From Chloroflexota bacterium (GTDB lineage Bacteria; Chloroflexota; Anaerolineae; Anaerolineales; Villigracilaceae), in the NCBI GenBank assembly GCA_016234555.1, contig JACRBJ010000025.1:1-64000 (forward strand): a DNA stretch of 64,000 nucleotides, in the 5' to 3' direction. The notes under the pieces are model-generated. The model made no database searches. It saw only the letters and a program-made list of their open reading frames with translations, and had not been told where the DNA came from. A program made the position numbers and the translations under genes. This document shows positions 1-64,000 of this stretch, in pieces (the stretch's first letter is position 1; each line of letters starts with the position of its first letter).

Positions 1-1
1 A

Positions 2-85
2 TTCTCCCACTTTTTCGACAGTTTCAACGGTTTGCGTTACCCGCGCTGGGGCGGGCGGCGGAACGCCGTCCGACTGGAAAAATGA
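2..85 (+). CDS. possible 3' end of a gene cut by the window edge, product unknown
   Basis: Frame 2 is open from the window edge to a TGA at 83-85 and gives a 27-residue tail rich in aromatic and basic residues, starting FSHFFDSFNGLRY. Composition looks more like a real protein end than the competing frames, which are Arg/Pro-rich. No family can be named from so short a piece. It could equally be chance. Confidence 0.3.
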   Translation, partial: FSHFFDSFNGLRYPRWGGRRNAVRLEK

Positions 86-575
86 TAAGGCGTAGAAAAA
101 TGCTTGGAATCGCGCCAGAATCCCCAGCGTCGGGTGCACGCGGTGTTGGGCGGCAGCTGACTTTGCGGGCAAGACACCTTTGAATCCTCAGAACGAAACA
201 TTTGCGGCGCACGGATGAAAAAGTCTTTTATGCTTTGGAAGACTCTCACGCCCTGCATAACGTGTGTGCCGCAATTGTAAGGCAGGGTCGAGACAAACTC
301 ATAAGGAAGCACACTCTGCGCCACCATTATAACTTGGAGGATATTTCCATTTCAGAGGCGCAGTGTGTGCGTGTTGACTGGGACAAGACTCCTTCGCCTT
401 CAATCAAACCACTTGCATTTTCTTCCTGCCGCTCAACTACGTGTTAGACAAGATTTGTTGTTAAACATCCCTGTGCGGGGTGTTATACAGCGCAAGCTTG
501 TATAACACCCTATATACAGATTATAAGCCCTCGATCTCCCAAAAAGCAGCAGATTGATAAAACAAATCTCAAGGT
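86..575. other. gene-free stretch of about 490 bases
   Basis: No frame here gives a protein that looks real. The short open frames on both strands are Arg/Pro/Ser-rich and lack ribosome binding sites. The only clear structure is the hairpin at 478-510. The stretch may hold decayed coding sequence, but I cannot identify a parent gene. Confidence 0.5.
478..510. repeat. 12-bp inverted repeat with GCAA loop
   Basis: The arms GGGTGTTATACA (478-489) and TGTATAACACCC (499-510) are perfect reverse complements. Two further GC pairs inside, with one bulged base, close on a GCAA tetraloop. There is no T-run on either side, so an intrinsic terminator is not supported. It may be a palindromic repeat or an RNA hairpin. 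Confidence 0.6.
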
Positions 576-1601
576 CTAATTGCGGATCAGCTTCACCCGC
601 ATCACGTACTTGTTGACCGCCCCAAAGCGGTACTTATATTCCTCGTCGCCGCGCATGAAGTCGAATTCGCTGCGGTTGTTTTCACAAGCCCATTGCAGGA
701 CGTATCCCAGCAGGACCCAGCCGGGGGAAAGCTCCATAAAATCGCGGTTGACGCCGGCATTGTAACCCCATAATTTATTTCCGTAATCGAAGTTGAGACA
801 TGCCGCGATTCGTTTTCCGTCGGCTTCGAGGAAGGCGAGCCACAACCAGCCGTTCTCGTGTGCGGCACGGATGACGGCGCGCATCTGCCCGCGCATGGCA
901 TCCCGCAAAAATTCAGCCTTGCCTTCGTCGTGCTCCATCAGCGACAGGAAGGCATCGATCTCCGCTTCGGCGTCGTTCATGTCTGAGATGAACCAGCGGA
1001 CTCCGCGTCCGCTCTCTTCGGCGCGGCGCATCTTGCGGCGGATTTCGTGACGCTGCTTCTTGTCCACCCGCGAGAGGTATTCGTCGAAGCTGCCGTTCAA
1101 GGAGATGCGCGGCGTGGGACGGTACATCTCTTCGAGGTGGGACCAGCCGCGTTGCGCGGATTCCGCTTTGAGCGCCGCCAGCGTGGGAGAGCTATCGGGG
1201 AGGTTATACCAATCGAGACCGGACCAATTGTAGAGGCGGATTTCCCCCGCCCGCATATCCAGGAGAAAATCCAACAGCCCGGAAACGAATCGCGCGTGGT
1301 CATCCATCCGCACGACCAAATCCAGGTAATCGGATATTTCGATGCTGCCGACCAGCATCAACGCGGACTGTCCGTCGTAGTCTGCAAGGAAGAGCGGCGC
1401 AATGCCGACGAGTCTTTCATCCTCGCAGGCAGTTACCAGAACCAGTTGGGCGTCGTTCCACTCGCCGCCTCCGCGATGTTCCCACCATGCAGCTTGATAT
1501 TCGTAACGGGAGAAGGGGGTATCTGCAATCGAATTCGACGCCAGATCGTTCCACTCCTGTGGAGCGATCTCTGTGAAGTGTTTATGAAGTGTATATTTCA
1601 T
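576..1601 (-). CDS. GNAT/FemAB-like acetyltransferase (BioF2/CelD-type, Acetyltransf_6)
   Basis: This 341-residue protein has the two-half GNAT layout of the BioF2-like/CelD group. The C-terminal half carries the usual pattern of a basic stretch (VDKKQRHEIRRKMRR, about residues 175-190) followed by FLEADGKRIAACLNFDYGNK and a YNAG segment. Family members transfer acyl or aminoacyl groups and are often found with polysaccharide or cell-envelope genes; the substrate here is unknown. I chose the ATG at 1601 over the in-frame TTG six bases upstream. No strong Shine-Dalgarno site is visible. It stands alone, divergent from the receptor-like gene at 1695. The family call is fairly secure, the reaction is not. 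Confidence 0.7.
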   Translation of the reverse strand: MKYTLHKHFTEIAPQEWNDLASNSIADTPFSRYEYQAAWWEHRGGGEWNDAQLVLVTACEDERLVGIAPLFLADYDGQSALMLVGSIEISDYLDLVVRMDDHARFVSGLLDFLLDMRAGEIRLYNWSGLDWYNLPDSSPTLAALKAESAQRGWSHLEEMYRPTPRISLNGSFDEYLSRVDKKQRHEIRRKMRRAEESGRGVRWFISDMNDAEAEIDAFLSLMEHDEGKAEFLRDAMRGQMRAVIRAAHENGWLWLAFLEADGKRIAACLNFDYGNKLWGYNAGVNRDFMELSPGWVLLGYVLQWACENNRSEFDFMRGDEEYKYRFGAVNKYVMRVKLIRN

Positions 1602-1637
1602 TGCCAAATGATTTTACCAGTATAATGTTGAAGGAAA

Positions 1638-1666
1638 ACCTGAGAGGGTTTGAAAACCTGTCAGGT
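1638..1666. repeat. imperfect palindromic repeat (ACCTGA...TCAGGT)
   Basis: The segment folds into an imperfect hairpin with outer arms ACCTGA and TCAGGT and a GGGTTTGAAAACC core. It lies between two divergent genes. It resembles the other short palindromic elements of this window rather than an operator for a known regulator. Confidence 0.5.
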
Positions 1667-1694
1667 CTGACATACGCTCAAGGCTTTTTCTTAC

Positions 1695-4085
1695 ATGACC
1701 ATCGACCTCACTCTTTCACCCATCTATCGCATCGGCGGACAGGAAATCGCCAGCCTGCCGGGTCTGGTTGCGCTCACTCCGCCATACGCCGCGGCGCGCG
1801 GGCGCGAAAAAGACCGACTGATCGCCTACCTGTTGCTGACCGGCAACGCCACCTTCTCGAGCAGCGAATACATGCAGGTCGTTAAGGATGCGGCGAATGC
1901 CTTTTACCAAACCACAGGCGCGCAGACCAAAGCCCTGCGCGTCGCCGCCGAGTCGGCAAACAAATTCCTGCTCGAACGCAACATCGCCACCAGCAAGAAC
2001 AGTCAGTACGCAATCGGCTGGCTGACCCTCGCGGCAGTGCGCGAGAATCAATGCACCCTCGCGTTGAGCGGACCCATGCACGTTTACTGGTTCAGTCACA
2101 ACGAGACGCGCCACATCCACGAGCCAGCCGTCTCCGGCAAGGGGCTTGGCGCCAACCAGACCACAACCATCCATTACTCGCAAACCTCGCTCGACGCCGG
2201 CGACCGCCTGCTCTTTTTCGGCAGGTCGCCCGATACATGGAAGGATGTCATCGAAGACCGCGCGCCCGGCTCGCTGGATGCGATGCGCCGGCGGCTGGTT
2301 GCAAATTCCAATGCAGATTTGAATGCCGTGCTGATTCAGGCGACGGAGGGAACGGGCGTGTTGAACCTGCTGGGGACGTCCAACCCGGCAGCGGAAGCTG
2401 TCCCTGCGACTCCGCCCCCGCAGCTGGCTCAGCCGCCCGCGGCGGAATCCACGCCCGCAGTTGATTCCGCTCCCCTGCCCGCGCACGTCGTCCAGCCGTC
2501 GGCGTATGCCATTCCTCCACAAAAAAAAGAGGAAACGCCGCCACAGCAGCGCGCGCCGGGCAACACCGCGCCGCGCGACTTCCCCGCATCCATTCCCAGA
2601 TTGCAGCCGGGACAAACTCCGCCCGCGCCGGTCGAACCCGCTCCGCCCATGATGGAAGAGCTGGTGGAAACTCCCAGCGCCGAAACGGCAGCCGAACCCA
2701 TCAAGGAGCAGCGTCCCCGCCCGCGGCGGCGCGAATATCCCGAATGGACCCGCCAGCTTGCAAAGGCGCTCGCCGGCGGAATCCAACTCATACGGCGCGT
2801 CAACACAGTCACCGGCGAAAGGCTCAAGGTCTTCCTGCCACGGTTGCTGCCCACCGCCGAGACGGGCGAGGCTTTGACGCTGTCCAACTTCGCCATGGCG
2901 AGCATCGCCATTGTCATCCCCTTGATCGTGGTGGTGGTTACAGTGGTTGTGTGGTCCAAATATGGACAGAACCCGCAATACGAGATCTACCTCGCGCAGG
3001 CAAGGGAGAAGAGCGCCCAGACGGCAAGCCTTACAAATCCCATCGAACAGCGCCAGTCGTGGGAGGCTGTTTTAACCATTCTTGACAGCGCTGAAGGGAT
3101 ATACCACCCAACCTCGGATACCATCCTGTTGAGGCAGGAGGCGAACGCCAAACTCGATGAGTTGTTTGGCATCACGCGGCTCCAGTTCAACCCGGCTTTT
3201 AGCAGCAACCCCGGCATCGAGATCAGCCGCATGGCAGCCGGCGAAACGGCTCTCTTCGTGTTGAACGCCGAAACCGGCGAAGCGCTCCGCGCACAGCCCT
3301 CGCCCAATGGACGGGGTTTCCAAATCGATACGACGTTCACCTGCAAGCCGGGTGTTTATGCCAACTACACCGTCGGCGCGCTGGTGGACATCATGACCCT
3401 GCCCCCGCAGAACTCGAACAGAGCCGAATTGCTCGGCATCGATGCAACTGGCAACCTGCTCTATTGCGCGCCGGGACAGGTGGCAATGGCGATTCCGCTG
3501 CCGCCGCCTGATACCAACTGGGGGCGCGTGACCGCCTTCACCCTGAGCAACGGCAATCTCTACGTGCTGGATGCGCCCGCGCGTGCGGTGTGGGTATACA
3601 ACGGCATGGACGGCAACTTCATCGACCGCCCATATTTCTTCTTCAGAGACCGGACTCCCGAAAAACAGGATGTGATCGATCTGGTTGTGTTTGGAGACGA
3701 CCTTTACATGCTTCACGCGGACAGTCATCTTTCCAGCACCACATACAGCCGCATCGAAGTTCAGAAACCGCGTTATGAAGACCCGGTTCCGATGAAAAAC
3801 CCCTTCCCGGCATACGAGGGAATGGATTTGTTTACGGGCGCAAATTTTACGCAAATGCTCGTTACCGCGCTGCCCGACCAGTCGATCCTGTTGCTTGACG
3901 CGGATTCACAGGGCGTTTTTCGTTTTTCGCCAAATTCGATGGAATTGAAGAATCAATTCCGACCCGTAACCGGCAGCGCCAACCCCATCCCATCCGGTCC
4001 CGCCGGCGCATTTGCCATCGGGCTCAATCACGTGTTGTACCTGGCAGTCAATGGACAGGTTTATTTTGCGACAAACATGCCATAG
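1695..4085 (+). CDS. membrane protein with PP2C-like N-terminal domain and exported C-terminal domain
   Basis: This is a 796-residue protein in three parts. Residues 1 to about 225 follow the strand pattern of PP2C-type phosphatases, including a GDRLLFFGRSPDTW segment where PP2Cs have GDxLLLxTDGL. The metal-binding Asp-Gly is absent, so it is probably catalytically dead. Residues 230-355 are a Pro/Ala-rich linker. A single membrane helix lies near 400-420 (FAMASIAIVIPLIVVVVTVV). The remaining ~375 residues, after a short helical stalk, contain repeated strand-turn segments such as GNLYVLDAPARAVWVYNG that suggest a beta-propeller outside the cell. This looks like a signalling receptor. It sits 12 bp upstream of the 4098 gene, with which it is probably co-transcribed. 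No clear Shine-Dalgarno site precedes the ATG. Domain assignments are inferred by eye. Confidence 0.6.
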   Translation: MTIDLTLSPIYRIGGQEIASLPGLVALTPPYAAARGREKDRLIAYLLLTGNATFSSSEYMQVVKDAANAFYQTTGAQTKALRVAAESANKFLLERNIATSKNSQYAIGWLTLAAVRENQCTLALSGPMHVYWFSHNETRHIHEPAVSGKGLGANQTTTIHYSQTSLDAGDRLLFFGRSPDTWKDVIEDRAPGSLDAMRRRLVANSNADLNAVLIQATEGTGVLNLLGTSNPAAEAVPATPPPQLAQPPAAESTPAVDSAPLPAHVVQPSAYAIPPQKKEETPPQQRAPGNTAPRDFPASIPRLQPGQTPPAPVEPAPPMMEELVETPSAETAAEPIKEQRPRPRRREYPEWTRQLAKALAGGIQLIRRVNTVTGERLKVFLPRLLPTAETGEALTLSNFAMASIAIVIPLIVVVVTVVVWSKYGQNPQYEIYLAQAREKSAQTASLTNPIEQRQSWEAVLTILDSAEGIYHPTSDTILLRQEANAKLDELFGITRLQFNPAFSSNPGIEISRMAAGETALFVLNAETGEALRAQPSPNGRGFQIDTTFTCKPGVYANYTVGALVDIMTLPPQNSNRAELLGIDATGNLLYCAPGQVAMAIPLPPPDTNWGRVTAFTLSNGNLYVLDAPARAVWVYNGMDGNFIDRPYFFFRDRTPEKQDVIDLVVFGDDLYMLHADSHLSSTTYSRIEVQKPRYEDPVPMKNPFPAYEGMDLFTGANFTQMLVTALPDQSILLLDADSQGVFRFSPNSMELKNQFRPVTGSANPIPSGPAGAFAIGLNHVLYLAVNGQVYFATNMP

Positions 4086-4097
4086 CGAGGAGGTTCC

Positions 4098-5078
4098 ATG
4101 AACAACTTTTTCAATTTCCTCATCAGCCTTTTCAAGCCGGCAAAGTACCCAGCCGACAGCGCTGCCGAACCGGCGCAGATCACGCACAGCAAGGTCCTGT
4201 TGATCGTGTACGACCCGGTCATAGACGGTGCCGGTACAACCCTTTCCCAAAAGATGAATTGGCATCGCCCGACGGATTTGGTCACCGGTTTTATCGGGGA
4301 CCTGGCACAGGTCAGCAACGGCTTGGCGCGTTACCAAATCGTCCAGCGCGTGGACGTGAACGAGTTCCCGGTCAAGACCGACGGTTTTCGCTATAGTCCG
4401 CAGGGCTATCTCGACGTTTTGCAGGGCAAGGCTGCTCCCCACACACCCTCCGGCGCGGATTATCACGCCATCCTGAACCAGTACAAGGTCCTGCAGCGTG
4501 TGGCGCGGAATGAAATCGACGAGGTTTGGATCTTTGCCTTCCCGCACGCAGGTTTCTACGAATCCACCATGGGTGGACCGGGCGCGTTCTGGTGCAATGC
4601 GCCGGCGTTGAAAGAGACCGAAGCCGGCAAACGCCGTTTCGTGGTGATGGGCTTCTCCTTCGAGCGGTACATCGGCGAAATGCTGGAAGCCTACGGGCAT
4701 CGCGCCGAGTCCATCATGGAAAAAACATTCAGCAAGGTCAGCGGTGACGACAACCTGTGGAAGCGGTTCATCCGCTACGAAAAGGCTGCACCGGGCAAAT
4801 CCGCGTGCGGCAACATCCACTTCGCGCCCAACAGCCAGGTGGATTACGACTGGAGCAACCCGACGCCGGTCATCAGCGAATGCTACGACTGGCTGTTGAA
4901 CTTCCCGAACTTCAAGGGCGACAAACGGATCGTGGCTTCCTCGGAGTGGGGCAGCGGCGACATCCGCGAACACCACAAATGGTGGTTCACCCGCTTCCCG
5001 CGCGTGGCGGGACGCAAAAACGGAATACATAACAACTGGTGGCAGTATGTGGTCAATCCACAGCAGGTGATTTTATGA
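4098..5078 (+). CDS. conserved hypothetical protein, unknown function
   Basis: This 326-residue protein is preceded by a good GAGGAGG site. After a short Ala/Pro-rich N-terminus it reads as a soluble alpha/beta protein, starting KVLLIVYDPVI. It is rich in Trp, His and Tyr toward the C-terminus (EHHKWWFTRFPRV). The segment VWIFAFPHAGFYESTMGGPGAFWC could line an active site. There is no signal peptide and no membrane segment. It follows the receptor-like gene by 12 bp, which suggests a shared operon. I do not recognise the family and propose no function. Confidence 0.6.
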   Translation: MNNFFNFLISLFKPAKYPADSAAEPAQITHSKVLLIVYDPVIDGAGTTLSQKMNWHRPTDLVTGFIGDLAQVSNGLARYQIVQRVDVNEFPVKTDGFRYSPQGYLDVLQGKAAPHTPSGADYHAILNQYKVLQRVARNEIDEVWIFAFPHAGFYESTMGGPGAFWCNAPALKETEAGKRRFVVMGFSFERYIGEMLEAYGHRAESIMEKTFSKVSGDDNLWKRFIRYEKAAPGKSACGNIHFAPNSQVDYDWSNPTPVISECYDWLLNFPNFKGDKRIVASSEWGSGDIREHHKWWFTRFPRVAGRKNGIHNNWWQYVVNPQQVIL

Positions 5079-5130
5079 AATGATTTGGAACCGAGGCAGA
5101 ACTTCCCCGGCAGGGTATCCATAAATTTTC

Positions 5131-8100
5131 ATGCAAACCGGTCCAAACTTTTACGTTTCTTTCATCTACTTGCTGGCGGCAGTTCCCTATGCCTGGCTGG
5201 GGCTGTTTGCCTGGCGCAAGCGTCCCGCGGTGGCGGTCACCCCGTTTGCGTGGACCATGCTGGGGCTTTCCATCTGGTCCTCTGCCTACAGTCTGGAACT
5301 ACTTCTGCCAGCCCTCCCCCTGAAAATATTCTTTGCAAAAGTCGAATCCACCGCAATCCTGTCGATTCCTGTTTTTCTCCTGTTCTTTTCCTTCGAGTAT
5401 GTTGGGAAAAGGCGACTGCTTGCCTGGGGGATTCGACTGCTGACATGGGCGCTTCCCATTGCCGGCATGGTTCTAATGTGGAGCAACGAGTTCCACCGCT
5501 TGATGTGGGAGAGGGAAACCCTGATCAATGCGCACGGACTTATCCATTTGGTGCTCGATTACAACCTGCTGTACCGGATTTCCACCATTTATTCCTATGG
5601 ATTGGCACTCTTTGCCAGCGCCCTGCTGGTCATGGAATTCATGCAAAGACCGGGCAGCATCTACCGTGTACAGATCAGCGTGATGATTCTGGCGATACTG
5701 GCGCCGCTGGCGGGAAGCCTGCTACACAACAGCAGGTACAACCCCATCCCATACCTCGACGTCACCCCATTGCTGCTCCTGCCCGTTTCGTTCGGACTTT
5801 CGTGGGCGATCATGCGCTATCGCCTGCTGGAAATACTGCCGCTCGAACACCTGTCGGTGCTCAGGAATATGAAAGACGGCATCATCGTCGTCAACTTCAA
5901 CAAACGAATTCTGTATGTCAATCCGCTGGCGGAGAGCCTGATGGGCTGCGCGGAAAAGGATGTGATCGGACAGCCGGTCAGTCACATCTCGAAGAAACAC
6001 GGGGAAATGCTGGTAGCCCTCCTCGCCGGGGACGAGCGCCGATCCGAGATGACGATTGGCACGGGCGAACAGGCGCAAATATTCGAAGTGACCATCTCCC
6101 CCGTCCTGTCGTCCAGCGGAGCGCAGAACCTGATCGGTCCCGACAGCATGATCACCCTGCACGACATCACGGAGCGGAAAAAAGTCGAGATCAACCTTGG
6201 CAGGCGGGAATCCATCATGTCCGCCATCAGTTTTGCCGCCGAACGCTTTTTGAGGGAAGCCGCCTGGGAGCACAATATACCGGCCACCCTGGAAAGGATC
6301 GGGCTGGCAATCGACGCAAGCCGGGTGTACGTTTTCATGAATTATGCCGACGAAAAAGGCGTCATTCACACCAGCCAGTGCTACGAATGGGCGGCGGCGG
6401 GAATTACGCCCCAGATCGATAATCCCAGTCTGAAACACATTAACCTGCGTGAGGCGGGATTTGGCCGATGGGAGGAACGACTCTCGAAAGGAATCATCAT
6501 TCACGGCAACCTGCGCGACTTCCCCCCATCCGAGCGGGATATTTTGCAAAGCCAGAACATCCTCTCCCTGGCGGTCGTGCCGATCTTCGTCGAAAACCAG
6601 TGGTGGGGATTCATCGGCTTCGACGAATGCAGGCATGAACGTCCCTGGAAGGATTCGGAACTGGAGGCGCTGCGCATTGTCGCGAGTATTTTCGGCTCGG
6701 CTGAAGTCCGCGCCCGTGCGGAACTGCGGCTGGTCCGCCGCCAGCAGGCTTTGACACTCCTCCAGGAGATCGTGAGCGAGGCCCTGCGTGCAAAGACATT
6801 AAGACACATGGCGGCGGATGCCGCCGTTCGGCTGGTGAGTTTGATCGGTGCCAGTGACTGTTTCATCACCCTCTGGGATGAAGCCGGCGCACAGGCATCC
6901 CCGCTGGCATCCCAGGGAAGGATCTCCGACACCTACCTTTCCCTGCAACCCGTATCGGGCGGACATACACTCACCGAGCTGGCGTTGCGCCTGGGTCACG
7001 CCCTGATCGTGAACGATGTGCACAACTCGCCCTACCTTGACCGTGAAATCGCAGCTCAGTGCCCGTCGCGTTCCCTGATTGCGCTGCCGTTGATTGCGGC
7101 AAAAAACAAGCTGGGAGCGATCATCCTGGCGTTCAAGGAATACCACCAATTCCAGCCCGAGGAAATCTCGATCTGCGAGCAGGCGTCACACCTGATCGAG
7201 CTTGCCTTTGAAAAGTTCAGGGCGATGGAACAGGCACAGCGGCGCGCCGACACCTCCGAAACCCTGCGGAAGGCGGGTGTCGCCATCGCGGAAACGCTGG
7301 AAACCGATGAGGCGGTCACCCGTATTCTCGAACAATTGAAGCAGGTGATTCCATACGACAGCGCCTCGGTGCAGTTGATCAATGGGGACGAACTGGAGAT
7401 CGTGGGTGGGAGCGGTTTTGCCGACCCGAAGGCTGTGATCGGCATTCGCTTTGCAGTCCACGGCGATAACCCGAATTCGGTCGTGGTGGAAACGGAAAAA
7501 CCATACCTGTTGAGAAATGTGGGGGACGTGTACAGCGAATTCAAGAAACCGCCGCACAACCATATTAAATCGTGGCTGGGGGTGCCGCTCATTGCCCAAA
7601 ATAAACTCATCGGACTGCTTTCAATAGACAGTTCCGAGGAGAGTCATTTCACCGACGACGATATTAGCATCGCCGTGACCTTTGCCAACCAGGTTTCCAT
7701 CACGCTCGAAAACGCGCGCATGTTCCAGGAGGCACAGAGCCAGGCGCTCACGGATCCGTTGACCGGCGTATACAACCGAAGGGGTTTGTTGGAAATGGCG
7801 GCAGCCGATTTTGCCAAGGCGATTGCCCGGGGATATTCATTTTCTGGAATCATGATCGACCTGGATTATTTCAAAAACGTCAACGACACCTACGGGCATG
7901 ATATCGGCGACCAGGTATTGTGCGAGGCGGCAAATCGTTTCAAGAATTGCATTCGGGGATTGGATTACGTGGGGCGATACGGCGGCGAGGAGTTTCTTGT
8001 GGTACTCCCGGAAACAAATCTCAACACCGCCCGGATCGTGGCGGAACGCCTGCGAAAGGTGATGGCAGACAAGCCTGTCGTCGCAGGAGATGGATTGGAA

Positions 8101-8238
8101 TTAAACGTCACCGCAAGCCTCGGAATAGCCAACAGGGACGAGAATACAAAGACCCTGGAAATATTGATTACGCGAGCCGATCAGGCGCTGTACGTCGCCA
8201 AACACAACGGGCGGAATCGCGTGGCGGTTAGCACTTGA
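5131..8238 (+). CDS. membrane diguanylate cyclase: 7TM-PAS-GAF-GAF-GAF-GGDEF
   Basis: This 1035-residue sensor makes cyclic di-GMP from two GTP. Residues 1-225 form about seven membrane helices of the histidine-kinase N-terminal 7TM type. A PAS domain follows (about 235-350, ending HDITERKK), then three GAF-like domains (about 365-520, 545-690 and 720-850). The GGDEF domain spans about 865-1030, with DPLTGVYNRRG and the catalytic GGEEF at 951-955. An RGLD sequence at 942-945, five residues before GGEEF, fits the RxxD inhibitory site, so product inhibition is likely. No histidine-kinase or EAL domain is present. The start has a weak ribosome binding site. Its last 11 bases overlap the end of the convergent methyltransferase gene. 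Confidence 0.9.
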   Translation: MQTGPNFYVSFIYLLAAVPYAWLGLFAWRKRPAVAVTPFAWTMLGLSIWSSAYSLELLLPALPLKIFFAKVESTAILSIPVFLLFFSFEYVGKRRLLAWGIRLLTWALPIAGMVLMWSNEFHRLMWERETLINAHGLIHLVLDYNLLYRISTIYSYGLALFASALLVMEFMQRPGSIYRVQISVMILAILAPLAGSLLHNSRYNPIPYLDVTPLLLLPVSFGLSWAIMRYRLLEILPLEHLSVLRNMKDGIIVVNFNKRILYVNPLAESLMGCAEKDVIGQPVSHISKKHGEMLVALLAGDERRSEMTIGTGEQAQIFEVTISPVLSSSGAQNLIGPDSMITLHDITERKKVEINLGRRESIMSAISFAAERFLREAAWEHNIPATLERIGLAIDASRVYVFMNYADEKGVIHTSQCYEWAAAGITPQIDNPSLKHINLREAGFGRWEERLSKGIIIHGNLRDFPPSERDILQSQNILSLAVVPIFVENQWWGFIGFDECRHERPWKDSELEALRIVASIFGSAEVRARAELRLVRRQQALTLLQEIVSEALRAKTLRHMAADAAVRLVSLIGASDCFITLWDEAGAQASPLASQGRISDTYLSLQPVSGGHTLTELALRLGHALIVNDVHNSPYLDREIAAQCPSRSLIALPLIAAKNKLGAIILAFKEYHQFQPEEISICEQASHLIELAFEKFRAMEQAQRRADTSETLRKAGVAIAETLETDEAVTRILEQLKQVIPYDSASVQLINGDELEIVGGSGFADPKAVIGIRFAVHGDNPNSVVVETEKPYLLRNVGDVYSEFKKPPHNHIKSWLGVPLIAQNKLIGLLSIDSSEESHFTDDDISIAVTFANQVSITLENARMFQEAQSQALTDPLTGVYNRRGLLEMAAADFAKAIARGYSFSGIMIDLDYFKNVNDTYGHDIGDQVLCEAANRFKNCIRGLDYVGRYGGEEFLVVLPETNLNTARIVAERLRKVMADKPVVAGDGLELNVTASLGIANRDENTKTLEILITRADQALYVAKHNGRNRVAVST

Positions 8239-8947
8239 CCTGCCACACCTGATACAAGCCCAGGTTTCCGCCCTCTCCATCGGATAGAAAAGAATCGACC
8301 ACATGCATCCCAGCCTGTTCAGCCAGCGCGGACAATTCCTCCGCTGAAAACTGGTGCGCGTACCGCAGTCCCTCTCCCCCGCTGCGCCAGTCCAAAAGAT
8401 AATCCCCTTCGTCCACATCGCTTTCATCAAGCCCGGCCCTGTCCCAGGGCTGAATCCGCGCCCGAAGTTTGGCGCTGTTCAAAAACTGCCAGTTTGAGAG
8501 GATGAACCTTCCATCGTCCTTGAGCAACCCGCGGACGACCTTCAAAATATCCAGCCGCATTTCGGCGAAAGGGATGTGGTGAAGAGTGGCAAAACAAGTA
8601 ATCAGTGACCAGCCACCTTCCACTGATAACTGATCACTGTTCACTGACAACTGCGACAGATCAACTTCATGAAACTCCACGCCGGAACTGGACTCCGCAT
8701 CTCGAAGCAGGGGCAGGCTGAAGTCCACGCCGCAAAGCGTCGCTTTGTGACCACGCCGAGCCAACTCGCGCAGGAAATTCCCGTTGCCGCATCCCAAATC
8801 CAAAACGGTTTCATACTCCCGAATCGAATCGAGAATCCTTTTCACACCGGGTTGTAATCTCTGGCGTGTGGCGGAAAATTGACCGCCAAAGCGGCTGTAA
8901 AACTCGCGGTTGACGACAAGCAATTTATCGGCTGTGCTTGAATTCAT
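8228..8947 (-). CDS. class I SAM-dependent methyltransferase
   Basis: This 239-residue protein carries the SAM-binding motif I VLDLGCGNGNFLRELARRG, an acidic residue ending strand 2 (CGVDF) and a post-motif region ITCFATLHHIPF. The family is clear; the substrate is unknown, with tRNA or small-molecule methylation possible. I chose the ATG at 8947 over upstream in-frame codons because a TATAAT box lies exactly six bases before it and no Shine-Dalgarno site is present, suggesting a leaderless mRNA. The loop LSQLSVNSDQLSVEGGWS, just before the HHIPF strand, is encoded by a heptanucleotide repeat and looks inserted. It is divergent from cysH. Confidence 0.85.
   Translation of the reverse strand: MNSSTADKLLVVNREFYSRFGGQFSATRQRLQPGVKRILDSIREYETVLDLGCGNGNFLRELARRGHKATLCGVDFSLPLLRDAESSSGVEFHEVDLSQLSVNSDQLSVEGGWSLITCFATLHHIPFAEMRLDILKVVRGLLKDDGRFILSNWQFLNSAKLRARIQPWDRAGLDESDVDEGDYLLDWRSGGEGLRYAHQFSAEELSALAEQAGMHVVDSFLSDGEGGNLGLYQVWQVKC
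8623..8654 (-). repeat. in-frame heptanucleotide repeat (CTGATAA family)
   Basis: Four consecutive 7-base units start at 8623 and read, on the plus strand, CTGATAA, CTGATCA, CTGTTCA and CTGACAA, followed by CTG. They lie inside the methyltransferase gene and encode the odd loop SQLSVNSDQLSV without breaking the frame. Confidence 0.8.
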
Positions 8948-8953
8948 GACGGC

Positions 8954-8959
8954 ATTATA
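8954..8959 (-). promoter_or_regulatory. -10 box for leaderless methyltransferase mRNA
   Basis: TATAAT on the minus strand ends six bases before the ATG at 8947. With transcription starting about 6-7 bases after the box, the mRNA would begin at or next to the start codon. Confidence 0.6.
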
Positions 8960-8982
8960 CCCATTCGGGCATGACATAACGG

Positions 8983-8988
8983 TATAAT
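8983..8988 (+). promoter_or_regulatory. -10 box for leaderless cysH mRNA
   Basis: TATAAT is followed by exactly six bases (TCCAGC) and then the cysH ATG. No Shine-Dalgarno sequence is present. It mirrors the box of the divergent gene. Confidence 0.6.
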
Positions 8989-8994
8989 TCCAGC

Positions 8995-9747
8995 ATGTTA
9001 TCGGCTCAAAAGATCGCAAAGTATTCACAGCAATTCGAGACATGGACTCCGCAGGAGATCATCGAATGGGCGGCGGATAGGTTTTCTCCTTACATTGCCA
9101 TGAGTTCGTCGCTTCAAACACAATCCATGCCGTTGCTGTATATGGCGACACGCATCATTCCCGATTTGCCAATCCTGTTCCTGGACACCGGCTATCACTT
9201 TTGGGATACGCTCATGTTCCGCGAGAAGATCGCTCATGAGTGGAACCTGAACATCATCGACCTGCGCCGCACCCCGCGATGGGACTCGTTCGCGCGGCAG
9301 AACGCGCGTACCCTGCCGCTGGAAGACCCAAACCTGTGCTGTTACCTGCACAAGGTGGAACCCATGCAAATCGCCTTGAAGGGCTACCGCGCGTGGATCA
9401 GCGGAATCCGCCGCGACCAGACCTCGATCCGCGCGAAGGCGCATTTCCTGGAGTTGCAGGAGAACGGTCTGCTCAAGATCAATCCGCTGTTAAACTGGAA
9501 AAAGGAAGACGTGAACCGTTACATCGAGGAGCATAACCTGCCGCATCATCCGCTATATGAAAAGGGTTATCGCAGTGTGGGCTGCGCTCCCTGCACCATT
9601 GCCATCGGTGTAAACGACGACGAGCGCGCCGGGCGCTGGGCGGGACGCGGCAAGGTGGAGTGCGGTCTGCACACAAGCATGTTCCGCACAAAGGATATCT
9701 CGGAATCGAAAGACGAATTTCGGCTGGACATTACGAACAATGTGTAG
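8995..9747 (+). CDS. cysH: adenylyl-sulfate (APS) reductase, Fe-S type
   Basis: This 250-residue enzyme reduces activated sulfate to sulfite in assimilatory sulfur metabolism, using thioredoxin or glutathione-type reductant. The catalytic motif ECGLH is at 222-226, with Cys223 the nucleophile. The pairs Cys115-Cys116 and Cys197/Cys200 (GCAPC) form the CC...CxxC set that binds a 4Fe-4S cluster, which marks the APS-using rather than PAPS-using branch. An SSLQTQS nucleotide-binding segment is near residue 37. No sulfate-uptake or ATP-sulfurylase gene is adjacent, so it appears to be an orphan of its pathway. It has a leaderless-type promoter and lies 21 bp upstream of elp3, probably in one transcript. 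Confidence 0.9.
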   Translation: MLSAQKIAKYSQQFETWTPQEIIEWAADRFSPYIAMSSSLQTQSMPLLYMATRIIPDLPILFLDTGYHFWDTLMFREKIAHEWNLNIIDLRRTPRWDSFARQNARTLPLEDPNLCCYLHKVEPMQIALKGYRAWISGIRRDQTSIRAKAHFLELQENGLLKINPLLNWKKEDVNRYIEEHNLPHHPLYEKGYRSVGCAPCTIAIGVNDDERAGRWAGRGKVECGLHTSMFRTKDISESKDEFRLDITNNV

Positions 9748-9768
9748 GGCGTGATCGGTTATTGGTAA

Positions 9769-11397
9769 ATGAAACTTTCTGAAAGACAACAACGCTGGAG
9801 ACAATTCAACACGCTGACGCCGCAGAAGCTGGCGCAGGCGCGTCTTGTGCTGGATGAAATCCGGGACGGGGGTGAGGTGATGCGCTCGCTGAGAAATTAT
9901 CCACTGGAGGAGGGCGGCTACCTGACCAAAGCCGCGCTGGTCGGCGCATACAACCAGATGGTGGAGTCGGGCGAGATCGCACCAGACCGCAGCCTGCTGG
10001 AAAGAATCCGCATGAAGCCGATGCGGACTCTTTCGGGCGTGACCACCGTCACCGTGTTGACCAAGCCCTATCCCTGCCCCGGCAAGTGCATCTTCTGCCC
10101 GACAGATGTCCGCATGCCCAAGAGCTACCTGCCCGACGAACCGGGCGCGATGCGCGCACTGGAACACCAATTCGACCCGTACGATCAGGTACATTCCCGC
10201 TTGCGCGCGTTGCAAAATCTCGGTCATCCAACCGATAAGATCGAGTTGCTGATTCTCGGCGGCACATGGTCGTCGTATCGGCGCGATTATCAGGAGTGGT
10301 TTGTTGCGCGGTGTTTTGATGCCATGAATGGACTCCAAAGTCTCCCGACTTTGGAACCTCAACGACTGGAGTCGTTGGACTCCGCCCAAACTGCAAACGA
10401 AACCGCCGCCCACCGCAACGTGGGATTGGTCATCGAGACCCGCCCCGACGAGATCAATCCCGACGAACTGCGCTGGCTGCGTCACCTCGGCGTGACCAAG
10501 GTGCAGATGGGAGCGCAGAGTCTCGACGACCACATTCTGGAAATCAACAAGCGCGGACATGACGTGGAGTCCACGCGAAAAGCCACTGCCCTGCTCCGCG
10601 CTGCTGGATTCAAGATCGTCCTGCACTGGATGCCCAACCTGCTTGGCGCGACCCCGCAAAGTGACCGCGCCGACTTTGCCAAACTGTGGAACGGGTTCTG
10701 TCCCGACGAGATAAAAATCTACCCGAATCAGTTGCTTGCCAATGCCGAGTTGTACGAATATTGGAAGCGCGGCGAATTCCATCCGTATACCACCGCCGAA
10801 CTGGTTGACCTGATCGCGGACATCAAACCGACCATCCCGCGCTATTGCCGCGTCAACCGCGTCATCCGCGACATCCCCGGCAACAACGTGGTCGAAGGCA
10901 ACACGCGCACCAGCCTGCGGCAGGACATTCAAAGCGAGATGAAAAAGCGCGGCACGCGCTGTCAATGTGTGCGCTGTCGTGAAGTGCGCGGCAAACCCGT
11001 TGACTCAGACTCCCTGCGGCTGGACGATCTCGTTTATGAAGCTGGCACAGTCGAAGAGCATTTCATCTCCTTCGTCACACCCGATGACGGGCTGGCGGGT
11101 TTTATCCGCTTGTCACTGCCCGCAAAGGATTCCCCGCTGACAGGCATGTCCGACCTGGACGGCGCGGCGCTCATCCGCGAAGTGCATGTCTACGGTCAGT
11201 CGCTTTCCTTTGGCGAGGAGCAGACCGGGGCGGCACAGCATCTCGGTCTCGGCACACGTCTGCTCGAAGAAGCGGACAATGTTGCACGCGCACATGGCTT
11301 TTCGCGCATGGCAGTCATCTCGGCAATTGGCACGCGCCACTATTATTTGGATCGCGGCTTTGAGCGCGGGGAATATTATTTAGTCAAATCCATTTGA
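9769..11397 (+). CDS. elp3: Elp3-type tRNA U34 radical SAM/GNAT enzyme
   Basis: This 542-residue protein has the two domains of Elp3, which carboxymethylates wobble uridine 34 of tRNA. The radical SAM cluster cysteines are Cys103, Cys107 and Cys110 (CPGKCIFC), followed by PTDVRMPKSYL. A GNAT domain occupies the C-terminal ~170 residues, with the acetyl-CoA loop near GAAQHLGLGTRL. Standalone Elp3 proteins occur in archaea and some bacteria including Chloroflexota. The region LQSLPTLEPQRLESLDSAQ, between CFDAMNG and the ETRPDE strand, is encoded by two adjacent DNA hairpins (10335-10377) and looks like an in-frame insertion. It follows cysH and is convergent with the MFS gene, whose stop codon abuts its own. 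Confidence 0.92.
   Translation: MKLSERQQRWRQFNTLTPQKLAQARLVLDEIRDGGEVMRSLRNYPLEEGGYLTKAALVGAYNQMVESGEIAPDRSLLERIRMKPMRTLSGVTTVTVLTKPYPCPGKCIFCPTDVRMPKSYLPDEPGAMRALEHQFDPYDQVHSRLRALQNLGHPTDKIELLILGGTWSSYRRDYQEWFVARCFDAMNGLQSLPTLEPQRLESLDSAQTANETAAHRNVGLVIETRPDEINPDELRWLRHLGVTKVQMGAQSLDDHILEINKRGHDVESTRKATALLRAAGFKIVLHWMPNLLGATPQSDRADFAKLWNGFCPDEIKIYPNQLLANAELYEYWKRGEFHPYTTAELVDLIADIKPTIPRYCRVNRVIRDIPGNNVVEGNTRTSLRQDIQSEMKKRGTRCQCVRCREVRGKPVDSDSLRLDDLVYEAGTVEEHFISFVTPDDGLAGFIRLSLPAKDSPLTGMSDLDGAALIREVHVYGQSLSFGEEQTGAAQHLGLGTRLLEEADNVARAHGFSRMAVISAIGTRHYYLDRGFERGEYYLVKSI
10335..10377. repeat. two adjacent palindromes inside elp3
   Basis: CCAAAGTC (10335-10342) pairs with GACTTTGG (10347-10354), and CAACGACT (10360-10367) pairs with AGTCGTTG (10370-10377). 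Both hairpins sit in an Elp3 loop and keep the reading frame. Confidence 0.75.
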
Positions 11398-12657
11398 TCA
11401 GGAAATTTCCGTCACAGCGTGGTGAGCCTTTTCAATTGATCGGTTTTCAATTCCCATTACATCGGGGATGAAGAAGCCCGCCACACCCATCAGCGCACAC
11501 GAAAGTCCCGCGATGAAAAACCAGGGCTGGATTCCAAAGCGGTCTGCGAACGGACCTGCGATGATCAAAGCAATCGGGGAAACAAGCATCGCCGCGCTTT
11601 GAACAAACGCAAAGACACGTCCCTGCATTTCGGGCACGATCACAGCTTGCAGCGTGGCGCCAAACGAGCCGTTGATGATCGGAAGGAACAATCCCATGAC
11701 AGTGTTTGCAATCACCCCAGCCCAAAACATGTCCGAGCGGACAAGCCCCACGACAATCGTACTCAACCCCATGAGAATCAAGCCAAATTGAGCGGTGACC
11801 ACTTTCCGCTTGAAGCCACCCCACACACCGAGGATCACGCCGCCGAGCAGGGTGCCAGCCGAAAACAGCGAAAGCCACAAGCCCAGCTTGCCAGCATCAC
11901 CGTTGAAGTGATTGGTGATGAGCAACGGAGTTAACGGCTCGGTGGCACTGTAGAAAAAGTTAATCACCATCACCAGCCCGAGCAGAATCACCAGTCCGCG
12001 CCAAGCCATGATGTAATGGAAGCCCGCGGCAAAGTCCTGCCAGAAAGTAGCTGCGGCTGTTTCTTCGCTTCGTTCAGGCTGTGGGATTTGGGTGAAGATC
12101 ACAATGGAAACAGCAATGATCGCCGTGCTCACGTCAACGGCAAGGATTCCCTGCATGGGCAAAACAGAAAGTAAATATGCCCCGAGCGGAGCAGAGATAA
12201 TGTTCAGCCCGCCGTTCAAAGCCTGGTTGAATCCCTGCACACGCGCAAGCTGATCCTTTGGCACAAGCAACACAACCGACGCTCCAAAAGCTGAATGATG
12301 AAATCCGCCTGCCACAGCGCGAATCAGCAAGGCAAGGTAAATGTGCCAAACCTGCACCAGGTCAAAAGCAAATAAAAGCGCCAGGATAAAAGTCGCAAAA
12401 GCAACTGTTGCATCAGCCGCAATCAGAAACAGGCGGCGGTTTCCACGATCCACCCAGGTGCCGATGAACGGCGAAAGTAATACCTGCGGCAATAACCCCA
12501 TCATGGATGCTATGGCGAGCGTGGTTGCTGAATTTGTTGTTTTGGTCAGGTGCCAGATGATGGCAAACTGCACCAGTTGACTGCCAAGCAGGGAAAGCGC
12601 CTGCCCCGTCCACAAAGTAAAGAAACGCACTGCCCAATTATTGTTTGGGTTTTCCAT
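11398..12657 (-). CDS. MFS transporter, EntS/MFS_3-like exporter
   Basis: This 419-residue protein has about twelve membrane helices and the MFS loop 2-3 motif WVDRGNRRLFL near residue 70. The overall pattern (ALSLLGSQLVQFAIIWHLT near the N-terminus, then TTLAIASMMGLLPQVLLSPF) matches the MFS_3 group. That group includes the enterobactin exporter EntS and macrolide-efflux-like proteins. The substrate is unknown, and no siderophore genes are nearby. I use the ATG at 12657 with an AAGG element upstream; a GTG two codons earlier is possible. It is convergent with elp3. Confidence 0.85.
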   Translation of the reverse strand: MENPNNNWAVRFFTLWTGQALSLLGSQLVQFAIIWHLTKTTNSATTLAIASMMGLLPQVLLSPFIGTWVDRGNRRLFLIAADATVAFATFILALLFAFDLVQVWHIYLALLIRAVAGGFHHSAFGASVVLLVPKDQLARVQGFNQALNGGLNIISAPLGAYLLSVLPMQGILAVDVSTAIIAVSIVIFTQIPQPERSEETAAATFWQDFAAGFHYIMAWRGLVILLGLVMVINFFYSATEPLTPLLITNHFNGDAGKLGLWLSLFSAGTLLGGVILGVWGGFKRKVVTAQFGLILMGLSTIVVGLVRSDMFWAGVIANTVMGLFLPIINGSFGATLQAVIVPEMQGRVFAFVQSAAMLVSPIALIIAGPFADRFGIQPWFFIAGLSCALMGVAGFFIPDVMGIENRSIEKAHHAVTEIS

Positions 12658-12903
12658 AAACACCTTGCCTCTAAAAGATTTGCGGTTCGAGAGACTATTT
12701 TACAGCCATCAAACCCATATTTTGGAACCATCTTATTACAACTATTGCAGCATGTCCCCCTACCACTGGATAGGATGGGGCAAATAAATGATAAACTCGA
12801 CCAATCGAAATTTCACTACCGCGTAAATATAAAGAAAAACGAACCGCAAAGATCACGAAGAAAAATCATCGCGTTCCTGGCGGCAAAAATTAAAGGAGTT
12901 TGA
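12658..12903. other. intergenic region between MFS and EamA genes
   Basis: No credible gene is present. The segment 12841-12883 (starting GAACCGCAAAG and ending GTTCCTGGCGG) resembles a degenerate inverted repeat of a type common in such genomes. A good AAAGGAG ribosome binding site for the next gene lies at about 12890-12896. Confidence 0.4.
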
Positions 12904-13779
12904 TTGAAAACAAAACATTGGATCGCCTTCATTGCCCTCGGCATCATCTGGAGTTCATCCTTCCTGTGGATCAAGATCGGTGTGCAGGAGGCAGGTCCCA
13001 CTGTCCTCGTTGCATTTCGCATGTTATTCGGTTTCATCAGCGCCGCTGTCATTGCTGTGTATCAAAAAGACAAATTTCCCCGCGACTGGAAGACCTGGGG
13101 CATCTACGCCATCCTCGGACCGACCAGCCTCGCCATTCCCATCTTCCTCATCTCGTGGGGCGAGCAGACCATCGACTCAGCCGTCGCGTCCATTCTCAAC
13201 GCCACCGTGCCGCTGTTCACGCTGATCATCGCCCACTTCTATCTTCACGACGATAGAATGTCCCCACAAAAAGTCATCGGTTTGTTGACGGGCTTTGCAG
13301 GCATCGTCATCTTGCTTAGCAAGGACCTGGCGGGCAGCGCCCACAACTCTGCCATCGGACAAGCGGCGGTTATTCTCGCTGCGCTCTTTTATGCAGGCAG
13401 CGCCGTCTGGGCGCGAAGGGTTACACAACATGTCGAAGGCGCTGTGCGCGGAGCGGCTCCCCTGCTGACCTCCACCATTTTTATGTGGGCGCTCATGCCT
13501 CTCGTCGAACCCAACTTCACATTTCCCGTCCTGCCCATCACCTGGGTTGCGATCTTGTGGCTTGGAGTCCTCGGTTCCGGCATCGCCATGGTTTTGAATT
13601 ATTATTTGCTGCACGAAATCGGTCCAACCCGCAGCACAATGGTCACATATATCTTCCCTCCGGGCGGCGTGATTCTTGGCGTCATCTTCCTCGGTGAACA
13701 ACTCTCGTGGCAATTATTTGTCGGCGGGATATTGGTCGTCGCCAGCCTGGTCGTTGTCAATTGGAAAGGAAAATCATGA
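12904..13779 (+). CDS. EamA/DMT-family transporter
   Basis: This 291-residue protein has ten predicted membrane helices in two EamA repeats (about residues 5-135 and 150-288), as in drug/metabolite transporters such as RhaT and YdcZ relatives. The N-terminal helix has IIWSSSFLWIKIG, typical of the family. Direction and substrate cannot be read from sequence. It starts at a TTG preceded by AAAGGAG with good spacing. Its stop codon overlaps the era start in an ATGA junction, so translation of the two is probably coupled. Confidence 0.85.
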   Translation: MKTKHWIAFIALGIIWSSSFLWIKIGVQEAGPTVLVAFRMLFGFISAAVIAVYQKDKFPRDWKTWGIYAILGPTSLAIPIFLISWGEQTIDSAVASILNATVPLFTLIIAHFYLHDDRMSPQKVIGLLTGFAGIVILLSKDLAGSAHNSAIGQAAVILAALFYAGSAVWARRVTQHVEGAVRGAAPLLTSTIFMWALMPLVEPNFTFPVLPITWVAILWLGVLGSGIAMVLNYYLLHEIGPTRSTMVTYIFPPGGVILGVIFLGEQLSWQLFVGGILVVASLVVVNWKGKS

Positions 13780-14684
13780 CTCGCGAAGCGCATCGTTCCG
13801 GTTTTATCGCCATCATTGGACGCCCCAACGTGGGCAAATCCACCCTGGTCAACGCCCTGCTTGGGCAAAAGGTTGCCGCCGTCTCGCCGCGCCCGCAGAC
13901 CACGCGCCGCCGTCAGCTTGGCATCCTCACCCTCGAAAACGCCCAACTCGTTTTTGTCGACACACCCGGCATTCACCAGCCGCGCCACAAACTTGGCGAA
14001 TTCCTGAATTTTGAAGCGGAAGAAGCGCTGGATGAGGTGGATATAATTCTCTGGCTGGTAGATGCTTCGACTCAACCGACCGAGGACGACACCCGCATCT
14101 CTGACCTGCTCAACAGGACTTCGCTCCGCTCCACCCGGCTGCTGGTCCTGAACAAAATGGATTTGGTCAAACCCGAAGACGAGTCCGCCCGCAGCGAGGA
14201 ATATGCCAGATTGCTGAATCAGGCTGAAGCAGTGAAAATCTCGGCGACGAAAAAAATCGGCATGGACAAACTCCTCGAGCGGCTGGTCAGCCTGCTTCCG
14301 CAACGTCCGCCCGAATATCCCGAAGAGCAGGTCACAGATTCATACGAGCGCGACATCGCCGCCGACCTCATCCGCGAATCCTGCCTGAAAATTTTGCGCG
14401 ACGAAGTGCCGCACAGCCTCGCCGTCCGCGTGGACGAATTCAAGGAACGTGAAAACGGCATGGCATACATCGCCGCGACGATTTTCGTGGAGCGCGAATC
14501 GCAAAAGGGCATCGTCATCGGCGAAGGCGGCAAAATGCTCAAGTCCATCGGCAGCGCCGCGCGCAAGGAAATCGAAGACATGGGCGGACGCAAGGTCTTC
14601 CTCGAAGTGCGCGTGAAGGTGGCGAAGGACTGGCGAGATAACCAGAATATGTTGAATCAGTTTGGGTATATCAAAAGAAAGTAA
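13776..14684 (+). CDS. era: GTPase Era
   Basis: This 302-residue protein is the ribosome-assembly GTPase that binds the 3' end of 16S rRNA. The G1 motif GRPNVGKST begins at residue 15, the G3 motif DTPG lies in FVDTPGIHQPRHKLG, and G4 is NKMD. The C-terminal KH domain includes GEGGKMLKSIGSAARKEIE. Length and order are normal for Era. I chose the ATG at 13776 rather than an upstream in-frame codon because it forms the ATGA overlap with the EamA gene and aligns with Era N-termini. Confidence 0.95.
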   Translation: MTREAHRSGFIAIIGRPNVGKSTLVNALLGQKVAAVSPRPQTTRRRQLGILTLENAQLVFVDTPGIHQPRHKLGEFLNFEAEEALDEVDIILWLVDASTQPTEDDTRISDLLNRTSLRSTRLLVLNKMDLVKPEDESARSEEYARLLNQAEAVKISATKKIGMDKLLERLVSLLPQRPPEYPEEQVTDSYERDIAADLIRESCLKILRDEVPHSLAVRVDEFKERENGMAYIAATIFVERESQKGIVIGEGGKMLKSIGSAARKEIEDMGGRKVFLEVRVKVAKDWRDNQNMLNQFGYIKRK

Positions 14685-14732
14685 CGAGAAATGAGTAACG
14701 AGTACGTCCATCACTCGTTACTCATTTCTCGT
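14684..14732. terminator. 20-bp perfect inverted repeat between convergent genes
   Basis: Arms at 14684-14703 and 14713-14732 are perfect reverse complements with a 9-base loop. Each arm consists of three heptads (for example AACGAGA, AATGAGT, AACGAGT, with the first base at 14683), linking it to the heptanucleotide repeats elsewhere. It may terminate transcription from both era and the yitT-like gene, although no long T-run follows. Confidence 0.6.
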
Positions 14733-14739
14733 CATTCAA

Positions 14740-15630
14740 TCACTTTCCACTCAACGGTCTAAACCCCTCCCCAAAAGCCTCGTGCGCAACCCCGATGACC
14801 ATGAATGCTTCGGGGTCTATTTCATGGACAATAGCTTTGAGCGTCGCCACTTCTGTGCGGTTGACCACACTATACAGAACGGGGCGCGAGTTACCTGTGT
14901 ACGCGCCGCGCCCTTCGAGGTAGGTCACGCCGCGTTCCAAATCTTCTAGCACGCGACTGGAAATCTCCTCTGGCTTCCCCGTGACGATCATCGCTGCGCG
15001 GACGGTCTCGCCGCCTTCGAGCACCGTCTCCGAGACAATGCCGCTGACATACAACGTGATCATCGCGTACAACGCCTGTTTCCAGCCAAAGATAAATCCA
15101 GCGCCGAGAATGACAGCCGTATCCACAATGAGATAGCTCTGGGTCATCGAAACGCCGCGCCACTTGTTGAGGATGCGCGCCAGAATGTCCGATCCGCCGC
15201 TTGTGCCGCGCGCGCGATAAACCAGCCCATAGCCGACGCCGCTTGTGATCGCCCCGTACAACGAGTTAAGGAAAATATCGCCTTTCAAATCGTTGATGAG
15301 GATATCCGCCGCGCCACCCGCTTGAAAGACCGGCAGTTTCAGCAGCAGGTCGGTAAACAGGGAATAAATGACAATTGCCAGAATGGTCCGCAGGGCAAAG
15401 CGATGCCCGCCGAGAAATTTCCAGCCGAGCAAAAAGAGCGGGACGTTGCCAACCAGCACCATCAAACCGATGGGCCAGCCCGTAAAGTGGTTGATCAACT
15501 GCGAAATGCCGCTCACCCCGCCCGAAGCCAGGTTCGCCGGGACAAAGAATATCCGCAAACTGACCGCTTGAATCAACGCGCCAAGCGCGATGAGAACGTA
15601 ATCCTGAATGTTTGTCCAATATTTTTTCAT
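14740..15630 (-). CDS. YitT family membrane protein (DUF161 + DUF2179)
   Basis: This 296-residue protein has five or six membrane helices in the first ~200 residues, with the family motifs NLASGGVSGISQ, GTSGGSDILARIL and FGWKQALYAMI. A cytoplasmic DUF2179 domain follows (about 215-290: VTGKPEEISSRVLEDLERGVTYLEG). YitT proteins are widespread and their transport role is unproven. The start has an AAAGGAT site. It is convergent with era across the palindrome at 14684-14732. Confidence 0.9.
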   Translation of the reverse strand: MKKYWTNIQDYVLIALGALIQAVSLRIFFVPANLASGGVSGISQLINHFTGWPIGLMVLVGNVPLFLLGWKFLGGHRFALRTILAIVIYSLFTDLLLKLPVFQAGGAADILINDLKGDIFLNSLYGAITSGVGYGLVYRARGTSGGSDILARILNKWRGVSMTQSYLIVDTAVILGAGFIFGWKQALYAMITLYVSGIVSETVLEGGETVRAAMIVTGKPEEISSRVLEDLERGVTYLEGRGAYTGNSRPVLYSVVNRTEVATLKAIVHEIDPEAFMVIGVAHEAFGEGFRPLSGK

Positions 15631-15730
15631 GATGAATCCTTTTTATTGTTCGATCTCAAAATCATTATAGCCGAAGGAGTTTGGCGCTCCACCTTATCTT
15701 GCTTTTTACTTTTCGCTGTCACTCTTTTGG

Positions 15731-15736
15731 TACAAT
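15731..15736 (+). promoter_or_regulatory. -10-like box 8 bases before the flippase-like gene
   Basis: TACAAT is followed by eight bases and the ATG at 15745, with no Shine-Dalgarno site. This fits the leaderless pattern seen at several genes in this window. Confidence 0.45.
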
Positions 15737-15744
15737 CACGCTCT

Positions 15745-16755
15745 ATGAAAATAAAAAACTGGCAATTCTGGCTTGGCGTGTTAATTAGCGTCGTATTCAT
15801 CTGGCTTTCCCTGCGGGGACTTCATCTCAACGACTTCTGGAAGACAGTACAAAAAGCAAATTATTTCTGGCTTTTGCCCGGCATCGGCGTGTATTTTGTC
15901 GGTGTTTGGGTGCGGGCATGGAGATGGCATTACCTGCTGGGACCGATCAAAAAAATCCCAACCAAAACCATGTTTCCCATTACAACTATCGGCTATATGG
16001 GAAATAATATTTATCCCGCACGCGCGGGCGAAGTATTACGCGCGGTAATCCTCAAACGTAAGGAAGGCGTGCCGGTCTCGGCGTCGCTTGCCACCATCAT
16101 CGTGGAAAGGATCTTCGATGGTGTGGTGATGCTGGCGTTCGTCTTTGTTAATTTGTCCGAGCTGGCAAAACTGACAGGCGCATCTGGCTTCGTGGGAAAT
16201 ATTCAACAGTTGGCGGTGATCGGCACAGGGGTATTTCTCGGCGCACTGGCTGTCTTTCTGCTGGCGGCGATGTTCCCGTTGGTGACAGCAAAAATCGGCA
16301 CATGGATGATCGAGCGCTTCATGCCGCAGCGCCTGCGCGAGAAGGTCACGGGAATCATGCACAAGTTTTTGGACGGGCTGGCTTCGCTACGTTCCCCGTT
16401 CAACGTGCTGATGGTCTTCTTCACCTCGGTCATCATCTGGCTTTTGGAGACGGGCAAATACTGGTTCGTAATGCACGCTTTCGATTTTAGCGTCTCGTTC
16501 TTCGCGCTGATGTTGATGAATGGCATCGTCAACCTTGCCACCACCATTCCGTCCGCACCGGGTTACATCGGCACATTCGACGCGCCTGGCATCGCCGTCC
16601 TCACCGCCTACGGCGTGGATCAGGCAACGGCGGCTGGATACACACTCACATTGCATGTCGCATTGTGGCTCCCCATCACTTTGCTTGGCGCATACTACAT
16701 GGCGCGTGAGGGGCTGAAGTGGAGCGACGATCTGAGGAATGATATCAACGTCTAA
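15745..16755 (+). CDS. lysylphosphatidylglycerol synthetase-type flippase-like membrane protein
   Basis: This 336-residue protein is a stand-alone member of the LPG_synthase_TM family (YbhN/AglD-like), with about eight membrane helices. Motifs typical of the family are GVWVRAWRW near residue 55, TIGYMGNNIYPARAGEVLRA (about 80-100) and the C-terminal TTIPSAPGYIGTFD. Relatives are MprF flippase halves and lipid-carrier proteins. The ATG at 15745 was chosen because sequence upstream of it is antisense to the yitT-like gene. It is the first of three close genes (gaps of 13 and 29 bp) with the polytopic protein and the FAD oxidoreductase, suggesting a lipid- or glycan-modifying operon. Confidence 0.88.
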   Translation: MKIKNWQFWLGVLISVVFIWLSLRGLHLNDFWKTVQKANYFWLLPGIGVYFVGVWVRAWRWHYLLGPIKKIPTKTMFPITTIGYMGNNIYPARAGEVLRAVILKRKEGVPVSASLATIIVERIFDGVVMLAFVFVNLSELAKLTGASGFVGNIQQLAVIGTGVFLGALAVFLLAAMFPLVTAKIGTWMIERFMPQRLREKVTGIMHKFLDGLASLRSPFNVLMVFFTSVIIWLLETGKYWFVMHAFDFSVSFFALMLMNGIVNLATTIPSAPGYIGTFDAPGIAVLTAYGVDQATAAGYTLTLHVALWLPITLLGAYYMAREGLKWSDDLRNDINV

Positions 16756-16768
16756 TTGGGAGAGTCAA

Positions 16769-18097
16769 ATGGCGGGTGTGAATCTCAATGGAAAAAGGCT
16801 TTTAATATACGCAAGAACCATGCTGGTATTGTTTGTGATTTACAAATGGTTTTGGGGAGTCGCGCCTTTTCCATATGTACGTTTTTTGCTTGTAATCCTT
16901 TTGGGATATGCTTTTGTTGTTACCTTCCAGTTCACGCCCAAACAACACGTGCTGACATGGTGGGCGCACCTGGGAATTTTGATTTTGGGGAGCATTGCGC
17001 TGCAAGCATCCGGTCATCTGGAATTATTTGGATACGGTGACCATGGCGAATTAGCAACCTTGATGATGAAAGGGGAGGTTTTCCCGCGCTGGCTGGGCGG
17101 TTCCGCCGTCCTGTTATATGGATACAGGATATGGCAGATGATCCCAGGGCTAAATCAATACGCAAAGGATGTCGATTCTGTCCTGATGTTCACGAGAGTT
17201 GCGGGCGGCATTGTCATGCTTCTCTTTTCAGCCGCGGCATTATATAAACGACTTGACCGCACAAGCGTCATGCTGGCGCTATCGAGTCCCGTCTATCTCA
17301 TGCTGTCCACAGCATACGACGAGTATTATCCCTACGTCGCGGGAATGTTCCTGTTTTTCCTGCTGATCGTTGTTGAAACTGATTCCTTCCGTCAAAATGT
17401 CCGCTCGCTGGGATTTCTGCTGGCAATCCTGCCAATTTTCTATGCGCCTTTCATTGTCACAAGTTTGATTGTGCTGGCTTATTACCTTCTTTTCGAAAGC
17501 ACAAAACGTCTTGAACTTGTATTCGCTTTTTTATCCTCCTACATCCTTCTGGTCTTTCTGTTTTGGAATAGCGAACGGGGTGATTACGTTTCCAATCTGG
17601 TTTCCACAATCAACACCGGCAACCATCGCCTTTTATTTGGGCGGTATTGGGATCAAGCGGCAAGCGCTTCGATTTTTTTCAAGCCGCAAAATGCGGCAAC
17701 ATGGAAACACTTCGGCGATTTATCCTACATGCTCCTTTGGTCTGGGAGCATGATTCCCGCCATTCTGCTGGGAATGGGCGTTTATCGACTGGCAACAAAC
17801 AAGGTGTTTATGAAATTCATTACCTCGTCGCGCACCCCACTTTTGGTTATACTTTTTGCTTGGCAATTGTTCTATTTTGTTTTCATGCTGCCCAGGCTTG
17901 GTCCTAAAACGGACATCGATCTGTTTTTCAGTTTCTATATTTGTCTGGCATTTACCGCTGGTTATGTTTGGGATTATATTAAAAAGCGGGAATCGTTCAG
18001 TGACAGAATTAACGATATGATTGTCCCCACAGTCGCGGCAAATACAGTCGTCACGTTGTTCTTTTTGCTTCGCGCGGGAATACCGGATATCTTTTAA
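16769..18097 (+). CDS. polytopic membrane protein, unknown (possible GT-C-like)
   Basis: This 442-residue protein has about eleven to twelve hydrophobic segments and few charged loops. Acidic loop motifs such as GYGDHGELATLM (about 88-100) and TAYDEYYPYVAG (about 183-195) lie between helices, as in GT-C glycosyltransferases that use lipid-linked sugars. I cannot confirm that family. The ATG at 16769 follows a GGGAGAG site; an earlier in-frame codon would overlap the upstream gene. It lies in the same operon as the flippase-like gene and the FAD oxidoreductase. Its base composition is lower in GC than its neighbours. Confidence 0.65.
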   Translation: MAGVNLNGKRLLIYARTMLVLFVIYKWFWGVAPFPYVRFLLVILLGYAFVVTFQFTPKQHVLTWWAHLGILILGSIALQASGHLELFGYGDHGELATLMMKGEVFPRWLGGSAVLLYGYRIWQMIPGLNQYAKDVDSVLMFTRVAGGIVMLLFSAAALYKRLDRTSVMLALSSPVYLMLSTAYDEYYPYVAGMFLFFLLIVVETDSFRQNVRSLGFLLAILPIFYAPFIVTSLIVLAYYLLFESTKRLELVFAFLSSYILLVFLFWNSERGDYVSNLVSTINTGNHRLLFGRYWDQAASASIFFKPQNAATWKHFGDLSYMLLWSGSMIPAILLGMGVYRLATNKVFMKFITSSRTPLLVILFAWQLFYFVFMLPRLGPKTDIDLFFSFYICLAFTAGYVWDYIKKRESFSDRINDMIVPTVAANTVVTLFFLLRAGIPDIF

Positions 18098-18126
18098 AAT
18101 AACGCATCAGAACCTCAGGAGAGTCT

Positions 18127-19401
18127 ATGAAAATCGCAATTATCGGAGCAGGTTATGGCGGCATGGCTGCCGCGTGGGATTTAAAAAGAGCGGGACATGA
18201 CGTGGTCATTTTCGAGTCCGCAGATTACGTGGGCGGACTGGCAAGCGGCTTCAAGGAGCCGCACTGGGATTGGTCGGTGGAGAAGTTCTATCACCACTGG
18301 TTTCAATCGGACAGCGAAATGCTGGGACTCATCCGCGAGTTGGGACTGGAGGATAAAGTCCGCTTTCCGCGCCCGCTGACGGTGATGTACTACAAAAAGA
18401 AATGGTATCCCTTCGACTCGATTTTCAAAATGGCTTTATTCCCTGGCTTGGGGTGGGGAATAAACAAAATCCGATTCGGGTTTGTCGGCTTGTACCTGCG
18501 GCTGACGAATAACTGGCGCGCGCTGGAAAAAGTCACCGCCGACGAGTGGATGATGAAGTACGCGGGCAAACAAGTCTACGAGCAGATGTGGAAGCCGCTG
18601 CTGGTCGGAAAGTTTGGTCCGTTTTACAAGGATGTCAACATGGCGTGGATGTGGGCGCGCATCAAAGCCCGCACTACACGGCTTGGGACATTCGAGGGTG
18701 GTTTCCAGAAATTCGCCGATCTGTTCGCGGATAAACTGCGGGCGATGGGAGTCGAGATTCGGCTTGGGGCTGGGATCAAATCCATTAAACAGAATCAAGC
18801 TGCGGGTGGACTCAGCGTGGACAGCGAATCCTTCGACAAGGTGCTGGTCACGTCATCCCCCAACGTGATGGCGAAGTTATGTCCCGACCTGCCAGAAAAT
18901 TATTTGAAGGGTCTGCTCGATTTGAAGTCGATGGGCGCAGTGGTGATGACGCTGGCGCTCAAACAGCCGCTCTCAAGTGAAGGTTTTTACTGGTTCAACG
19001 TGCCGAAGGACGAGGGCTACCCGTTCCTGGCGCTGGTGGAGCATACGAACTTTGTGCCAAAGGAAAACTTTGGCGGCGACTATATCGTGTATGCGGGCGA
19101 TTACCTTGAACTGGGTCACGAGTATTTCTCGATGAGCGATGAAAAACTGCTGGAAAGATTTGTTCCCGCCTTTCAAAAATTCAATCCCGAATTCAAACGC
19201 GATTGGGTGAAGAAGATTTGGGTCTACAAAACCAATTACGCCCAGCCCGTGCCGCTGTTGAATCACTCGAAAAATATTCCCGACATTCAAACGCCGATCA
19301 AGGGCCTGTACTTCGCCTCGATGAGCCAGGTCTACCCGTGGGACAGGGGAACAAACTTCGCGGTGGAAATTGGAAGAAAAGCCGCAAGGATGATGAAGTA
19401 A
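18127..19401 (+). CDS. FAD/NAD(P)-binding oxidoreductase, protoporphyrinogen-oxidase/amine-oxidase-like
   Basis: This 424-residue protein opens with the Rossmann dinucleotide motif IAIIGAGYGGMAAAWDLKRAG and an acidic FESADYVGGLAS segment, as in NAD(P)-binding_8 flavoproteins. The C-terminal FAD-contact region is PIKGLYFASMSQVYPWDRG. Similar proteins accompany glycosyltransferases in envelope clusters and resemble UDP-galactopyranose mutase, phytoene desaturase and HemY. A heme role is not supported because no heme genes are near. It has an AGGAGAG site and is followed by a strong terminator. The family is secure; the substrate is unknown. Confidence 0.85.
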   Translation: MKIAIIGAGYGGMAAAWDLKRAGHDVVIFESADYVGGLASGFKEPHWDWSVEKFYHHWFQSDSEMLGLIRELGLEDKVRFPRPLTVMYYKKKWYPFDSIFKMALFPGLGWGINKIRFGFVGLYLRLTNNWRALEKVTADEWMMKYAGKQVYEQMWKPLLVGKFGPFYKDVNMAWMWARIKARTTRLGTFEGGFQKFADLFADKLRAMGVEIRLGAGIKSIKQNQAAGGLSVDSESFDKVLVTSSPNVMAKLCPDLPENYLKGLLDLKSMGAVVMTLALKQPLSSEGFYWFNVPKDEGYPFLALVEHTNFVPKENFGGDYIVYAGDYLELGHEYFSMSDEKLLERFVPAFQKFNPEFKRDWVKKIWVYKTNYAQPVPLLNHSKNIPDIQTPIKGLYFASMSQVYPWDRGTNFAVEIGRKAARMMK

Positions 19402-19403
19402 GC

Positions 19404-19437
19404 AAAAAGGCGACTCAAGTGAGTCGCCTTTTTATTT
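19404..19437 (+). terminator. intrinsic terminator
   Basis: The arms AAAAAGGCGACTC (19404-19416) and GAGTCGCCTTTTT (19421-19433) close on AAGT and end in a T-rich run. The A-run on the other side lets it serve the convergent gene as well. Confidence 0.9.
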
Positions 19438-20392
19438 ATTGCTCACGCCCATGCGGGTTTGGACTCCAATCGCACAGGTTGATGAACGGGGTGGTGAGTC
19501 CGCCTTCGACAAGGAAGGTTTTCATCAAGCCGTTCGAGTCGGTGTACGCACCTTCAAGGTTGTAATTAGGCGCCCAGGCATAGACATAGTACCTGCCAGC
19601 GGGCAACAGGACACTGTAGACATTCTCATTCTCCGGGATGGCAAACTGAATCTTCTCGCCCGTATGCGCGTTTTCGAAGTAGAGCGTCAGGGGAGGATTG
19701 AATTCGCTCGGATAACAGAGGTTGCCACCCACCGTGCCATGTGGGATTTGATTGGCAGGCTGCTTCACCTGAATATCCACATAGAATGGGATGTTGGCTT
19801 TGTCACCTGTGCCAAAGAGCGCACCCGAGGAATTGCGAAGCATCCAGTAGCCGCTATAGGAACCGGGCACGGATGGCGCAGTGAGGAGAATGGAGACGTC
19901 CACCGTTTGACCGGGAGCAACGTTGCCGGGGAAAGTAACCACTGTTTTGCCATCCATTTGGGACCCGCTGCTGAAGACCAGCATGTAATCGGACGTCCAG
20001 GTACATGTGCCGCGATTCTTCAAACGCCAGATTTTGGTGAAGGTCTCACCGGGAGCAAGAACCGTGCCATCAGGGATGGTGACATCCTTGACGAAGAAAG
20101 CCCAGTCGCAGTACGTGACCTGCGTCGCCGCGGGAAGTGATGTGGCTGTCGGGACAGGGGTACTGGTCACCTGAACCACAATCGGGGTGGGTGGGACCGG
20201 GGTTTGGGTTGGGGCATTGGCTGTCAGCGCGAGCATGGTCTGCGTGACCATGGCTTGCACGTCCGTCTGTGGATTTTTGTCAGGCTGGCGACCCAGGACC
20301 TGAGCCGCCACAAGTGAAATGGGGAACAGCGCCATCATGCCGAGGGCTAAAATTCCAAAGAAAATAAGGATTGTGTTGGTTGATAGTTTCAT
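19436..20392 (-). CDS. exported NBR1-like Ig-domain protein
   Basis: This 318-residue protein has an N-terminal membrane anchor or signal (about residues 7-32). A Thr/Pro-rich linker follows (TQTPVPPTPIVVQVTSTP), then an Ig-like domain of the NBR1/Next-to-BRCA1 type (about 92-205). Its hallmarks are DVTIPDGTVLAPGETFTKIW, NRGTCTW and the terminal SYSGYWMLRNSSGALFG. The last ~100 residues form another beta-rich domain with a TGEKIQFAIPENENVY segment. Such domains bind protein partners in eukaryotes; in Chloroflexota they are frequent in surface proteins of unknown role. Two smaller relatives lie at 54564 and 55220. Confidence 0.85.
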   Translation of the reverse strand: MKLSTNTILIFFGILALGMMALFPISLVAAQVLGRQPDKNPQTDVQAMVTQTMLALTANAPTQTPVPPTPIVVQVTSTPVPTATSLPAATQVTYCDWAFFVKDVTIPDGTVLAPGETFTKIWRLKNRGTCTWTSDYMLVFSSGSQMDGKTVVTFPGNVAPGQTVDVSILLTAPSVPGSYSGYWMLRNSSGALFGTGDKANIPFYVDIQVKQPANQIPHGTVGGNLCYPSEFNPPLTLYFENAHTGEKIQFAIPENENVYSVLLPAGRYYVYAWAPNYNLEGAYTDSNGLMKTFLVEGGLTTPFINLCDWSPNPHGREQ

Positions 20393-20485
20393 CTCATACC
20401 TCTCATATTATTTGCCCTCCATTGACGAGAAAGGTACGGAAAAGGTTCCTGGCGCCTCTGGTACTTAAGTTCGATCCGGGCGCTT

Positions 20486-20524
20486 CAACGAAAAACCGCC
20501 ATATACCTAGCGGGCATATGGCGG
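20486..20524 (-). terminator. intrinsic terminator of the GT4 gene
   Basis: CCGCCATAT (20496-20504) pairs with ATATGGCGG (20516-20524). Read on the minus strand the hairpin is followed by TTTTT, placing it just downstream of the glycosyltransferase stop codon. Confidence 0.8.
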
Positions 20525-20548
20525 TCGGATTTCACAGAAACTTGATGT

Positions 20549-21790
20549 TCAAAGCTTCAATCTTGCGGAAATGCGCGAGACGAAACTTCCGCGCCAGTTT
20601 TGCAGGATGGCTTCCATGTAAAGCTGTTCGAGCGTTCGCACCTGGCTTTCGATGGAATATTTCTCGCTTAACTCGAGCGAACGTTTTCCATAGCGCGCCA
20701 ATCTGCCGGGGTCAGTCGCCAGGCATGCCAGCGTATCGGCATAGGCAGCCACATTCAACGGGGTCAGGTGTCCGTTTTCTCCCTCCACGATCATGCCCTC
20801 GAAGGCTTCGTCCTGCACCGCCACCAAAGGCAATCCCGAGGCAATCGCCTCGATGACTGAAATGGGATGCACCTCCGTTGTGGATGCGGACAGGAAGACA
20901 GTCGCATCATGCAGGATGTCGGGCAATTCGGCGCGGTTGATCATGCCGAGGAAATGAATGCGGTCCCTGACGTTTGTGGCGGCGGCGTGTTCCTCCAGCT
21001 TTTTGCGCGCGCTTCCGTCCCCGGCGAAGACAAGGCGGGCGTCGGGGATTCGATCCGCGATGAGGGCGAAGGCATCGATCAAAAAGTCGAGCCGCTTCTC
21101 AGGGTCGACCCTGCCAACGGACAACAATATCGGCGCATCGGGACCCAACCCAAGCCTGTTTCTGAAACTGCCGGGACTTTTTGCCGCCTTGAAACGGCTC
21201 AGGTCGATGCCGTTTGGGATGACCTTGATGGGCTTCTTGACTTTCTGCTCCAGCAGCAGGCGGTGGAACTTGGGTGACGGTACGACAACCTGATCGCCAA
21301 GATTGGTGGAGGTGGCGCTGAACCAGCGCGCCGCGTGACGGATGACCCCAGTCCCGCCGATGACTTTCAGGTAGTGGGTGTAATCCATGATGGACGTGTG
21401 ATAGGTGTAGATCAGCGGCAGATTTTTGGTGGACGCGGTCAGGTATGCCAGCAGGCCCACCGTCAGCGGGCTGTGCGCGTGAAGCACATCGAAATGCTTT
21501 CGAGACAGGGACCAGGTGCTGCGCGGAGTCCCCAGCACGGCAACGTAAATGGGCGGGTCGTTCAAATATTTCAGGGAGGGAAGCCTCACCACGCCGGGCT
21601 GGTCATCCGTATAGCCGGGAAACTTCGGCGCAAAGACCGTGACATTGTGTCCTCTTTTTTGTAATCCCTCCGAGATCAATTGCAGGGAAATGGAAACACC
21701 GTTGACCTGCGGAGCATAGGTATCGGTGAATAAACCAATGCGCAGCGACCCCATTTCGCGCGGATTGAGTCCTCCTGTGGTTCCTGACAT
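20549..21790 (-). CDS. GT4 family glycosyltransferase
   Basis: This 413-residue enzyme has the GT-B fold layout. The N-terminal motif LRIGLFTDTYAPQVNGVS binds acceptor, and the C-terminal domain holds SVGRVDPEKRLDFLIDA and the nucleotide-sugar EX7E region (HPISVIEAIASGLPLVA). It resembles processive lipid glycosyltransferases and PimB/diacylglycerol glucosyltransferase relatives, so a glycolipid product is plausible. The ATG at 21790 has an AGGAG site nine bases upstream; an internal start at MGSLRIG is possible. It follows the DUF951 gene on the same strand and has its own terminator. Confidence 0.9.
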   Translation of the reverse strand: MSGTTGGLNPREMGSLRIGLFTDTYAPQVNGVSISLQLISEGLQKRGHNVTVFAPKFPGYTDDQPGVVRLPSLKYLNDPPIYVAVLGTPRSTWSLSRKHFDVLHAHSPLTVGLLAYLTASTKNLPLIYTYHTSIMDYTHYLKVIGGTGVIRHAARWFSATSTNLGDQVVVPSPKFHRLLLEQKVKKPIKVIPNGIDLSRFKAAKSPGSFRNRLGLGPDAPILLSVGRVDPEKRLDFLIDAFALIADRIPDARLVFAGDGSARKKLEEHAAATNVRDRIHFLGMINRAELPDILHDATVFLSASTTEVHPISVIEAIASGLPLVAVQDEAFEGMIVEGENGHLTPLNVAAYADTLACLATDPGRLARYGKRSLELSEKYSIESQVRTLEQLYMEAILQNWRGSFVSRISARLKL

Positions 21791-21812
21791 GTGCGTTTTC
21801 TCCTGTGTTGTG

Positions 21813-21845
21813 AAGTGACAGTCACTTTAAAAGTGACTGTCACTT
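21813..21845. repeat. 16-bp perfect palindrome of heptad type
   Basis: The arms at 21813-21828 and 21830-21845 are perfect reverse complements with a one-base loop. The units AAGTGAC and GTCACTT recur within it. It overlaps the 3' end of the DUF951 gene, encoding its last residues (SDSHF) and stop codon. Confidence 0.8.
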
Positions 21846-22057
21846 GCGTTGGTTTCTTCCTGCTTTTCTTCGCGCTTCGTCAGATTTGCCTTCAAGCGTT
21901 TTGCCAGTTCGCGGCGGGTGAGCATGACACGATGCTGGCAGCCCTTGCATTCCAGCCCAATATCCGCGCCAAGACGAATCACCGTCCACTCATAGGAACC
22001 GCAGGGATGCGGTTTTCGCAAGCGCAGCAAATCATTCATTTGCAAATCGGGAAGCAT
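21827..22057 (-). CDS. DUF951 domain-containing protein
   Basis: This 76-residue protein carries the complete DUF951 pattern in its first ~55 residues: MNDLLRLRKPHPCGSYEW, then VIRLGADIGLECKGCQHRV. The cysteines Cys-Gly and CKGC could bind zinc. The family is a small, conserved, probably nucleic-acid-associated protein of unknown function in Firmicutes and Chloroflexota. The C-terminal tail KREEKQEETNASDSHF is low complexity and ends in a palindromic repeat. The start at 22057 is set by the DUF951 N-terminus and by a TATAAT box seven bases upstream; no ribosome binding site is seen. Confidence 0.85.
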   Translation of the reverse strand: MLPDLQMNDLLRLRKPHPCGSYEWTVIRLGADIGLECKGCQHRVMLTRRELAKRLKANLTKREEKQEETNASDSHF

Positions 22058-22064
22058 GGAGGGG

Positions 22065-22070
22065 ATTATA
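22065..22070 (-). promoter_or_regulatory. -10 box for leaderless DUF951 mRNA
   Basis: TATAAT on the minus strand lies seven bases before the ATG at 22057. The bases between (CCCCTCC) cannot act as a Shine-Dalgarno sequence. Confidence 0.55.
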
Positions 22071-22229
22071 CCGCCAGTAAGGTGAAGGTTACTTTCGCAA
22101 AGCGAGCGACCATTACCTGTTGGGCGTGTGAAATATTTCCCAGCCTCGCTGCGAAAACTTTCCTTGAGGAAAATTTCATATCGAAGATAATGAGGGTGCA
22201 GGATGAATGAGACGAAAGGAGACTGTGCC

Positions 22230-23216
22230 ATGAACGATGAACTGAAAATCAAATTCTGGGGTGTGCGCGGAAGTTATCCCGCACCCGGAGCGGGGACCGT
22301 GAAATACGGCGGGAACACCTCCTGCGTGGAGATCAACGCGGGCGGACACACCATCATTCTCGACGCCGGCACCGGCATCATTCCGCTTGGGCACGAATTG
22401 GCGAAACGCGCCATTCAAGAAAAGCGCGGTCTGGAATTGCTCCTGCTCTTCAGTCACCTGCATCACGACCACACACAGGGCTTTCCGTTCTTCACGCCCG
22501 CCTATTTCCCAAACACCCGCCTGCACGTTTTTGGTCCCGGCGGCACGCCTGAAACCTTGAAGCAGGTCCTGGAACGCAATCAGTCGTCAGAGACTTTTCC
22601 GCTTAGCCTGCGCGATATGCCCGCCGCCAAGACCATCGAGTCGGTGCGCGAGTCGCAGGTCATCGTTTGGGACGAGGAAAAGGTCTGGGTCGGCGAATCA
22701 GCTTCGAGCGCAAGTCCCGACGCGGTGGTCATCCGCATCCACAAGTCGTATGCCCACCCGGGCGGGGTCTACGTCTATCGCATCACCTGGCGCGGCAAGT
22801 CAGTGGTGTACGCAACCGATACCGAAGGCTACGTCGGCATGGATCGTAAACTGGTTGCCTTCGCCCGCAATGCGGATGTGTTGATCCACGACGCGCAATA
22901 CAACGAGGAACATTATCGCGGACAACTGGCGGGATTCCCGTCCACGCAGGGATATGGACACTCGACGGTGACGATGGCTGCGGAAGTTGCCGCCGCCGCC
23001 GAGACGGGAGAGTTGATCCTGTTTCATCACGACCCCGCCTACACTGACGATTTGGTCGCCGCGCAGGAAGCCGCCGCGCAGAAGTTGTTCCCCGATTCGC
23101 GCGCGGCGCACGAAGGATTGGAAATCAAATTAAGACTCGACTTCCGAAGTCTTTTGAAAAGTGTTGCAAAAACGAAACCGGATTTCGGAAGTCTGCGAGA
23201 TGGAAGTAAAATATGA
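22230..23216 (+). CDS. MBL-fold metallo-hydrolase
   Basis: This 328-residue protein has the metallo-beta-lactamase metal site HLHHDH at 76-81, preceded by ILDAGTGI, and a later zinc-ligand region YATDTEG. The start KFWGVRGSYPAPGAGTVKYGGNTS is typical of a subgroup related to class II cyclic-nucleotide phosphodiesterases and PhnP-like hydrolases. I chose the ATG at 22230 because AAAGGAG lies eight bases before it; the ATG at 22203 lacks a site. The stop overlaps the Crp/Fnr start (ATGA), so the hydrolase and regulator are coupled, which hints at a shared nucleotide-type signal. The last ~25 codons contain a palindromic repeat (23139-23193). Confidence 0.88.
   Translation: MNDELKIKFWGVRGSYPAPGAGTVKYGGNTSCVEINAGGHTIILDAGTGIIPLGHELAKRAIQEKRGLELLLLFSHLHHDHTQGFPFFTPAYFPNTRLHVFGPGGTPETLKQVLERNQSSETFPLSLRDMPAAKTIESVRESQVIVWDEEKVWVGESASSASPDAVVIRIHKSYAHPGGVYVYRITWRGKSVVYATDTEGYVGMDRKLVAFARNADVLIHDAQYNEEHYRGQLAGFPSTQGYGHSTVTMAAEVAAAAETGELILFHHDPAYTDDLVAAQEAAAQKLFPDSRAAHEGLEIKLRLDFRSLLKSVAKTKPDFGSLRDGSKI
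23139..23193. repeat. palindromic repeat at the 3' end of the MBL gene
   Basis: GACTTCCGAAGTC (23139-23151) is a perfect palindrome around one base. GATTTCGGAAGTC follows at 23181-23193. Together they encode the C-terminal stretch from DFRSLLK to PDFGSLRDG. The same GATTTCGGAAG core recurs in an intergenic palindrome at 55885-55934. Confidence 0.7.
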
Positions 23217-23920
23217 AGCGCATGACCGAACTCAGAATGGACGATACCCGTCACCTGCTCTCGGACATCCGATTGTTCGAGGGATTGACCACCACCCAAC
23301 TGGACTGGATCTCGAAGCACGCGCATCGCCGAATCTTCAACGCGGGGATGAACGTGATGACGGTCGAACAGCCCGGCGAAGCTGTGTTTATCATTTTACA
23401 TGGCACGGTCAAAATTCACATCGAGCAGGGCGGACGCGACGTGATCCTGTCCGTTTTGGGCAGCGGCGACCTGCTGGGTGAGATGAGTCTGATAGACAGC
23501 GTGGGACGTTCCGCAAGCGCATTGACGCTGGAAAACTCGCTCATGTTGTGGATGGACAAAACCACGTTCAATCACCTTCTGGACAACTTTCCGCCTGTGG
23601 CGCGAAATTTGGTGAAGATTCTCTCCGCGCGCGTGCGCCTCTCGGACCAGGTGATTCAGTCCCTTGCCACGCTGGATGTGAACGGGCGGGTGGCGCGTCA
23701 AATTTTGGCGTTTGCCGAGCGCTACGGGCACGAAACAGCCGAAGGCGTGCAAATCCACATTGTGCTGACGCAGGGCGACCTTGCCGACCTGGTGGGCGCA
23801 TCGCGCAAGCGGGTGAACCAGACAATGGTCTTCTTCAAGGAGCGTGGACTGGTCAGCACAGACACGAATGGACGGTTCGTCGTCCATGACAGGGAAGGGT
23901 TGGCAAGGTTTTGTGACTGA
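23213..23920 (+). CDS. Crp/Fnr family transcriptional regulator
   Basis: This 235-residue protein has an N-terminal cyclic-nucleotide-binding-type beta barrel (about 15-130, with GEAVFIILHGTVKIHIEQGG and GSGDLLGEMSLID). A long dimer helix and a C-terminal winged helix follow, with recognition helix LADLVGASRKRVNQTM. There is no N-terminal cysteine cluster, so it is not an Fe-S FNR. The residues RSASAL follow the GEMSLID segment, where Crp has its cAMP contact. It is translationally coupled to the MBL hydrolase. Confidence 0.92.
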   Translation: MKRMTELRMDDTRHLLSDIRLFEGLTTTQLDWISKHAHRRIFNAGMNVMTVEQPGEAVFIILHGTVKIHIEQGGRDVILSVLGSGDLLGEMSLIDSVGRSASALTLENSLMLWMDKTTFNHLLDNFPPVARNLVKILSARVRLSDQVIQSLATLDVNGRVARQILAFAERYGHETAEGVQIHIVLTQGDLADLVGASRKRVNQTMVFFKERGLVSTDTNGRFVVHDREGLARFCD

Positions 23921-24231
23921 TTGGCAAGTAGCAATTGGGTCGCCGGTTGATTTTTCAACTGGCGACTTTTTCATTTGGCAGGTTCGGCTCTGGGGCGGGT
24001 GGCTGGTTGTCGTAATTTCGACAGCGCCCACAGGGCAAGTGAGTTGTGAGACTCCGGAGTAAATCGGATAGGCTCTTATTCGTGAATTCGCGCACGAAAC
24101 GTCAATGTCGAAAACGCCTCGGGAATTACTGGATTTGAGTAGTACCTTGGCACTACCTAAGCTCCCAGCCAATAACTTTTTAGCGCGAATTACGACCATT
24201 GGAGTGAGAAACCAACAAAAAGGAGATTAAT
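23921..24231. other. gene-free stretch with terminator and upstream region of the repeat protein
   Basis: Beyond the terminator no protein-like frame is present. An imperfect palindrome, GTAGT...ACTAC around 24140-24157, could be an operator for the secreted repeat protein. An AAAGGAG ribosome binding site precedes its ATG at 24232. Confidence 0.45.
23939..23971 (+). terminator. intrinsic terminator
   Basis: GTCGCCGGTTGA (23939-23950) pairs with TCAACTGGCGAC (23955-23966), with one wobble, and is followed by TTTTT. It ends the MBL-Crp/Fnr operon. Confidence 0.85.
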
Positions 24232-25455
24232 ATGTTCAGAAAAATCGTTCGCATTGTTACCGCAATATCTGTTGCCCTTGGAATGTTCATGGCAACATCC
24301 CCGGCTTTGGCACACAGCGAAGGGGATGGGAATGAAGTCAAAGGCATAATTGCAGCTGTGGATGCCACAGCCAGCACAGTTACCATCACGCCTCAGGGTG
24401 GCGGTATGGATGTTGTTCTTACCGTGGATGCCATCACCCTGATCAAACGCAATGACAAACCCGCCACGTTAGCCGACCTGCAAATGGGCGACAAGGTGGA
24501 AGCCAAGTACAACGCGGTGACTTTGGTTGCCAGCAAAATCGAGGCTGAGTTGGATTTGTCCGAATTGGAAGGTGTAATCTCAGCCTTGGATTCCACCGCC
24601 GGCACGGTCACTGTCACTCGTCAGGACAGCACGACTGTCACAGTCACCGTTAACCCCACCACCTTGATCAAGCGCAACAAGAAGGCAGCCACGCTTGCCG
24701 ACCTCCAACTGGGCGACAAAGTGGAAGTCAAGTACAACGCGATGACTTTGATTGCCAGCAAGATCGAAGCCAAGCTGAATTTGTCTGAATTGAAGGGCAT
24801 CATCACCGCCCTGGATTCCGCCGCCGGCACGGTCACTGTCACCCGTCAGGACAACACAACTGTTACAGTCACCGTTGACGCCAGCACCTTGATCAAACGC
24901 AACAAGAAGGCAGCTACGCTTGCCGACCTGCAACTGGGCGACAAGGTGGAAGTCAAGTACAACGCAGTGACTTTGCTTGCCAGCAAGATCGAAGCCAAGC
25001 TGAATTTGTCTGAACTGAAGGGAATCATCACAGCCCTGGATTCCGCCGCCAGCACGGTCACTGTAACCCGCAAAGACGGCACGACCGTTACGGTCACTGT
25101 TGACGTCAACACGTTGATCAAGCGCAATGGCAAGCTTGCTACATTCGCCGACCTTCAACTAGGCGACAAAGTGGAAGCCAAATACAACGCGGTGACTTTG
25201 GTTGCCAGCAAGATCGAAGCCAAGTTGAATTTATCTGAACTGAAGGGTGTAATCTCAGCCCTGGATTCTGCCGCCAGCATCGTCACTGTCACCCGCAAAG
25301 ATGGCACGACCGTCACGGTCACTGTCGATGCCAGCGCGTTGATCAAACGCAATGGCAAGCCCGCCACACTCGCCGACCTTCAACTGGGCGACAAGGCGGA
25401 AGTCAAGTACAACGCGGTGACTTTGGTTGCCAGCAAGATCGAAGCCAAACATTAA
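24232..25455 (+). CDS. secreted protein of five 75-residue tandem repeats (DUF5666-like)
   Basis: This 407-residue protein has a clear signal peptide cleaved after about residue 27 (ATSPALA). Five tandem repeats of 75 residues then fill the rest of the protein almost exactly. Each repeat reads roughly LSELKGIITALDSAAGTVTV, a Thr/Val-rich pair of strands, TLIKRN, an ATLADLQLGDKVEVKYN segment and a LxASKIEA end. The GDKVEVKY part is typical of DUF5666 beta-barrel proteins. DNA repeats are also highly similar, so copy number may vary by recombination. The function is unknown; a surface or periplasmic location is likely. It has its own terminator. Confidence 0.85.
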   Translation: MFRKIVRIVTAISVALGMFMATSPALAHSEGDGNEVKGIIAAVDATASTVTITPQGGGMDVVLTVDAITLIKRNDKPATLADLQMGDKVEAKYNAVTLVASKIEAELDLSELEGVISALDSTAGTVTVTRQDSTTVTVTVNPTTLIKRNKKAATLADLQLGDKVEVKYNAMTLIASKIEAKLNLSELKGIITALDSAAGTVTVTRQDNTTVTVTVDASTLIKRNKKAATLADLQLGDKVEVKYNAVTLLASKIEAKLNLSELKGIITALDSAASTVTVTRKDGTTVTVTVDVNTLIKRNGKLATFADLQLGDKVEAKYNAVTLVASKIEAKLNLSELKGVISALDSAASIVTVTRKDGTTVTVTVDASALIKRNGKPATLADLQLGDKAEVKYNAVTLVASKIEAKH

Positions 25456-25474
25456 TTTTTGTCCAGTTACGAGC

Positions 25475-25505
25475 AAAAGAGCGTTCCAGTTGGAGCGCTC
25501 TTTTT
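25475..25505 (+). terminator. intrinsic terminator
   Basis: AAAAGAGCGTTCC (25475-25487) pairs with GGAGCGCTCTTTT (25492-25504), with one wobble, and a T-run follows. Confidence 0.88.
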
Positions 25506-25546
25506 GTTTACGCCGGCTTATACGCCGAACGCGCATTAGTTTACTG

Positions 25547-25552
25547 TATAAT
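25547..25552 (+). promoter_or_regulatory. -10 box for leaderless thioesterase mRNA
   Basis: TATAAT, then six bases (CCCGCC), then the ATG at 25559. No Shine-Dalgarno sequence is present. Confidence 0.6.
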
Positions 25553-25558
25553 CCCGCC

Positions 25559-25984
25559 ATGTCCAACTACAAATTCTTCCATCCCATCGAAGTCCGCTAC
25601 GGAGATTTGGACCCGCAGGGACACGTCAACAACGCCAAGCACCTGACCTACTTCGAGCAGGCGCGAGTCCACTACTTGATTCAGCTTGGGCTTTTCAGCC
25701 GCGACCAGTCTTTCATGGAAATCGGTGTGGTTATTGCGGACATCCACATCGCCTATAAGTCGCCCATCCACTATGACGACAACGTCAAGGTCGGCGTGAA
25801 AACTGCGAAGATCGGCAACAAGTCAATGACAGTGGAACAGTGCGTGATGAACACAGACACGGGCGAAATCATGTCAGCGGGGACGGTGGTGATGGTGGCA
25901 TACGATTATAGGGAGTTGAAGCCGATTCATGTACCTGAAGATTGGAAAAAGAAAATCAGCAAGTTTGAAGGTTCGCAGGTTTAA
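25559..25984 (+). CDS. acyl-CoA thioesterase, YbgC/FadM (4HBT) family
   Basis: This 141-residue hotdog-fold protein hydrolyses acyl-CoA thioesters by family analogy. The conserved segment VRYGDLDPQGHVNNAKHLTY carries the Asp of 4HBT enzymes, followed by the FEQAR helix. The start at 25559 is fixed by the family N-terminus and a leaderless-type TATAAT box. The last eight residues (SKFEGSQV) come from a heptanucleotide/palindromic repeat that also supplies the stop codon. Confidence 0.9.
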   Translation: MSNYKFFHPIEVRYGDLDPQGHVNNAKHLTYFEQARVHYLIQLGLFSRDQSFMEIGVVIADIHIAYKSPIHYDDNVKVGVKTAKIGNKSMTVEQCVMNTDTGEIMSAGTVVMVAYDYRELKPIHVPEDWKKKISKFEGSQV

Positions 25985-26026
25985 AAGTTTGAATGTTCAA
26001 ACCTGCAAACTTGCCAACCTGTAAAC
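25961..26026. repeat. heptad/palindromic repeat across the thioesterase stop codon
   Basis: Units such as AAGTTTG and AAGGTTC are followed by the palindrome GCAGGTTT (25975-25982) / AAACCTGC (25999-26006), with a second palindrome TTTGAA/TTCAAA nested inside. It bridges the end of the thioesterase and the upstream region of the M42 peptidase. Confidence 0.75.
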
Positions 26027-26041
26027 GTTCCGGAGAACATC

Positions 26042-27091
26042 ATGTCCCTGCCCCTTATCGACGAAACTTATTTCATCAACTTCCTCGTTGACCTGCTCAA
26101 CATCCCCTCGCCCACTGGTTTTGCGGAGCCAGCCATTGCTTTCGTGGAAAAGGAATTTTCCAAATACAAACAGTTGCAACTTTCGCGCACACGCAAGGGG
26201 GCGCTGATTGCAAAATGGTCGGTTGAATCGAACCTGCTACCCGTCGCGCTGACCGCCCACGTGGATACGCTTGGCGCGGTGGTCAAGGAGATCAAATTCA
26301 ACGGGCGGTTGAAACTGAGCCGTGTTGGCGGAATCCAATGGAATACTGTCGAGACCGAAGGCGTGTGGGTCGTCACATTGAAGGGCGAAAAGATTCGCGG
26401 CTCGGTGCTGATCGACACGGCATCGGGTCACGTTTACGGCACGAAGGGGGAGGAAACTCCTCGCAACGATGACCACATGGAAGTTCGGCTCGATGTGCGT
26501 ACCACCTCGGAAAGGGAAACCCGCGCTCTGGGAATCAGCGTTGGCGATTGCGTGGCATTCGATCCCCGCGTCGAAGTGACGGACGGCTTCATCCGCTCGC
26601 GCTTCCTCGACGACAAGGCTTGCGTGGCAAATCTCGTCGCGGCGATCAAGTCGCTGGCGGATGCAGGCCAAAGCCCAAAGCGGACAACCTACTTCCATAT
26701 CTCGAACTACGAGGAGGTTGGCCACGGCGCGGCGGCGGGAATCCCAGCCGAGGTTGTGGAACTGGTCTCGGTCGACATGGCAGTCGTCGGCGAGGGGCAG
26801 GAGTCGGATGAATTCCATGCGACGTTGTGCGTCAAAGACAGCGGCGGTCCGTATCACGAAGGGCTGAACAAAAAATTACGCGCGATTGCCGAGCAGCACA
26901 ACATTCCCTACAAAACGGACGTGTACCCGTTCTACGGCTCGGACGGCGAATCCTTCTGGCGTGCTGGCGGCGACGTGGCGCTCTCGCTCATTGGCCCCGG
27001 CATCGATGCCTCGCATAATTACGAGCGCGCCCACATGGATGGATTGAACGCAACAACTCATTGGGTTATGGCGTATTTGTTGAGCGAGTAG
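26042..27091 (+). CDS. M42 family metallopeptidase
   Basis: This 349-residue protein follows the M42 aminopeptidase pattern. It has ALTAHVDTLGAVV (His-Val-Asp metal ligand), RFLDDKACV (bridging Asp), YEEVGHGA (catalytic Glu-Glu) and a C-terminal GPGIDASHNYERAHMDG with the last His ligand. M42 enzymes are dinuclear, often tetrahedral cytosolic aminopeptidases; some act on glutaminyl dipeptides. The start has a GGAG site nine bases before the ATG. It is followed after 18 bp by the LLM oxidoreductase. Confidence 0.92.
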   Translation: MSLPLIDETYFINFLVDLLNIPSPTGFAEPAIAFVEKEFSKYKQLQLSRTRKGALIAKWSVESNLLPVALTAHVDTLGAVVKEIKFNGRLKLSRVGGIQWNTVETEGVWVVTLKGEKIRGSVLIDTASGHVYGTKGEETPRNDDHMEVRLDVRTTSERETRALGISVGDCVAFDPRVEVTDGFIRSRFLDDKACVANLVAAIKSLADAGQSPKRTTYFHISNYEEVGHGAAAGIPAEVVELVSVDMAVVGEGQESDEFHATLCVKDSGGPYHEGLNKKLRAIAEQHNIPYKTDVYPFYGSDGESFWRAGGDVALSLIGPGIDASHNYERAHMDGLNATTHWVMAYLLSE

Positions 27092-27109
27092 ATAACTGGA
27101 GACTGATTT

Positions 27110-28144
27110 ATGAAACTTGATGCCGCACTTCCCCCCGTTCAACTGAAAGATGTCCCCGCGATTGCGGAAGCCGCGCAGGAAATCGGATTCGACGCCTTGT
27201 GGACTCAGGAAACCCAGCACGACCCCTTCCTGCCCTGTGCGCTGATTGCTGAACATTCGGCGACGCTCAACTTCGGGACAGCCATCGCGGTTTCGTTTGC
27301 GCGTTCACCCGCCAACCTTGCCTACACCGCATGGGACCTGGCTGCGCAGTCCGGGGGGAGATTCATCCTTGGGCTTGGCACCCAGGTCAAGGCGCACATC
27401 GAACGCCGCTTCGGCATGACCTGGCCCGAGTCGGTGACGGGTCAACTCCGCGAGCAGATTCAGGTCATCCGCGCGTTTTGGGATTGCTGGCAAAACGGCA
27501 CAAAGTTGAACTTCCGTGGCGAGTATTACAAAGCCACGTTGATGTCACCTTTTTTTCAACCCCCTCCCTTACCCTCCGCCATTTTCGAGGAAAATGGCGG
27601 AGGGCAGGGTGGGGGTATTCCGATCTACATCGCCGGCGTCAACACGGGACTCGCAAAGCTGGCAGGCGAACTGTGCGAAGGATTCCATGCGCACCCGTTC
27701 AACAGTCCACACTACATGAATGAGGTAATTATGCCCGCCATCGAAGATGGTCTGCAAAAGAGCGGACGAACCCGCAAGGACATCACCGTCTCGATGACGC
27801 CGTTCGTGGCGACCTCTCCCGAAGAGGAATCCTTCGCGCGGATGCAGATCGCGTTCTACGCATCCACGCCGTCCTACCACGCGGTGATGGACTTGCACGG
27901 CTGGAGCCAGACCGCCCAGCAGTTATCGGGCTACGCCGCCAAAGGTGAATGGGCTGAAATGCCCATGCTCATCACTGACGAGATGCTGCACACGTTCTGC
28001 CTTGTCACGATGCAGGAAAACCTCGCGGACGATTTGAAGAAGCGCTACAAAGGCATCGCGGATCGAATCACGCTCTACACGCCCTTTGTCCCGAAGGAAA
28101 AGGATGATTGGTGGAGAGAGTTGGCAAAGGCGTTTAATTCGTAA
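27110..28144 (+). CDS. F420-type LLM class oxidoreductase (TIGR03617-like)
   Basis: This 344-residue TIM-barrel protein resembles luciferase-like flavin or F420 oxidoreductases. Family features are GFDALWTQETQHDPFLP near the N-terminus, FGTAIAVSFARSPANLA, GRFILGLGTQVKAHIERRF and IPIYIAGVNTGLAKLAGE. The substrate is unknown. Between MSPFF and IPIYIAG it carries an insertion PPPLPSAIFEENGGGQGGG, encoded by a long perfect DNA hairpin that keeps the frame. It lies close behind the M42 peptidase gene. Confidence 0.88.
   Translation: MKLDAALPPVQLKDVPAIAEAAQEIGFDALWTQETQHDPFLPCALIAEHSATLNFGTAIAVSFARSPANLAYTAWDLAAQSGGRFILGLGTQVKAHIERRFGMTWPESVTGQLREQIQVIRAFWDCWQNGTKLNFRGEYYKATLMSPFFQPPPLPSAIFEENGGGQGGGIPIYIAGVNTGLAKLAGELCEGFHAHPFNSPHYMNEVIMPAIEDGLQKSGRTRKDITVSMTPFVATSPEEESFARMQIAFYASTPSYHAVMDLHGWSQTAQQLSGYAAKGEWAEMPMLITDEMLHTFCLVTMQENLADDLKKRYKGIADRITLYTPFVPKEKDDWWRELAKAFNS
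27560..27615. repeat. 56-base hairpin element inserted in frame
   Basis: The 15-base arms 27572-27586 and 27590-27604 are perfect reverse complements around GAG. Outer C-rich and G-rich blocks (CCCCCTCCC and AGGGTGGGGG) extend the stem. The element encodes a Pro-rich arm and a Gly-rich arm inside the LLM oxidoreductase. Confidence 0.85.
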
Positions 28145-28173
28145 TATTCACTTAGGCATCTATTCAGAACAAC

Positions 28174-28539
28174 ATGCCAAAATTATTTGAGAAAGACATT
28201 CTGGTTCATTATGCTCAAGTTGCCCTAACTAACAAAGCAACTGCTGATTATCCCCAATGGGAAACTGGCGAAGAAAAGTTTGTTTCCAATGATATGGGCA
28301 TTGCTGTCGCTACAGAGACTGACAGGGAAGTTCATGTTGTCGTTTCAACTGAATCGCCCCTAAACATGCAATTTCTAGGTGCCGCTAACATCAACATTGG
28401 AGTAGATGGTTTGCTTGTAGGAAACGAATTAACAGGGGACATACACCAAATTCAATGGCGACCAGGGAAAACAAAAATCTCAATCTTTGTTGATGAAATA
28501 GATAATCGTCCAAAAGTCGTTGAATTCGTTCTGGATTAA
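28174..28539 (+). CDS. small hypothetical protein, AT-rich gene
   Basis: This 121-residue protein has no signal peptide and no membrane segment. It is predicted to be mostly beta strand (VVVSTESPLNMQFLG, KTKISIFVDEID). I recognise no family. Its codon use is markedly more AT-rich than the genes on either side, which suggests a separate origin. No strong ribosome binding site is visible. It lies between the LLM oxidoreductase and the GNAT gene on the same strand. Confidence 0.6.
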   Translation: MPKLFEKDILVHYAQVALTNKATADYPQWETGEEKFVSNDMGIAVATETDREVHVVVSTESPLNMQFLGAANINIGVDGLLVGNELTGDIHQIQWRPGKTKISIFVDEIDNRPKVVEFVLD

Positions 28540-28571
28540 TTTAACACATCAGAAAACATTGGAGTTCAATC

Positions 28572-29471
28572 ATGACTATCTCCAGCCGCCTTTACGAAGG
28601 CGAAAAAGATTTTCAAACCATGCTCGACCTGATGGCAAGGGTGCGTCCCTCTGCCCACGCCAGGGACTACCCCTCCAAAGTGGACATCGAGGAAAACCTG
28701 GCAGTTGAAGAAATCCGCGCCAGCACAAAGTTGTGGTTCGACGATGGTCATCCCATTGGCTGGGCATACGTGGATGATGGCAACAACCTGCGCTGGGAAT
28801 TAGAAAAGTCCTACACCGACACCGTCGGCGCGGAGATGGTCGCCTGGGGCGAGGACTGCATCCAAAAGACTCTCGCGGCGGGAGAAAGTTCCACGCTGGA
28901 TGCCAGTTGTCGGGAGGACTACAAAGAGCGATTGGACTTTTTGAGCAAGCACGGTTTTCGTCAAACGGAAAACTTTTCGGTCCAAATGAAGCGGGATTTG
29001 TGCGACGCGAAGCCCATCCTTGAGCCTGAACTACCGCAGGGATACGTCATCCGCCCCGTGAAAGGAATCGAGGAAGCCGAAGCCATTGCCACAACCCATC
29101 GCGCCGCCTTTGGGACGGATTACATGACAACAGAAAACCGCCTGATCATCATGAACTCCAGCGAATACGACCCGACGCTCGACCTGCTCGTCATCGCGCC
29201 CGATGGGATGATTGCGGGCTACTGCACCTGCTCCACCGACCCAGACGGAGGCGGCTACACCGACCCCGTCGCCGTACATCCCAGCCATCAGCGCAAGGGA
29301 TTGTCAAAGGCATTGCTACTCAAAGGGTTGGGACTCCTCAAGGAGCGCGGCATGAAGTCCGCCCAATTCACCACCAGCGGAGACAACATCTCCATGCAAA
29401 AGGCAGGCGAGTCTGCGGGCTTCCATTTGGAAAACAGGAACCTGTGGTTCGAGAAGCAAGTGAAAAATTAG
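28572..29471 (+). CDS. GNAT N-acetyltransferase (tandem GNAT domains)
   Basis: This 299-residue protein has a degenerate N-terminal GNAT domain (about 1-140). A complete C-terminal domain (about 155-295) carries the acetyl-CoA motif A VAVHPSHQRKGLSKALLLKG and then GMKSAQFTTSGDN. The pattern resembles aminoglycoside- or mycothiol-type double GNATs, but the substrate cannot be inferred. It follows the AT-rich gene by 32 bp and ends before a hairpin terminator. Confidence 0.87.
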   Translation: MTISSRLYEGEKDFQTMLDLMARVRPSAHARDYPSKVDIEENLAVEEIRASTKLWFDDGHPIGWAYVDDGNNLRWELEKSYTDTVGAEMVAWGEDCIQKTLAAGESSTLDASCREDYKERLDFLSKHGFRQTENFSVQMKRDLCDAKPILEPELPQGYVIRPVKGIEEAEAIATTHRAAFGTDYMTTENRLIIMNSSEYDPTLDLLVIAPDGMIAGYCTCSTDPDGGGYTDPVAVHPSHQRKGLSKALLLKGLGLLKERGMKSAQFTTSGDNISMQKAGESAGFHLENRNLWFEKQVKN

Positions 29472-29495
29472 AAACGAAATTTTCATCTTTACATG

Positions 29496-29532
29496 ACTCA
29501 CCCCGAAATTAAGGTTTCTCGGGTGAGTTTGT
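29496..29532 (+). terminator. intrinsic terminator
   Basis: ACTCACCCCGAAA (29496-29508) pairs with TTTCTCGGGTGAGT (29515-29528), with one bulge, followed by TTGTTT. Confidence 0.75.
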
Positions 29533-29545
29533 TTAAAGGCATTTG

Positions 29546-29645
29546 GGACGCTGATTCACGCTGAAAACGCGGATTTTTCTTCCCGATCAGCGAAAACACT
29601 TGCACCTGGCGCAAGTACAGGTGTCAGCGTTCATCTGCGTCCAGA
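29546..29645. repeat. composite intergenic repeat with interleaved arms
   Basis: Repeated ACGCTGA and ACGCGGA units are followed by ACTTGC (29598-29603) and CACCTG (29603-29608), each with its complement GCAAGT (29611-29616) and CAGGTG (29618-29623) in interleaved order. No gene is present. It resembles an intergenic repeat rather than a promoter. Confidence 0.5.
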
Positions 29646-29727
29646 TTAAATTCGGGGGTAATCATGTTTGTTTTTCCAAAAGTAATGTACAATCCATACA
29701 CAAACTATCCGAATAAAGGAACCTTTC

Positions 29728-30057
29728 ATGGACTTCAACGACTACCAGACCAAATCCCGCGTCACCGCAAAATACCCCGCCATCGGACATGGCGTCGTCT
29801 ATCCCACGTTGGGACTCGTCAACGAGGCGGGCGAAGTGGCAGGCAAAATCAAAAAGGTCTTTCGCGACAAGGGCGGCGAGATCAGCCCCGAGACCCGCGA
29901 AGCGCTTAAAGCCGAATTGGGTGACGTGCTCTGGTATCTGGCTCAAACCTGTACCGAATTGGGCGTCTCCCTCGACGAGGTGGCGGAATCCAACTTAACT
30001 AAACTTTTGGATAGGCAGGCGCGCGGTAAGATTCAAGGGGATGGAGACAACAGGTAG
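29728..30057 (+). CDS. MazG-like nucleotide pyrophosphohydrolase
   Basis: This 109-residue all-alpha protein has the MazG signature GLVNEAGEVAGKIKK followed by ELGDVLWYLAQTCTELG, giving the EExxE and ExxD metal ligands. Such enzymes hydrolyse NTPs or dNTPs to monophosphates. There is one domain only, as in the short MazG-like group. It is transcribed alone toward clpC, with a heptad repeat in between. Confidence 0.9.
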   Translation: MDFNDYQTKSRVTAKYPAIGHGVVYPTLGLVNEAGEVAGKIKKVFRDKGGEISPETREALKAELGDVLWYLAQTCTELGVSLDEVAESNLTKLLDRQARGKIQGDGDNR

Positions 30058-30064
30058 TCAGTTC

Positions 30065-30099
30065 AAGGTTCAAAATTGCAGGTTTAAAGGCTGAAAACC
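30065..30099. repeat. intergenic heptanucleotide repeat (AAGGTTC family)
   Basis: Five consecutive heptads begin at 30065: AAGGTTC, AAAATTG, CAGGTTT, AAAGGCT and GAAAACC. They belong to the same family as the elements at 25961, 34951 and 46851. Confidence 0.65.
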
Positions 30100-30194
30100 G
30101 AGGTTTATTGTCTAAACAAGAAATTCTAACCTTTTTCCAACGTGGACAGACCCGCCTTTTTGGTACAATGCCTTGATTATAGGAGACTAAAACT

Positions 30195-32684
30195 ATGGCT
30201 GGTATGGAAAGATTTACACAGCGAGCAAGGCGTGTTCTCAGTCTCGCCCATCAAGAGGCAGAACGCGCTCGCCAGAGCAGCATTGGAACCGAACATCTTA
30301 TTCTAGGATTAATGGATGAAGAAGGCGGCGTGGCAGGACGTGTCCTGCGCGACCTCGGCATGACCCCTGACCGCGTGCGAGAGATGGTTCAACGCGTTTC
30401 AGGCACATCAGGAATTTTCGACCCCAACCGAATCGAACTTGCCCCCGAAACCCAGCAAGTGCTTGAATATGCCATCGAAGAAGCCCGCAGGCTTGGACAT
30501 CACTACATCGGCACCGAGCATATTTTGCTGGGATTAGTCCGCATCGAATCGACAGGGATGGAAGTTTTGCGCCGGCTGGGAATCACGGGCGATCAGGTTC
30601 GCCGTCAGACGCGGCGTGTATTGAACGAATCCGCGCCCTCCTCGCCGACGCCTGCCGGCGCTCCCCAACCTGGCAAAAGCGCCGCCCAGGGCGCCAACAA
30701 CCCCAAGACTCCCCTCGTTGACCAACTCGCCTCGGATTTGACCTCGAAGGCCGAAGATAAAAAACTCGACCCTGTGATCGGTCGTCAAAAGGAAATCGAG
30801 CGCGTCATTCAAATTTTGGCGCGACGCACGAAGAACAACCCCGCCCTCATCGGCGAGCCTGGCGTCGGCAAGACCGCCATCGTCGAAGGACTGGCACAGC
30901 GCATCATTGACGGCGATGTCCCCGCCCCGCTGATGAACAAGCGCGTCCTTCAATTGGATGTGGGTTCGCTCGTTGCAGGGACCATGTATCGCGGTCAGTT
31001 CGAAGAAAGACTCAAGCGCATCATCGATGAGTTAAAGGCGTCAGGCTCGATCCTGTTCATCGACGAAGTCCACATGCTGGTCGGTGCGGGAGCGGCTGGA
31101 TCATCTGTCGATGCGGCGAACATCCTCAAGCCAGCGCTGTCCCGCGGCGAGTTGCAAGTCATCGGCGCGACCACGCTGGATGAATACCGCAAACACATCG
31201 AATCGGACGCCGCGCTCGAACGCCGCTTCCAACCCGTTCAGGTGGATGAACCCTCGGAAGAGGAAACCATCGCCATCCTGAAAGGAATCCGCAGCGCGTA
31301 CGAAGACCATCATCATCTCGTGATTTCAGATGAAGCCCTCGAAGCGGCAACCCACCTCTCGTCACGCTACGTCACTGAAAGATTTTTGCCCGATAAGGCA
31401 ATCGACCTGATTGACGAATCCTCCTCGCGCGTGCGCATGTACAAGAGCCCCGCCGCGAAACACGCCAAAGACCTGTTCGGTCAATTGCGCGCTGCGCGCC
31501 AAAATCGCACCCTCGCACAAGAGGAAGGCAACTCCGAAGACATCAAGGAATGGGAAGAGCGCGAGATCGATCTCAACCAGCAGATTGAACGTCTGCGAAC
31601 TGGTTGGGACCGAGCCAGCAGTCCCGTCGTTTCGGCGGAAGACATCGCCGAAGTCGTCTCGATGTGGACGGGTGTCCCGCTGATGCAGCTAGCAGAAGCG
31701 GAATCGCAGCGTCTGCTCAAGATGGAAGATGAATTACGCAAGGACATCATTGGTCAGGAAGATGCCATCGTTGCCATCTCACGTGCCGTGCGCCGCGCCC
31801 GCGCTGGATTGAAAGACCCGAAGCGCCCCATCGGTTCGTTCATGTTCCTCGGACCGACAGGCGTCGGCAAGACCCAGTTGACCAAGGCGCTCGCCAAGTT
31901 CATGTTCGGCAGCGAGGAAGCCGCCATTCAATTGGATATGTCCGAATTCATGGAACGTCACACCGCCGCCCGTCTGGTGGGCGCTCCTCCTGGATACGTC
32001 GGCTACGAGGATGCGGGTCAACTGACCGAAGCCCTGCGCCGCCGTCCGTACTCGATTGTGGTCTTCGACGAGATCGAAAAGGCTCACCCCGAAGTCCACA
32101 ACATGCTCTTGCAGATCATGGAAGAAGGTCACCTGAGCGATGCGAAGGGACGCAAGGTGGACTTCCGCAACGCCATCATCGTCATGACCTCCAACATCGG
32201 CGCGGACATGATCAAGAACCAGACCTCACTCGGCTTTGCACTCAAACGCGACGAAGCCACCGAGGAACGCCTGTCCTACGAAGACATGCGCAAGAAGTTG
32301 AACGAATCGCTCAAGCGCGCGTTCCGCCCCGAGTTCATCAACCGTATGGATTCAGTGGTCATCTTCCGCTCGCTCAACAAGGAAGACATCCAGAACATCG
32401 TCTCGCTCGAACTGGACAAGGTGGCGGAACGCTTGAAGGATCACGAGTTGACCCTGACCGCGTCCGAAGAAGCCCTGTCCCTGCTGGCAGCGCAAGGCTA
32501 CGACGCCGAATTTGGAGCGCGCCCCCTGCGCCGTGTCATCCAGCAAAAGGTGGAAGACCCGCTTTCCGATAGGCTGCTAGCTGGCGAATTCGTCAACGGC
32601 GACTCAGTGAAGGTGGATGTCAACGAAGACGGTGAGCTGGTTCTCAAGAAGTTCGAAGAACCGCTTCCCGAGCCAAGTTTATAA
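30195..32684 (+). CDS. clpC: Clp protease ATP-binding subunit ClpC
   Basis: This 829-residue Hsp100 unfoldase has an N-terminal Clp_N double repeat ([20 protein letters not shown] and a second copy near 85-150). AAA+ module 1 has Walker A GEPGVGKT, a middle domain sits near 425-480, and AAA+ module 2 has Walker A GPTGVGKT. The ClpB-type D2 small domain ends in [20 protein letters not shown]. The short middle domain supports ClpC rather than ClpB. It feeds substrates to ClpP, not present here. An upstream TACAAT (30164) and an AGGAGA site fit a normal leadered promoter. The start could be ATG 30195 or 30204. Confidence 0.95.
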
Positions 32685-32694
32685 AATCAACCAT

Positions 32695-32721
32695 GTAGGG
32701 GCGGGGTCATCCCGCCCCTAC
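32695..32721. repeat. GTAGGGGCGGG hairpin
   Basis: The arms GTAGGGGCGGG (32695-32705) and CCCGCCCCTAC (32711-32721) are perfect reverse complements. A related copy is at 50450-50477. It lies just after clpC and may weaken read-through, but there is no T-run. Confidence 0.75.
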
Positions 32722-32728
32722 GAGCAAT

Positions 32729-33775
32729 ATGACAAAGCAAGAACTTCTCAAACAAGCCGATTACACCTTCCAACGCGGAAACCGCGATCTGGCGAAGAAA
32801 TATCTCCAGGATTTCCTCGTCAAATATCCGCAGGAGGAATCCGCCTGGATGCTGATGGCGAAGATGGTGGACGAGCCGGGGCAAAAGATCGAATGCTTTC
32901 AACGGGTACTCAAGATCAATCCCAACAACACCGAAGCCAAAATCTGGATCGCCCGCATCGAGTCCCCCACCAAACCACTGCCCAGAAACAATCCCCCAAG
33001 CCAGTTCCAGACTCCGCATCCGTACAAAAAGGCGTTACGTTGGGGTGGTGTTTTTGCGGCACTGACAATTCTTTTCGCTTCAACCTCCTACGTTGTGGCA
33101 CATCGGAATCCAGAATCAGCGGTGGCAAAAATGCTCATCATCCCCACCCCGACCATGTTCACGGAAATCTCCAGCGCTGGCGATGTCGCTTCACAGACCC
33201 GAGCCGAGATGAGCGCGAAATACCCACAATACGCAGCGTTGTTGGATGCGTTGATCGGCTTTGCGGTGAACAATGCCGAGGGTGGCATGGAAGGTGCTCC
33301 TGAACGTCCTGGCGCGGAAATCATCCCGTCCGACGAAACGGCGATGGAAGTCAAACTCACGCTCGAAAATTCAATGCCTGCGCCTGGCTCGCTTTCATCC
33401 ATCTCGCTGACAGAGCGGGAACTGACCTCATGGCTGGCAATGGAAATGAAGGAAAATCCCGACCTACCGTTGAGCGATGTGCAGGTTTACATGCGGGATG
33501 GGAAAATACAAATCTGGGGCATGGTCACCGGCAGCGCGGATTCCACTTCTGCCCTGCTTGTGGGCAACCTGATGATTGGTTCAAACAAGAAGCCGAGCAT
33601 CGAGATCGAGTCCATGCAAATTGGGACACAGGTCATTCCAGGTCCCCTGGTTTCACAGATGGAATCCTGGATCAATCAGATGCTTTTGGAAAACATCGAA
33701 AACCAGGCGCCAGGGTTGGAAATCATGAACATCAACGTCAGCAGTGGGATGGTGACGGTTTCGGGGATGAGGTAG
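32729..33775 (+). CDS. TPR-like N-terminus, single TM and extracytoplasmic domain, unknown
   Basis: This 348-residue protein starts with two or three TPR-like helices (ELLKQADYTFQRGNRDLAKK). A Pro-rich stretch and one membrane helix near 105-122 follow. The C-terminal ~220 residues are soluble and contain ITLTERELTSWLAM-type text (SSISLTERELTSWL) and repeated beta strands. Similar architectures occur in Chloroflexota surface proteins; no function is known. It is 44 bp downstream of clpC across a hairpin, so co-transcription is uncertain. Confidence 0.7.
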   Translation: MTKQELLKQADYTFQRGNRDLAKKYLQDFLVKYPQEESAWMLMAKMVDEPGQKIECFQRVLKINPNNTEAKIWIARIESPTKPLPRNNPPSQFQTPHPYKKALRWGGVFAALTILFASTSYVVAHRNPESAVAKMLIIPTPTMFTEISSAGDVASQTRAEMSAKYPQYAALLDALIGFAVNNAEGGMEGAPERPGAEIIPSDETAMEVKLTLENSMPAPGSLSSISLTERELTSWLAMEMKENPDLPLSDVQVYMRDGKIQIWGMVTGSADSTSALLVGNLMIGSNKKPSIEIESMQIGTQVIPGPLVSQMESWINQMLLENIENQAPGLEIMNINVSSGMVTVSGMR

Positions 33776-33825
33776 AAAGTCAACGCGGTATAATTTCGTT
33801 ATTCCATCACAATAGGAGAAAATCA

Positions 33826-34950
33826 GTGGCTGACCCGCGTGTAACTAAATTTGCAAAGGTACTGATCGAACATTCCGCCCGCGTCGTTCCAGGCGACCGC
33901 TTCCTGCTCGAAGGTACGACCGCCGCAGAACCGTTGCTGCGTGAACTGTACATCCAAATGCTGGGGAAGGGCGCACATCCGCATCTGATGATGACCCTGC
34001 CCGGCTTGATGCCATTCAGTCAGGAGGAAATGTACCTGACCTATGCCAACGACGCCCAACTGGATTTTGTGCCGACGTTCTACAAACTGGCATACGAGCA
34101 ATTCGAGGGGCGCATTCGGGTTCATTCATCGACCAACCCGCGCGGCGCAAACAACATAAACCCCGCAAAGATACAACGTTATCACAAGGGAATCGCGACC
34201 ATAACGGAGACTCAATTCCGACGCGGCGGCGAAGGTTCGTTCAAGTGGGTCACCACCCTCTTCCCCACCGACGGTTACGCTCAGGATGCCAGCATGAGTC
34301 TCAAGGAATACGAGGATTTCGTATTTGGCGCAGTCCATGCCAACGAAGATGATCCTGTTGCGTTCTGGAAGACCGTCGAGAGCAAGCAGCAGTCCGCCAT
34401 CGATTACATGAAGGGGAAAAGCCAGGTCGTTCTGCGCGGACCCAACGTGGACTTGACCCTCTCTGTCAAGGGACGTAAATTCATGAACTCGTTTGGCACC
34501 TTCAACATGCCCGATGGCGAGATTTACACCGGTCCCGTCGAGGACTCAGCCAACGGATGGGTGAAGTTCACCTATCCCGCCAACTACAACGGGGTCAGCG
34601 TAGAAGGCGCAGAGTTGACCATCTCCAACGGGCGGGTGGTCACAGCCAAAGCGGAGAAAAACGAGGACTTCCTCGTCAAAACTTTGGATAGCGATGCAGG
34701 CTCGCGCTACGTCGGCGAATTCGCCATCGGCACCAACTTCGACATCCAGCAGTTTACGGGTAACATCCTGTTCGACGAAAAGATCGGTGGATCATTCCAC
34801 ATGGCGTTTGGAGCGGGCTACCCCGAGACTGGTTCCACGAACAAGAGCGCCATCCACTGGGACATGATCTGCGACCTGCGGACGGATTCTGAAATTTTGG
34901 TGGACGGTGAACTGTTCTACAAGAACGGACAGTTTGTGTTCGAGAAATGA
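33826..34950 (+). CDS. M29 family aminopeptidase (AmpS-like)
   Basis: This 374-residue protein is a thermophilic-type M29 metallo-aminopeptidase. Conserved segments are VPGDRFLLEGTTAAEPLLRE, a Gly-rich LSVKGRKFMNS strand region, FNMPDGEIYTGPVEDSANGW (metal-binding Glu), NFDIQQFTGN, and SAIHWDMICDLR with the C-terminal His-Asp ligands. It starts at a GTG (33826) preceded by TAGGAG; upstream in-frame sequence overlaps another gene and is not coding. A TATAAT at 33789-33794 gives a short leader. A heptad-built terminator follows. Confidence 0.9.
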   Translation: MADPRVTKFAKVLIEHSARVVPGDRFLLEGTTAAEPLLRELYIQMLGKGAHPHLMMTLPGLMPFSQEEMYLTYANDAQLDFVPTFYKLAYEQFEGRIRVHSSTNPRGANNINPAKIQRYHKGIATITETQFRRGGEGSFKWVTTLFPTDGYAQDASMSLKEYEDFVFGAVHANEDDPVAFWKTVESKQQSAIDYMKGKSQVVLRGPNVDLTLSVKGRKFMNSFGTFNMPDGEIYTGPVEDSANGWVKFTYPANYNGVSVEGAELTISNGRVVTAKAEKNEDFLVKTLDSDAGSRYVGEFAIGTNFDIQQFTGNILFDEKIGGSFHMAFGAGYPETGSTNKSAIHWDMICDLRTDSEILVDGELFYKNGQFVFEK

Positions 34951-34974
34951 GTTAAGGTTACAGGTTGAACCTTG

Positions 34975-35010
34975 AAGGTTGAGGATTGAAACCTCAACCT
35001 TTTTATTTTT
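34975..35010 (+). terminator. intrinsic terminator built from heptad repeats
   Basis: AAGGTTGAGG (34975-34984) pairs with CCTCAACCTT (34992-35001), followed by a T-rich run. Upstream heptads from 34954 (AAGGTTA, CAGGTTG, AACCTTG) show that the terminator arose within the AAGGTTG repeat family. Confidence 0.85.
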
Positions 35011-35034
35011 CTTGCAATTCACTCACCCACCCCA

Positions 35035-35040
35035 TATAAT
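35035..35040 (+). promoter_or_regulatory. -10 box for leaderless DUF2085 mRNA
   Basis: TATAAT is followed by seven bases and the ATG at 35048. The ATG formed by the last AT of the box (35039) is less likely to be the start because it would lie upstream of the transcript. Confidence 0.5.
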
Positions 35041-35047
35041 GACCCAA

Positions 35048-35890
35048 ATGGAAAATCAACTCTTTAGGCAAAAACTGCAACTCGTCCTGCGCTGGTTCGT
35101 GCCAGCGGCAGCCGTCCTTGCCTTCGCGGCATGGATGTATATTTCGCCCGAAGGCGCTCTCGGCAAACTGGATGCGGTCGGCTACGCTGTCTGTCATCGC
35201 ATCGATGCGCGCTCCTTTCACATCCATGACCGACAACTCCCGCTGTGCGCGCGCTGCACTGGTGAATTCTACGCGGCGGGCGCGGGACTGATCTTCCAGC
35301 TTTTTGTCAGCCGCAAGCGAAGCAAACTCCCCTCACGCGGAATTATCGCCGTGCTGGTACTCTTCTTCCTCGCCTTTGGCATCGACGGAAGCAATTCCTA
35401 TCTTTACCTGCTCAAGCAAACGTCGCACGGGGTATTGGATAAAATCCCCAACCTGTACACTCCGAACAATATCCTGCGACTCTTCACGGGCAGCGGCATG
35501 GGAATTGCGCTCGCGGCAGTTTTGTATCCCATCGTCAACCAGACCTTGTGGCGTGAGTTGGACTCCCGTCCCGCGCTGGAATGGAAATCGCTCGGCATTC
35601 TGACTGCGCTGGTTGCCGCCATCAACCTGCTCATCCTGACCGGCAGCCTGATCGTGCTTTATCCCGTTGCCTACCTCAGTGCGCTTGGGACGTTGTCCCT
35701 GCTGGTGATTGTCTTCGCCATCTTGTGGATCATGATCATGCGGCAGGACAACACCTTCGAAAGCCCGCGTCAGCTTTGGCTTCCACTTTTGGCGGGATTT
35801 ACGCTGGCAATCCTGATGATCCTCGGTATCGACCTGTTCCGCCTGCAATTGACCGGAACCTGGAGCGGATTCCCCGGGCTGTCGGGATAA
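35048..35890 (+). CDS. DUF2085 domain-containing membrane protein
   Basis: This 280-residue protein has about seven membrane helices. The DUF2085 signature is clear: YAVCHRIDARSFHIHDRQLP and LCARCTGEFYAAGAG, containing conserved Cys-His and CxxC. The function is unknown; the cysteine pattern suggests metal or redox chemistry at the membrane face. The second half has four further helices. It is followed by the DUF4126 gene, 54 bp away. Confidence 0.85.
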   Translation: MENQLFRQKLQLVLRWFVPAAAVLAFAAWMYISPEGALGKLDAVGYAVCHRIDARSFHIHDRQLPLCARCTGEFYAAGAGLIFQLFVSRKRSKLPSRGIIAVLVLFFLAFGIDGSNSYLYLLKQTSHGVLDKIPNLYTPNNILRLFTGSGMGIALAAVLYPIVNQTLWRELDSRPALEWKSLGILTALVAAINLLILTGSLIVLYPVAYLSALGTLSLLVIVFAILWIMIMRQDNTFESPRQLWLPLLAGFTLAILMILGIDLFRLQLTGTWSGFPGLSG

Positions 35891-35944
35891 AACTTTGATA
35901 GGATTTAAACGTAAGCTTGTAAAGAGAAGAAAGGAGAGAAAAGA

Positions 35945-36517
35945 ATGGAAATGTTACTTGGTATATTTTCAGCATTCGGGCTTTCAGCCAGCGCGGGATT
36001 GAACGCCTACATTCCCCTGCTGGTGATCGGCGTCATCGCGCATTACTTCCCCGACACGCTCAAACTTGCCCAGCCCTGGGACCTGATCGCCAACCCCTGG
36101 ATTTTGATCCTGCTCGGGGTGCTGGTCATCATCGAGATGATTGCGGATAAGGTTCCAGCAGTGAACCACCTCAACGATGTAATTCAAACCATCGTCCGCC
36201 CTGCAGCTGGAGCGATTGCCTTCGCCGCCAGCGCAAAAGTCATCACGGACATCAACCCTGTGCTGGCCCTGGCTTGCGGTTTGCTCATGGCTGGAACGGT
36301 CCACGTTGCCAAAGCGGCGGCGTTGCGTCCCGCAGTGACGGCAACCACGGGCGGCGCAGGCAATGTTCCCGTATCCATTGCAGAGGATGTTGTTTCATTC
36401 GTCACATCCGTGCTGGCAATCCTCATCCCCATCGTCATGGGAACTTTGTTAATAATCCTGCTGGCGCTAGTACTTTGGTGGCTCTGGCGACGTACAGACA
36501 AGGCGCGTACTGCCTGA
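35945..36517 (+). CDS. DUF4126 domain-containing membrane protein
   Basis: This 190-residue protein matches DUF4126: a start of GIFSAFGLSASAGLNAYIPL and a middle of MIADKVPAVNHLNDVIQTIV, then a Gly/Ala-rich helix region and a C-terminal membrane helix. About four or five membrane segments are present. The function is unknown. It has a good GGAGAG site. Its 3' end contains a promoter for the next small gene. Confidence 0.88.
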   Translation: MEMLLGIFSAFGLSASAGLNAYIPLLVIGVIAHYFPDTLKLAQPWDLIANPWILILLGVLVIIEMIADKVPAVNHLNDVIQTIVRPAAGAIAFAASAKVITDINPVLALACGLLMAGTVHVAKAAALRPAVTATTGGAGNVPVSIAEDVVSFVTSVLAILIPIVMGTLLIILLALVLWWLWRRTDKARTA

Positions 36518-36523
36518 TATAAT
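36495..36523 (+). promoter_or_regulatory. predicted promoter for the 54-residue membrane protein
   Basis: CAGACA (36495-36500) and TATAAT (36518-36523) are separated by 17 bases. The -35 lies inside the end of the DUF4126 gene. This would give a leader of about 60 bases. Confidence 0.5.
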
Positions 36524-36587
36524 CTGCCCCGTCGTCTGTTATTCATCTCAACCCTTTTATCTGCCCCATCACAAAGGAGAAGAAATC

Positions 36588-36752
36588 ATGAGCGAAATGA
36601 ACGAAATGCCCGTTAGTCCCGAAGCCCCCAAGAAGAGCAACACAGGTCTCATAATCGGCATTGTTGTCGTTGTCCTGCTTTGCTGCTGCTGTATTACACT
36701 TGGTCTTGCCTGGCAGTTTGGCGACGCGGTCGTGCAATCGCTGGGTATGTAA
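36588..36752 (+). CDS. 54-residue single-pass membrane protein
   Basis: This small gene has a strong AAAGGAG site nine bases before its ATG, its own promoter and its own terminator. The protein has a polar N-terminus ending PEAPKKSNTG and one membrane helix starting LIIGIVVVVLL. Four consecutive cysteines at the end of the helix may be acylated or form disulfides. I recognise no family. A 97-residue protein of similar style is at 54208. Confidence 0.75.
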   Translation: MSEMNEMPVSPEAPKKSNTGLIIGIVVVVLLCCCCITLGLAWQFGDAVVQSLGM

Positions 36753-36767
36753 ACAAGTCGTATCAAC

Positions 36768-36799
36768 AAAAATCCCCCGAGTCAATTCGGGGGATTTTT
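36768..36799. terminator. bidirectional intrinsic terminator
   Basis: AAAAATCCCCCGA (36768-36780) pairs with TCGGGGGATTTTT (36787-36799). A-run and T-run flank the stem, so it can end both the small gene and the thiamine operon. Confidence 0.9.
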
Positions 36800-37261
36800 T
36801 GATTCACCGCCGTTGCGGCGCTTTGCAATCTCCTCTCGCAACTCCTTCAGAGAACCATACACCTTCCGCTTCAACTCGTCATCCAAATTCATCGCCTCCA
36901 ATTCGTCCTCGTCCAACACGGTTTGTCTACCATCGGCAGAGACCCATAAATCGAGGGCAAGGTCAACATAGGAAACAAAGTCATTGGCGATGATGGCTGG
37001 CATGCCGATATTGCAATACCAACCCTTGAATTTTCCATCGTCACGGTCATAAATCTCGAAGATGTTGTACCATCGGTCGGAATAAAAGGTCTCGACAAAG
37101 CGGTCGTTGCGCTTCAGCGTGATGTCCATGAAAGGCATGTCGTCGCGGTTGAATAACGCCTCCAAAGTGATTTGATTTTCCCCACGATGTAAAACCGTTC
37201 CTTCATATTGCCAGACGACCTCGTCAGCGGGATTCTTTTTCAAGACTTTTATGCGAGACAT
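36782..37261 (-). CDS. DUF402 domain-containing protein
   Basis: This 159-residue protein shows the DUF402 pattern: GTVLHRGENQITLEALF, YCNIGMPAI and VSYVDLALDLWV, then a DEDEL acidic cluster. Characterised relatives hydrolyse nucleoside tri- and diphosphates with divalent metals. It is the last gene of the thiamine operon, its start overlapping the thiQ-like gene by 13 bp. A role in thiamine metabolism is possible from context but not shown. Its stop lies inside the shared terminator. Confidence 0.88.
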   Translation of the reverse strand: MSRIKVLKKNPADEVVWQYEGTVLHRGENQITLEALFNRDDMPFMDITLKRNDRFVETFYSDRWYNIFEIYDRDDGKFKGWYCNIGMPAIIANDFVSYVDLALDLWVSADGRQTVLDEDELEAMNLDDELKRKVYGSLKELREEIAKRRNGGESKNPPN

Positions 37262-38271
37262 TTGACCTCAACCCTCACCTTGATGACTTGATCAACGACA
37301 GGCGCTTCCTTCACCTGAAAAACAAGGCCCTCTCCCCTGACCTCAAACTGGTCCCGCTTAAAAAGCACATCCTCCACTTTGAGTTTTATTTCCTTCCCTT
37401 CACCCGACTGCCTTAACAGCAACGAGACCTTTTCTCCCGCCGAATGTTTGTGACCGCACTTCACAGAAAACACGCCGAACCTTGTTTTCACATTCATCAC
37501 ACTTGCGCCGCGCGCCAGTGCAGGCGTTTCGAATTCTGTATTCTGTATTTCACCCTCAACAATGTTTCCTGCGTCCAAAAATGTCGCCGCCCATACCGAG
37601 CCTGGGTTTGACCAGACTTCCGCTGGCGTTCCCGCACGGACGATTTCGCCTTCGTGCAAAAGCAGGATGCGGTCAGCAATGGTAAAGGCTTCGTCCTGGT
37701 CATGGGTGACATAGATGGCGGGAATCTTCGTCTCATGCAAAATGGAGCGGAGTTCCTGCAAGAGACTTTCCTTCAAAGTTCTATCCAATGCACCGAGGGG
37801 TTCATCGAACATCAAAAGTCTGGGTTGGGGGGCAAGGGCACGGGCAAGTGCTACTCGTTGCTGTTCACCGCCTGAGAGGTCGGTCACTTTGCGGGTTTCA
37901 AACCCCGTCAAATTGACCTTCTCCAAAAGGGCGGCTACACGCGGGGAGATTTCAAGGGTAGGAAGGTTTCTCATCTTTAGCCCGAACGCGATGTTGTCAA
38001 AAATGCTCAGGTGTGGAAAAAGCCCGTAGTCCTGAAAGACCAACCCAAAGTCGCGGAGATGGGTCGGGGTATGGGCGAGGTCCAAGTCATTGAACAGGAT
38101 CAGCCCGCGTTCAGGATTCTCCAGTCCAGCAATCATCCGCAAAAGCGTGGACTTGCCACTGCCGGACGCGCCCAACAGACAGACGGTCTCCCCTTCTGCA
38201 ACAGAGAATGAGATACCGCGCAGGAGCGGTTTGCCTTCGTAGGTTTTGAAAATGTCGCGGATTTCGAGCAT
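37249..38271 (-). CDS. thiQ: ABC transporter ATP-binding protein (thiamine type)
   Basis: This 340-residue ATPase has Walker A GASGSGKST, the signature LSGGEQQRVALARAL, Walker B LLMFDEPLGALD and the H-loop THDQDEA. A C-terminal regulatory beta domain (about 235-340) follows, as in iron and thiamine importers. Context (TPP riboswitch, thiN, tbpA, thiP) assigns it to thiamine uptake. It joins thiP by a TAATG overlap. The linker peptide IQNTEFETP near residue 242 is encoded by a heptad repeat (37531-37551). Confidence 0.85.
   Translation of the reverse strand: MLEIRDIFKTYEGKPLLRGISFSVAEGETVCLLGASGSGKSTLLRMIAGLENPERGLILFNDLDLAHTPTHLRDFGLVFQDYGLFPHLSIFDNIAFGLKMRNLPTLEISPRVAALLEKVNLTGFETRKVTDLSGGEQQRVALARALAPQPRLLMFDEPLGALDRTLKESLLQELRSILHETKIPAIYVTHDQDEAFTIADRILLLHEGEIVRAGTPAEVWSNPGSVWAATFLDAGNIVEGEIQNTEFETPALARGASVMNVKTRFGVFSVKCGHKHSAGEKVSLLLRQSGEGKEIKLKVEDVLFKRDQFEVRGEGLVFQVKEAPVVDQVIKVRVEVKCLA
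37531..37551 (-). repeat. in-frame heptanucleotide repeat in thiQ
   Basis: Three 7-base units start at 37531: GAATTCT, GTATTCT and GTATTTC. They encode the linker between the ATPase and regulatory domains. Confidence 0.65.
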
Positions 38272-39959
38272 TAGAATTCTCCAGAGTCGGAAAGGCGGGT
38301 TCGTTCGATAAGCAAAATCGAAAGCGTGGTGAGCGCCATCAGCAGGGTCGCCATCGCCATCGCCTGCCCGAAGTTGAGTCCGCCAGGCTGAGAGAGGAAG
38401 CGTTGGATGGCAATCGGGATGGTCGGATATTCGGGGCGGGTAAGCAGGAGGGTTGCGCCGAATTCGCCGAGCGAGACGGTAAAGGCAAAAGTGGAGGCGC
38501 TGAGTGTGGCGCGGGACAGGATGGGAAAGTCAACCGTCTGCCAGACGCGAAATGGCGACGCGCCCAAAGTGGATGCGGCTTGGCGCAGCCTTTCGGGAAT
38601 GGATGCCAGCGCGGGTTGGAGCGTGCGAATCACGAAGGGCAATGCGATGAGCGTGTGCGCGATGGGAACGAACCATGGCGAGGCAAGCATGCGCCCAAAC
38701 GAAAGGATAAATCCCAGCCCAAGCATGACAGCCGATGCGCCCAGCGGAAGCATGATCAGCGGGTCGAGAAATTTTTCGAGACGGGTTGGTTTGGCAAGCG
38801 CGTACGCAGCGGGATAACCCAACACAAGCGAGAGGATGACGGTCAGCCCGGCATAGCCCAGCGAGTTCCTCGCAGCTTCAATCGGCGGGACGTAGAACAA
38901 CGATCCGCGTCGGTTGATAAAAAGTTCCTTGTAGTAGTCTACCGTGAATCCGTACTGGACTTCGCCGCGTTGCCCACGGTCCGCTTCGAGACGGGTGAGG
39001 GAGCGGATGGGGAGGGAAAGTAAAGGCAGAAGGAAGAATGCAGAAAGCAGAATGCCAAGCGCAAAGACAAAGATTTTTTCTTTGATGGTTTTGGGCGGAC
39101 GGGTGGCGGAGAAGCGGGGGGCGGTTTGGGTGGTGAACTGATTGATGGTACGGGTGTAGAGAATGGAAAAGATCAGCGTAAACAAAAGTTGAATGACCGA
39201 GAGCATGGCGGCAAGTGGCAGGTTGGGAAGTTTAAGGGCACGGATATAAATTTCCACTTCGAGGGTGGAGAAGTTGGAGCCACCGAGCAGGAGAATCACG
39301 CCGAAGCTGGTGAAATCAAACATGAAGACCAACAATGCAGCGGCAAGCAGGGATGGTCGCAACAGCGGCAGGGTCACGTTTTTCCAGACGCGGAAGGCGT
39401 CCGCGCCGAGGGAACGGGCGGCTTGCTCCAGTTTGGGGTCGAGGCGGGAGAGGGCATTCCCCACAATACGGATGACGATGGTTGTGTTGTAGAAGACGTG
39501 CGCCACAAGAATCAAAAGAAAAGGGGAGGGGGAAATGTTAAACGTTAAACGTTCAACGTTGAGCCAGCCATGATTACCAAATAGCGCAGTGAAGCTGGAT
39601 GCAACGACAACAGTGGGCAACATGAAGGGGATGGCGGTGAGGGCGCGGAGGAGGGATTTGCCGCGAAAATCGAAGCGGGAGAAGAGGATGGCGGCGGGAA
39701 GCCCGAGGAGGAATGTGAGGAGGGTGGAGAGAGTGGCTTGATAGAAAGTAAAAAGTAATGAGTTAAGAGTAATGAGGAGGTTGTTTGGATTTGTGAGGGT
39801 GGCGGGAGAAAAGGTAAGGACGAGGATTTTGCTGAGGGGGAGGAAGAAAAATACGAGCAGAAATAGGATGGGGGCGAGCCAGAGCGAAAGGCGGGGGAGT
39901 AAACAGGTAAACAGGTAGACACGTATACTCGTGAAAAAATTAGCGTTTCGAGAATTCAT
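38271..39959 (-). CDS. thiP: thiamine ABC transporter permease
   Basis: This 562-residue permease is a tandem of two binding-protein-dependent permease domains, about twelve membrane helices in all. Both EAA-like loops are visible (EQAARSLGADAFRVWKNVTL and RQAASTLGASPFRVWQTVDF), as in ThiP/FbpB importers. Remarkably, four segments are encoded by short repeats: the N-terminus (RVYLFTCLLP), LLITLNSLLFTFYQ, NVERLTFN and the helix region LGILLSAFFLLP. Frame is kept in all four. It lies between tbpA and thiQ. Confidence 0.88.
   Translation of the reverse strand: MNSRNANFFTSIRVYLFTCLLPRLSLWLAPILFLLVFFFLPLSKILVLTFSPATLTNPNNLLITLNSLLFTFYQATLSTLLTFLLGLPAAILFSRFDFRGKSLLRALTAIPFMLPTVVVASSFTALFGNHGWLNVERLTFNISPSPFLLILVAHVFYNTTIVIRIVGNALSRLDPKLEQAARSLGADAFRVWKNVTLPLLRPSLLAAALLVFMFDFTSFGVILLLGGSNFSTLEVEIYIRALKLPNLPLAAMLSVIQLLFTLIFSILYTRTINQFTTQTAPRFSATRPPKTIKEKIFVFALGILLSAFFLLPLLSLPIRSLTRLEADRGQRGEVQYGFTVDYYKELFINRRGSLFYVPPIEAARNSLGYAGLTVILSLVLGYPAAYALAKPTRLEKFLDPLIMLPLGASAVMLGLGFILSFGRMLASPWFVPIAHTLIALPFVIRTLQPALASIPERLRQAASTLGASPFRVWQTVDFPILSRATLSASTFAFTVSLGEFGATLLLTRPEYPTIPIAIQRFLSQPGGLNFGQAMAMATLLMALTTLSILLIERTRLSDSGEF
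39026..39056 (-). repeat. in-frame heptanucleotide repeat in thiP (GCAGAAT family)
   Basis: Units from 39026 read GCAGAAG, GAAGAAT, GCAGAAA and GCAGAAT. They encode part of a membrane helix. Confidence 0.65.
39537..39564 (-). repeat. in-frame heptanucleotide repeat in thiP (GTTAAAC family)
   Basis: Two copies of GTTAAAC, then GTTCAAC and GTTGAGC, run from 39537. On the coding strand they give NVERLTFN. The same units occur in thiN at 41351. Confidence 0.85.
39743..39777 (-). repeat. in-frame heptanucleotide repeat in thiP (AATGAGT family)
   Basis: Five units from 39743: AGAAAGT, AAAAAGT, AATGAGT, TAAGAGT and AATGAGG. They encode LLITLNSLLFTF. The AATGAGT unit also occurs in the era/yitT palindrome. 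Confidence 0.75.
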
Positions 39960-39998
39960 GCTACCTGTTTACCTTGTGTACTTGGCTATCTACCCGAC
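39898..39998. repeat. inverted octanucleotide repeats flanking the thiP start codon
   Basis: GTAAACAG-type octamers run through the first codons of thiP, and a matching inverted copy fills the gap to tbpA. The 13-base arms 39906-39918 and 39961-39973 (CTACCTGTTTACC) are perfect reverse complements. The thiP ATG and its upstream bases lie in the loop. Confidence 0.75.
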
Positions 39999-41060
39999 CT
40001 ACTTCATCGCCGCTGTCCAGGCTTCGATCCACGCGTCGCGGTAGTAGGCAATCTCGTCGGGAGACATCGCGGCGGGGCTTTGAGCGACATCGGCATATTT
40101 GACGAAGACCTCAGGCAGTTGCGCCTTTTGATTGACGGGATAGACAAACATATTGAGCGGCATGTCTTCCTGAAATTTCTGGCTCAACATGAAGTCCACA
40201 AATTTTTGGGCAAGTAATTTATTTTGTCCGTTCTTGAGGATGCCGACAAACTCGATCTGACGGAAGCACATGTCCGCGGCGACGATGGAAGCGGTGGGAG
40301 ATTCGGTTGGGGCTGGCGAGGCGAAGAAGACTTCCGCGGCGGGGCTGGAAGCATAAGAGACGACCATCGGCTGTGGCCCCTTGCCAGAGGAGGCGGAGAA
40401 GTTGGTGTAGTACGCTGTCTCCCAGCCGTCCACCACGACAACGCCGTTTGCCTTCAAACTCTTCCAGTAATCGAGATAGCCGTCGCCGAAGTGGACACGG
40501 GTGGCAAGCAGGAAGGCAAGCCCAGGCGACGAGGTGGCGGGATTTTCCACGACCAGCAAGTCTTTGTATTCGGGCTTTGCCAAATCCTCAAGCGATTGCG
40601 GAACGGGCAGGTTGTTGTCGGCGAAGTATTTTTTGTCGTAGTTGATGCAGACATCGCCGTAGTCTACGGGCAGGGCGCGGCTGGACAGGTCAAGCTCGAA
40701 TTCGTCAGGGATGTCAGCCAGCACGGGCGATTGGTAGGACTCGAAAATATCGGCGTCGAGGGCGCGTGAGAGGAAGGTGTTGTCCACACCGAAGAGGACG
40801 TCTGCCACAGGGGCATCCCTGGTGAGGATGGCTTGATTCAACACGGAACCCGCGTCACCGCTTTGGAGGAAAACAACCTTTGCGTTGTTCTCGGCTTCAA
40901 AAGCTTTGACCGTCTCCTCACCGATGGCAAAGGAATCGTGAGTGACGACTGTGACGGTTTGCGGCTCGGCAGGTGCTGGCGCGGCGGTGGGCGCTGCAGA
41001 TGAAGCACAGGCAGTGAGAAGGACAGCAAAAAGCAAAAGAAAAAAGGGGATGTGTTTCAT
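39999..41060 (-). CDS. tbpA: thiamine ABC transporter substrate-binding lipoprotein
   Basis: This 353-residue lipoprotein has a signal peptide ending in LLTAC, with the lipid-modified Cys at about residue 18, then an Ala/Pro-rich spacer. The mature part follows the TbpA pattern: VVTHDSFAIGEETVKAFE, FLQSGDAGSVLNQAIL, LFGVDNTFLSRAL and PVDYGDVCINYDK. It captures thiamine or phosphates outside the membrane for ThiP/ThiQ. The start at 41060 is set by the signal peptide; longer in-frame sequence upstream overlaps thiN and is not coding. It lies 23 bp after thiN. Confidence 0.9.
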   Translation of the reverse strand: MKHIPFFLLLFAVLLTACASSAAPTAAPAPAEPQTVTVVTHDSFAIGEETVKAFEAENNAKVVFLQSGDAGSVLNQAILTRDAPVADVLFGVDNTFLSRALDADIFESYQSPVLADIPDEFELDLSSRALPVDYGDVCINYDKKYFADNNLPVPQSLEDLAKPEYKDLLVVENPATSSPGLAFLLATRVHFGDGYLDYWKSLKANGVVVVDGWETAYYTNFSASSGKGPQPMVVSYASSPAAEVFFASPAPTESPTASIVAADMCFRQIEFVGILKNGQNKLLAQKFVDFMLSQKFQEDMPLNMFVYPVNQKAQLPEVFVKYADVAQSPAAMSPDEIAYYRDAWIEAWTAAMK

Positions 41061-41083
41061 TTTTTGGACTCCATGAAAAGTAA

Positions 41084-41731
41084 TTAGATATTGGTTCGGC
41101 GGTGGACAACGAGCAATGAACCAGATCGAATTTGGACAGCGGCGGTATCTCCAAGCATTTCGTTGCTGATGCCGCGTGTTTTGTCGGAATACAGGGTCTC
41201 GTTTTGCAAAACCCACTTGAGGTCGGTTGTGACGACGCCTGTCACCTCTCCCTGCCAGGGGATGAGCGAGACGATGTCGCCAACTTTGCCGTTGATTTTG
41301 CATTTGTCGTGGCAGAAAAAGACTTCTTCGATGCCGTCATCAAGAACAACGTTAAACGTTAAACGTTCAACGTTACTTACAAGAGCAATATTGCCGAGGG
41401 CCTGGTCGAGGCGTCCGCCAAGGGCGGCGAGGATGATGACCTGTTCAGGGTTCAAGGTCAGCGCGTGCTGAATGGCGAGTTCGAGGTCGGTTTCGTTTTT
41501 GTCATGGGAGAATTGGATGACTTGTGCTCCCTTCTCAATCAAAGGTCGAAGGTCGAAAGTCGCAGAATCCATGTCGCCGACAATAACGTTTGGGATTTTG
41601 CCAAGCGCGAGGGCGTGGCGAGTTCCGCCGTCCGCAGCGATGATGAAGTCGTCGTCACGCAGAAGGGCGCGGGCTTTTTCCAGGTCGGGCAGGTCGCCGT
41701 TGACAAAGATGATGATGCGCTTTTGAAACAA
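41084..41731 (-). CDS. thiN: thiamine pyrophosphokinase
   Basis: This 215-residue enzyme converts thiamine to thiamine diphosphate. Family motifs are FIIAADGGTRHALALG, IVGDMDS, KNETDLELAIQHAL and ALGGRLDQALGNIALV. It starts at a TTG (41731) because no ATG or GTG lies near the family N-terminus and GGAGG is five bases upstream. That GGAGG is inside the hairpin controlled by the TPP riboswitch. Two repeat elements are in frame: ATFDLRPLIE (41541-41561) after GDMDS, and SNVERLTFN (41351-41377) after ALGNIALV. It is the first gene of the thiamine import operon. Confidence 0.92.
   Translation of the reverse strand: MFQKRIIIFVNGDLPDLEKARALLRDDDFIIAADGGTRHALALGKIPNVIVGDMDSATFDLRPLIEKGAQVIQFSHDKNETDLELAIQHALTLNPEQVIILAALGGRLDQALGNIALVSNVERLTFNVVLDDGIEEVFFCHDKCKINGKVGDIVSLIPWQGEVTGVVTTDLKWVLQNETLYSDKTRGISNEMLGDTAAVQIRSGSLLVVHRRTNI
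41351..41377 (-). repeat. in-frame heptanucleotide repeat in thiN (GTTAAAC family)
   Basis: Two copies of GTTAAAC, then GTTCAAC and CGTT-type sequence, run from 41351. They give NVERLTFN, exactly as in thiP. Confidence 0.85.
41541..41561 (-). repeat. in-frame heptanucleotide repeat in thiN (GAAGGTC family)
   Basis: Units AAAGGTC, GAAGGTC and GAAAGTC start at 41541 and encode the residues following GDMDS. Confidence 0.65.
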
Positions 41732-41754
41732 AAAATCCTCCGAGGGCGGAGGAT
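41730..41754 (-). terminator. riboswitch-controlled terminator that also covers the thiN ribosome binding site
   Basis: On the minus strand ATCCTCCG (41754-41747) pairs with CGGAGGAT (41742-41735) and is followed by six Ts and the TTG start. The 3' arm contains GGAGG, so the hairpin can both end transcription and hide the ribosome binding site. Confidence 0.8.
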
Positions 41755-41772
41755 GGTTTTGAGAAGATTCAG

Positions 41773-41856
41773 AATCCCTCCGCTGGTATTAACCAGATCA
41801 GGTAATGCGGGTCGAGCATTCAGCTCCTCTCAGTCCCGTATGGCGGGACTCCCCGT
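41773..41856 (-). promoter_or_regulatory. TPP riboswitch (THI element)
   Basis: On the minus strand this has the conserved THI blocks in order: GGGGAGTCC, a variable stem, ACTGAGAGGA, GACCCGCATTACCTGATC and TGGTTAATACCAGCGGAGGG. It lies just upstream of the terminator and thiN. Binding of thiamine diphosphate should turn off thiN-tbpA-thiP-thiQ-DUF402. Confidence 0.95.
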
Positions 41857-41895
41857 TCAATTGTGTGACGAGTATATGTCCGTGACGGGCGGATG

Positions 41896-43884
41896 TCAAG
41901 TCAAAAAAACGTGAATCTCCTTCGGACCGTGCACGCCGATGGTCAGCGTCATTTCGATGTCGGCGGTGCGCGAAGGTCCCGTGATGAAGACCGCCGCGCT
42001 CGAATTTTTTACCAGTCCCATCGCATCAGGCAGGGAAGGATAGATATCGTCCTTCTTTAGGATTGCAATGTGGATTTCGGGCAGGAGCGACGCCTTGAGC
42101 GGACTCCCCTTTCCATCCGTGATCAGGATCGACCCCGTATCTGCCAGCCCGCAAACAGCCTTTGTCACGCCGACAAGGACCTGCGGGTCAGACATGTGGG
42201 TGAATTCGATTCCTGCCACGTGCAAAATCATTTCGTCCAGCGTGTCCGGTTCGAGATGAATCTTTTTCACGCCGCGCGATCTTAGAAACTCGACCACCGC
42301 CTGGGTGGGATTGTGCGTCGAAACGACGTGCCCGCCAAGCGCGGTGAGTTCGGTCATAAATTGGACATCGGAAAGCGGAACAGTGTTCTCGGACATGCCC
42401 CGGGACTTGGCGGGTTTGGGCGCCGGCAAATTCACCGCACGGACGTCCATCACCCCACTTTGATATCTCTCGCGGAAAGTCTTCCCTGTAAAACGCGGAA
42501 AGTCCTTGCTATAGCCCCAGCCTGTAAATGCGGGCAAACGAACCCAGCCCGAACGCGGCGCAAGCAAAAAAGTTCCCAGCGAGGCAAATTTCTGTGAAAG
42601 GGCAAACAGCCACGGGTGAGTCGCAGCGCGGGCAAATATTTGCAGAAAAAGTTTGGTCGAGAAAGAAAGTCCCGCACCGGCGGTCTGTGGTCCATCGTCC
42701 ACCGTCGGGCTTTGTCCCGCCCGCACACGGGTCAGCAGCATCGGCAGGTCGATATCCACCGGACAGACATCCTTGCACGCGCCGCAAAGCGACGAAGCCT
42801 GCGCGAGTTGGACATAATTTTTGCCGAGCAAACCCGGCGAGATGACCGAGCCAATAGGACCGGGATACGGCGCGATGGACAGGTCGCTGCCGATGTAGGC
42901 GTGTCCGCTGAGTTCGCGGAAAACGGGGCAGGCATTGAGACACGCGCCACAGCGGATGCAGTACAACGACTCTTTGAGCGGGGAATTTCGCAGGCGGCTC
43001 CGCCCATTGTCGAGCAAAATCAGGTGACGCTGCTGGTTGGGGAATGGCTTGTGAAGCAGTTGAGTGTAGACCGTGAGTTTTTGTCCGGTGGCTGAGCGCG
43101 GCAGGAGCGAAAGCAGGAGGGCAAGATCGTCAAGATTTGGGACAAGACGTTCCATGCCCATGAGCGCGATGTGAACTGGTGGAAGGGTGGCGACCATGCG
43201 GGCATTGCCTTCGTTGGTAACGATGCACACGCCGCCCGTTTCCGCCACCCCAAAGTTGACACCGCTCAAGCCAACGTCGGCGGTGAGGAAGACTTCGCGC
43301 AGAACCTTTCGAGCGGTGGCGGTCAGCGTGGGAATATCCACCGTGTAGGGGATGCCAAGTTTTTCGTGGAAGAGTTCCGCCACCTGTTCCTTTGTCAAAT
43401 GCGCGGCGGGCGTGATGATGTGACTCGGTCTCTCGTGACGAAGCTGCACGATGTATTCGCCGAGGTCGGTTTCGACGACATCAATACCTGCTTTTTCCAG
43501 AGCATGGTTGAGTTCGATCTCCTCCGAAACCATGCTCTTGGATTTGGCAACCAGGGGCTTGCGGTCCGGGGATTTTGTACCCACCGCGCGCTTCGTAATT
43601 TCAAGGACAAGCCGCACCGCCTCCGCCGCATCCTTTGCGCGATGGACAATGACGCCATTTTCCTTGTTTTTTGCGATGAACTGCTCGAGATATTTGTCGA
43701 GATGGTCGATCACATCCGCGCGGATGGAGTGGGCGCGCTGGCGTCTCTCCTCCAAATTGGGGATGGACTGCATGGCGGCGGCGCGTCCCTTCAAACGGCG
43801 CTCGGAGTTGTTATCCAGCGCGGTCTGGAGAGTCTCGTTATCAATCGATTCTTGAATTCTTTGACGGAAGGAAGTTGCACTCAT
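41896..43884 (-). CDS. LutB-LutC fusion, lactate utilisation iron-sulfur protein
   Basis: This 662-residue protein fuses the LutB iron-sulfur subunit (about 1-470) to a LutC-type LUD domain (about 490-662). LutB features are an N-terminal LUD domain, FGVAETGGVCIVTNEGNARM, and two 4Fe-4S motifs CIRCGACLNACPVF and CGACKDVCPVD. LutC features are TGSILITDGKG and the end GVHGPKEIHVFL. Together with LutA, the complex oxidises L-lactate to pyruvate. The peptide SPTVDDGPQTAGA, after TRVRAGQ, is encoded by a heptad repeat. It overlaps the upstream methyltransferase by 4 bp. Confidence 0.9.
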   Translation of the reverse strand: MSATSFRQRIQESIDNETLQTALDNNSERRLKGRAAAMQSIPNLEERRQRAHSIRADVIDHLDKYLEQFIAKNKENGVIVHRAKDAAEAVRLVLEITKRAVGTKSPDRKPLVAKSKSMVSEEIELNHALEKAGIDVVETDLGEYIVQLRHERPSHIITPAAHLTKEQVAELFHEKLGIPYTVDIPTLTATARKVLREVFLTADVGLSGVNFGVAETGGVCIVTNEGNARMVATLPPVHIALMGMERLVPNLDDLALLLSLLPRSATGQKLTVYTQLLHKPFPNQQRHLILLDNGRSRLRNSPLKESLYCIRCGACLNACPVFRELSGHAYIGSDLSIAPYPGPIGSVISPGLLGKNYVQLAQASSLCGACKDVCPVDIDLPMLLTRVRAGQSPTVDDGPQTAGAGLSFSTKLFLQIFARAATHPWLFALSQKFASLGTFLLAPRSGWVRLPAFTGWGYSKDFPRFTGKTFRERYQSGVMDVRAVNLPAPKPAKSRGMSENTVPLSDVQFMTELTALGGHVVSTHNPTQAVVEFLRSRGVKKIHLEPDTLDEMILHVAGIEFTHMSDPQVLVGVTKAVCGLADTGSILITDGKGSPLKASLLPEIHIAILKKDDIYPSLPDAMGLVKNSSAAVFITGPSRTADIEMTLTIGVHGPKEIHVFLT
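42682..42709 (-). repeat. in-frame heptanucleotide repeat in lutBC (GGTCCAT family)
   Basis: Units GGTCTGT, GGTCCAT, CGTCCAC and CGTCGGG start at 42682 and encode the PTVDDGPQT stretch in the linker after the Fe-S domain. Confidence 0.7.
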
Positions 43885-44600
43885 TTTGCACCCAGTGATT
43901 TTTGACCAATATATAAACCGCGCCCATCCAACCCTTTGTCGTCGCGGATCACGTTCAAGCCTGCTGAACGAAACGCGTCGAGGTAATCCTGTTTGGTGAA
44001 CAAGCCCAATTCGAGGATCTCAGTCTCGCGCTTGATCCCCTTCGAAGTCCCAAATAAATACTGGAACTCAATGATCGAAACCTTACCCTGACGCGAACTA
44101 TGGCTCATGCGGACAATCTTCGCGTCATCTTTATCCACCTGGGTAACGTAAACCCGTCCCGGATGCCATTCCTCCGGTGTGAACCACGGCTCGACCAGCA
44201 AGACGCCACCCGGCAGCAGGTGACGGCTCATGGTCTTTATCGCGCCTTGCAGGCGGGATTTCGTTTTGACATATCCAATGGCGCTGAACAGGCAGACAAT
44301 GGCATCAAACTTACGGGTGAGCTTGAAGTCTACCATGTCGCCGTGTCGAAATCGAATCTGCGGGAAATTTCTGCGGGCAACTGCGATCATACCTTTGTCA
44401 AGGTCCAACCCTTCCACGCGGTATTTCCTGCTCAGCAGGTTTACATGTATTCCTGTCCCACATCCAACATCGAGCAATGTGTTCCCTTTCGATTGCTTGT
44501 ATAGCTGAATGAACTTATGCACAATGTCCGCTTCGGCGCGGTAATCCTTGCCGTTGGCGGCGTAAATATCGTCGTAATACCTGGCTGCATTGGAACTCAT
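43881..44600 (-). CDS. class I SAM-dependent methyltransferase in the lut operon
   Basis: This 239-residue protein carries motif I LLDVGCGTGIHVNLLS, GLDLDKGMI and FDAIVCLFSAIGYV. It belongs to the Methyltransf_25/11 group, with a C-terminal region LFTKQDYLDAFRSAGLNV common in sugar or small-molecule methyltransferases. It sits between lutA (14 bp gap) and lutBC (4 bp overlap), an unusual place for a methyltransferase. The substrate is unknown. Confidence 0.88.
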   Translation of the reverse strand: MSSNAARYYDDIYAANGKDYRAEADIVHKFIQLYKQSKGNTLLDVGCGTGIHVNLLSRKYRVEGLDLDKGMIAVARRNFPQIRFRHGDMVDFKLTRKFDAIVCLFSAIGYVKTKSRLQGAIKTMSRHLLPGGVLLVEPWFTPEEWHPGRVYVTQVDKDDAKIVRMSHSSRQGKVSIIEFQYLFGTSKGIKRETEILELGLFTKQDYLDAFRSAGLNVIRDDKGLDGRGLYIGQKSLGAK

Positions 44601-44614
44601 GATCTATTCCCTCG

Positions 44615-45340
44615 TCATTTGTGGTTCAGAATTTCCGCAATGTGCATCACACGCTGCGTTTTCTTTTGACGATGAAGTCCGCCCGTGATGTGCATAAGAC
44701 AGCCCGCATCGGTCACGACCAGGGTCGGGGAATCCGTCGCTTCGAAATTGCTGATCTTGCGCTTCAACCATTCCGCAGAGAGTTCAGGATGCTCCACCGA
44801 CATGATGCCGCCGAAGCCGCAACATTCGTCCGCGTGGGGTAATTCGACCAGCGTTGCGCCTTTGATGTGCGCCAGCAAAACGCGCGGTTGCCTGTCCACT
44901 TTGATTCCGCGCAGGGTGTGACAGGACGAATGGTAGGTCAGCTTGCCGTACCACTGTGCGCCGAGGTCGGTTACGCCAAGCTTGTCCACCAGATATTCGG
45001 TGAATTCGTAAGTTCGCGCCGCAAGCGCCCCGGCTCGCAGAAGCCAGGCAGAATCCCCTTCAAACAGTTCGGGATAGTTATGGCGGAACATGTGGGCGCA
45101 GGAACCTGAAGGCGTGACAATATCCCCTTCCGTTTTCTCGAACACCTTGATGGTATGTTCGGCGATGGCGCGCGCATCCTTGCGGAGACCCGCGTTGAAG
45201 GTTGGTTGTCCGCAGCAGGTTTGTTCACGGGGAAATTCCACGCGGATGCCGAGGCGGTGAAGGATATCCACGACCGCTTCACCCGTTTGCGGGAAGAGGG
45301 AATCAACGAGGCAGGTGACGAAGAGTTGAACGGTGGTCAT
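44615..45340 (-). CDS. lutA: LutA-type (Fe-S)-binding lactate oxidation subunit
   Basis: This 241-residue protein has two cysteine-rich CCG domains, CCGQPTFNAGLR near residue 42 and CCGFGGIMSV near 175, plus PSGSCAHMF. The pattern is that of LutA/YkgE, the subunit of lactate dehydrogenase complexes related to the HdrB and GlpC CCG domains. It is first in the operon lutA-methyltransferase-lutBC and divergent from icd. Confidence 0.92.
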   Translation of the reverse strand: MTTVQLFVTCLVDSLFPQTGEAVVDILHRLGIRVEFPREQTCCGQPTFNAGLRKDARAIAEHTIKVFEKTEGDIVTPSGSCAHMFRHNYPELFEGDSAWLLRAGALAARTYEFTEYLVDKLGVTDLGAQWYGKLTYHSSCHTLRGIKVDRQPRVLLAHIKGATLVELPHADECCGFGGIMSVEHPELSAEWLKRKISNFEATDSPTLVVTDAGCLMHITGGLHRQKKTQRVMHIAEILNHK

Positions 45341-45383
45341 GAATTCATTTTAATCCCAAAACGTCCCTTGTGCCTAAAAGAGC

Positions 45384-45410
45384 TTGCATCTAATTTTCCG
45401 CTGTTATAAT
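45384..45410 (+). promoter_or_regulatory. predicted icd promoter
   Basis: TTGCAT (45384-45389) and TATAAT (45405-45410) are separated by 15 bases, giving a leader of about 25 bases before the GGAGAG site of icd. The spacing is shorter than the usual 17. Confidence 0.45.
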
Positions 45411-45440
45411 GCAGCAAACAAACCAAAGGAGAGAGTTGGC

Positions 45441-46994
45441 ATGTCATACACAAACGTCAAAGTCCCCGAGGGCGGGGCAAAGATTTCAATCGAAAACGGG
45501 AAGCTCAACGTTCCCGACAACCCAATCATCCCGTTCGTGGAAGGCGATGGAACCGGGCGCGACATCTGGCGCGCTTCGGTGCGTGTGATCGAAGCGGCGG
45601 TGGAAAAGGCCTACGGCGGCAAACGAAAAATCCACTGGATGGAAGTGTACGCGGGCGAAAAATCGTTCAAGATGTTCCAAAGCTGGCTGCCGGATGAGAC
45701 CGAGAAAGCGTTCAAGGAATTTCTGGTCGGAATCAAAGGTCCGCTCACAACACCCATCGGCGGCGGCATCCGCTCCCTGAACGTGGCACTGCGACAACTG
45801 CTCGACCTGTACGTCTGCATGAGACCGATCCGCTATTTCAACGGCGTCCCCTCACCCATGAAGCATCCTGAATACGTGAACATGGTGGTCTTCCGCGAGA
45901 ACACGGAGGACATCTACACCGGCATCGAACATCCATACGGGACAGAGGAAAACAAAAAATTCAAGGCGCTGTACAAGGAAGCCTTCCCCAAGGAATACGC
46001 AAAGATCCGCTTCCCCGAAACCGCAGCCATCGGCTTGAAGCCCATCTCGGTGGAAGGCACCGAGCGCCTTGTTCGCGACACGATCAAGTGGGCGCTGGCG
46101 AACAACCGCAGGAACGTGAATCTCGTCCACAAGGGGAATATCATGAAATACACAGAGGGCGCGTTCAAGGATTGGGGCTACGTCCTTGCCAAACGCGAAT
46201 TCCGCAACCAGATCGTCACCGAACGCGAGAGTTGGATCCTGGGCAACAAGGAAGCCAATCCCAACCTAAGCGTGGAAGAGAACGCCAAGATGATCGACCC
46301 CGGCTTCGACATGATGAGTCCCGCCCAGCAAAGTGACATCAAACGGGAAGTGGAAGAAGCCTTGAAAATTTGGGACACCCACGGCAACGGACAATGGAAG
46401 AAGAAATTGCTGATCAAGGATTCCATCGCCGACGTGTCCCTGCAATTCGTGTTGATCCGTCCACGCGACTATGATGTGATTGCCACCATGAATCTGAACG
46501 GCGACTACATTTCGGATGCGATTGCCGCCCAGGTCGGCGGGATTGGAATCGCTCCGGGCGCGAACATCAACTACGAGACGGGTCACGCCATCTTCGAAGC
46601 CACGCACGGGACAGCGCCGAAGTATGCCGACCTGGACAAGGTCAACCCTGGCTCGGTCATCCTCTCCGGCGAGATGATGCTGCGCTACATGGGCTGGACC
46701 GAAGCTGCCGACTTGATCGTCAAAGGCATGGAAGGCGCCGTCGCCGCCAGGACCGTCACGTATGATTTCGCCCGCCTGATGGAAGGAGCGAAGGAGATCA
46801 AATGCTCGGAGTTTGGCGATGCGATCATCAAGTGGATGGACAAGACGCCCAAGGTTGAAAGTTCAAAGCTGAAGGTTGTGACAAGGAAAGTCGCAAGTCA
46901 AAAGCCCGCCCTGAGAAAAACCAAAGGGTCAAAGGTCGTGGCGAAGAAGCCTGTGGCAAAGAAGGTTGTAAAGAAACCCGGCAGGAAAAAATAG
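45441..46994 (+). CDS. icd: NADP-type isocitrate dehydrogenase with basic C-terminal tail
   Basis: This 517-residue TCA-cycle enzyme converts isocitrate to 2-oxoglutarate. It has [12 protein letters not shown] at the N-terminus, the substrate loop [51 protein letters not shown] and the metal/NADP region [20 protein letters not shown], then [11 protein letters not shown]. After the normal end (about residue 470) a tail begins with a heptad-encoded VESSKLKVV and continues as a Lys/Ala/Val-rich, histone H1-like stretch ([16 protein letters not shown]). The start at 45441 has GGAGAG. The enzyme call is secure; the tail's role is unknown. Confidence 0.93.
46851..46878 (+). repeat. in-frame heptanucleotide repeat in icd (AAGGTTG family)
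   Basis: Units AAGGTTG, AAAGTTC, AAAGCTG and AAGGTTG start at 46851. They mark the junction between the enzyme and its lysine-rich tail. Confidence 0.75.
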
Positions 46995-47009
46995 TTTTCT
47001 GCTTAAATC

Positions 47010-47046
47010 AAAAGTCGGGACCAAATTGGTTCCGACTTTTATTTTT
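47010..47046 (+). terminator. intrinsic terminator
   Basis: The arms 47010-47024 and 47026-47040 (AAAAGTCGGGACCAA and its complement with one wobble) are followed by a T-run. Confidence 0.85.
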
Positions 47047-47111
47047 TGTGGTGTATTATCGTAAATGCAAGTGTTTCGTTCAATCATTTTATTGTTATGA
47101 GGAGAGAAAAA

Positions 47112-47459
47112 ATGAACATTGTTGTAAATATTATCATCGGTATTGTGGCGCTTTTGCATATTTACTTTCTCGTACTTGAAATGTTTCTGTGGGACAAGCC
47201 AGCGGGACGTAAATCCTTTCGCACCACCGCAGAATTCGCAGCACAGTCCAAAACATTGGCGGCAAACCAGGGTTTATACAACGGATTCCTTGCGGCAGGT
47301 TTGATCTGGGGACTCTTTGCGGGTGATGCGGTCAAGATATTCTTTTTTAGTTGCGTAATCATCGCGGGAATCTTTGGCGCGTTCACGGTCAGCAAGCGGA
47401 TATTTTATATTCAGGCATTGCCTGCTTTGATTGGACTGGCGCTTCTTTTGATTGTATAG
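47112..47459 (+). CDS. DUF1304 family membrane protein
   Basis: This 115-residue protein has four membrane helices and the DUF1304 pattern: IVALLHIYFLVLEMFLW near the start, NQGLYNGFLAAGL and a final helix ending IGLALLLIV. The function is unknown. The ATG at 47112 has a GAGGAGAG site. The gene is AT-rich relative to icd. Confidence 0.85.
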   Translation: MNIVVNIIIGIVALLHIYFLVLEMFLWDKPAGRKSFRTTAEFAAQSKTLAANQGLYNGFLAAGLIWGLFAGDAVKIFFFSCVIIAGIFGAFTVSKRIFYIQALPALIGLALLLIV

Positions 47460-47613
47460 AGTTCCATTCGTGGAAAGGATCCTTAGTGCGCAAAAACCGA
47501 AACTTTCAAAAAAGTAGGCAACCAACATTTTTGTCAACACCAAGCATTGAACTTTAAACTCCGGGAATGTAGAATTTGAGCATTATTTTTTTCAATCCAA
47601 AAAGGAAAAAGAC

Positions 47614-48258
47614 ATGGATCTCAAAGACAACCCCTTGATAATTGCCCTTGCATCTTCGATGGTGGGGCTGCTTCCCGTCGTGCTCACCCTGATCGTCAAT
47701 TGGCTGGAGAAACGTGGTCAAGCCTCTAGAATCAACTCCATATTGGGTCAGGTCAACAACAGGATCGAGTTCCTGACAGCCTGGTACAACCTGCAAAAGG
47801 AAGTGACCAATTCGGACCAACTCACAAATATCAGAAAAATAGTCAACAATGAACTGGGCGACGTATACGAGTTATTCATGGACGTCGTGTTGGACCCGGA
47901 TAAAGACACAAAACAGAGACAGGAGGCGATAGCCAAATACAGGAAGACCAACGGGCTGCAAAGATTCCTCCTGGTGTACACACCATATAACGCGCGCGGA
48001 TGGGTCTTCCACACCCTGTATTACATGTGCCTCCTGCCATTGCTCGCACTTGTCGGTTACATGATTTACGGCGGCATTCAATTCAACGACCCCTTGTATG
48101 GACTTCCACTGGACAACCAAACCCTGATCTATGTCGGGCTAACCGTTGTCCTTCTGGTCATCTCCCACCGCATGGGTCGTATAGCGGCAAAAGACATTGA
48201 GAATAGAATGGTAAAGCTCGAGCAAAAGACCACCCCGTTGCGAACCCAGTCCGCATAG
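47614..48258 (+). CDS. membrane protein of unknown function
   Basis: This 214-residue protein has an N-terminal membrane helix (residues 7-30), a charged helical cytoplasmic middle (RINSILGQVNNRIEFLT and onward) and two membrane helices near 132-155 and 170-187. The C-terminus is polar. I recognise no family. An AAAGG site is upstream, and a strong terminator follows. Confidence 0.65.
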   Translation: MDLKDNPLIIALASSMVGLLPVVLTLIVNWLEKRGQASRINSILGQVNNRIEFLTAWYNLQKEVTNSDQLTNIRKIVNNELGDVYELFMDVVLDPDKDTKQRQEAIAKYRKTNGLQRFLLVYTPYNARGWVFHTLYYMCLLPLLALVGYMIYGGIQFNDPLYGLPLDNQTLIYVGLTVVLLVISHRMGRIAAKDIENRMVKLEQKTTPLRTQSA

Positions 48259-48263
48259 TTACT

Positions 48264-48304
48264 AACAAGAGGGTTCAGCGGAAAACCGCTGGACCCTCTT
48301 GTTT
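48264..48304 (+). terminator. intrinsic terminator
   Basis: An 18-base stem (48264-48281 with 48286-48303) with an AAAA loop and a short T-run follows the membrane protein. Confidence 0.85.
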
Positions 48305-48342
48305 GAAAAAGAACTTACAATTACAGCAAGCTGCTTTAGGAG

Positions 48343-49083
48343 TCACGGCACGGCGGGGACTTTAAGCAGGTAACCAACCAGATAACCAGCCAGCGCGCTG
48401 ATCGTCCCGATGACAGCCATTTCAATTCCGCTCCGCACGGGCTTGCCGACAGTCACACGCGCTTTGTACGCGCCGATGACAAACAATGCCAGCGCAGTGA
48501 TCAACACCGCCAGCCACATGCTGGTGGAGACGGATAAAAACATAAACGGCAGCAGGGGAATCAACGAGCCGATGATCGCGGAGAGCCCAACCACCAGCGC
48601 GGCACGGATCGCAGTCTTTCGATCCACTGGCGCGAGGCGATGCTCCTCCGCCATCATCACCGCCACCCACACATCCTGATTCGCAGTGATCGTCTCCACA
48701 ATTCGATCCAACAACTCCCCCTGAAAGCCTTTACTGGCATAGATATCGCGCACTTCCTTTATTTCCAGATTGGGCGTTTCTATCACATGACGATACTCGC
48801 GTTCGCGCTCGCTTTGATACATGTCCGCATCTGCCAGGGTGGTGGTGTACGCAACCGCGCCCATCGAGATGGATTCTGCGAAAGTGGTTGCCAGCCCCGC
48901 CACCAAAACAATGCGGGCGTCATTTGTGGCAGCGGCAATTCCCAGCACAACCCCCAACACATTGACCAGTCCATCCTGCGCGCCTAAAATAAAATCCGAA
49001 AGTCCCGAACCCCTTTTGTGCGGGTCGGTTTGAACGTGATGCAAAACTTCGCTGATGATTTGGTCGTACGAAACTGGTTTCAT
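48343..49083 (-). CDS. VIT1/CCC1 family transporter
   Basis: This 246-residue protein has five membrane helices and the VIT/CCC1 pattern: SDFILGAQDGLVNVLGVVLG, a helix with FAESISMGAVAY, a charged metal-binding loop (SEREREYRHVIETPNLEIKE), and a Gly-rich C-terminal helix. Relatives move iron or manganese out of the cytosol into vacuoles or out of the cell. I chose the ATG at 49083, with a TATCAT six bases before it; earlier in-frame starts would overlap the divergent gene's upstream region. Confidence 0.85.
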   Translation of the reverse strand: MKPVSYDQIISEVLHHVQTDPHKRGSGLSDFILGAQDGLVNVLGVVLGIAAATNDARIVLVAGLATTFAESISMGAVAYTTTLADADMYQSEREREYRHVIETPNLEIKEVRDIYASKGFQGELLDRIVETITANQDVWVAVMMAEEHRLAPVDRKTAIRAALVVGLSAIIGSLIPLLPFMFLSVSTSMWLAVLITALALFVIGAYKARVTVGKPVRSGIEMAVIGTISALAGYLVGYLLKVPAVP

Positions 49084-49196
49084 TCCAATATGATACTCAC
49101 ATACAACATTCATGATAATTGACAAATGTCACTGTTTTCTCAAGTTATGATTTTGCATCTCTGCAACTTTGTTCACCAGAAACCTGCATTGGTTTT

Positions 49197-50117
49197 ATGA
49201 AAACATTCAAGCATATTCTTCTTGTTCTTTCCACAGGATACATCCTCGTCTTTTTTTCCGAGCATGTTTTCTGGGCGCACATCCGTCCTGATGATTCAAT
49301 CACGAACTGGGTCAGCACATGGATCGCCTATTCGCTGATGGCTTTTGTGTTTCTCCACCTTGTCACCCATTTCAAGGTTGCCAATCGTTGGTCGCTCTTT
49401 CTGGCAGGCGCAGCATTCGGCTGGATGGCGGAAGGCATCGTCGTGCAAACAGCTTATGAAATGCTTCCGCTTTCGATTTCATTCACCGGACTTGCCTGGC
49501 ACGCACTGATCACCATTTGGATTGGATGGTATGCGCTGCGCGAAAGGTTATCCGCCCTCAGTCCCCTGCCGACCCTAAAGCTGGCAGCCACCATTGGAGC
49601 CGGGTACGGGCTTTGGGCAATTTGCTGGTGGCTCGAACCCGATGGCGGCGTGGCAACCCTCGGCGAGTTTTCCACTTTCGCGATGACCACATCCATCCTT
49701 GTCATCCTTGCTTTTTGGCTTGGGAACTGGAGCGCATCCGAACCGTTCGCTCCCAATCGCTGGGTGACACGGATCATTTACAGCTTGTTTGTTCTCTATT
49801 TTACTTTTGTCACCGTTCCCGCCACGCCCATTGCAATTCTCATTTTGCTTCCCCTGTTCGGGCTGATTTATCTTGGGCTGAGAAAAAACAAACAGGTTGA
49901 ACAAAACGACTCGCTCCTCGTCACATTGACCAGTCGCGCCAGTCCGCTGAACTACATCAGCCTGCTTGTCATGCCGTTGGTCGCCATCGCCGTTTATGCC
50001 GCCGCATTGACTCTCAATCTGCAATGGCAAACCAACTGGATTCTTTATCTCATCACCACCCCGCTGGGGTTTATTCTATTTGTCGTAAGCCTGTTCAAGG
50101 CCTGGCGTACACCTTGA
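49197..50117 (+). CDS. polytopic membrane protein, unknown
   Basis: This 306-residue protein has about eight or nine membrane helices and few conserved polar residues. The helix after AAFGWMAEGIVVQTAYEML contains a Glu that could be functional. I recognise no family. The ATG at 49197 is chosen by the start of the hydrophobic N-terminus; an earlier in-frame ATG at 49119 overlaps the divergent vit gene region. No Shine-Dalgarno site is clear. It ends before the T-box leader. Confidence 0.6.
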   Translation: MKTFKHILLVLSTGYILVFFSEHVFWAHIRPDDSITNWVSTWIAYSLMAFVFLHLVTHFKVANRWSLFLAGAAFGWMAEGIVVQTAYEMLPLSISFTGLAWHALITIWIGWYALRERLSALSPLPTLKLAATIGAGYGLWAICWWLEPDGGVATLGEFSTFAMTTSILVILAFWLGNWSASEPFAPNRWVTRIIYSLFVLYFTFVTVPATPIAILILLPLFGLIYLGLRKNKQVEQNDSLLVTLTSRASPLNYISLLVMPLVAIAVYAAALTLNLQWQTNWILYLITTPLGFILFVVSLFKAWRTP

Positions 50118-50139
50118 CATCCCCCCGTTTTTGCAGATA

Positions 50140-50440
50140 ATAAGCGCAACAGGCGAGCCTAAAAAGGCAGTGACAGAGGAAAGTAGACTGGCGGAAGCCG
50201 CCAGAGACGCGCAAGGCAAGCGGTGAGATTGCGCCCGACTGAAACCCGTTGAAGTTCCCTCTCGAGCCGTTCAGGTGAACGATCTCCCAGTAGTCTGAAC
50301 CGTATTCTCGACGTTACACGAGAGGCTGATGTTGGTCAGCGCAAAGCGAATCGCAAGCCTCAAACGGCGAGTGCGATTAACTTGGGTGGTACCGCGGGAA
50401 TTTCCCTCCCGTCCCATTGTGGACGGGAGGATTTTATTTT
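50140..50440 (+). promoter_or_regulatory. T-box leader controlling pheST
   Basis: The conserved T-box bulge sequence AACTTGGGTGGTACCGCGG is at 50379-50397, just before an intrinsic terminator (50405-50440). Upstream is the long structured stem I region with an AGTA element (AGGAAAGTAGAC). A TTC codon at 50255-50257 is a candidate specifier for tRNA-Phe. Uncharged tRNA-Phe would stabilise the antiterminator and switch on pheS and pheT. Confidence 0.92.
50405..50440 (+). terminator. T-box-controlled terminator
   Basis: CCTCCCGTCC (50405-50414) pairs with GGACGGGAGG (50421-50430), followed by ATTTTATTTT. Confidence 0.9.
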
Positions 50441-50449
50441 GTATCATGC

Positions 50450-50477
50450 GTAGGGGCGGATCGTGATCCGCCCTCAC
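50450..50477. repeat. GTAGGGGCGGATC hairpin
   Basis: GTAGGGGCGGATC (50450-50462) pairs with GATCCGCCCTCAC (50465-50477) with mismatches at the base of the stem. It is a second member of the family seen after clpC and lies between the T-box terminator and the pheS ribosome binding site. Confidence 0.65.
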
Positions 50478-50493
50478 CGAAAACGGAGGTCGT

Positions 50494-51552
50494 ATGTTGG
50501 ATAAATTGAATGAGATCGAGAAATCGGCGCTGGAGAGTCTGGCGGATGTGAAGGATCAGTCCGCAGTAGACGCGTGGCGCGTGGCAAACCTGGGACGCAG
50601 CTCACCGCTGATGCAGGTCTTCTCAGGGCTGGGTAAACTCTCAAAGGAGGAGAAACCAGCCGTCGGCGCGGCAGCGAACAAGGTCAAGGTGGCGCTCGAA
50701 GCCGCTTTGGAGGAAAGGTCCAGGGCGGTGAAGGAAGCCGTGTTGGCAAAGTCCCTCGAAGAAGAGGTGCTGGACGTGACCCTGCCTGGGCGCAAGGTCA
50801 ACATCGGCAGGTTGCATCCGTCCACGCAGCAGTTGCGGCGCGTGTTGGCAATCCTCGCCGAGATGGGGTTTCAGGTTTACACCTCGCGCGAGGTCGAAAG
50901 CGACGAGATGAATTTCCAGATGCTCAACTTTGCGCCGCACCATCCCGCGCGCGAAATGCAGGATTCGTTTTATGTGGAAGCGGAAGGACGCGGGGACAAC
51001 CCGATCCTGATGCGGACACACACGTCGCCGGGGCAGATCCGCGCGATGCGTGAGGCTGCGGCGACCAACCCACAGAATCCCCCGCCCATCCGCATTGCAC
51101 TGCCTGGGATGTGCTATCGCTACGAGCAGATCACGGCGCGTTCTGAGATTCAGTTCAACCAGGTGGAAGGACTCGCCGTCGGCGAGGGGATCACCTTCGC
51201 CGACTTGAAAGGCACACTGACCGATTTTGCGCGGCGCATGTTCGGCGCTCATGCGCGGGTCCGATTCCGCGCGGATCACTTCCCATTCACGGAGCCATCG
51301 GCAGAGGTGGATGTGGAATGTTTTGTCTGCGGCGGAAAAGGCTGCCCTGTCTGCAAGAAATCAGGCTGGCTCGAGATTTTGGGCTGTGGCATGGTGCATC
51401 CGGTCGTCCTGCAAAATGGCGGATACGACCCGAAGCGTTACACGGGTTTTGCCTTCGGCATGGGACCTGAACGCCAGTTGATGCTGAGAAACAAGATCAG
51501 CGACATTCGTTATTTCTGGGGAAACGACATTCGTTTCCTCGAACAATTCTAG
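50494..51552 (+). CDS. pheS: phenylalanine-tRNA ligase alpha subunit
   Basis: This 352-residue class II synthetase subunit has an N-terminal coiled-coil arm (about 1-90), motif 2 around RIALPGMCYRYEQITA, FNQVEGLAVGEGITF, the phenylalanine-pocket segment FTEPSAEVDVECFVC and motif 3 GFAFGMGPERQLML. A short zinc-finger-like CGGKGCPVCKKSGW insertion is normal for many bacterial PheS. It starts with GGAGG upstream and is 9 bp before pheT. Confidence 0.95.
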   Translation: MLDKLNEIEKSALESLADVKDQSAVDAWRVANLGRSSPLMQVFSGLGKLSKEEKPAVGAAANKVKVALEAALEERSRAVKEAVLAKSLEEEVLDVTLPGRKVNIGRLHPSTQQLRRVLAILAEMGFQVYTSREVESDEMNFQMLNFAPHHPAREMQDSFYVEAEGRGDNPILMRTHTSPGQIRAMREAAATNPQNPPPIRIALPGMCYRYEQITARSEIQFNQVEGLAVGEGITFADLKGTLTDFARRMFGAHARVRFRADHFPFTEPSAEVDVECFVCGGKGCPVCKKSGWLEILGCGMVHPVVLQNGGYDPKRYTGFAFGMGPERQLMLRNKISDIRYFWGNDIRFLEQF

Positions 51553-51561
51553 GAGGCAGGA

Positions 51562-54126
51562 ATGAAATTACCCCTTTCCTGGCTAAAAGATTTTATTGAC
51601 ATCGATGGACTTGCGGTTGAAGACATTGCCCGCATGTTCACCATGGCGGGGCTTGAAGTGGAGGGCATCCTCTACGCTGGCTGGCAAATGCCAACCTATG
51701 GTCCCGATAAAAAGCATGAATTCAAAACGGAAGGCATTGCATGGGACCGCGAGAAAATCGTCGTGGCGGAAATCCGCGAGGTGAAGCCACATCCCAACGC
51801 CGACAAACTGACCCTGCTCGACCTGTTCGACGGCCAGCAGGAGCAGGTGGTGCTGACAGGCGCGCCGAACATCTTCCACCTGAAAGGCACGGGACGGCTG
51901 CCCAAACCGATCAAGGTGGCGTATGCAAAGGAAGGCTCAACCATCTATGACGGTCACGCGGACGGACTTGTGCTGACCACGCTCAAACGTGCCAAAATCC
52001 GCGGCGTGGATTCCTATTCGATGGTCTGTTCTGAAAAGGAACTCGGCATCGCCGAAGACCACGATGGGATCATCCTGCTCGATGAGGATGCTCCCGTGGG
52101 AATGCCGCTCGCCGATTACATGGGCGATGCGGTTTTGGATGTCAAAATCAACCCGAACATGGCGCGCAATGCGAATGTGATCGGGCTTGCACGCGAACTG
52201 TCTGCACTCACTGGAAGACCCTTGCGCCAGCCAGATTATACAAAGCAGAATGCTGACTTTCTAAAGAACTATGCGACAGGTCAGTCGGTGCGGGAGTTGG
52301 TCGAAATCGAAATCACCAACCCTGAATTGAATCCACGCTTTGTGATCGGGCTCATTCGGGATGTGGAAATCAAACCCAGCCCGTACCAGATCCAGCGCAG
52401 GCTCAAACTGGCGGGCATCCGCGCCATCAGCAACATCGTGGACGCGACCAACTACGCCATGCTCGAACTTGGCGAGCCGTTGCACGCTTTCGATTATGAC
52501 GTTCTCAAAGAACGCGCTGGCGGCAAAAAGGTCAAGATCATCACCCGCACTGCGAAGGATGGCGAAAAGCTCACCACCCTCGATGGTGTGGAGCGCGCGC
52601 TGACGTCAACCAATGTATTGGTCTGTGACGAAAAAGGTTCACTCTCACTCGCAGGCGTGATGGGCGGCGCTGAATCCGAAGTGACTGACAACACAAAAAA
52701 TATCCTGCTTGAAGGCGCAGGATGGAACTTCATCAACACCCGCCGCACGGCAAAACAGCACAACCTTCCCTCCGAGGCTTCGTTTCGTTTTTCGCGTGGT
52801 GTGCATCCCGCTGTCGCCGAACATGGTGTCAACCTTGGCTTGAAATATATGGCGGAATGGTCGAACGGTAAAGTGGCGCCCGGGCTTGTGGATGAATATC
52901 CGCTGCCGCCGAAGGATTCAGTCGTCGAGGTCACGTCCAGGGATGTGAAGCGCCTGCTCGGCATCGACCTGACACTTGAAGAAATCGCAAGCCTCTTATC
53001 CCGTTTGGAGTTCAAGTGCGAAGTAACGAGTGACAAGTTACAAGTAACCGCCCCGCCGCACCGCATGGACATTGGTGAAGGCGTCGTCGGTCTTGCAGAT
53101 GTGCTGGAGGAAGTTGCGCGCTCGTACGGCTACGAAAACATCCCCACCACCACGATGGCGGATGCCCTCCCGCCGCAAATCGGCAACCCCATCCACGAGT
53201 GGGAGGAACACCTGCGTGACTTGCTCGTCTCAATCGGCTTGCAGGAAGTTGTCACCTATCGCATGACCTCGCCCGAACGTGAGACGCGTCTGCTTGTTTC
53301 ATCGGGGGCTAAGCCCACGATGGATCGGGAATACGTCCGCATTGCCAATCCCATCGCGCCAGAGCGAAGTGTCCTGCGTCGCAGCCTGCTGACCTCCGTG
53401 CTGGAAGTGGCGGAGAAGAACGCCAAAGCGGAATCCATTGCGATGTTCGAAGTTGGTGCAGTCTTCGAACCAGTCAAAAACGATTTACCCAACGAGCCGC
53501 GCAGACTGGCGATGGCGATGACGGGAGCCAGGATTGCCTCTGCGTGGGATGTGAAGGACGCCCCCGCTTTTGACTTCTTCGACATGAAGGGGCGGGTGGA
53601 ACTCCTGTTGGCTGGATTGCGTTTCAGGGACATTGTCTACGCTCCAGCCTCTGGCGTGGAATACCTGCATCCGGGTAAATCCGCCGAGGTGAAGATCGGC
53701 GGCGAAGTCGTCGGCGTGTTCGGCGAACTGCATCCGCTGGCGAAGGAAAAATTTGAGTTCGGCGACTCCCCTGTCATCGTAGCGGAATTCGATTTGGAGA
53801 AACTGCGGGCAATGACTCCGTCCTATGGCATTCAGCCTGTCTCCGAGTTTCCGCCCATCTACGAGGACATCGCCGTCATCGTGGACGAATCCGTTGCCGC
53901 CGCCTCCATCGAAGCACTGATCAGGCAGACGGGTGGAAAGACCGTCACCGCCGTCAAGCTATTCGACGTCTACCGCGATGAAAAGATCGGCGCAGGCAAA
54001 AAATCGCTGGCGTACAGTCTCACCTATCAAGCCGAGAAAACGCTGACCGACGCCGAAGCCGCCACGATCCGCAACAAGATCGTCAAACGGCTCGAGCGCG
54101 AAGTCGGTGCGAAGTTGAGAAGTTAG
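51562..54126 (+). CDS. pheT: phenylalanine-tRNA ligase beta subunit
   Basis: This 854-residue subunit has the standard domain order: N-terminal SWLKDF..., a tRNA-binding EMAP-type domain (about 70-190), B3/B4 (about 245-440, with YAMLELGEPLHAFDYD), B5 (about 455-530), the synthetase-like core and a C-terminal ferredoxin-like anticodon-binding domain (about 755-854). In B5 the strand before APPHRMDI reads EVTSDKLQVT and is encoded by a heptad repeat (53022-53049); the usual text at this point is shorter. It has AGGAGG and is followed by a terminator. Confidence 0.95.
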   Translation: MKLPLSWLKDFIDIDGLAVEDIARMFTMAGLEVEGILYAGWQMPTYGPDKKHEFKTEGIAWDREKIVVAEIREVKPHPNADKLTLLDLFDGQQEQVVLTGAPNIFHLKGTGRLPKPIKVAYAKEGSTIYDGHADGLVLTTLKRAKIRGVDSYSMVCSEKELGIAEDHDGIILLDEDAPVGMPLADYMGDAVLDVKINPNMARNANVIGLARELSALTGRPLRQPDYTKQNADFLKNYATGQSVRELVEIEITNPELNPRFVIGLIRDVEIKPSPYQIQRRLKLAGIRAISNIVDATNYAMLELGEPLHAFDYDVLKERAGGKKVKIITRTAKDGEKLTTLDGVERALTSTNVLVCDEKGSLSLAGVMGGAESEVTDNTKNILLEGAGWNFINTRRTAKQHNLPSEASFRFSRGVHPAVAEHGVNLGLKYMAEWSNGKVAPGLVDEYPLPPKDSVVEVTSRDVKRLLGIDLTLEEIASLLSRLEFKCEVTSDKLQVTAPPHRMDIGEGVVGLADVLEEVARSYGYENIPTTTMADALPPQIGNPIHEWEEHLRDLLVSIGLQEVVTYRMTSPERETRLLVSSGAKPTMDREYVRIANPIAPERSVLRRSLLTSVLEVAEKNAKAESIAMFEVGAVFEPVKNDLPNEPRRLAMAMTGARIASAWDVKDAPAFDFFDMKGRVELLLAGLRFRDIVYAPASGVEYLHPGKSAEVKIGGEVVGVFGELHPLAKEKFEFGDSPVIVAEFDLEKLRAMTPSYGIQPVSEFPPIYEDIAVIVDESVAAASIEALIRQTGGKTVTAVKLFDVYRDEKIGAGKKSLAYSLTYQAEKTLTDAEAATIRNKIVKRLEREVGAKLRS
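53022..53049 (+). repeat. in-frame heptanucleotide repeat in pheT (AGTAACG family)
   Basis: Units AGTAACG, AGTGACA, AGTTACA and AGTAACC start at 53022. They encode VTSDKLQVT in the B5 domain. AGTAACGAGT also occurs in the era/yitT palindrome. Confidence 0.8.
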
Positions 54127-54133
54127 CAGCACC

Positions 54134-54168
54134 AACGGGATGCAAAAAACTTGCATCCCGTTTTTGTT
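54134..54168 (+). terminator. intrinsic terminator of pheST
   Basis: AACGGGATGCAA (54134-54145) pairs with TTGCATCCCGTT (54151-54162), with a T-run after it. Confidence 0.9.
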
Positions 54169-54179
54169 TCCTGTATACT
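54151..54179 (+). promoter_or_regulatory. predicted promoter overlapping the pheST terminator
   Basis: TTGCAT (54151-54156) and TATACT (54174-54179) are separated by 17 bases. The -35 is part of the terminator's 3' arm. It would drive the small membrane protein at 54208. Confidence 0.5.
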
Positions 54180-54207
54180 TTAAAAAACTTAATGAGGAGA
54201 TAAAAAA

Positions 54208-54501
54208 ATGGACAAGAAATCAACAGGTATGATTGCCACAATTGCAGCGGTTGTATTATGCGGATGTCCCGGATTGATTATGTGTTGTTTGGGCGCAACA
54301 TCTGTATTTGCCAGCCAGGTGCCTGGTGCGGATATTGACGTGATGGGCAGCAGCGATCCTGCCTCGGCAATGACCATGGGACTTGTATTTCTGTGCCTGT
54401 CATTTATTTTTATTCTGATTCCCATTGCTGTCGGTTTTTTTACACTCCGCAAGAAACCCGAGACAATTGTCAGCGACGAACCGCTGCCGCCCGCCTCGTA
54501 G
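54208..54501 (+). CDS. small two-helix membrane protein, unknown
   Basis: This 97-residue protein has two membrane helices (about 9-33 and 55-80), a Cys-rich first helix (LCGCPGLIMCCLGA) and a short exported loop with GADIDVMGSSD. The C-terminal tail is polar. I recognise no family, but the Cys-rich helix recalls the 54-residue protein at 36588. A GAGGAG site, promoter and terminator support a real gene. Confidence 0.72.
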   Translation: MDKKSTGMIATIAAVVLCGCPGLIMCCLGATSVFASQVPGADIDVMGSSDPASAMTMGLVFLCLSFIFILIPIAVGFFTLRKKPETIVSDEPLPPAS

Positions 54502-54511
54502 CAAAAATAAC

Positions 54512-54546
54512 AAAAACTCCCTCGAAAAGTTTCGAGGGAGTTTTTT
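54512..54546. terminator. bidirectional intrinsic terminator
   Basis: A 16-base stem (54512-54527 with 54530-54545) is flanked by A and T runs, ending both the small membrane gene and the convergent lipoprotein gene. Confidence 0.9.
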
Positions 54547-54563
54547 CGTTTCAATCCTTCAGT

Positions 54564-55199
54564 TTATCTGACTTCGACGGTCAAATGCAGTTTGCAAAAA
54601 TCCTGACTGCCAACGCGGAGCGACCAGGTGGTGGTGTAGACACCCTCCTCTTTGGGTGCCTTCATGTTCACGATAATGTCGATCTGCCCACCGGTTGGGA
54701 CGGATTCTGGCAGATCATATACGGAGGATTTATGAAGTTTTTCCCCGTTGAAATAGTGATAATCCACGCTGTTCCCATCCCAAGCATTGGCGCCCACATT
54801 GATCACCCGCCAGAGGGCGGCAAAATCCACGTTTTTACCGACCAGGGAATTATCCGCCGGGCTTTGCGAGGCGAGCCGGCAGGCGAATGGATTTGAAGAA
54901 ATTTCCAGGGTCTCCGTTGGCGAAGGCACGGTGGGCGTGAAGATATTCCAAAGAAACGTGGGGGTGGATGTTGGGACTTCGGTCGGCGTTTTGGTGGGAG
55001 GCACCGTGGGTGTGAGCGTCGGCTGAAGGACAAAGGTCTGGGTGGCTGCCGCTCCCGCCGTCTGGGCAATGATGGTGTTGATGGACAATGGGTTGAAGGT
55101 TGGAGGAGCAGGCGGGGTGGCAACAGCAATGGGCGCGCAGGCAAGTACCAACACAACGACCAAAAGTATTGCCGGCATTCGGTGGCTTCGTTTCAACAT
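54564..55199 (-). CDS. lipoprotein with NBR1-like Ig domain
   Basis: This 211-residue protein has a signal peptide ending in LVLAC, giving a predicted lipidated Cys near residue 20. A Thr/Pro-rich linker (TLTPTVPPTKTPTEVPTSTP) follows, then an Ig-like domain of the NBR1 type (about 105-211: NVDFAALWRVINVGANAWDG and EGVYTTTWSLRVG). It sits on the outside of the cell. The ATG at 55199 follows GGAGGG. It is a tandem paralogue of the gene at 55220, 20 bp upstream on the same strand. Confidence 0.82.
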   Translation of the reverse strand: MLKRSHRMPAILLVVVLVLACAPIAVATPPAPPTFNPLSINTIIAQTAGAAATQTFVLQPTLTPTVPPTKTPTEVPTSTPTFLWNIFTPTVPSPTETLEISSNPFACRLASQSPADNSLVGKNVDFAALWRVINVGANAWDGNSVDYHYFNGEKLHKSSVYDLPESVPTGGQIDIIVNMKAPKEEGVYTTTWSLRVGSQDFCKLHLTVEVR

Positions 55200-55219
55200 G
55201 GTCCCTCCAAATTCAGGAA

Positions 55220-55858
55220 CTACTTGACCGTGATCACAACGTACCCAAAGCACAACCGTCCCTCCACCGTCCAGGTCATGGCGTGCTCGCCATATTCTTC
55301 GGGAGCCGTCGCGTCGAGCACCATTTCATATTTATCGCCCGGATCCATCGCCGGAAGCTCGATATGGGTGGTCCCGGTCATCACGGTCCCACCTGCATAC
55401 TTGAGATCGAAACCCTGATACCATGCCATGGTGCCGGTATTGACAACCGTCATCTTGATGTCAAAGTCCTGACCGCGATTTAGCTCGGTGTACGCCGTCG
55501 GGCGCAGGCGGATGATGTCGCAGGCATAGGTTGCCTTGGCGGGAACGCCCCCACCACCGCCGCTCGGCTTGGTGGTGGGAGTTAAAATGACAAACGGCGT
55601 CAATGTGGGAATCGTGAACGGCGTGGCGGTGGGAGTGGCGGTGTACTGGGCTTCGGTGGTTAGCGCGACGGCGGTGCCAATCTGGTTATTCGCCTCAATG
55701 GTCTGCGCCACGGCGGTATTGATCTGCGACTGGGAGTCCAGGGTCGGCGTATTTTGAACCTGTTGTTCCGGTGGCTGCGCCGACGTGGCTGGCTGGCAGG
55801 CTCCAATGAACAGCGCCAGCATCGACATAACGACTGCCAATTGAGTTAGTTTTTTCAT
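55220..55858 (-). CDS. lipoprotein with NBR1-like Ig domain (paralogue)
   Basis: This 212-residue protein has signal peptide and lipobox LFIGAC, with the Cys near residue 20. A Gln/Thr-rich region has twin AVAQTIEANNQIGTAVALT-like segments, a TPTATPF linker leads into a Gly-rich hinge (PSGGGGG), and an Ig-like domain follows (about 110-212: NRGQDFDIKMTVVNTGTMAW, EEYGEHAMTWTVEGR). The AAGGAG site fits the ATG at 55858. It is probably co-transcribed with the 54564 gene. Confidence 0.82.
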   Translation of the reverse strand: MKKLTQLAVVMSMLALFIGACQPATSAQPPEQQVQNTPTLDSQSQINTAVAQTIEANNQIGTAVALTTEAQYTATPTATPFTIPTLTPFVILTPTTKPSGGGGGVPAKATYACDIIRLRPTAYTELNRGQDFDIKMTVVNTGTMAWYQGFDLKYAGGTVMTGTTHIELPAMDPGDKYEMVLDATAPEEYGEHAMTWTVEGRLCFGYVVITVK

Positions 55859-55884
55859 TTTATCTCCTTCGAACATCCGTGATG

Positions 55885-55934
55885 GATTTCGGAAGCCCGC
55901 CAATGAGGCTAAACGAGGACAGGCTTCCGAAATC
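55885..55934. repeat. 13-bp palindromic repeat (GATTTCGGAAGCC)
   Basis: The arms GATTTCGGAAGCC (55885-55897) and GGCTTCCGAAATC (55922-55934) are perfect reverse complements 24 bases apart. The core matches the repeat at 23181. Confidence 0.75.
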
Positions 55935-55944
55935 GGGTTACAGC

Positions 55945-57276
<1,332 letters not shown>

Positions 57277-57528
57277 TTTATCCTCCGAATTTATACCAGT
57301 AAAAAGGTTAACAAACTGCCAGACCGGGAGGTTGTCTGCATTGGAAAATCTCCGGGGCTCCACAGCAGGCAAAAAAACGGGCAACGCGGATTCCCAGCGC
57401 CGGCTGGAGGGTCATGATCCGGGCGAAAAAAGCCTGCAAACTTTTGAATCATATTAGCATTGTAAAAGCAAACGGAAAGCGGGTCAATGCGTTTTTTTGG
57501 GGGGTACAATTGGGGGGAGGAAAATATC

Positions 57529-57813
57529 ATGGAGAACAGCACCCCCCAAATCATTCACAACACGGAACAAAACCGCTTTGAAACGCAACTCGACGGTCAT
57601 ACCGCCCAATTGAATTACCAGATGACCGGCAAGACCATCATTTTCACGCACACGGGAGTCCCGCCCGCGCTGGAGGGACGGGGCATCGGCAGCCTGCTGG
57701 TAAGAACGGGGCTGGAATACGCACGGGGGAACAACCTGAAAGTGAAGGCTTTGTGCTGGTTCGTGAGCGGATACATTCAACGACATCCAGAGTATCGGGA
57801 CCTGACAGGATAA
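57529..57813 (+). CDS. small GNAT-like N-acetyltransferase (YjdJ type)
   Basis: This 94-residue protein matches the Acetyltransf_CG group: HTAQLNYQMTGKTIIFTHTG, then PPALEGRGIGSLLVRTGLE and a C-terminal CWFVSGYIQRHPEY. It is a minimal acetyl-CoA-binding fold of unclear substrate. GGGGGGAGG and the ATG at 57529 fit; a longer in-frame start is less likely. It is convergent with the maturation protease gene. Confidence 0.85.
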   Translation: MENSTPQIIHNTEQNRFETQLDGHTAQLNYQMTGKTIIFTHTGVPPALEGRGIGSLLVRTGLEYARGNNLKVKALCWFVSGYIQRHPEYRDLTG

Positions 57814-57852
57814 CCGCCGGCCGCAAAACAACAGGGCAGTTCCCAAATGAAA

Positions 57853-58347
57853 TCAGGTGGATTGCATGTCTTTGAACAGGCTGAACACCCGTTGAACAGC
57901 CGTCGGCACGGCGGAGGCAATGGCGGGGGTCAACCCCTCCTGAATATCGTACACGTGCTGTGATTCGATTGCAACAATGTGGATGTCCGCGTCGTCGGGT
58001 AGGTCCGCGCCCAACTGCCTGCCGGTGGCGAGCGCCGTTTTGAGGGATGTGTCGTGGGCGGCGGCGGTGTGCCCCGAAGTGATGTCCACCAAATCCTCCA
58101 GCGTAAAGCTGATGACCTCACCCTGCGGCTGTTTGCCCGTCGTCAGCGAGTCGACCAGGATGACCCTTTTCCAGCCGATCAGCCGCTCCATCAGGCTGAG
58201 TCCGCCCAGGGAGAGGAAATCCACCTCGAGGTCGCCACCCTCCGCGCGGATGCGTTCCTCCGCCTCTCGGGCGACCACCCAACCGACGCCGTCGTCGCCC
58301 AGTATCGGGTTCCCCAACCCAATCAGCAAAATCTTCTCGAAAGGCAT
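57853..58347 (-). CDS. hydrogenase maturation protease (M52 family)
   Basis: This 164-residue protease trims the C-terminus of the NiFe hydrogenase large subunit after nickel insertion. It has GLGNPILGDDGVGW with the nickel-binding Asp and RVILVDSLTTGKQPG-type strand (ILVDSLTTGKQPQGEV), then a His-containing AAHDTSLKTAL. It lies 87 bp beyond the CBS gene on the same strand, after a terminator-like hairpin, so it may be transcribed at a lower level than the hydrogenase. Confidence 0.9.
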   Translation of the reverse strand: MPFEKILLIGLGNPILGDDGVGWVVAREAEERIRAEGGDLEVDFLSLGGLSLMERLIGWKRVILVDSLTTGKQPQGEVISFTLEDLVDITSGHTAAAHDTSLKTALATGRQLGADLPDDADIHIVAIESQHVYDIQEGLTPAIASAVPTAVQRVFSLFKDMQST

Positions 58348-58362
58348 GTCAACTCCTGTTAA

Positions 58363-58395
58363 TTAAAAGGGCGGATACCCTGCGGGTTATCCGCC
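58363..58395 (-). terminator. intrinsic terminator after the CBS gene
   Basis: GGCGGATA (58370-58377) pairs with TATCCGCC (58388-58395). On the minus strand it is followed by CTTTTAATT. Confidence 0.7.
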
Positions 58396-58434
58396 TCATT
58401 TTCCAATCTGCCCAAGGCGACGATGGCGCTTAGG

Positions 58435-58875
58435 CTAAATGTACTTTCCGGTAATGTAATCGGAAAGTTCCCTGATCTCCGTTTCCTGCTCGCCAATGAC
58501 GGCTTTGACCACATCGCCGATGGAAATCAACCCGACCAGATCGCCGTTTTTGAGCACCGGCAGGTGGCGGATACTTTGCTGGGTCATCAGCGTCAGGCAT
58601 TCCTCCGCGGTGGTTTTGGGACCCACATAGTAAACCTTCTCGGTCATGATCTCTTTGACTTTCGTATTAATGGATGTCCTGTTCCTCAAAACGACCTTGC
58701 GGGCATAATCGCGTTCGGAAATTATGCCAGCCACCTCGTCATCATGCGTGACAACCAGCGCGCCGATACCCTTTTCCGCCATAAGTTTCAGCGCGTCCAT
58801 CACGGTGGCATTGGGCGAGATCGTCCATACATCGGGACCTTTTTGCTGAAGCATTTCTTCGACTGTCGTTTTCAT
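58435..58875 (-). CDS. CBS-domain pair protein in the hydrogenase operon
   Basis: This 146-residue protein consists of two CBS domains (about 8-65: ATVMDALKLMAEKGIGALVV, and 72-135: TTAEECLTLMTQQSIRHLPV). Such pairs bind adenosyl nucleotides such as AMP or ATP and regulate partner proteins. The ATG at 58875 has GGAGG. It is 92 bp downstream of the hydrogenase large subunit. A role as an energy-status sensor for the hydrogenase is suggested by position only. Confidence 0.85.
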   Translation of the reverse strand: MKTTVEEMLQQKGPDVWTISPNATVMDALKLMAEKGIGALVVTHDDEVAGIISERDYARKVVLRNRTSINTKVKEIMTEKVYYVGPKTTAEECLTLMTQQSIRHLPVLKNGDLVGLISIGDVVKAVIGEQETEIRELSDYITGKYI

Positions 58876-58967
58876 GTGTTTATACCTCCAGGTTTGTGTT
58901 GGAAGAAACGGTTGGAGTGGGCAAAGACACCGTGACGGGTATTTTCTACCCACTCCTATTTTATACA

Positions 58968-60437
58968 CTAATCTACAAATTGCTTCAAGACATCCAGCAC
59001 CTCACCGTTCGACTTGCGGACGGTGACCTCAAGCGGCATCTGTCCGGGCAGGGAGTGGGTGGCGCAACCGAAGCACGGGTCATAGGCGCGGAACGCCATC
59101 TCGACCATGTTCAACAAACCTTCGTTGACGTTGCCCTTCTTGATGAGATTCGACGCGGCTTTCTTGATCGACATGGTGATGGGCGCATAGTTGTTGGTGG
59201 TGCCGACGATGAGATTCGCCTTTGTCACCACGCCGCGCTCGTCCGTCCAGTAATGATGGGTGAGCGTGCCGCGTGGCGCTTCGACGATGCCCACGCCCTC
59301 GGTGGGGGTGGCGGTCGGGATGGCGTGATAATTGGGCGAGGTGATCTCCGGGTCGGTTGCCAGTTCCACCCAGCGTTCGGCGGCGTAGAGCAACTCGATC
59401 AGACGTGCCCAGTGGATCGCCAGACGCTGATGCACCGGCTTGCCGCCCAGGGTCGAGTACATCTTCTCGTACTGTTCCTGCGCGCGGGGGGTTGCCAGCC
59501 CGTCGGCGGCGTTGAGGCGGGAAAGCGGGGTCGCCATGTAAACGCCAGAATCCTTGCCGTCAACGAAACCTTTCCAGCCAACTGCCTTAAGATACGGGAA
59601 CTTCAAATAAGTCCAGGGTTCCACATGTTCGGCAATGTGGTCGGCATAATTCTTCGCCTCGTATTTGACCAGTTCCTTGCCGTCGGGTCCCACCACACGG
59701 ACTTTGCCATCGTAGAAGTTGGTCTTGTTGTTCTCGTCGACCATGCCCATGTAGTAGGTCTGATGGGTGTAGATGTCGCCCACGATCAGGTCGAGGTAGG
59801 TCTTGTTGCTCAGGACAATATCGTTGAAGGCTTGCAGGCTAAACTGGGCGAACTCGATTGCCCAGCGTCCCATCTCTTCGATTTCCTTGCGCTGTTCCTC
59901 GGTGATGCCTTTGGTCAGACCGCCGGGGATGGATGTGCAGGGATGTACCTTGCGTCCACCGATGATTTCGACCACCGTGTGACCGTACTTGCGCATCTGG
60001 ATGACCTTGCCGCCAATTTCCAGTCCAACTTTGTGGATGACGCCGAGGATGTTGCGTTCGGCGACGGGGGCATCGGGTCCGACGATGAAGTCTGGTCCAG
60101 CCAGGGCGTAGAAATGGGTGGTGTGGTCGGTGGCGTAGAATGCACTGTATAGCAGTTCGCGCAGCATCTTGCCGGTGCGGGGAACTTCCACGTGATAGAC
60201 GGCATCCGCCGCTTTTGCCGCCGCCATGTGATGAGCTTCGGGACAGACACCGCAGATGCGGTTGGTCAACAGCGCCATTTCCTCGACGGGGCGTCCGACG
60301 ACAAAACGCTCAAAGCCGCGCAGTTCGGGGATCTGGAAATAGGTGTTGGCGACATCGCCGTCGTCGTTGAGGAAGATTTCGATTTTGCCGTGTCCTTCGA
60401 GGCGGGTAATCGGGTCAATTGTGATTCGTTGTGTCAT
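58968..60437 (-). CDS. mvhA: NiFe hydrogenase large subunit (group 3c-like, MvhA-type)
   Basis: This 489-residue subunit binds the NiFe site through RICGVC (Cys62, Cys65) and DPCFGCATH (Cys455, Cys458). A 28-residue tail follows the final His, consistent with removal by the adjacent M52 protease. It begins with RITIDPITRLEGHGKIEIF. Its partners MvhG, MvhD and HdrA are encoded just upstream, so it probably feeds electrons from H2 into, or takes them from, an HdrA-based flavin system. The ATG at 60437 follows GGAGGT. Confidence 0.92.
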   Translation of the reverse strand: MTQRITIDPITRLEGHGKIEIFLNDDGDVANTYFQIPELRGFERFVVGRPVEEMALLTNRICGVCPEAHHMAAAKAADAVYHVEVPRTGKMLRELLYSAFYATDHTTHFYALAGPDFIVGPDAPVAERNILGVIHKVGLEIGGKVIQMRKYGHTVVEIIGGRKVHPCTSIPGGLTKGITEEQRKEIEEMGRWAIEFAQFSLQAFNDIVLSNKTYLDLIVGDIYTHQTYYMGMVDENNKTNFYDGKVRVVGPDGKELVKYEAKNYADHIAEHVEPWTYLKFPYLKAVGWKGFVDGKDSGVYMATPLSRLNAADGLATPRAQEQYEKMYSTLGGKPVHQRLAIHWARLIELLYAAERWVELATDPEITSPNYHAIPTATPTEGVGIVEAPRGTLTHHYWTDERGVVTKANLIVGTTNNYAPITMSIKKAASNLIKKGNVNEGLLNMVEMAFRAYDPCFGCATHSLPGQMPLEVTVRKSNGEVLDVLKQFVD

Positions 60438-60451
60438 GTCTACCTCCAAAA

Positions 60452-61438
60452 TTAGTCGCCCGATTTCCAGGCTGGTTTGGCGGCGCGCAGCAGGGAGCCT
60501 GCCAGGTTGAAGCGATAAAACTGTCCGGCGGGATCAACCAGCCCGTCGAGAATCCTGTCGATTTCCTGCGGATCGTCCGAGCCGATAACCGAACCGAAGG
60601 CGGAGACCAGTCTCGCGCCGTAGTCCACCACACCCTCAGCAGGACCGTAACAGCCGATGCACTGCGCCCCAGCCGTCGGGCAGCGGGAGTTGCATCCGCT
60701 GCGGGTGGCGGGACCGTTGCAGGGGATTCCCTGTTCGAGCAGGCAGAGTTCAGGGTCGGCGTGCATGAGTTGGATGCGTCCAAACTGCTTGATGGTTTTC
60801 TCGTTGCGTTTGCGCGTACATTCATCGCACACGGTTGAATTGCCCGCGCCGATGGTTGATCCTTTGGGAGGTAGTTCCGCCTTGCCTTGCAGAACCTGAA
60901 TCACCAAATCAATGACCGCTGCGATCTGGTGCGATTCGGGCGGACAGCCGGGCATGTAGTAATCCACATCCACCACCTGATCGAGGGTCTTGAGCACCGG
61001 GTACAAGGTTGGGATGTGAAGTTTGCCTTCGGGCATGTCGTAAGAAGTCATCGGGCGCAAGTTATCCGGGTTGTCGGTCGAGACCGTGCTGAAAGCCGTG
61101 TCCACGATTTCCTTGATGGGCGAGAAATTTGCCAGACCGGGGATGCAGCCTTCGTTGGCGCAGGAACCGAACGCCACCAGAATCTGCGACTTGCGGCGCA
61201 ACAGTTTGGCAACGTGCTCGTTCTCGTCGTTGCGGATGCCGCCGTTGAAGAGGGTCAACAGGATGGAGCCATCCTCCATCGCCTCCACGTCCTTGTATTT
61301 GGCATCCATGGCAACGGGCCAAAAGACCACATCGAAGTTGGCGTCCACGTCCAAAATCTTTTCGTGGATGTTCAGCACGGCGATCTCACATCCGCCGCAC
61401 GAAGCCGCCCAGTACATTGCGAATTTGGGTTTGCTCAT
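60452..61438 (-). CDS. mvhG: NiFe hydrogenase small subunit (MvhG-type)
   Basis: This 328-residue protein has SCGGCEIAVLNIHEK near the start, VAFGSCANEGCIPG, and a GCPPESHQI motif that ligates the proximal 4Fe-4S cluster. A long C-terminal region with CDECTRKRNEK and ten or more further cysteines (CPTAGAQCIGCYGPAEGV) carries additional clusters. It lacks a Tat signal, so the enzyme is cytoplasmic. It overlaps mvhD by 4 bp and lies 14 bp before mvhA. Confidence 0.9.
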   Translation of the reverse strand: MSKPKFAMYWAASCGGCEIAVLNIHEKILDVDANFDVVFWPVAMDAKYKDVEAMEDGSILLTLFNGGIRNDENEHVAKLLRRKSQILVAFGSCANEGCIPGLANFSPIKEIVDTAFSTVSTDNPDNLRPMTSYDMPEGKLHIPTLYPVLKTLDQVVDVDYYMPGCPPESHQIAAVIDLVIQVLQGKAELPPKGSTIGAGNSTVCDECTRKRNEKTIKQFGRIQLMHADPELCLLEQGIPCNGPATRSGCNSRCPTAGAQCIGCYGPAEGVVDYGARLVSAFGSVIGSDDPQEIDRILDGLVDPAGQFYRFNLAGSLLRAAKPAWKSGD

Positions 61439-61905
61439 ACCGCTGCCTCCTCGAGAACGGGGGTTTCGACAGTCGCGCCATTTTTATTGTTCCAGTTCAG
61501 CGGACCAAGCGCGCGCACCTGTTCGACGAATTTATTGATCTCTGCGGCGAAGATGGCGCCTTCCGCCGCGCTTGCCCAAAGCAGTTTCAGGCGTTCGGGT
61601 TCGATGCCCATCTGCCCCAGCACGCGCCGCATCAGGTTGAAGCGGCGCAGCATCTTGTAATTCTGGTTGACATAGTGACAGTCGCCGGGATGACAGCCGG
61701 AGACCAGCACCGCATCCGCGCCGTTGGCAAAAGCCTTGAAGACGAAGGTCGGGTCGAGACGTCCCGAGCACATCAGGCGGATGAGCCGCACGTTCGGAGC
61801 ATATTTCATGCGCGCCGTGCCAGCCATGTCGGCGGCGCGGTAACTGCACCAGTTGCAGGTGAAGCCGATAATTGTAGGTTCAAAGGGTTTTTGTTCTTCA
61901 GTCAT
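61435..61905 (-). CDS. mvhD: MvhD/FlpD iron-sulfur subunit
   Basis: This 156-residue protein belongs to the MvhD family that links the hydrogenase to HdrA. Conserved text is FEPTIIGFTCNWCSYRAADM, VRLIRLMCSGRLDPTFVFKA and VSGCHPGDCHYVNQNY, giving five conserved cysteines for a 2Fe-2S cluster. It lies between hdrA (15 bp) and mvhG (4 bp overlap). Confidence 0.93.
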   Translation of the reverse strand: MTEEQKPFEPTIIGFTCNWCSYRAADMAGTARMKYAPNVRLIRLMCSGRLDPTFVFKAFANGADAVLVSGCHPGDCHYVNQNYKMLRRFNLMRRVLGQMGIEPERLKLLWASAAEGAIFAAEINKFVEQVRALGPLNWNNKNGATVETPVLEEAAV

Positions 61906-61920
61906 GGTCGTTTTTCAGCC

Positions 61921-63930
61921 CTACACAGCGGCTGCCTCCTTGGAAAGATTGACCAGCAACAATCCCTCGATCTGGGAGAGGATTTGTATGTTCGAGAAGC
62001 CCGTGCCGCTGATGGCTCCCGCCGGGCAGCCTGCCACACAGGTTCCACAGCCCTGACACAGCGCGGGATTGACTTCGCTGACCATACGGTCCTCGTGGAA
62101 GAGGATGGCGTTGAACGGGCACAGGTTGTTGCAGATGCGGCAGCCGGAGCATTGCTCCTCGTGGACGGTGGCGCGGACGGGTTCGAGGGCGATCTCCTTC
62201 TGCTGAATCTTGCCCAGCACGCGGGCGGCGGCGGCGGCTCCCTGCGCCACGCTGGCGGGGATGTCCTTCGGTCCCTGCACGCAGCCGGCGATGTACACGC
62301 CTTCGGTCATGGTGGCGACGGGGTCGAGCTTGGGATGCCGCTCGATGAACCAGCCGTCCGCCGAGCAGGATATGCCAAAAGTCTTGGCAAATTCCTTCGA
62401 GCCGGCGCGGGGTTCCAATCCAGCCGAGAGGATGACCATATCCAGCGGAACGCGTAGTTGAGTGGCGGTCAGGGTGTCTTCCACCTGGACGATCAACTTG
62501 CCTTCCTCGCCGGGCAGACGGGTGGCGTCGCTGATTTCCGCCACTTTGCCACGCACGAAGTGAGTCCCCTCTTCGAGCAGGCGATGATAGAACTCCTCAT
62601 AGCCCTTGGCGGGGGTGCGGATGTCGATGTAGAAGTTATAAACTTCCGCGCCGGTGCGTTCCTCCACGAGGTGGGCAAATTTCAGACTCTGCATACAACA
62701 AATCGCCGAGCAGTATTCGTTGTAGTTCTTGTCGCGTGAGCCAACACAGTGGACGATGCCAACCGCTTTGGGAACCGTCTTCCCATCGCGCAAAACAATG
62801 TTGCCGCCGGTGGGTCCAGCCGCGTTGCTCAGGCGTTCAAATTCCAAACTGGTGAAGACATTCGGCAGGCGTCCGTAACCGTATTGCCCAATACGGCGCG
62901 CATCGAACAGGTCATAGCCGGTGGCAAGGATGATGTTGCCGACCTCGACGGTCATGACCTCGTCTTCTTGAGCGAAATCAATGGCGTTGGTCGGGCAGAA
63001 TTTCTCGCAGGCTTTGCAGGTTCCCTTGATGTAGTAGGTGCAGTTCACGCGGTCGATGACCGGGTACTTGGGGACGGCTTGCGGGAACGGCACATAGACC
63101 GCCTTGCGGTTGCCCATGCCGACCTCGAACACATCGTCAACCACTTTCTTGGGGCATTTCTCCCAGCAGATGCCGCAGCCAGTACAATCCTTCTCGACCA
63201 CCGAGCGGGCGCGCTTGCGGATGGTGACTGCAAAGTTGCCGACGTAACCGTCCACCTTTTCGACCTCGGAGTAGGTCAGCAGGGTGATGTTGGGATGATT
63301 GCCGGCGTCCACCATCTTGGGGGTGAGGATACAGGCTGAACAGTCGAGAGTGGGGAAGGTTTTGTCGAACTGTGCCATGTGCCCGCCGATGGAGGGTTCG
63401 CGTTCGACGAGGTAAACGTGGAAGCCCGCATCCGCAATTTCGAGCGCCGCCTGAATGCCGGCAATTCCGCCACCAACGACCAGCGTGGCGGGGTGGATCG
63501 GCACGCGCAGGGGTTCGAGCGCTTCGTGATATGCCACACGGGCAACACCGCCTGAGACAATCGCCTTGGCTTTTTCGGTGGCGGCAACTTTATCGGTATG
63601 AACCCATGAGTCCTGCTCGCGGATGGAGACCAGTTCGCACAGGTATGGGTTCAAGTCCGCGCCCTTGCAGGCATTGCGGAAGGTCTTTTCGTGCAGGTGC
63701 GGCGAACAGGCGGCGACCACCACGCGGGTCAGACCCTGCTCCTTGATATCCTTCTGGATCAGTTCCTGCCCCAGGCTGGAGCACATGAATTTGTAATCGC
63801 GCGAAACGACCACGCCCTGATCCTTCAGGTTTTCCTCGACCCACTTGCTCACCTCGCCCACGTTCACGACGCCGGCGATGTTCGTGCCGCAGTGGCAGAC
63901 ATATACGCCAATCTTCTCTTTCTTTTCCAT
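61921..63930 (-). CDS. hdrA: HdrA-like heterodisulfide reductase flavoprotein
   Basis: This 669-residue flavo-iron-sulfur protein starts with GVYVCHCGTNIAGVV, contains the FAD motif VVGGGIAGIQAALEIADAG, and has ferredoxin-type clusters CTGCGICWEKCPKK, CTYYIKGTCKACEKFCP, CSGCRICNNLCPF and CQGCGTCVAGCPAGAIS. HdrA with MvhADG carries out flavin-based electron bifurcation in methanogens; bacterial versions pair with other partners. No hdrB or hdrC is complete inside the window. The ATG at 63930 follows AAGGAG by eight bases; a GTG nine bases upstream is less likely. Confidence 0.93.
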   Translation of the reverse strand: MEKKEKIGVYVCHCGTNIAGVVNVGEVSKWVEENLKDQGVVVSRDYKFMCSSLGQELIQKDIKEQGLTRVVVAACSPHLHEKTFRNACKGADLNPYLCELVSIREQDSWVHTDKVAATEKAKAIVSGGVARVAYHEALEPLRVPIHPATLVVGGGIAGIQAALEIADAGFHVYLVEREPSIGGHMAQFDKTFPTLDCSACILTPKMVDAGNHPNITLLTYSEVEKVDGYVGNFAVTIRKRARSVVEKDCTGCGICWEKCPKKVVDDVFEVGMGNRKAVYVPFPQAVPKYPVIDRVNCTYYIKGTCKACEKFCPTNAIDFAQEDEVMTVEVGNIILATGYDLFDARRIGQYGYGRLPNVFTSLEFERLSNAAGPTGGNIVLRDGKTVPKAVGIVHCVGSRDKNYNEYCSAICCMQSLKFAHLVEERTGAEVYNFYIDIRTPAKGYEEFYHRLLEEGTHFVRGKVAEISDATRLPGEEGKLIVQVEDTLTATQLRVPLDMVILSAGLEPRAGSKEFAKTFGISCSADGWFIERHPKLDPVATMTEGVYIAGCVQGPKDIPASVAQGAAAAARVLGKIQQKEIALEPVRATVHEEQCSGCRICNNLCPFNAILFHEDRMVSEVNPALCQGCGTCVAGCPAGAISGTGFSNIQILSQIEGLLLVNLSKEAAAV

Positions 63931-63952
63931 AGGTTTCACTCCTTAAAATTCA

Positions 63953-64000
63953 TCATCCGGACGTCTGGAGTAATGCGGGCATCGAATCGACGAACTCCTT
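63953..64000 (-). CDS. 3' end of a gene cut by the window edge
   Basis: On the minus strand a frame runs in from the window edge and ends at TGA (63953-63955), giving KEFVDSMPALLQTSG. It lies 22 bp upstream of hdrA and is probably the preceding gene of the same operon. An HdrB/HdrC or ferredoxin-type partner would fit, but the fragment is too short to tell. Confidence 0.4.
   Translation of the reverse strand, partial: KEFVDSMPALLQTSG

Follow-up and report, generated by a model that had tools for sequence, protein, structure and literature searches.

A palindromic repeat probably retained in frame in one loop of an Anaerolineales oxidoreductase gene

The window, the 64,000-nucleotide stretch of Chloroflexota DNA analysed here, encodes on its forward strand (positions 27110–28144) a 344-residue F420-dependent LLM class oxidoreductase. 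The protein scores 383.9 bits against NCBIfam TIGR03617 (cut-off 278.15) and 200.7 bits against Pfam Bac_luciferase. Its AlphaFold model, built on an alignment of 54 of 81 sequences, has a pLDDT of 91.6 and the luciferase-like barrel; the best match in the PDB is Mer, a methylenetetrahydromethanopterin reductase (1z69, TMq 0.79). The gene is under purifying selection (dN/dS of 0.05 to 0.14 in 8 chosen pairs, similar with and without the insert described below), which argues against its being a pseudogene. An open reading frame at 24232–25455 encodes a 407-residue, secreted-looking repeat protein with about five tandem repeats of about 70 residues (TLIKRN..KPATLADLQLGDKVEVKYNAVTLVASKIEAKLNLSELKG).

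Residues 150–169 of the oxidoreductase (27557–27616, forward strand) form a 20-codon in-frame segment, QPPPLPSAIFEENGGGQGGG, flanked by MSPFF and IPIYIAG. An alignment of 81 orthologs shows that it replaces a 9-codon loop of the NPGAIENPN type. RNA folding places a hairpin at 27559–27616, to which no strand is assigned. Its arms (27561–27586 and 27590–27615) are separated by a 3-nt loop, and a hairpin search and the fold agree on a perfect inner stem of 15 bp, in which 27572–27586 on the forward strand and 27590–27604 on the minus strand both read CCCTCCGCCATTTTC. Outside this stem the arms are C-rich and G-rich, and pairing is broken by one 1 × 1 mismatch and one 2 × 1 internal loop. The predicted RNA fold has an energy of −48.1 kcal/mol, compared with a mean of −25.3 for dinucleotide shuffles, of which 0 of 200 were equally stable (z = −7.2). 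The initial annotation had described a 15-bp perfect stem with C-rich and G-rich extensions, lying between MSPFF and IPIYIAG without breaking the frame; the arm coordinates and the fold confirm the stem, and the reading frame does stay open across it at a place where most orthologs have the shorter loop.

In minus-strand orientation the element consists of a tail, CCCCCACCCTG (27605–27615), and then the hairpin CCCTCCGCCATTTTC...GAAAATGGCGGAGGG. The tail leads directly into CCCTCC, as in two copies found outside this gene (see below). A second, partially matching tail, CCCCTCCCTTA, is recognizable on the forward strand at 27561–27571 from loop alignment and folding; in the relative L105 it reads CCCCACCCTTA, which removes the mismatch. 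A transcription terminator was rejected because of the mid-gene position and the lack of a T run after the hairpin. A known RNA family was likewise rejected, as the ten Rfam matches are all to microRNA families and far below the cut-offs. In the window and a further 400 kb sampled from this genome (464 kb in all), there are 52 hairpins with stems of at least 14 bp and at most one mismatch; a single first-order Markov simulation of these stretches gave none. Of these hairpins, four are in frames open for 60 codons on both sides, among them the hairpin in the LLM gene; the other three may be in shadow frames. The longest stem in the window, of 22 bp, belongs to the hairpin TAACGAGAAATGAGTAACGAGT at 14682–14734, outside long open frames.

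The ortholog set (n = 81) comprises the window gene and 80 of 111 confirmed loci, most of them titled Anaerolineales or Chloroflexi, and the loop of each was scored as filled or empty by sequence pattern. In 54 orthologs, exactly 9 residues of the NPGAIENPN type follow (S/T)PFF, and the loop is likewise 9 residues long in the far outgroups (L108 and L110–L113). The loop of the other 27 has 11 to 25 residues encoded by C-rich and then G-rich DNA, often mutually unrelated in sequence; L047 and L086 were scored as filled despite short C/G-rich segments (11 and 12 residues). All 27 filled segments are multiples of three in length and stop-free, and all 81 orthologs are single open frames. The stop flagged in the G032 match (L047) appears to be the gene's own end, because the frame is open over 333 residues. 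Since other internal indels occur in just 9 of the 81 alignment rows, the (S/T)PFF loop is the most tolerant point of the gene. The insert is followed immediately by IPIYIAG (27617–27637, forward strand), part of which forms model strand 172–176. From barrel topology, the loop preceding such a strand would be expected on the side opposite the active site and cofactor. The insert is the least certain region of the model, with residues 163–167 below a pLDDT of 50.

The initial annotation had named the presence of PPPLPSAIFEENGGG in other family members as evidence that would count against it; this sequence is approached by only 1 of the 80 other orthologs, the nearest filled relative L105 (isolate BIN17), which has QPPPLPSPIFLENGGGQGGG. 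The pair reads as a shared recent allele and not as a feature of the family. The 25 further filled orthologs have different segments in this loop, for example LTSPPAPLLKERGA, PPSPVGRGDGGEG and PFLPSPNSRGIWGGAGGG. The fold z score is below −2 in 17 of the 27 filled alleles and below −3 in 11, perhaps only 11 because shuffled C/G runs also fold; empty alleles (n = 54) have a mean z of −0.3, with 2 under −3. The window allele has the second lowest value among the filled alleles and L105 the lowest. Four filled alleles (L047, L086, L101 and L102) fold no better than shuffles, which suggests that the hairpins also decay and that RNA structure is not required. The window allele and that of L105 differ at six points, including a compensated G–C/C–G pair, a reversed 3-nt loop and one restored mismatch, and all six keep or improve pairing; judged from this one allele pair, the differences would fit copying between the arms during replication. 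From our reading of the alignment, some 5 to 8 codons of the original loop are missing from each filled allele, so the filled state reflects replacement, or insertion followed by trimming, and not clean insertion. No target-site duplication was seen at the LLM loop, the sole site examined, where target codons are replaced.

We mapped the presence and absence of the filled loop onto a gene tree constructed from DNA with the loop region left out. At least 19 state changes are required. A gain-only count gives 21 gains on the best tree and 14 once branches under 95 have been collapsed so as to keep gains few. With randomly assigned labels the mean is 22.8 changes, and 9 of 200 shuffles have 19 or fewer; the filled state is almost, but not entirely, scattered over the tree. 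Similar alleles occur in distant clades (L045, L049, L051, L078 and L079) and could reflect recombination of the gene instead of new insertion; recombination of alleles between species can account for part of the scatter.

Whether the same hairpin occurs between genes elsewhere, a check proposed in the initial annotation, could be answered positively, with small differences. A near-identical hairpin with the same tail is found in this genome at C17:161346, and a near-identical element precedes a gene start in genome G018; from reading the sequence, both are apparently between genes. Few genomes of the genus have the element in its strict pattern (3 of 57), and in the third of these (G078) both arms match those of L105. 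A sister class, consisting of the tail CCCTCACCCC and the hairpin CCCCTCTCC..GGAGAGGGG, is present in 35 of 41 congeneric genomes (0 to 66 copies; backward-pattern controls, 0 or 1) and in 83 of 151 genomes of a Chloroflexota sample (up to 334 copies; controls, up to 13). Its ends are sharp: among 46 one-tailed copies, composition is near-random just beyond the tail and 1–2 bases after the hairpin. By an open-frame criterion, 42 of 79 copies are outside long frames. The LTSPPAPLLKERGA-type alleles of the LLM loop resemble a stand-alone form of the repeat (GACCTCACCCC.., CCCCTCTCCTAAAGGAGAGGGG). Genomes in which the LLM loop is filled have more C/G hairpin copies than those in which it is empty (7–66, n = 8, versus 0–25, n = 22; Mann–Whitney P = 0.0004, uncorrected for kinship).

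In genome G016, 22 of 49 sister-class copies (drawn from 66, with the LLM-gene copy excluded) are in frames open for at least 60 codons on both sides; the criterion is loose, as wrong-strand frames can count and 471 of 900 random positions in the same stretches meet it. By the same loose criterion, intragenic hairpins are rarer in the genome of the window (4 of 52) than sister-class copies in G016. Ten out of ten chosen G016 host frames have Pfam domains: amidohydrolase, SecA, class I tRNA synthetase, GHMP kinase, uracil-5 methyltransferase, LUD/4Fe-4S protein, prephenate dehydrogenase, shikimate dehydrogenase, Cas4 and pyridine nucleotide-disulphide oxidoreductase. On the basis of these matches, we take three of the hosts to be ValS, TyrA and LutB. 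For the tRNA synthetase and the prephenate dehydrogenase, the domain match spans the insert. The uracil-5 methyltransferase frame (L190:1269–2612) has two separate in-frame C/G hairpins, and hairpins in L186 (G016, a frame with the SecA domain) and L172 (G020) are at apparently one site, after TDEFKAR.

Comparisons for the synthetase and the prephenate dehydrogenase were based on the best 30 loci each from the 57 genomes searched. The loop before EYIPVATIRPE of the ValS-like synthetase (L221–L250) has a C/G-rich segment in 6 of 30 orthologs, that of L228 folding no better than shuffles, and quite different palindromes in 5 further orthologs (for example, GACTTCCGAAGTCTCCGAGACTTCGGAAGTC or GGGCGGATCGCGATCCGCCC). 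The loop before YTLADSWIWA holds a C/G hairpin in 5 of 30 and other palindromes (z of −3 or lower) in 6 of 30. One loop of the prephenate dehydrogenase has the strict hairpin in 3 of 30 orthologs and different Pro-rich inserts in 2 more, with 4 of the 30 rows having no sequence at this loop. The unrelated in-frame palindromes of the synthetase loops include types built around ACTTCSGAAGT, ACCTCSGAGGT, AATTAGGAATTA with TAATTCCTAATT, and CCGTGGACGGT; for three of these four, a short core sequence is present once or twice in the 464 kb of this genome.

We conclude that the hairpin is very probably a palindromic repeat of Anaerolineales, similar in behaviour to RPEs and REPs, that is retained in those genes whose protein tolerates the loop it encodes. 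It would be one copy of a short repeat of about 36 to 58 bp, made of a C-rich tail and a hairpin. Copies presumably land at many sites in coding DNA, and selection would retain those that are in frame in loops that tolerate extra residues. The copy in the LLM gene probably occupies such a loop, before a barrel strand and, judging by topology, opposite the active site. Ribosomes would read through the hairpin and the protein would gain a flexible Pro/Gly-rich loop; copying between its own arms may keep the palindrome neat or accompany its decay.

A close precedent is provided by the RPEs of Rickettsia, palindromic repeats of about 150 bp that, according to PMC10969869 (citing Ogata 2000, 2002), occur in frame in unrelated protein genes as many families within one genus. 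The likeness is in behaviour. Here, too, a palindrome is in frame in conserved, unrelated genes (the LLM gene and the G016 hosts, including the synthetase and the prephenate dehydrogenase), and the element class also occurs outside genes, as judged by reading for C17:161346 and the G018 copy and by the open-frame criterion for the sister class. However, the elements described here are about 36–58 bp, C/G-rich and from Anaerolineales, and one loop of one gene has been filled repeatedly by different sequences. GTAG/CGTC REPs are, according to PMC3733652, high-copy palindromes of 20–40 bp, single or as dimers, mostly intergenic and with some intragenic; the same paper mentions GTAG repeats for Chloroflexota and, for two Xanthomonas, recB genes in which different REPs occupy 'about the same site'. 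Short palindromes that are partly inside genes are common to both, and the recB case parallels the refilling of the LLM loop; here, 27 of 81 orthologs have the loop filled, and two other genes have loops that behave alike. The elements differ from REPs, as described there, in that 22 of 49 G016 copies are in open frames by the loose criterion. They also have no GTAG/CGTC end tag (among 46 one-tailed sister-class copies the terminal tags were GTAG 0, CTAC 1, CGTC 0 and GACG 7), and the Y1 genes examined are without a flanking C/G hairpin. MITEs, small non-autonomous repeats able to make translational fusions (PMC10969869) and 70–300 bp in size (PMC3733652), are larger than the present elements, for which no target duplication is evident at the LLM loop. 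Perfect inverted repeats of up to 284 bp inside protein genes are described for Nematomorpha mitochondria in PMC6649704; those palindromes are in animal mitochondrial genes, whereas the present one is a dispersed bacterial repeat.

A single ancient insertion that later diversified, was often lost and spread by homologous recombination, with few independent insertions, would account for the nearly uniform left edge of the 27 filled alleles (segment residue 5 is Leu in 27 and residue 4 is Pro in 25) and for near-identical LTSPPAPLLKERGA-type alleles in distant clades. We consider this unlikely: empty alleles are outgroup-like and follow the variants of their clades (NAG, NGG and NPG), so that each loss would have had to rebuild them. 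Inserts also differ strongly among the close relatives L097, L100 and L101, and the close relatives L066 and L072 differ in whether the loop is filled at all. L079 (NAGPLTSPPTPLLQERGAY) retains the NAG of its clade, seen in the NAGAIEHPN of its empty sisters L088 and L094, which speaks for a local gain, and the resemblance of the LTSPPAPLLKERGA form to the stand-alone repeat is likewise at odds with descent from one insertion. It is decidedly improbable that the hairpin is a functional mRNA structure, kept for slowing or pausing ribosomes or for protecting the transcript. The fold is very stable and the six differences from L105 all respect pairing, as such a role would predict, but the hairpin is absent from 54 of 81 orthologs, its sequence and strength vary widely where present, and arm-templated repair could yield neat palindromes without selection on RNA. 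The 25 other segments and the four alleles that fold no better than shuffles favour tolerated repeat DNA over a conserved regulatory hairpin.

A hairpin-shaped insert of about 60 nt at a single point of a conserved gene also resembles a segment that is never translated, being either spliced out or skipped by bypassing, as with the byp elements of yeast mitochondria. Translational bypass inserts need not be in frame or stop-free. As skipping would remove the need for frame and openness, the finding that all 27 segments have both, in genes that are single open frames, makes this reading very improbable, and the Rfam search lent it nothing. An assembly or sequencing artefact, such as a fold-back chimera, has to be considered because most records are titled as metagenome assemblies; it is the least credible explanation of all, given that the other filled alleles, each from a record of its own (26 in all, from many isolates), have the segment at one place and in frame, and that L105 independently has a near-identical allele. 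A different proposal concerns the sites themselves, and we offer it tentatively, with the balance somewhat against it: certain loops of Anaerolineales housekeeping proteins could be standing acceptor sites, filled repeatedly and independently by many unrelated palindrome families that are recognized as hairpin DNA, with loop length evolving mainly in this way. The two ValS-like synthetase loops hold both C/G hairpins (6 and 5) and other palindromes (5 and 6). Entry might occur through template switching, say, or single-strand insertion while the DNA is replicated, and not through a family-specific transposase.

We also searched for an enzyme that could mobilize the preferred candidate, the palindromic repeat. 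Y1 (RAYT-type) transposases are present in 55 of the 57 genomes of the genus, but their number correlates weakly with hairpin copy number (ρ = 0.32, P = 0.06, n = 37 genomes), and none of 20 loci examined has a C/G hairpin within 1 kb of the Y1 gene. A role for them as mobilizer of the C/G class is therefore unsupported. At two of the 20 loci (L321 and L330) a C/G hairpin is about 1.0–1.1 kb away. At 4 of 20 loci (L316, L321, L329 and L331), hairpins unlike the C/G class, with stems of 11–16 bp, are no more than about 150 bp from the Y1 match; these may be terminators or substrates, and the Y1 enzymes may serve palindromes other than the C/G class.

Rickettsia and a small number of REP-rich bacteria are already known to have translated palindromic repeats (PMC10969869 and PMC3733652). 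A literature search, in which subscription journals were poorly covered, brought no report that we recognized of translated palindromes in Chloroflexota. This environmental lineage offers a replicated natural experiment, with one loop filled 14 to 21 times by the gain-only count among 81 orthologs, and the LLM loop lends itself naturally to testing how selfish DNA can persist within genes. Which loops accept such DNA, the rate at which inserts turn over and whether hairpins move without a transposase of their own can all be measured here. A note of caution also follows for annotation: some of the Pro/Gly-rich insertions seen in this group's predicted proteins represent repeat DNA and not functional domains.

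Within the same phylum, three genomes from outside this class (G203, G119 and G142) have 334, 186 and 151 C/G hairpin copies, respectively. Eight G016 loci (L183, L194, L195, L199, L207, L208, L216 and L219) have a two-tailed form with flanks such as TTACGCA, outside long open frames; this form may represent a distinct MITE-like family.
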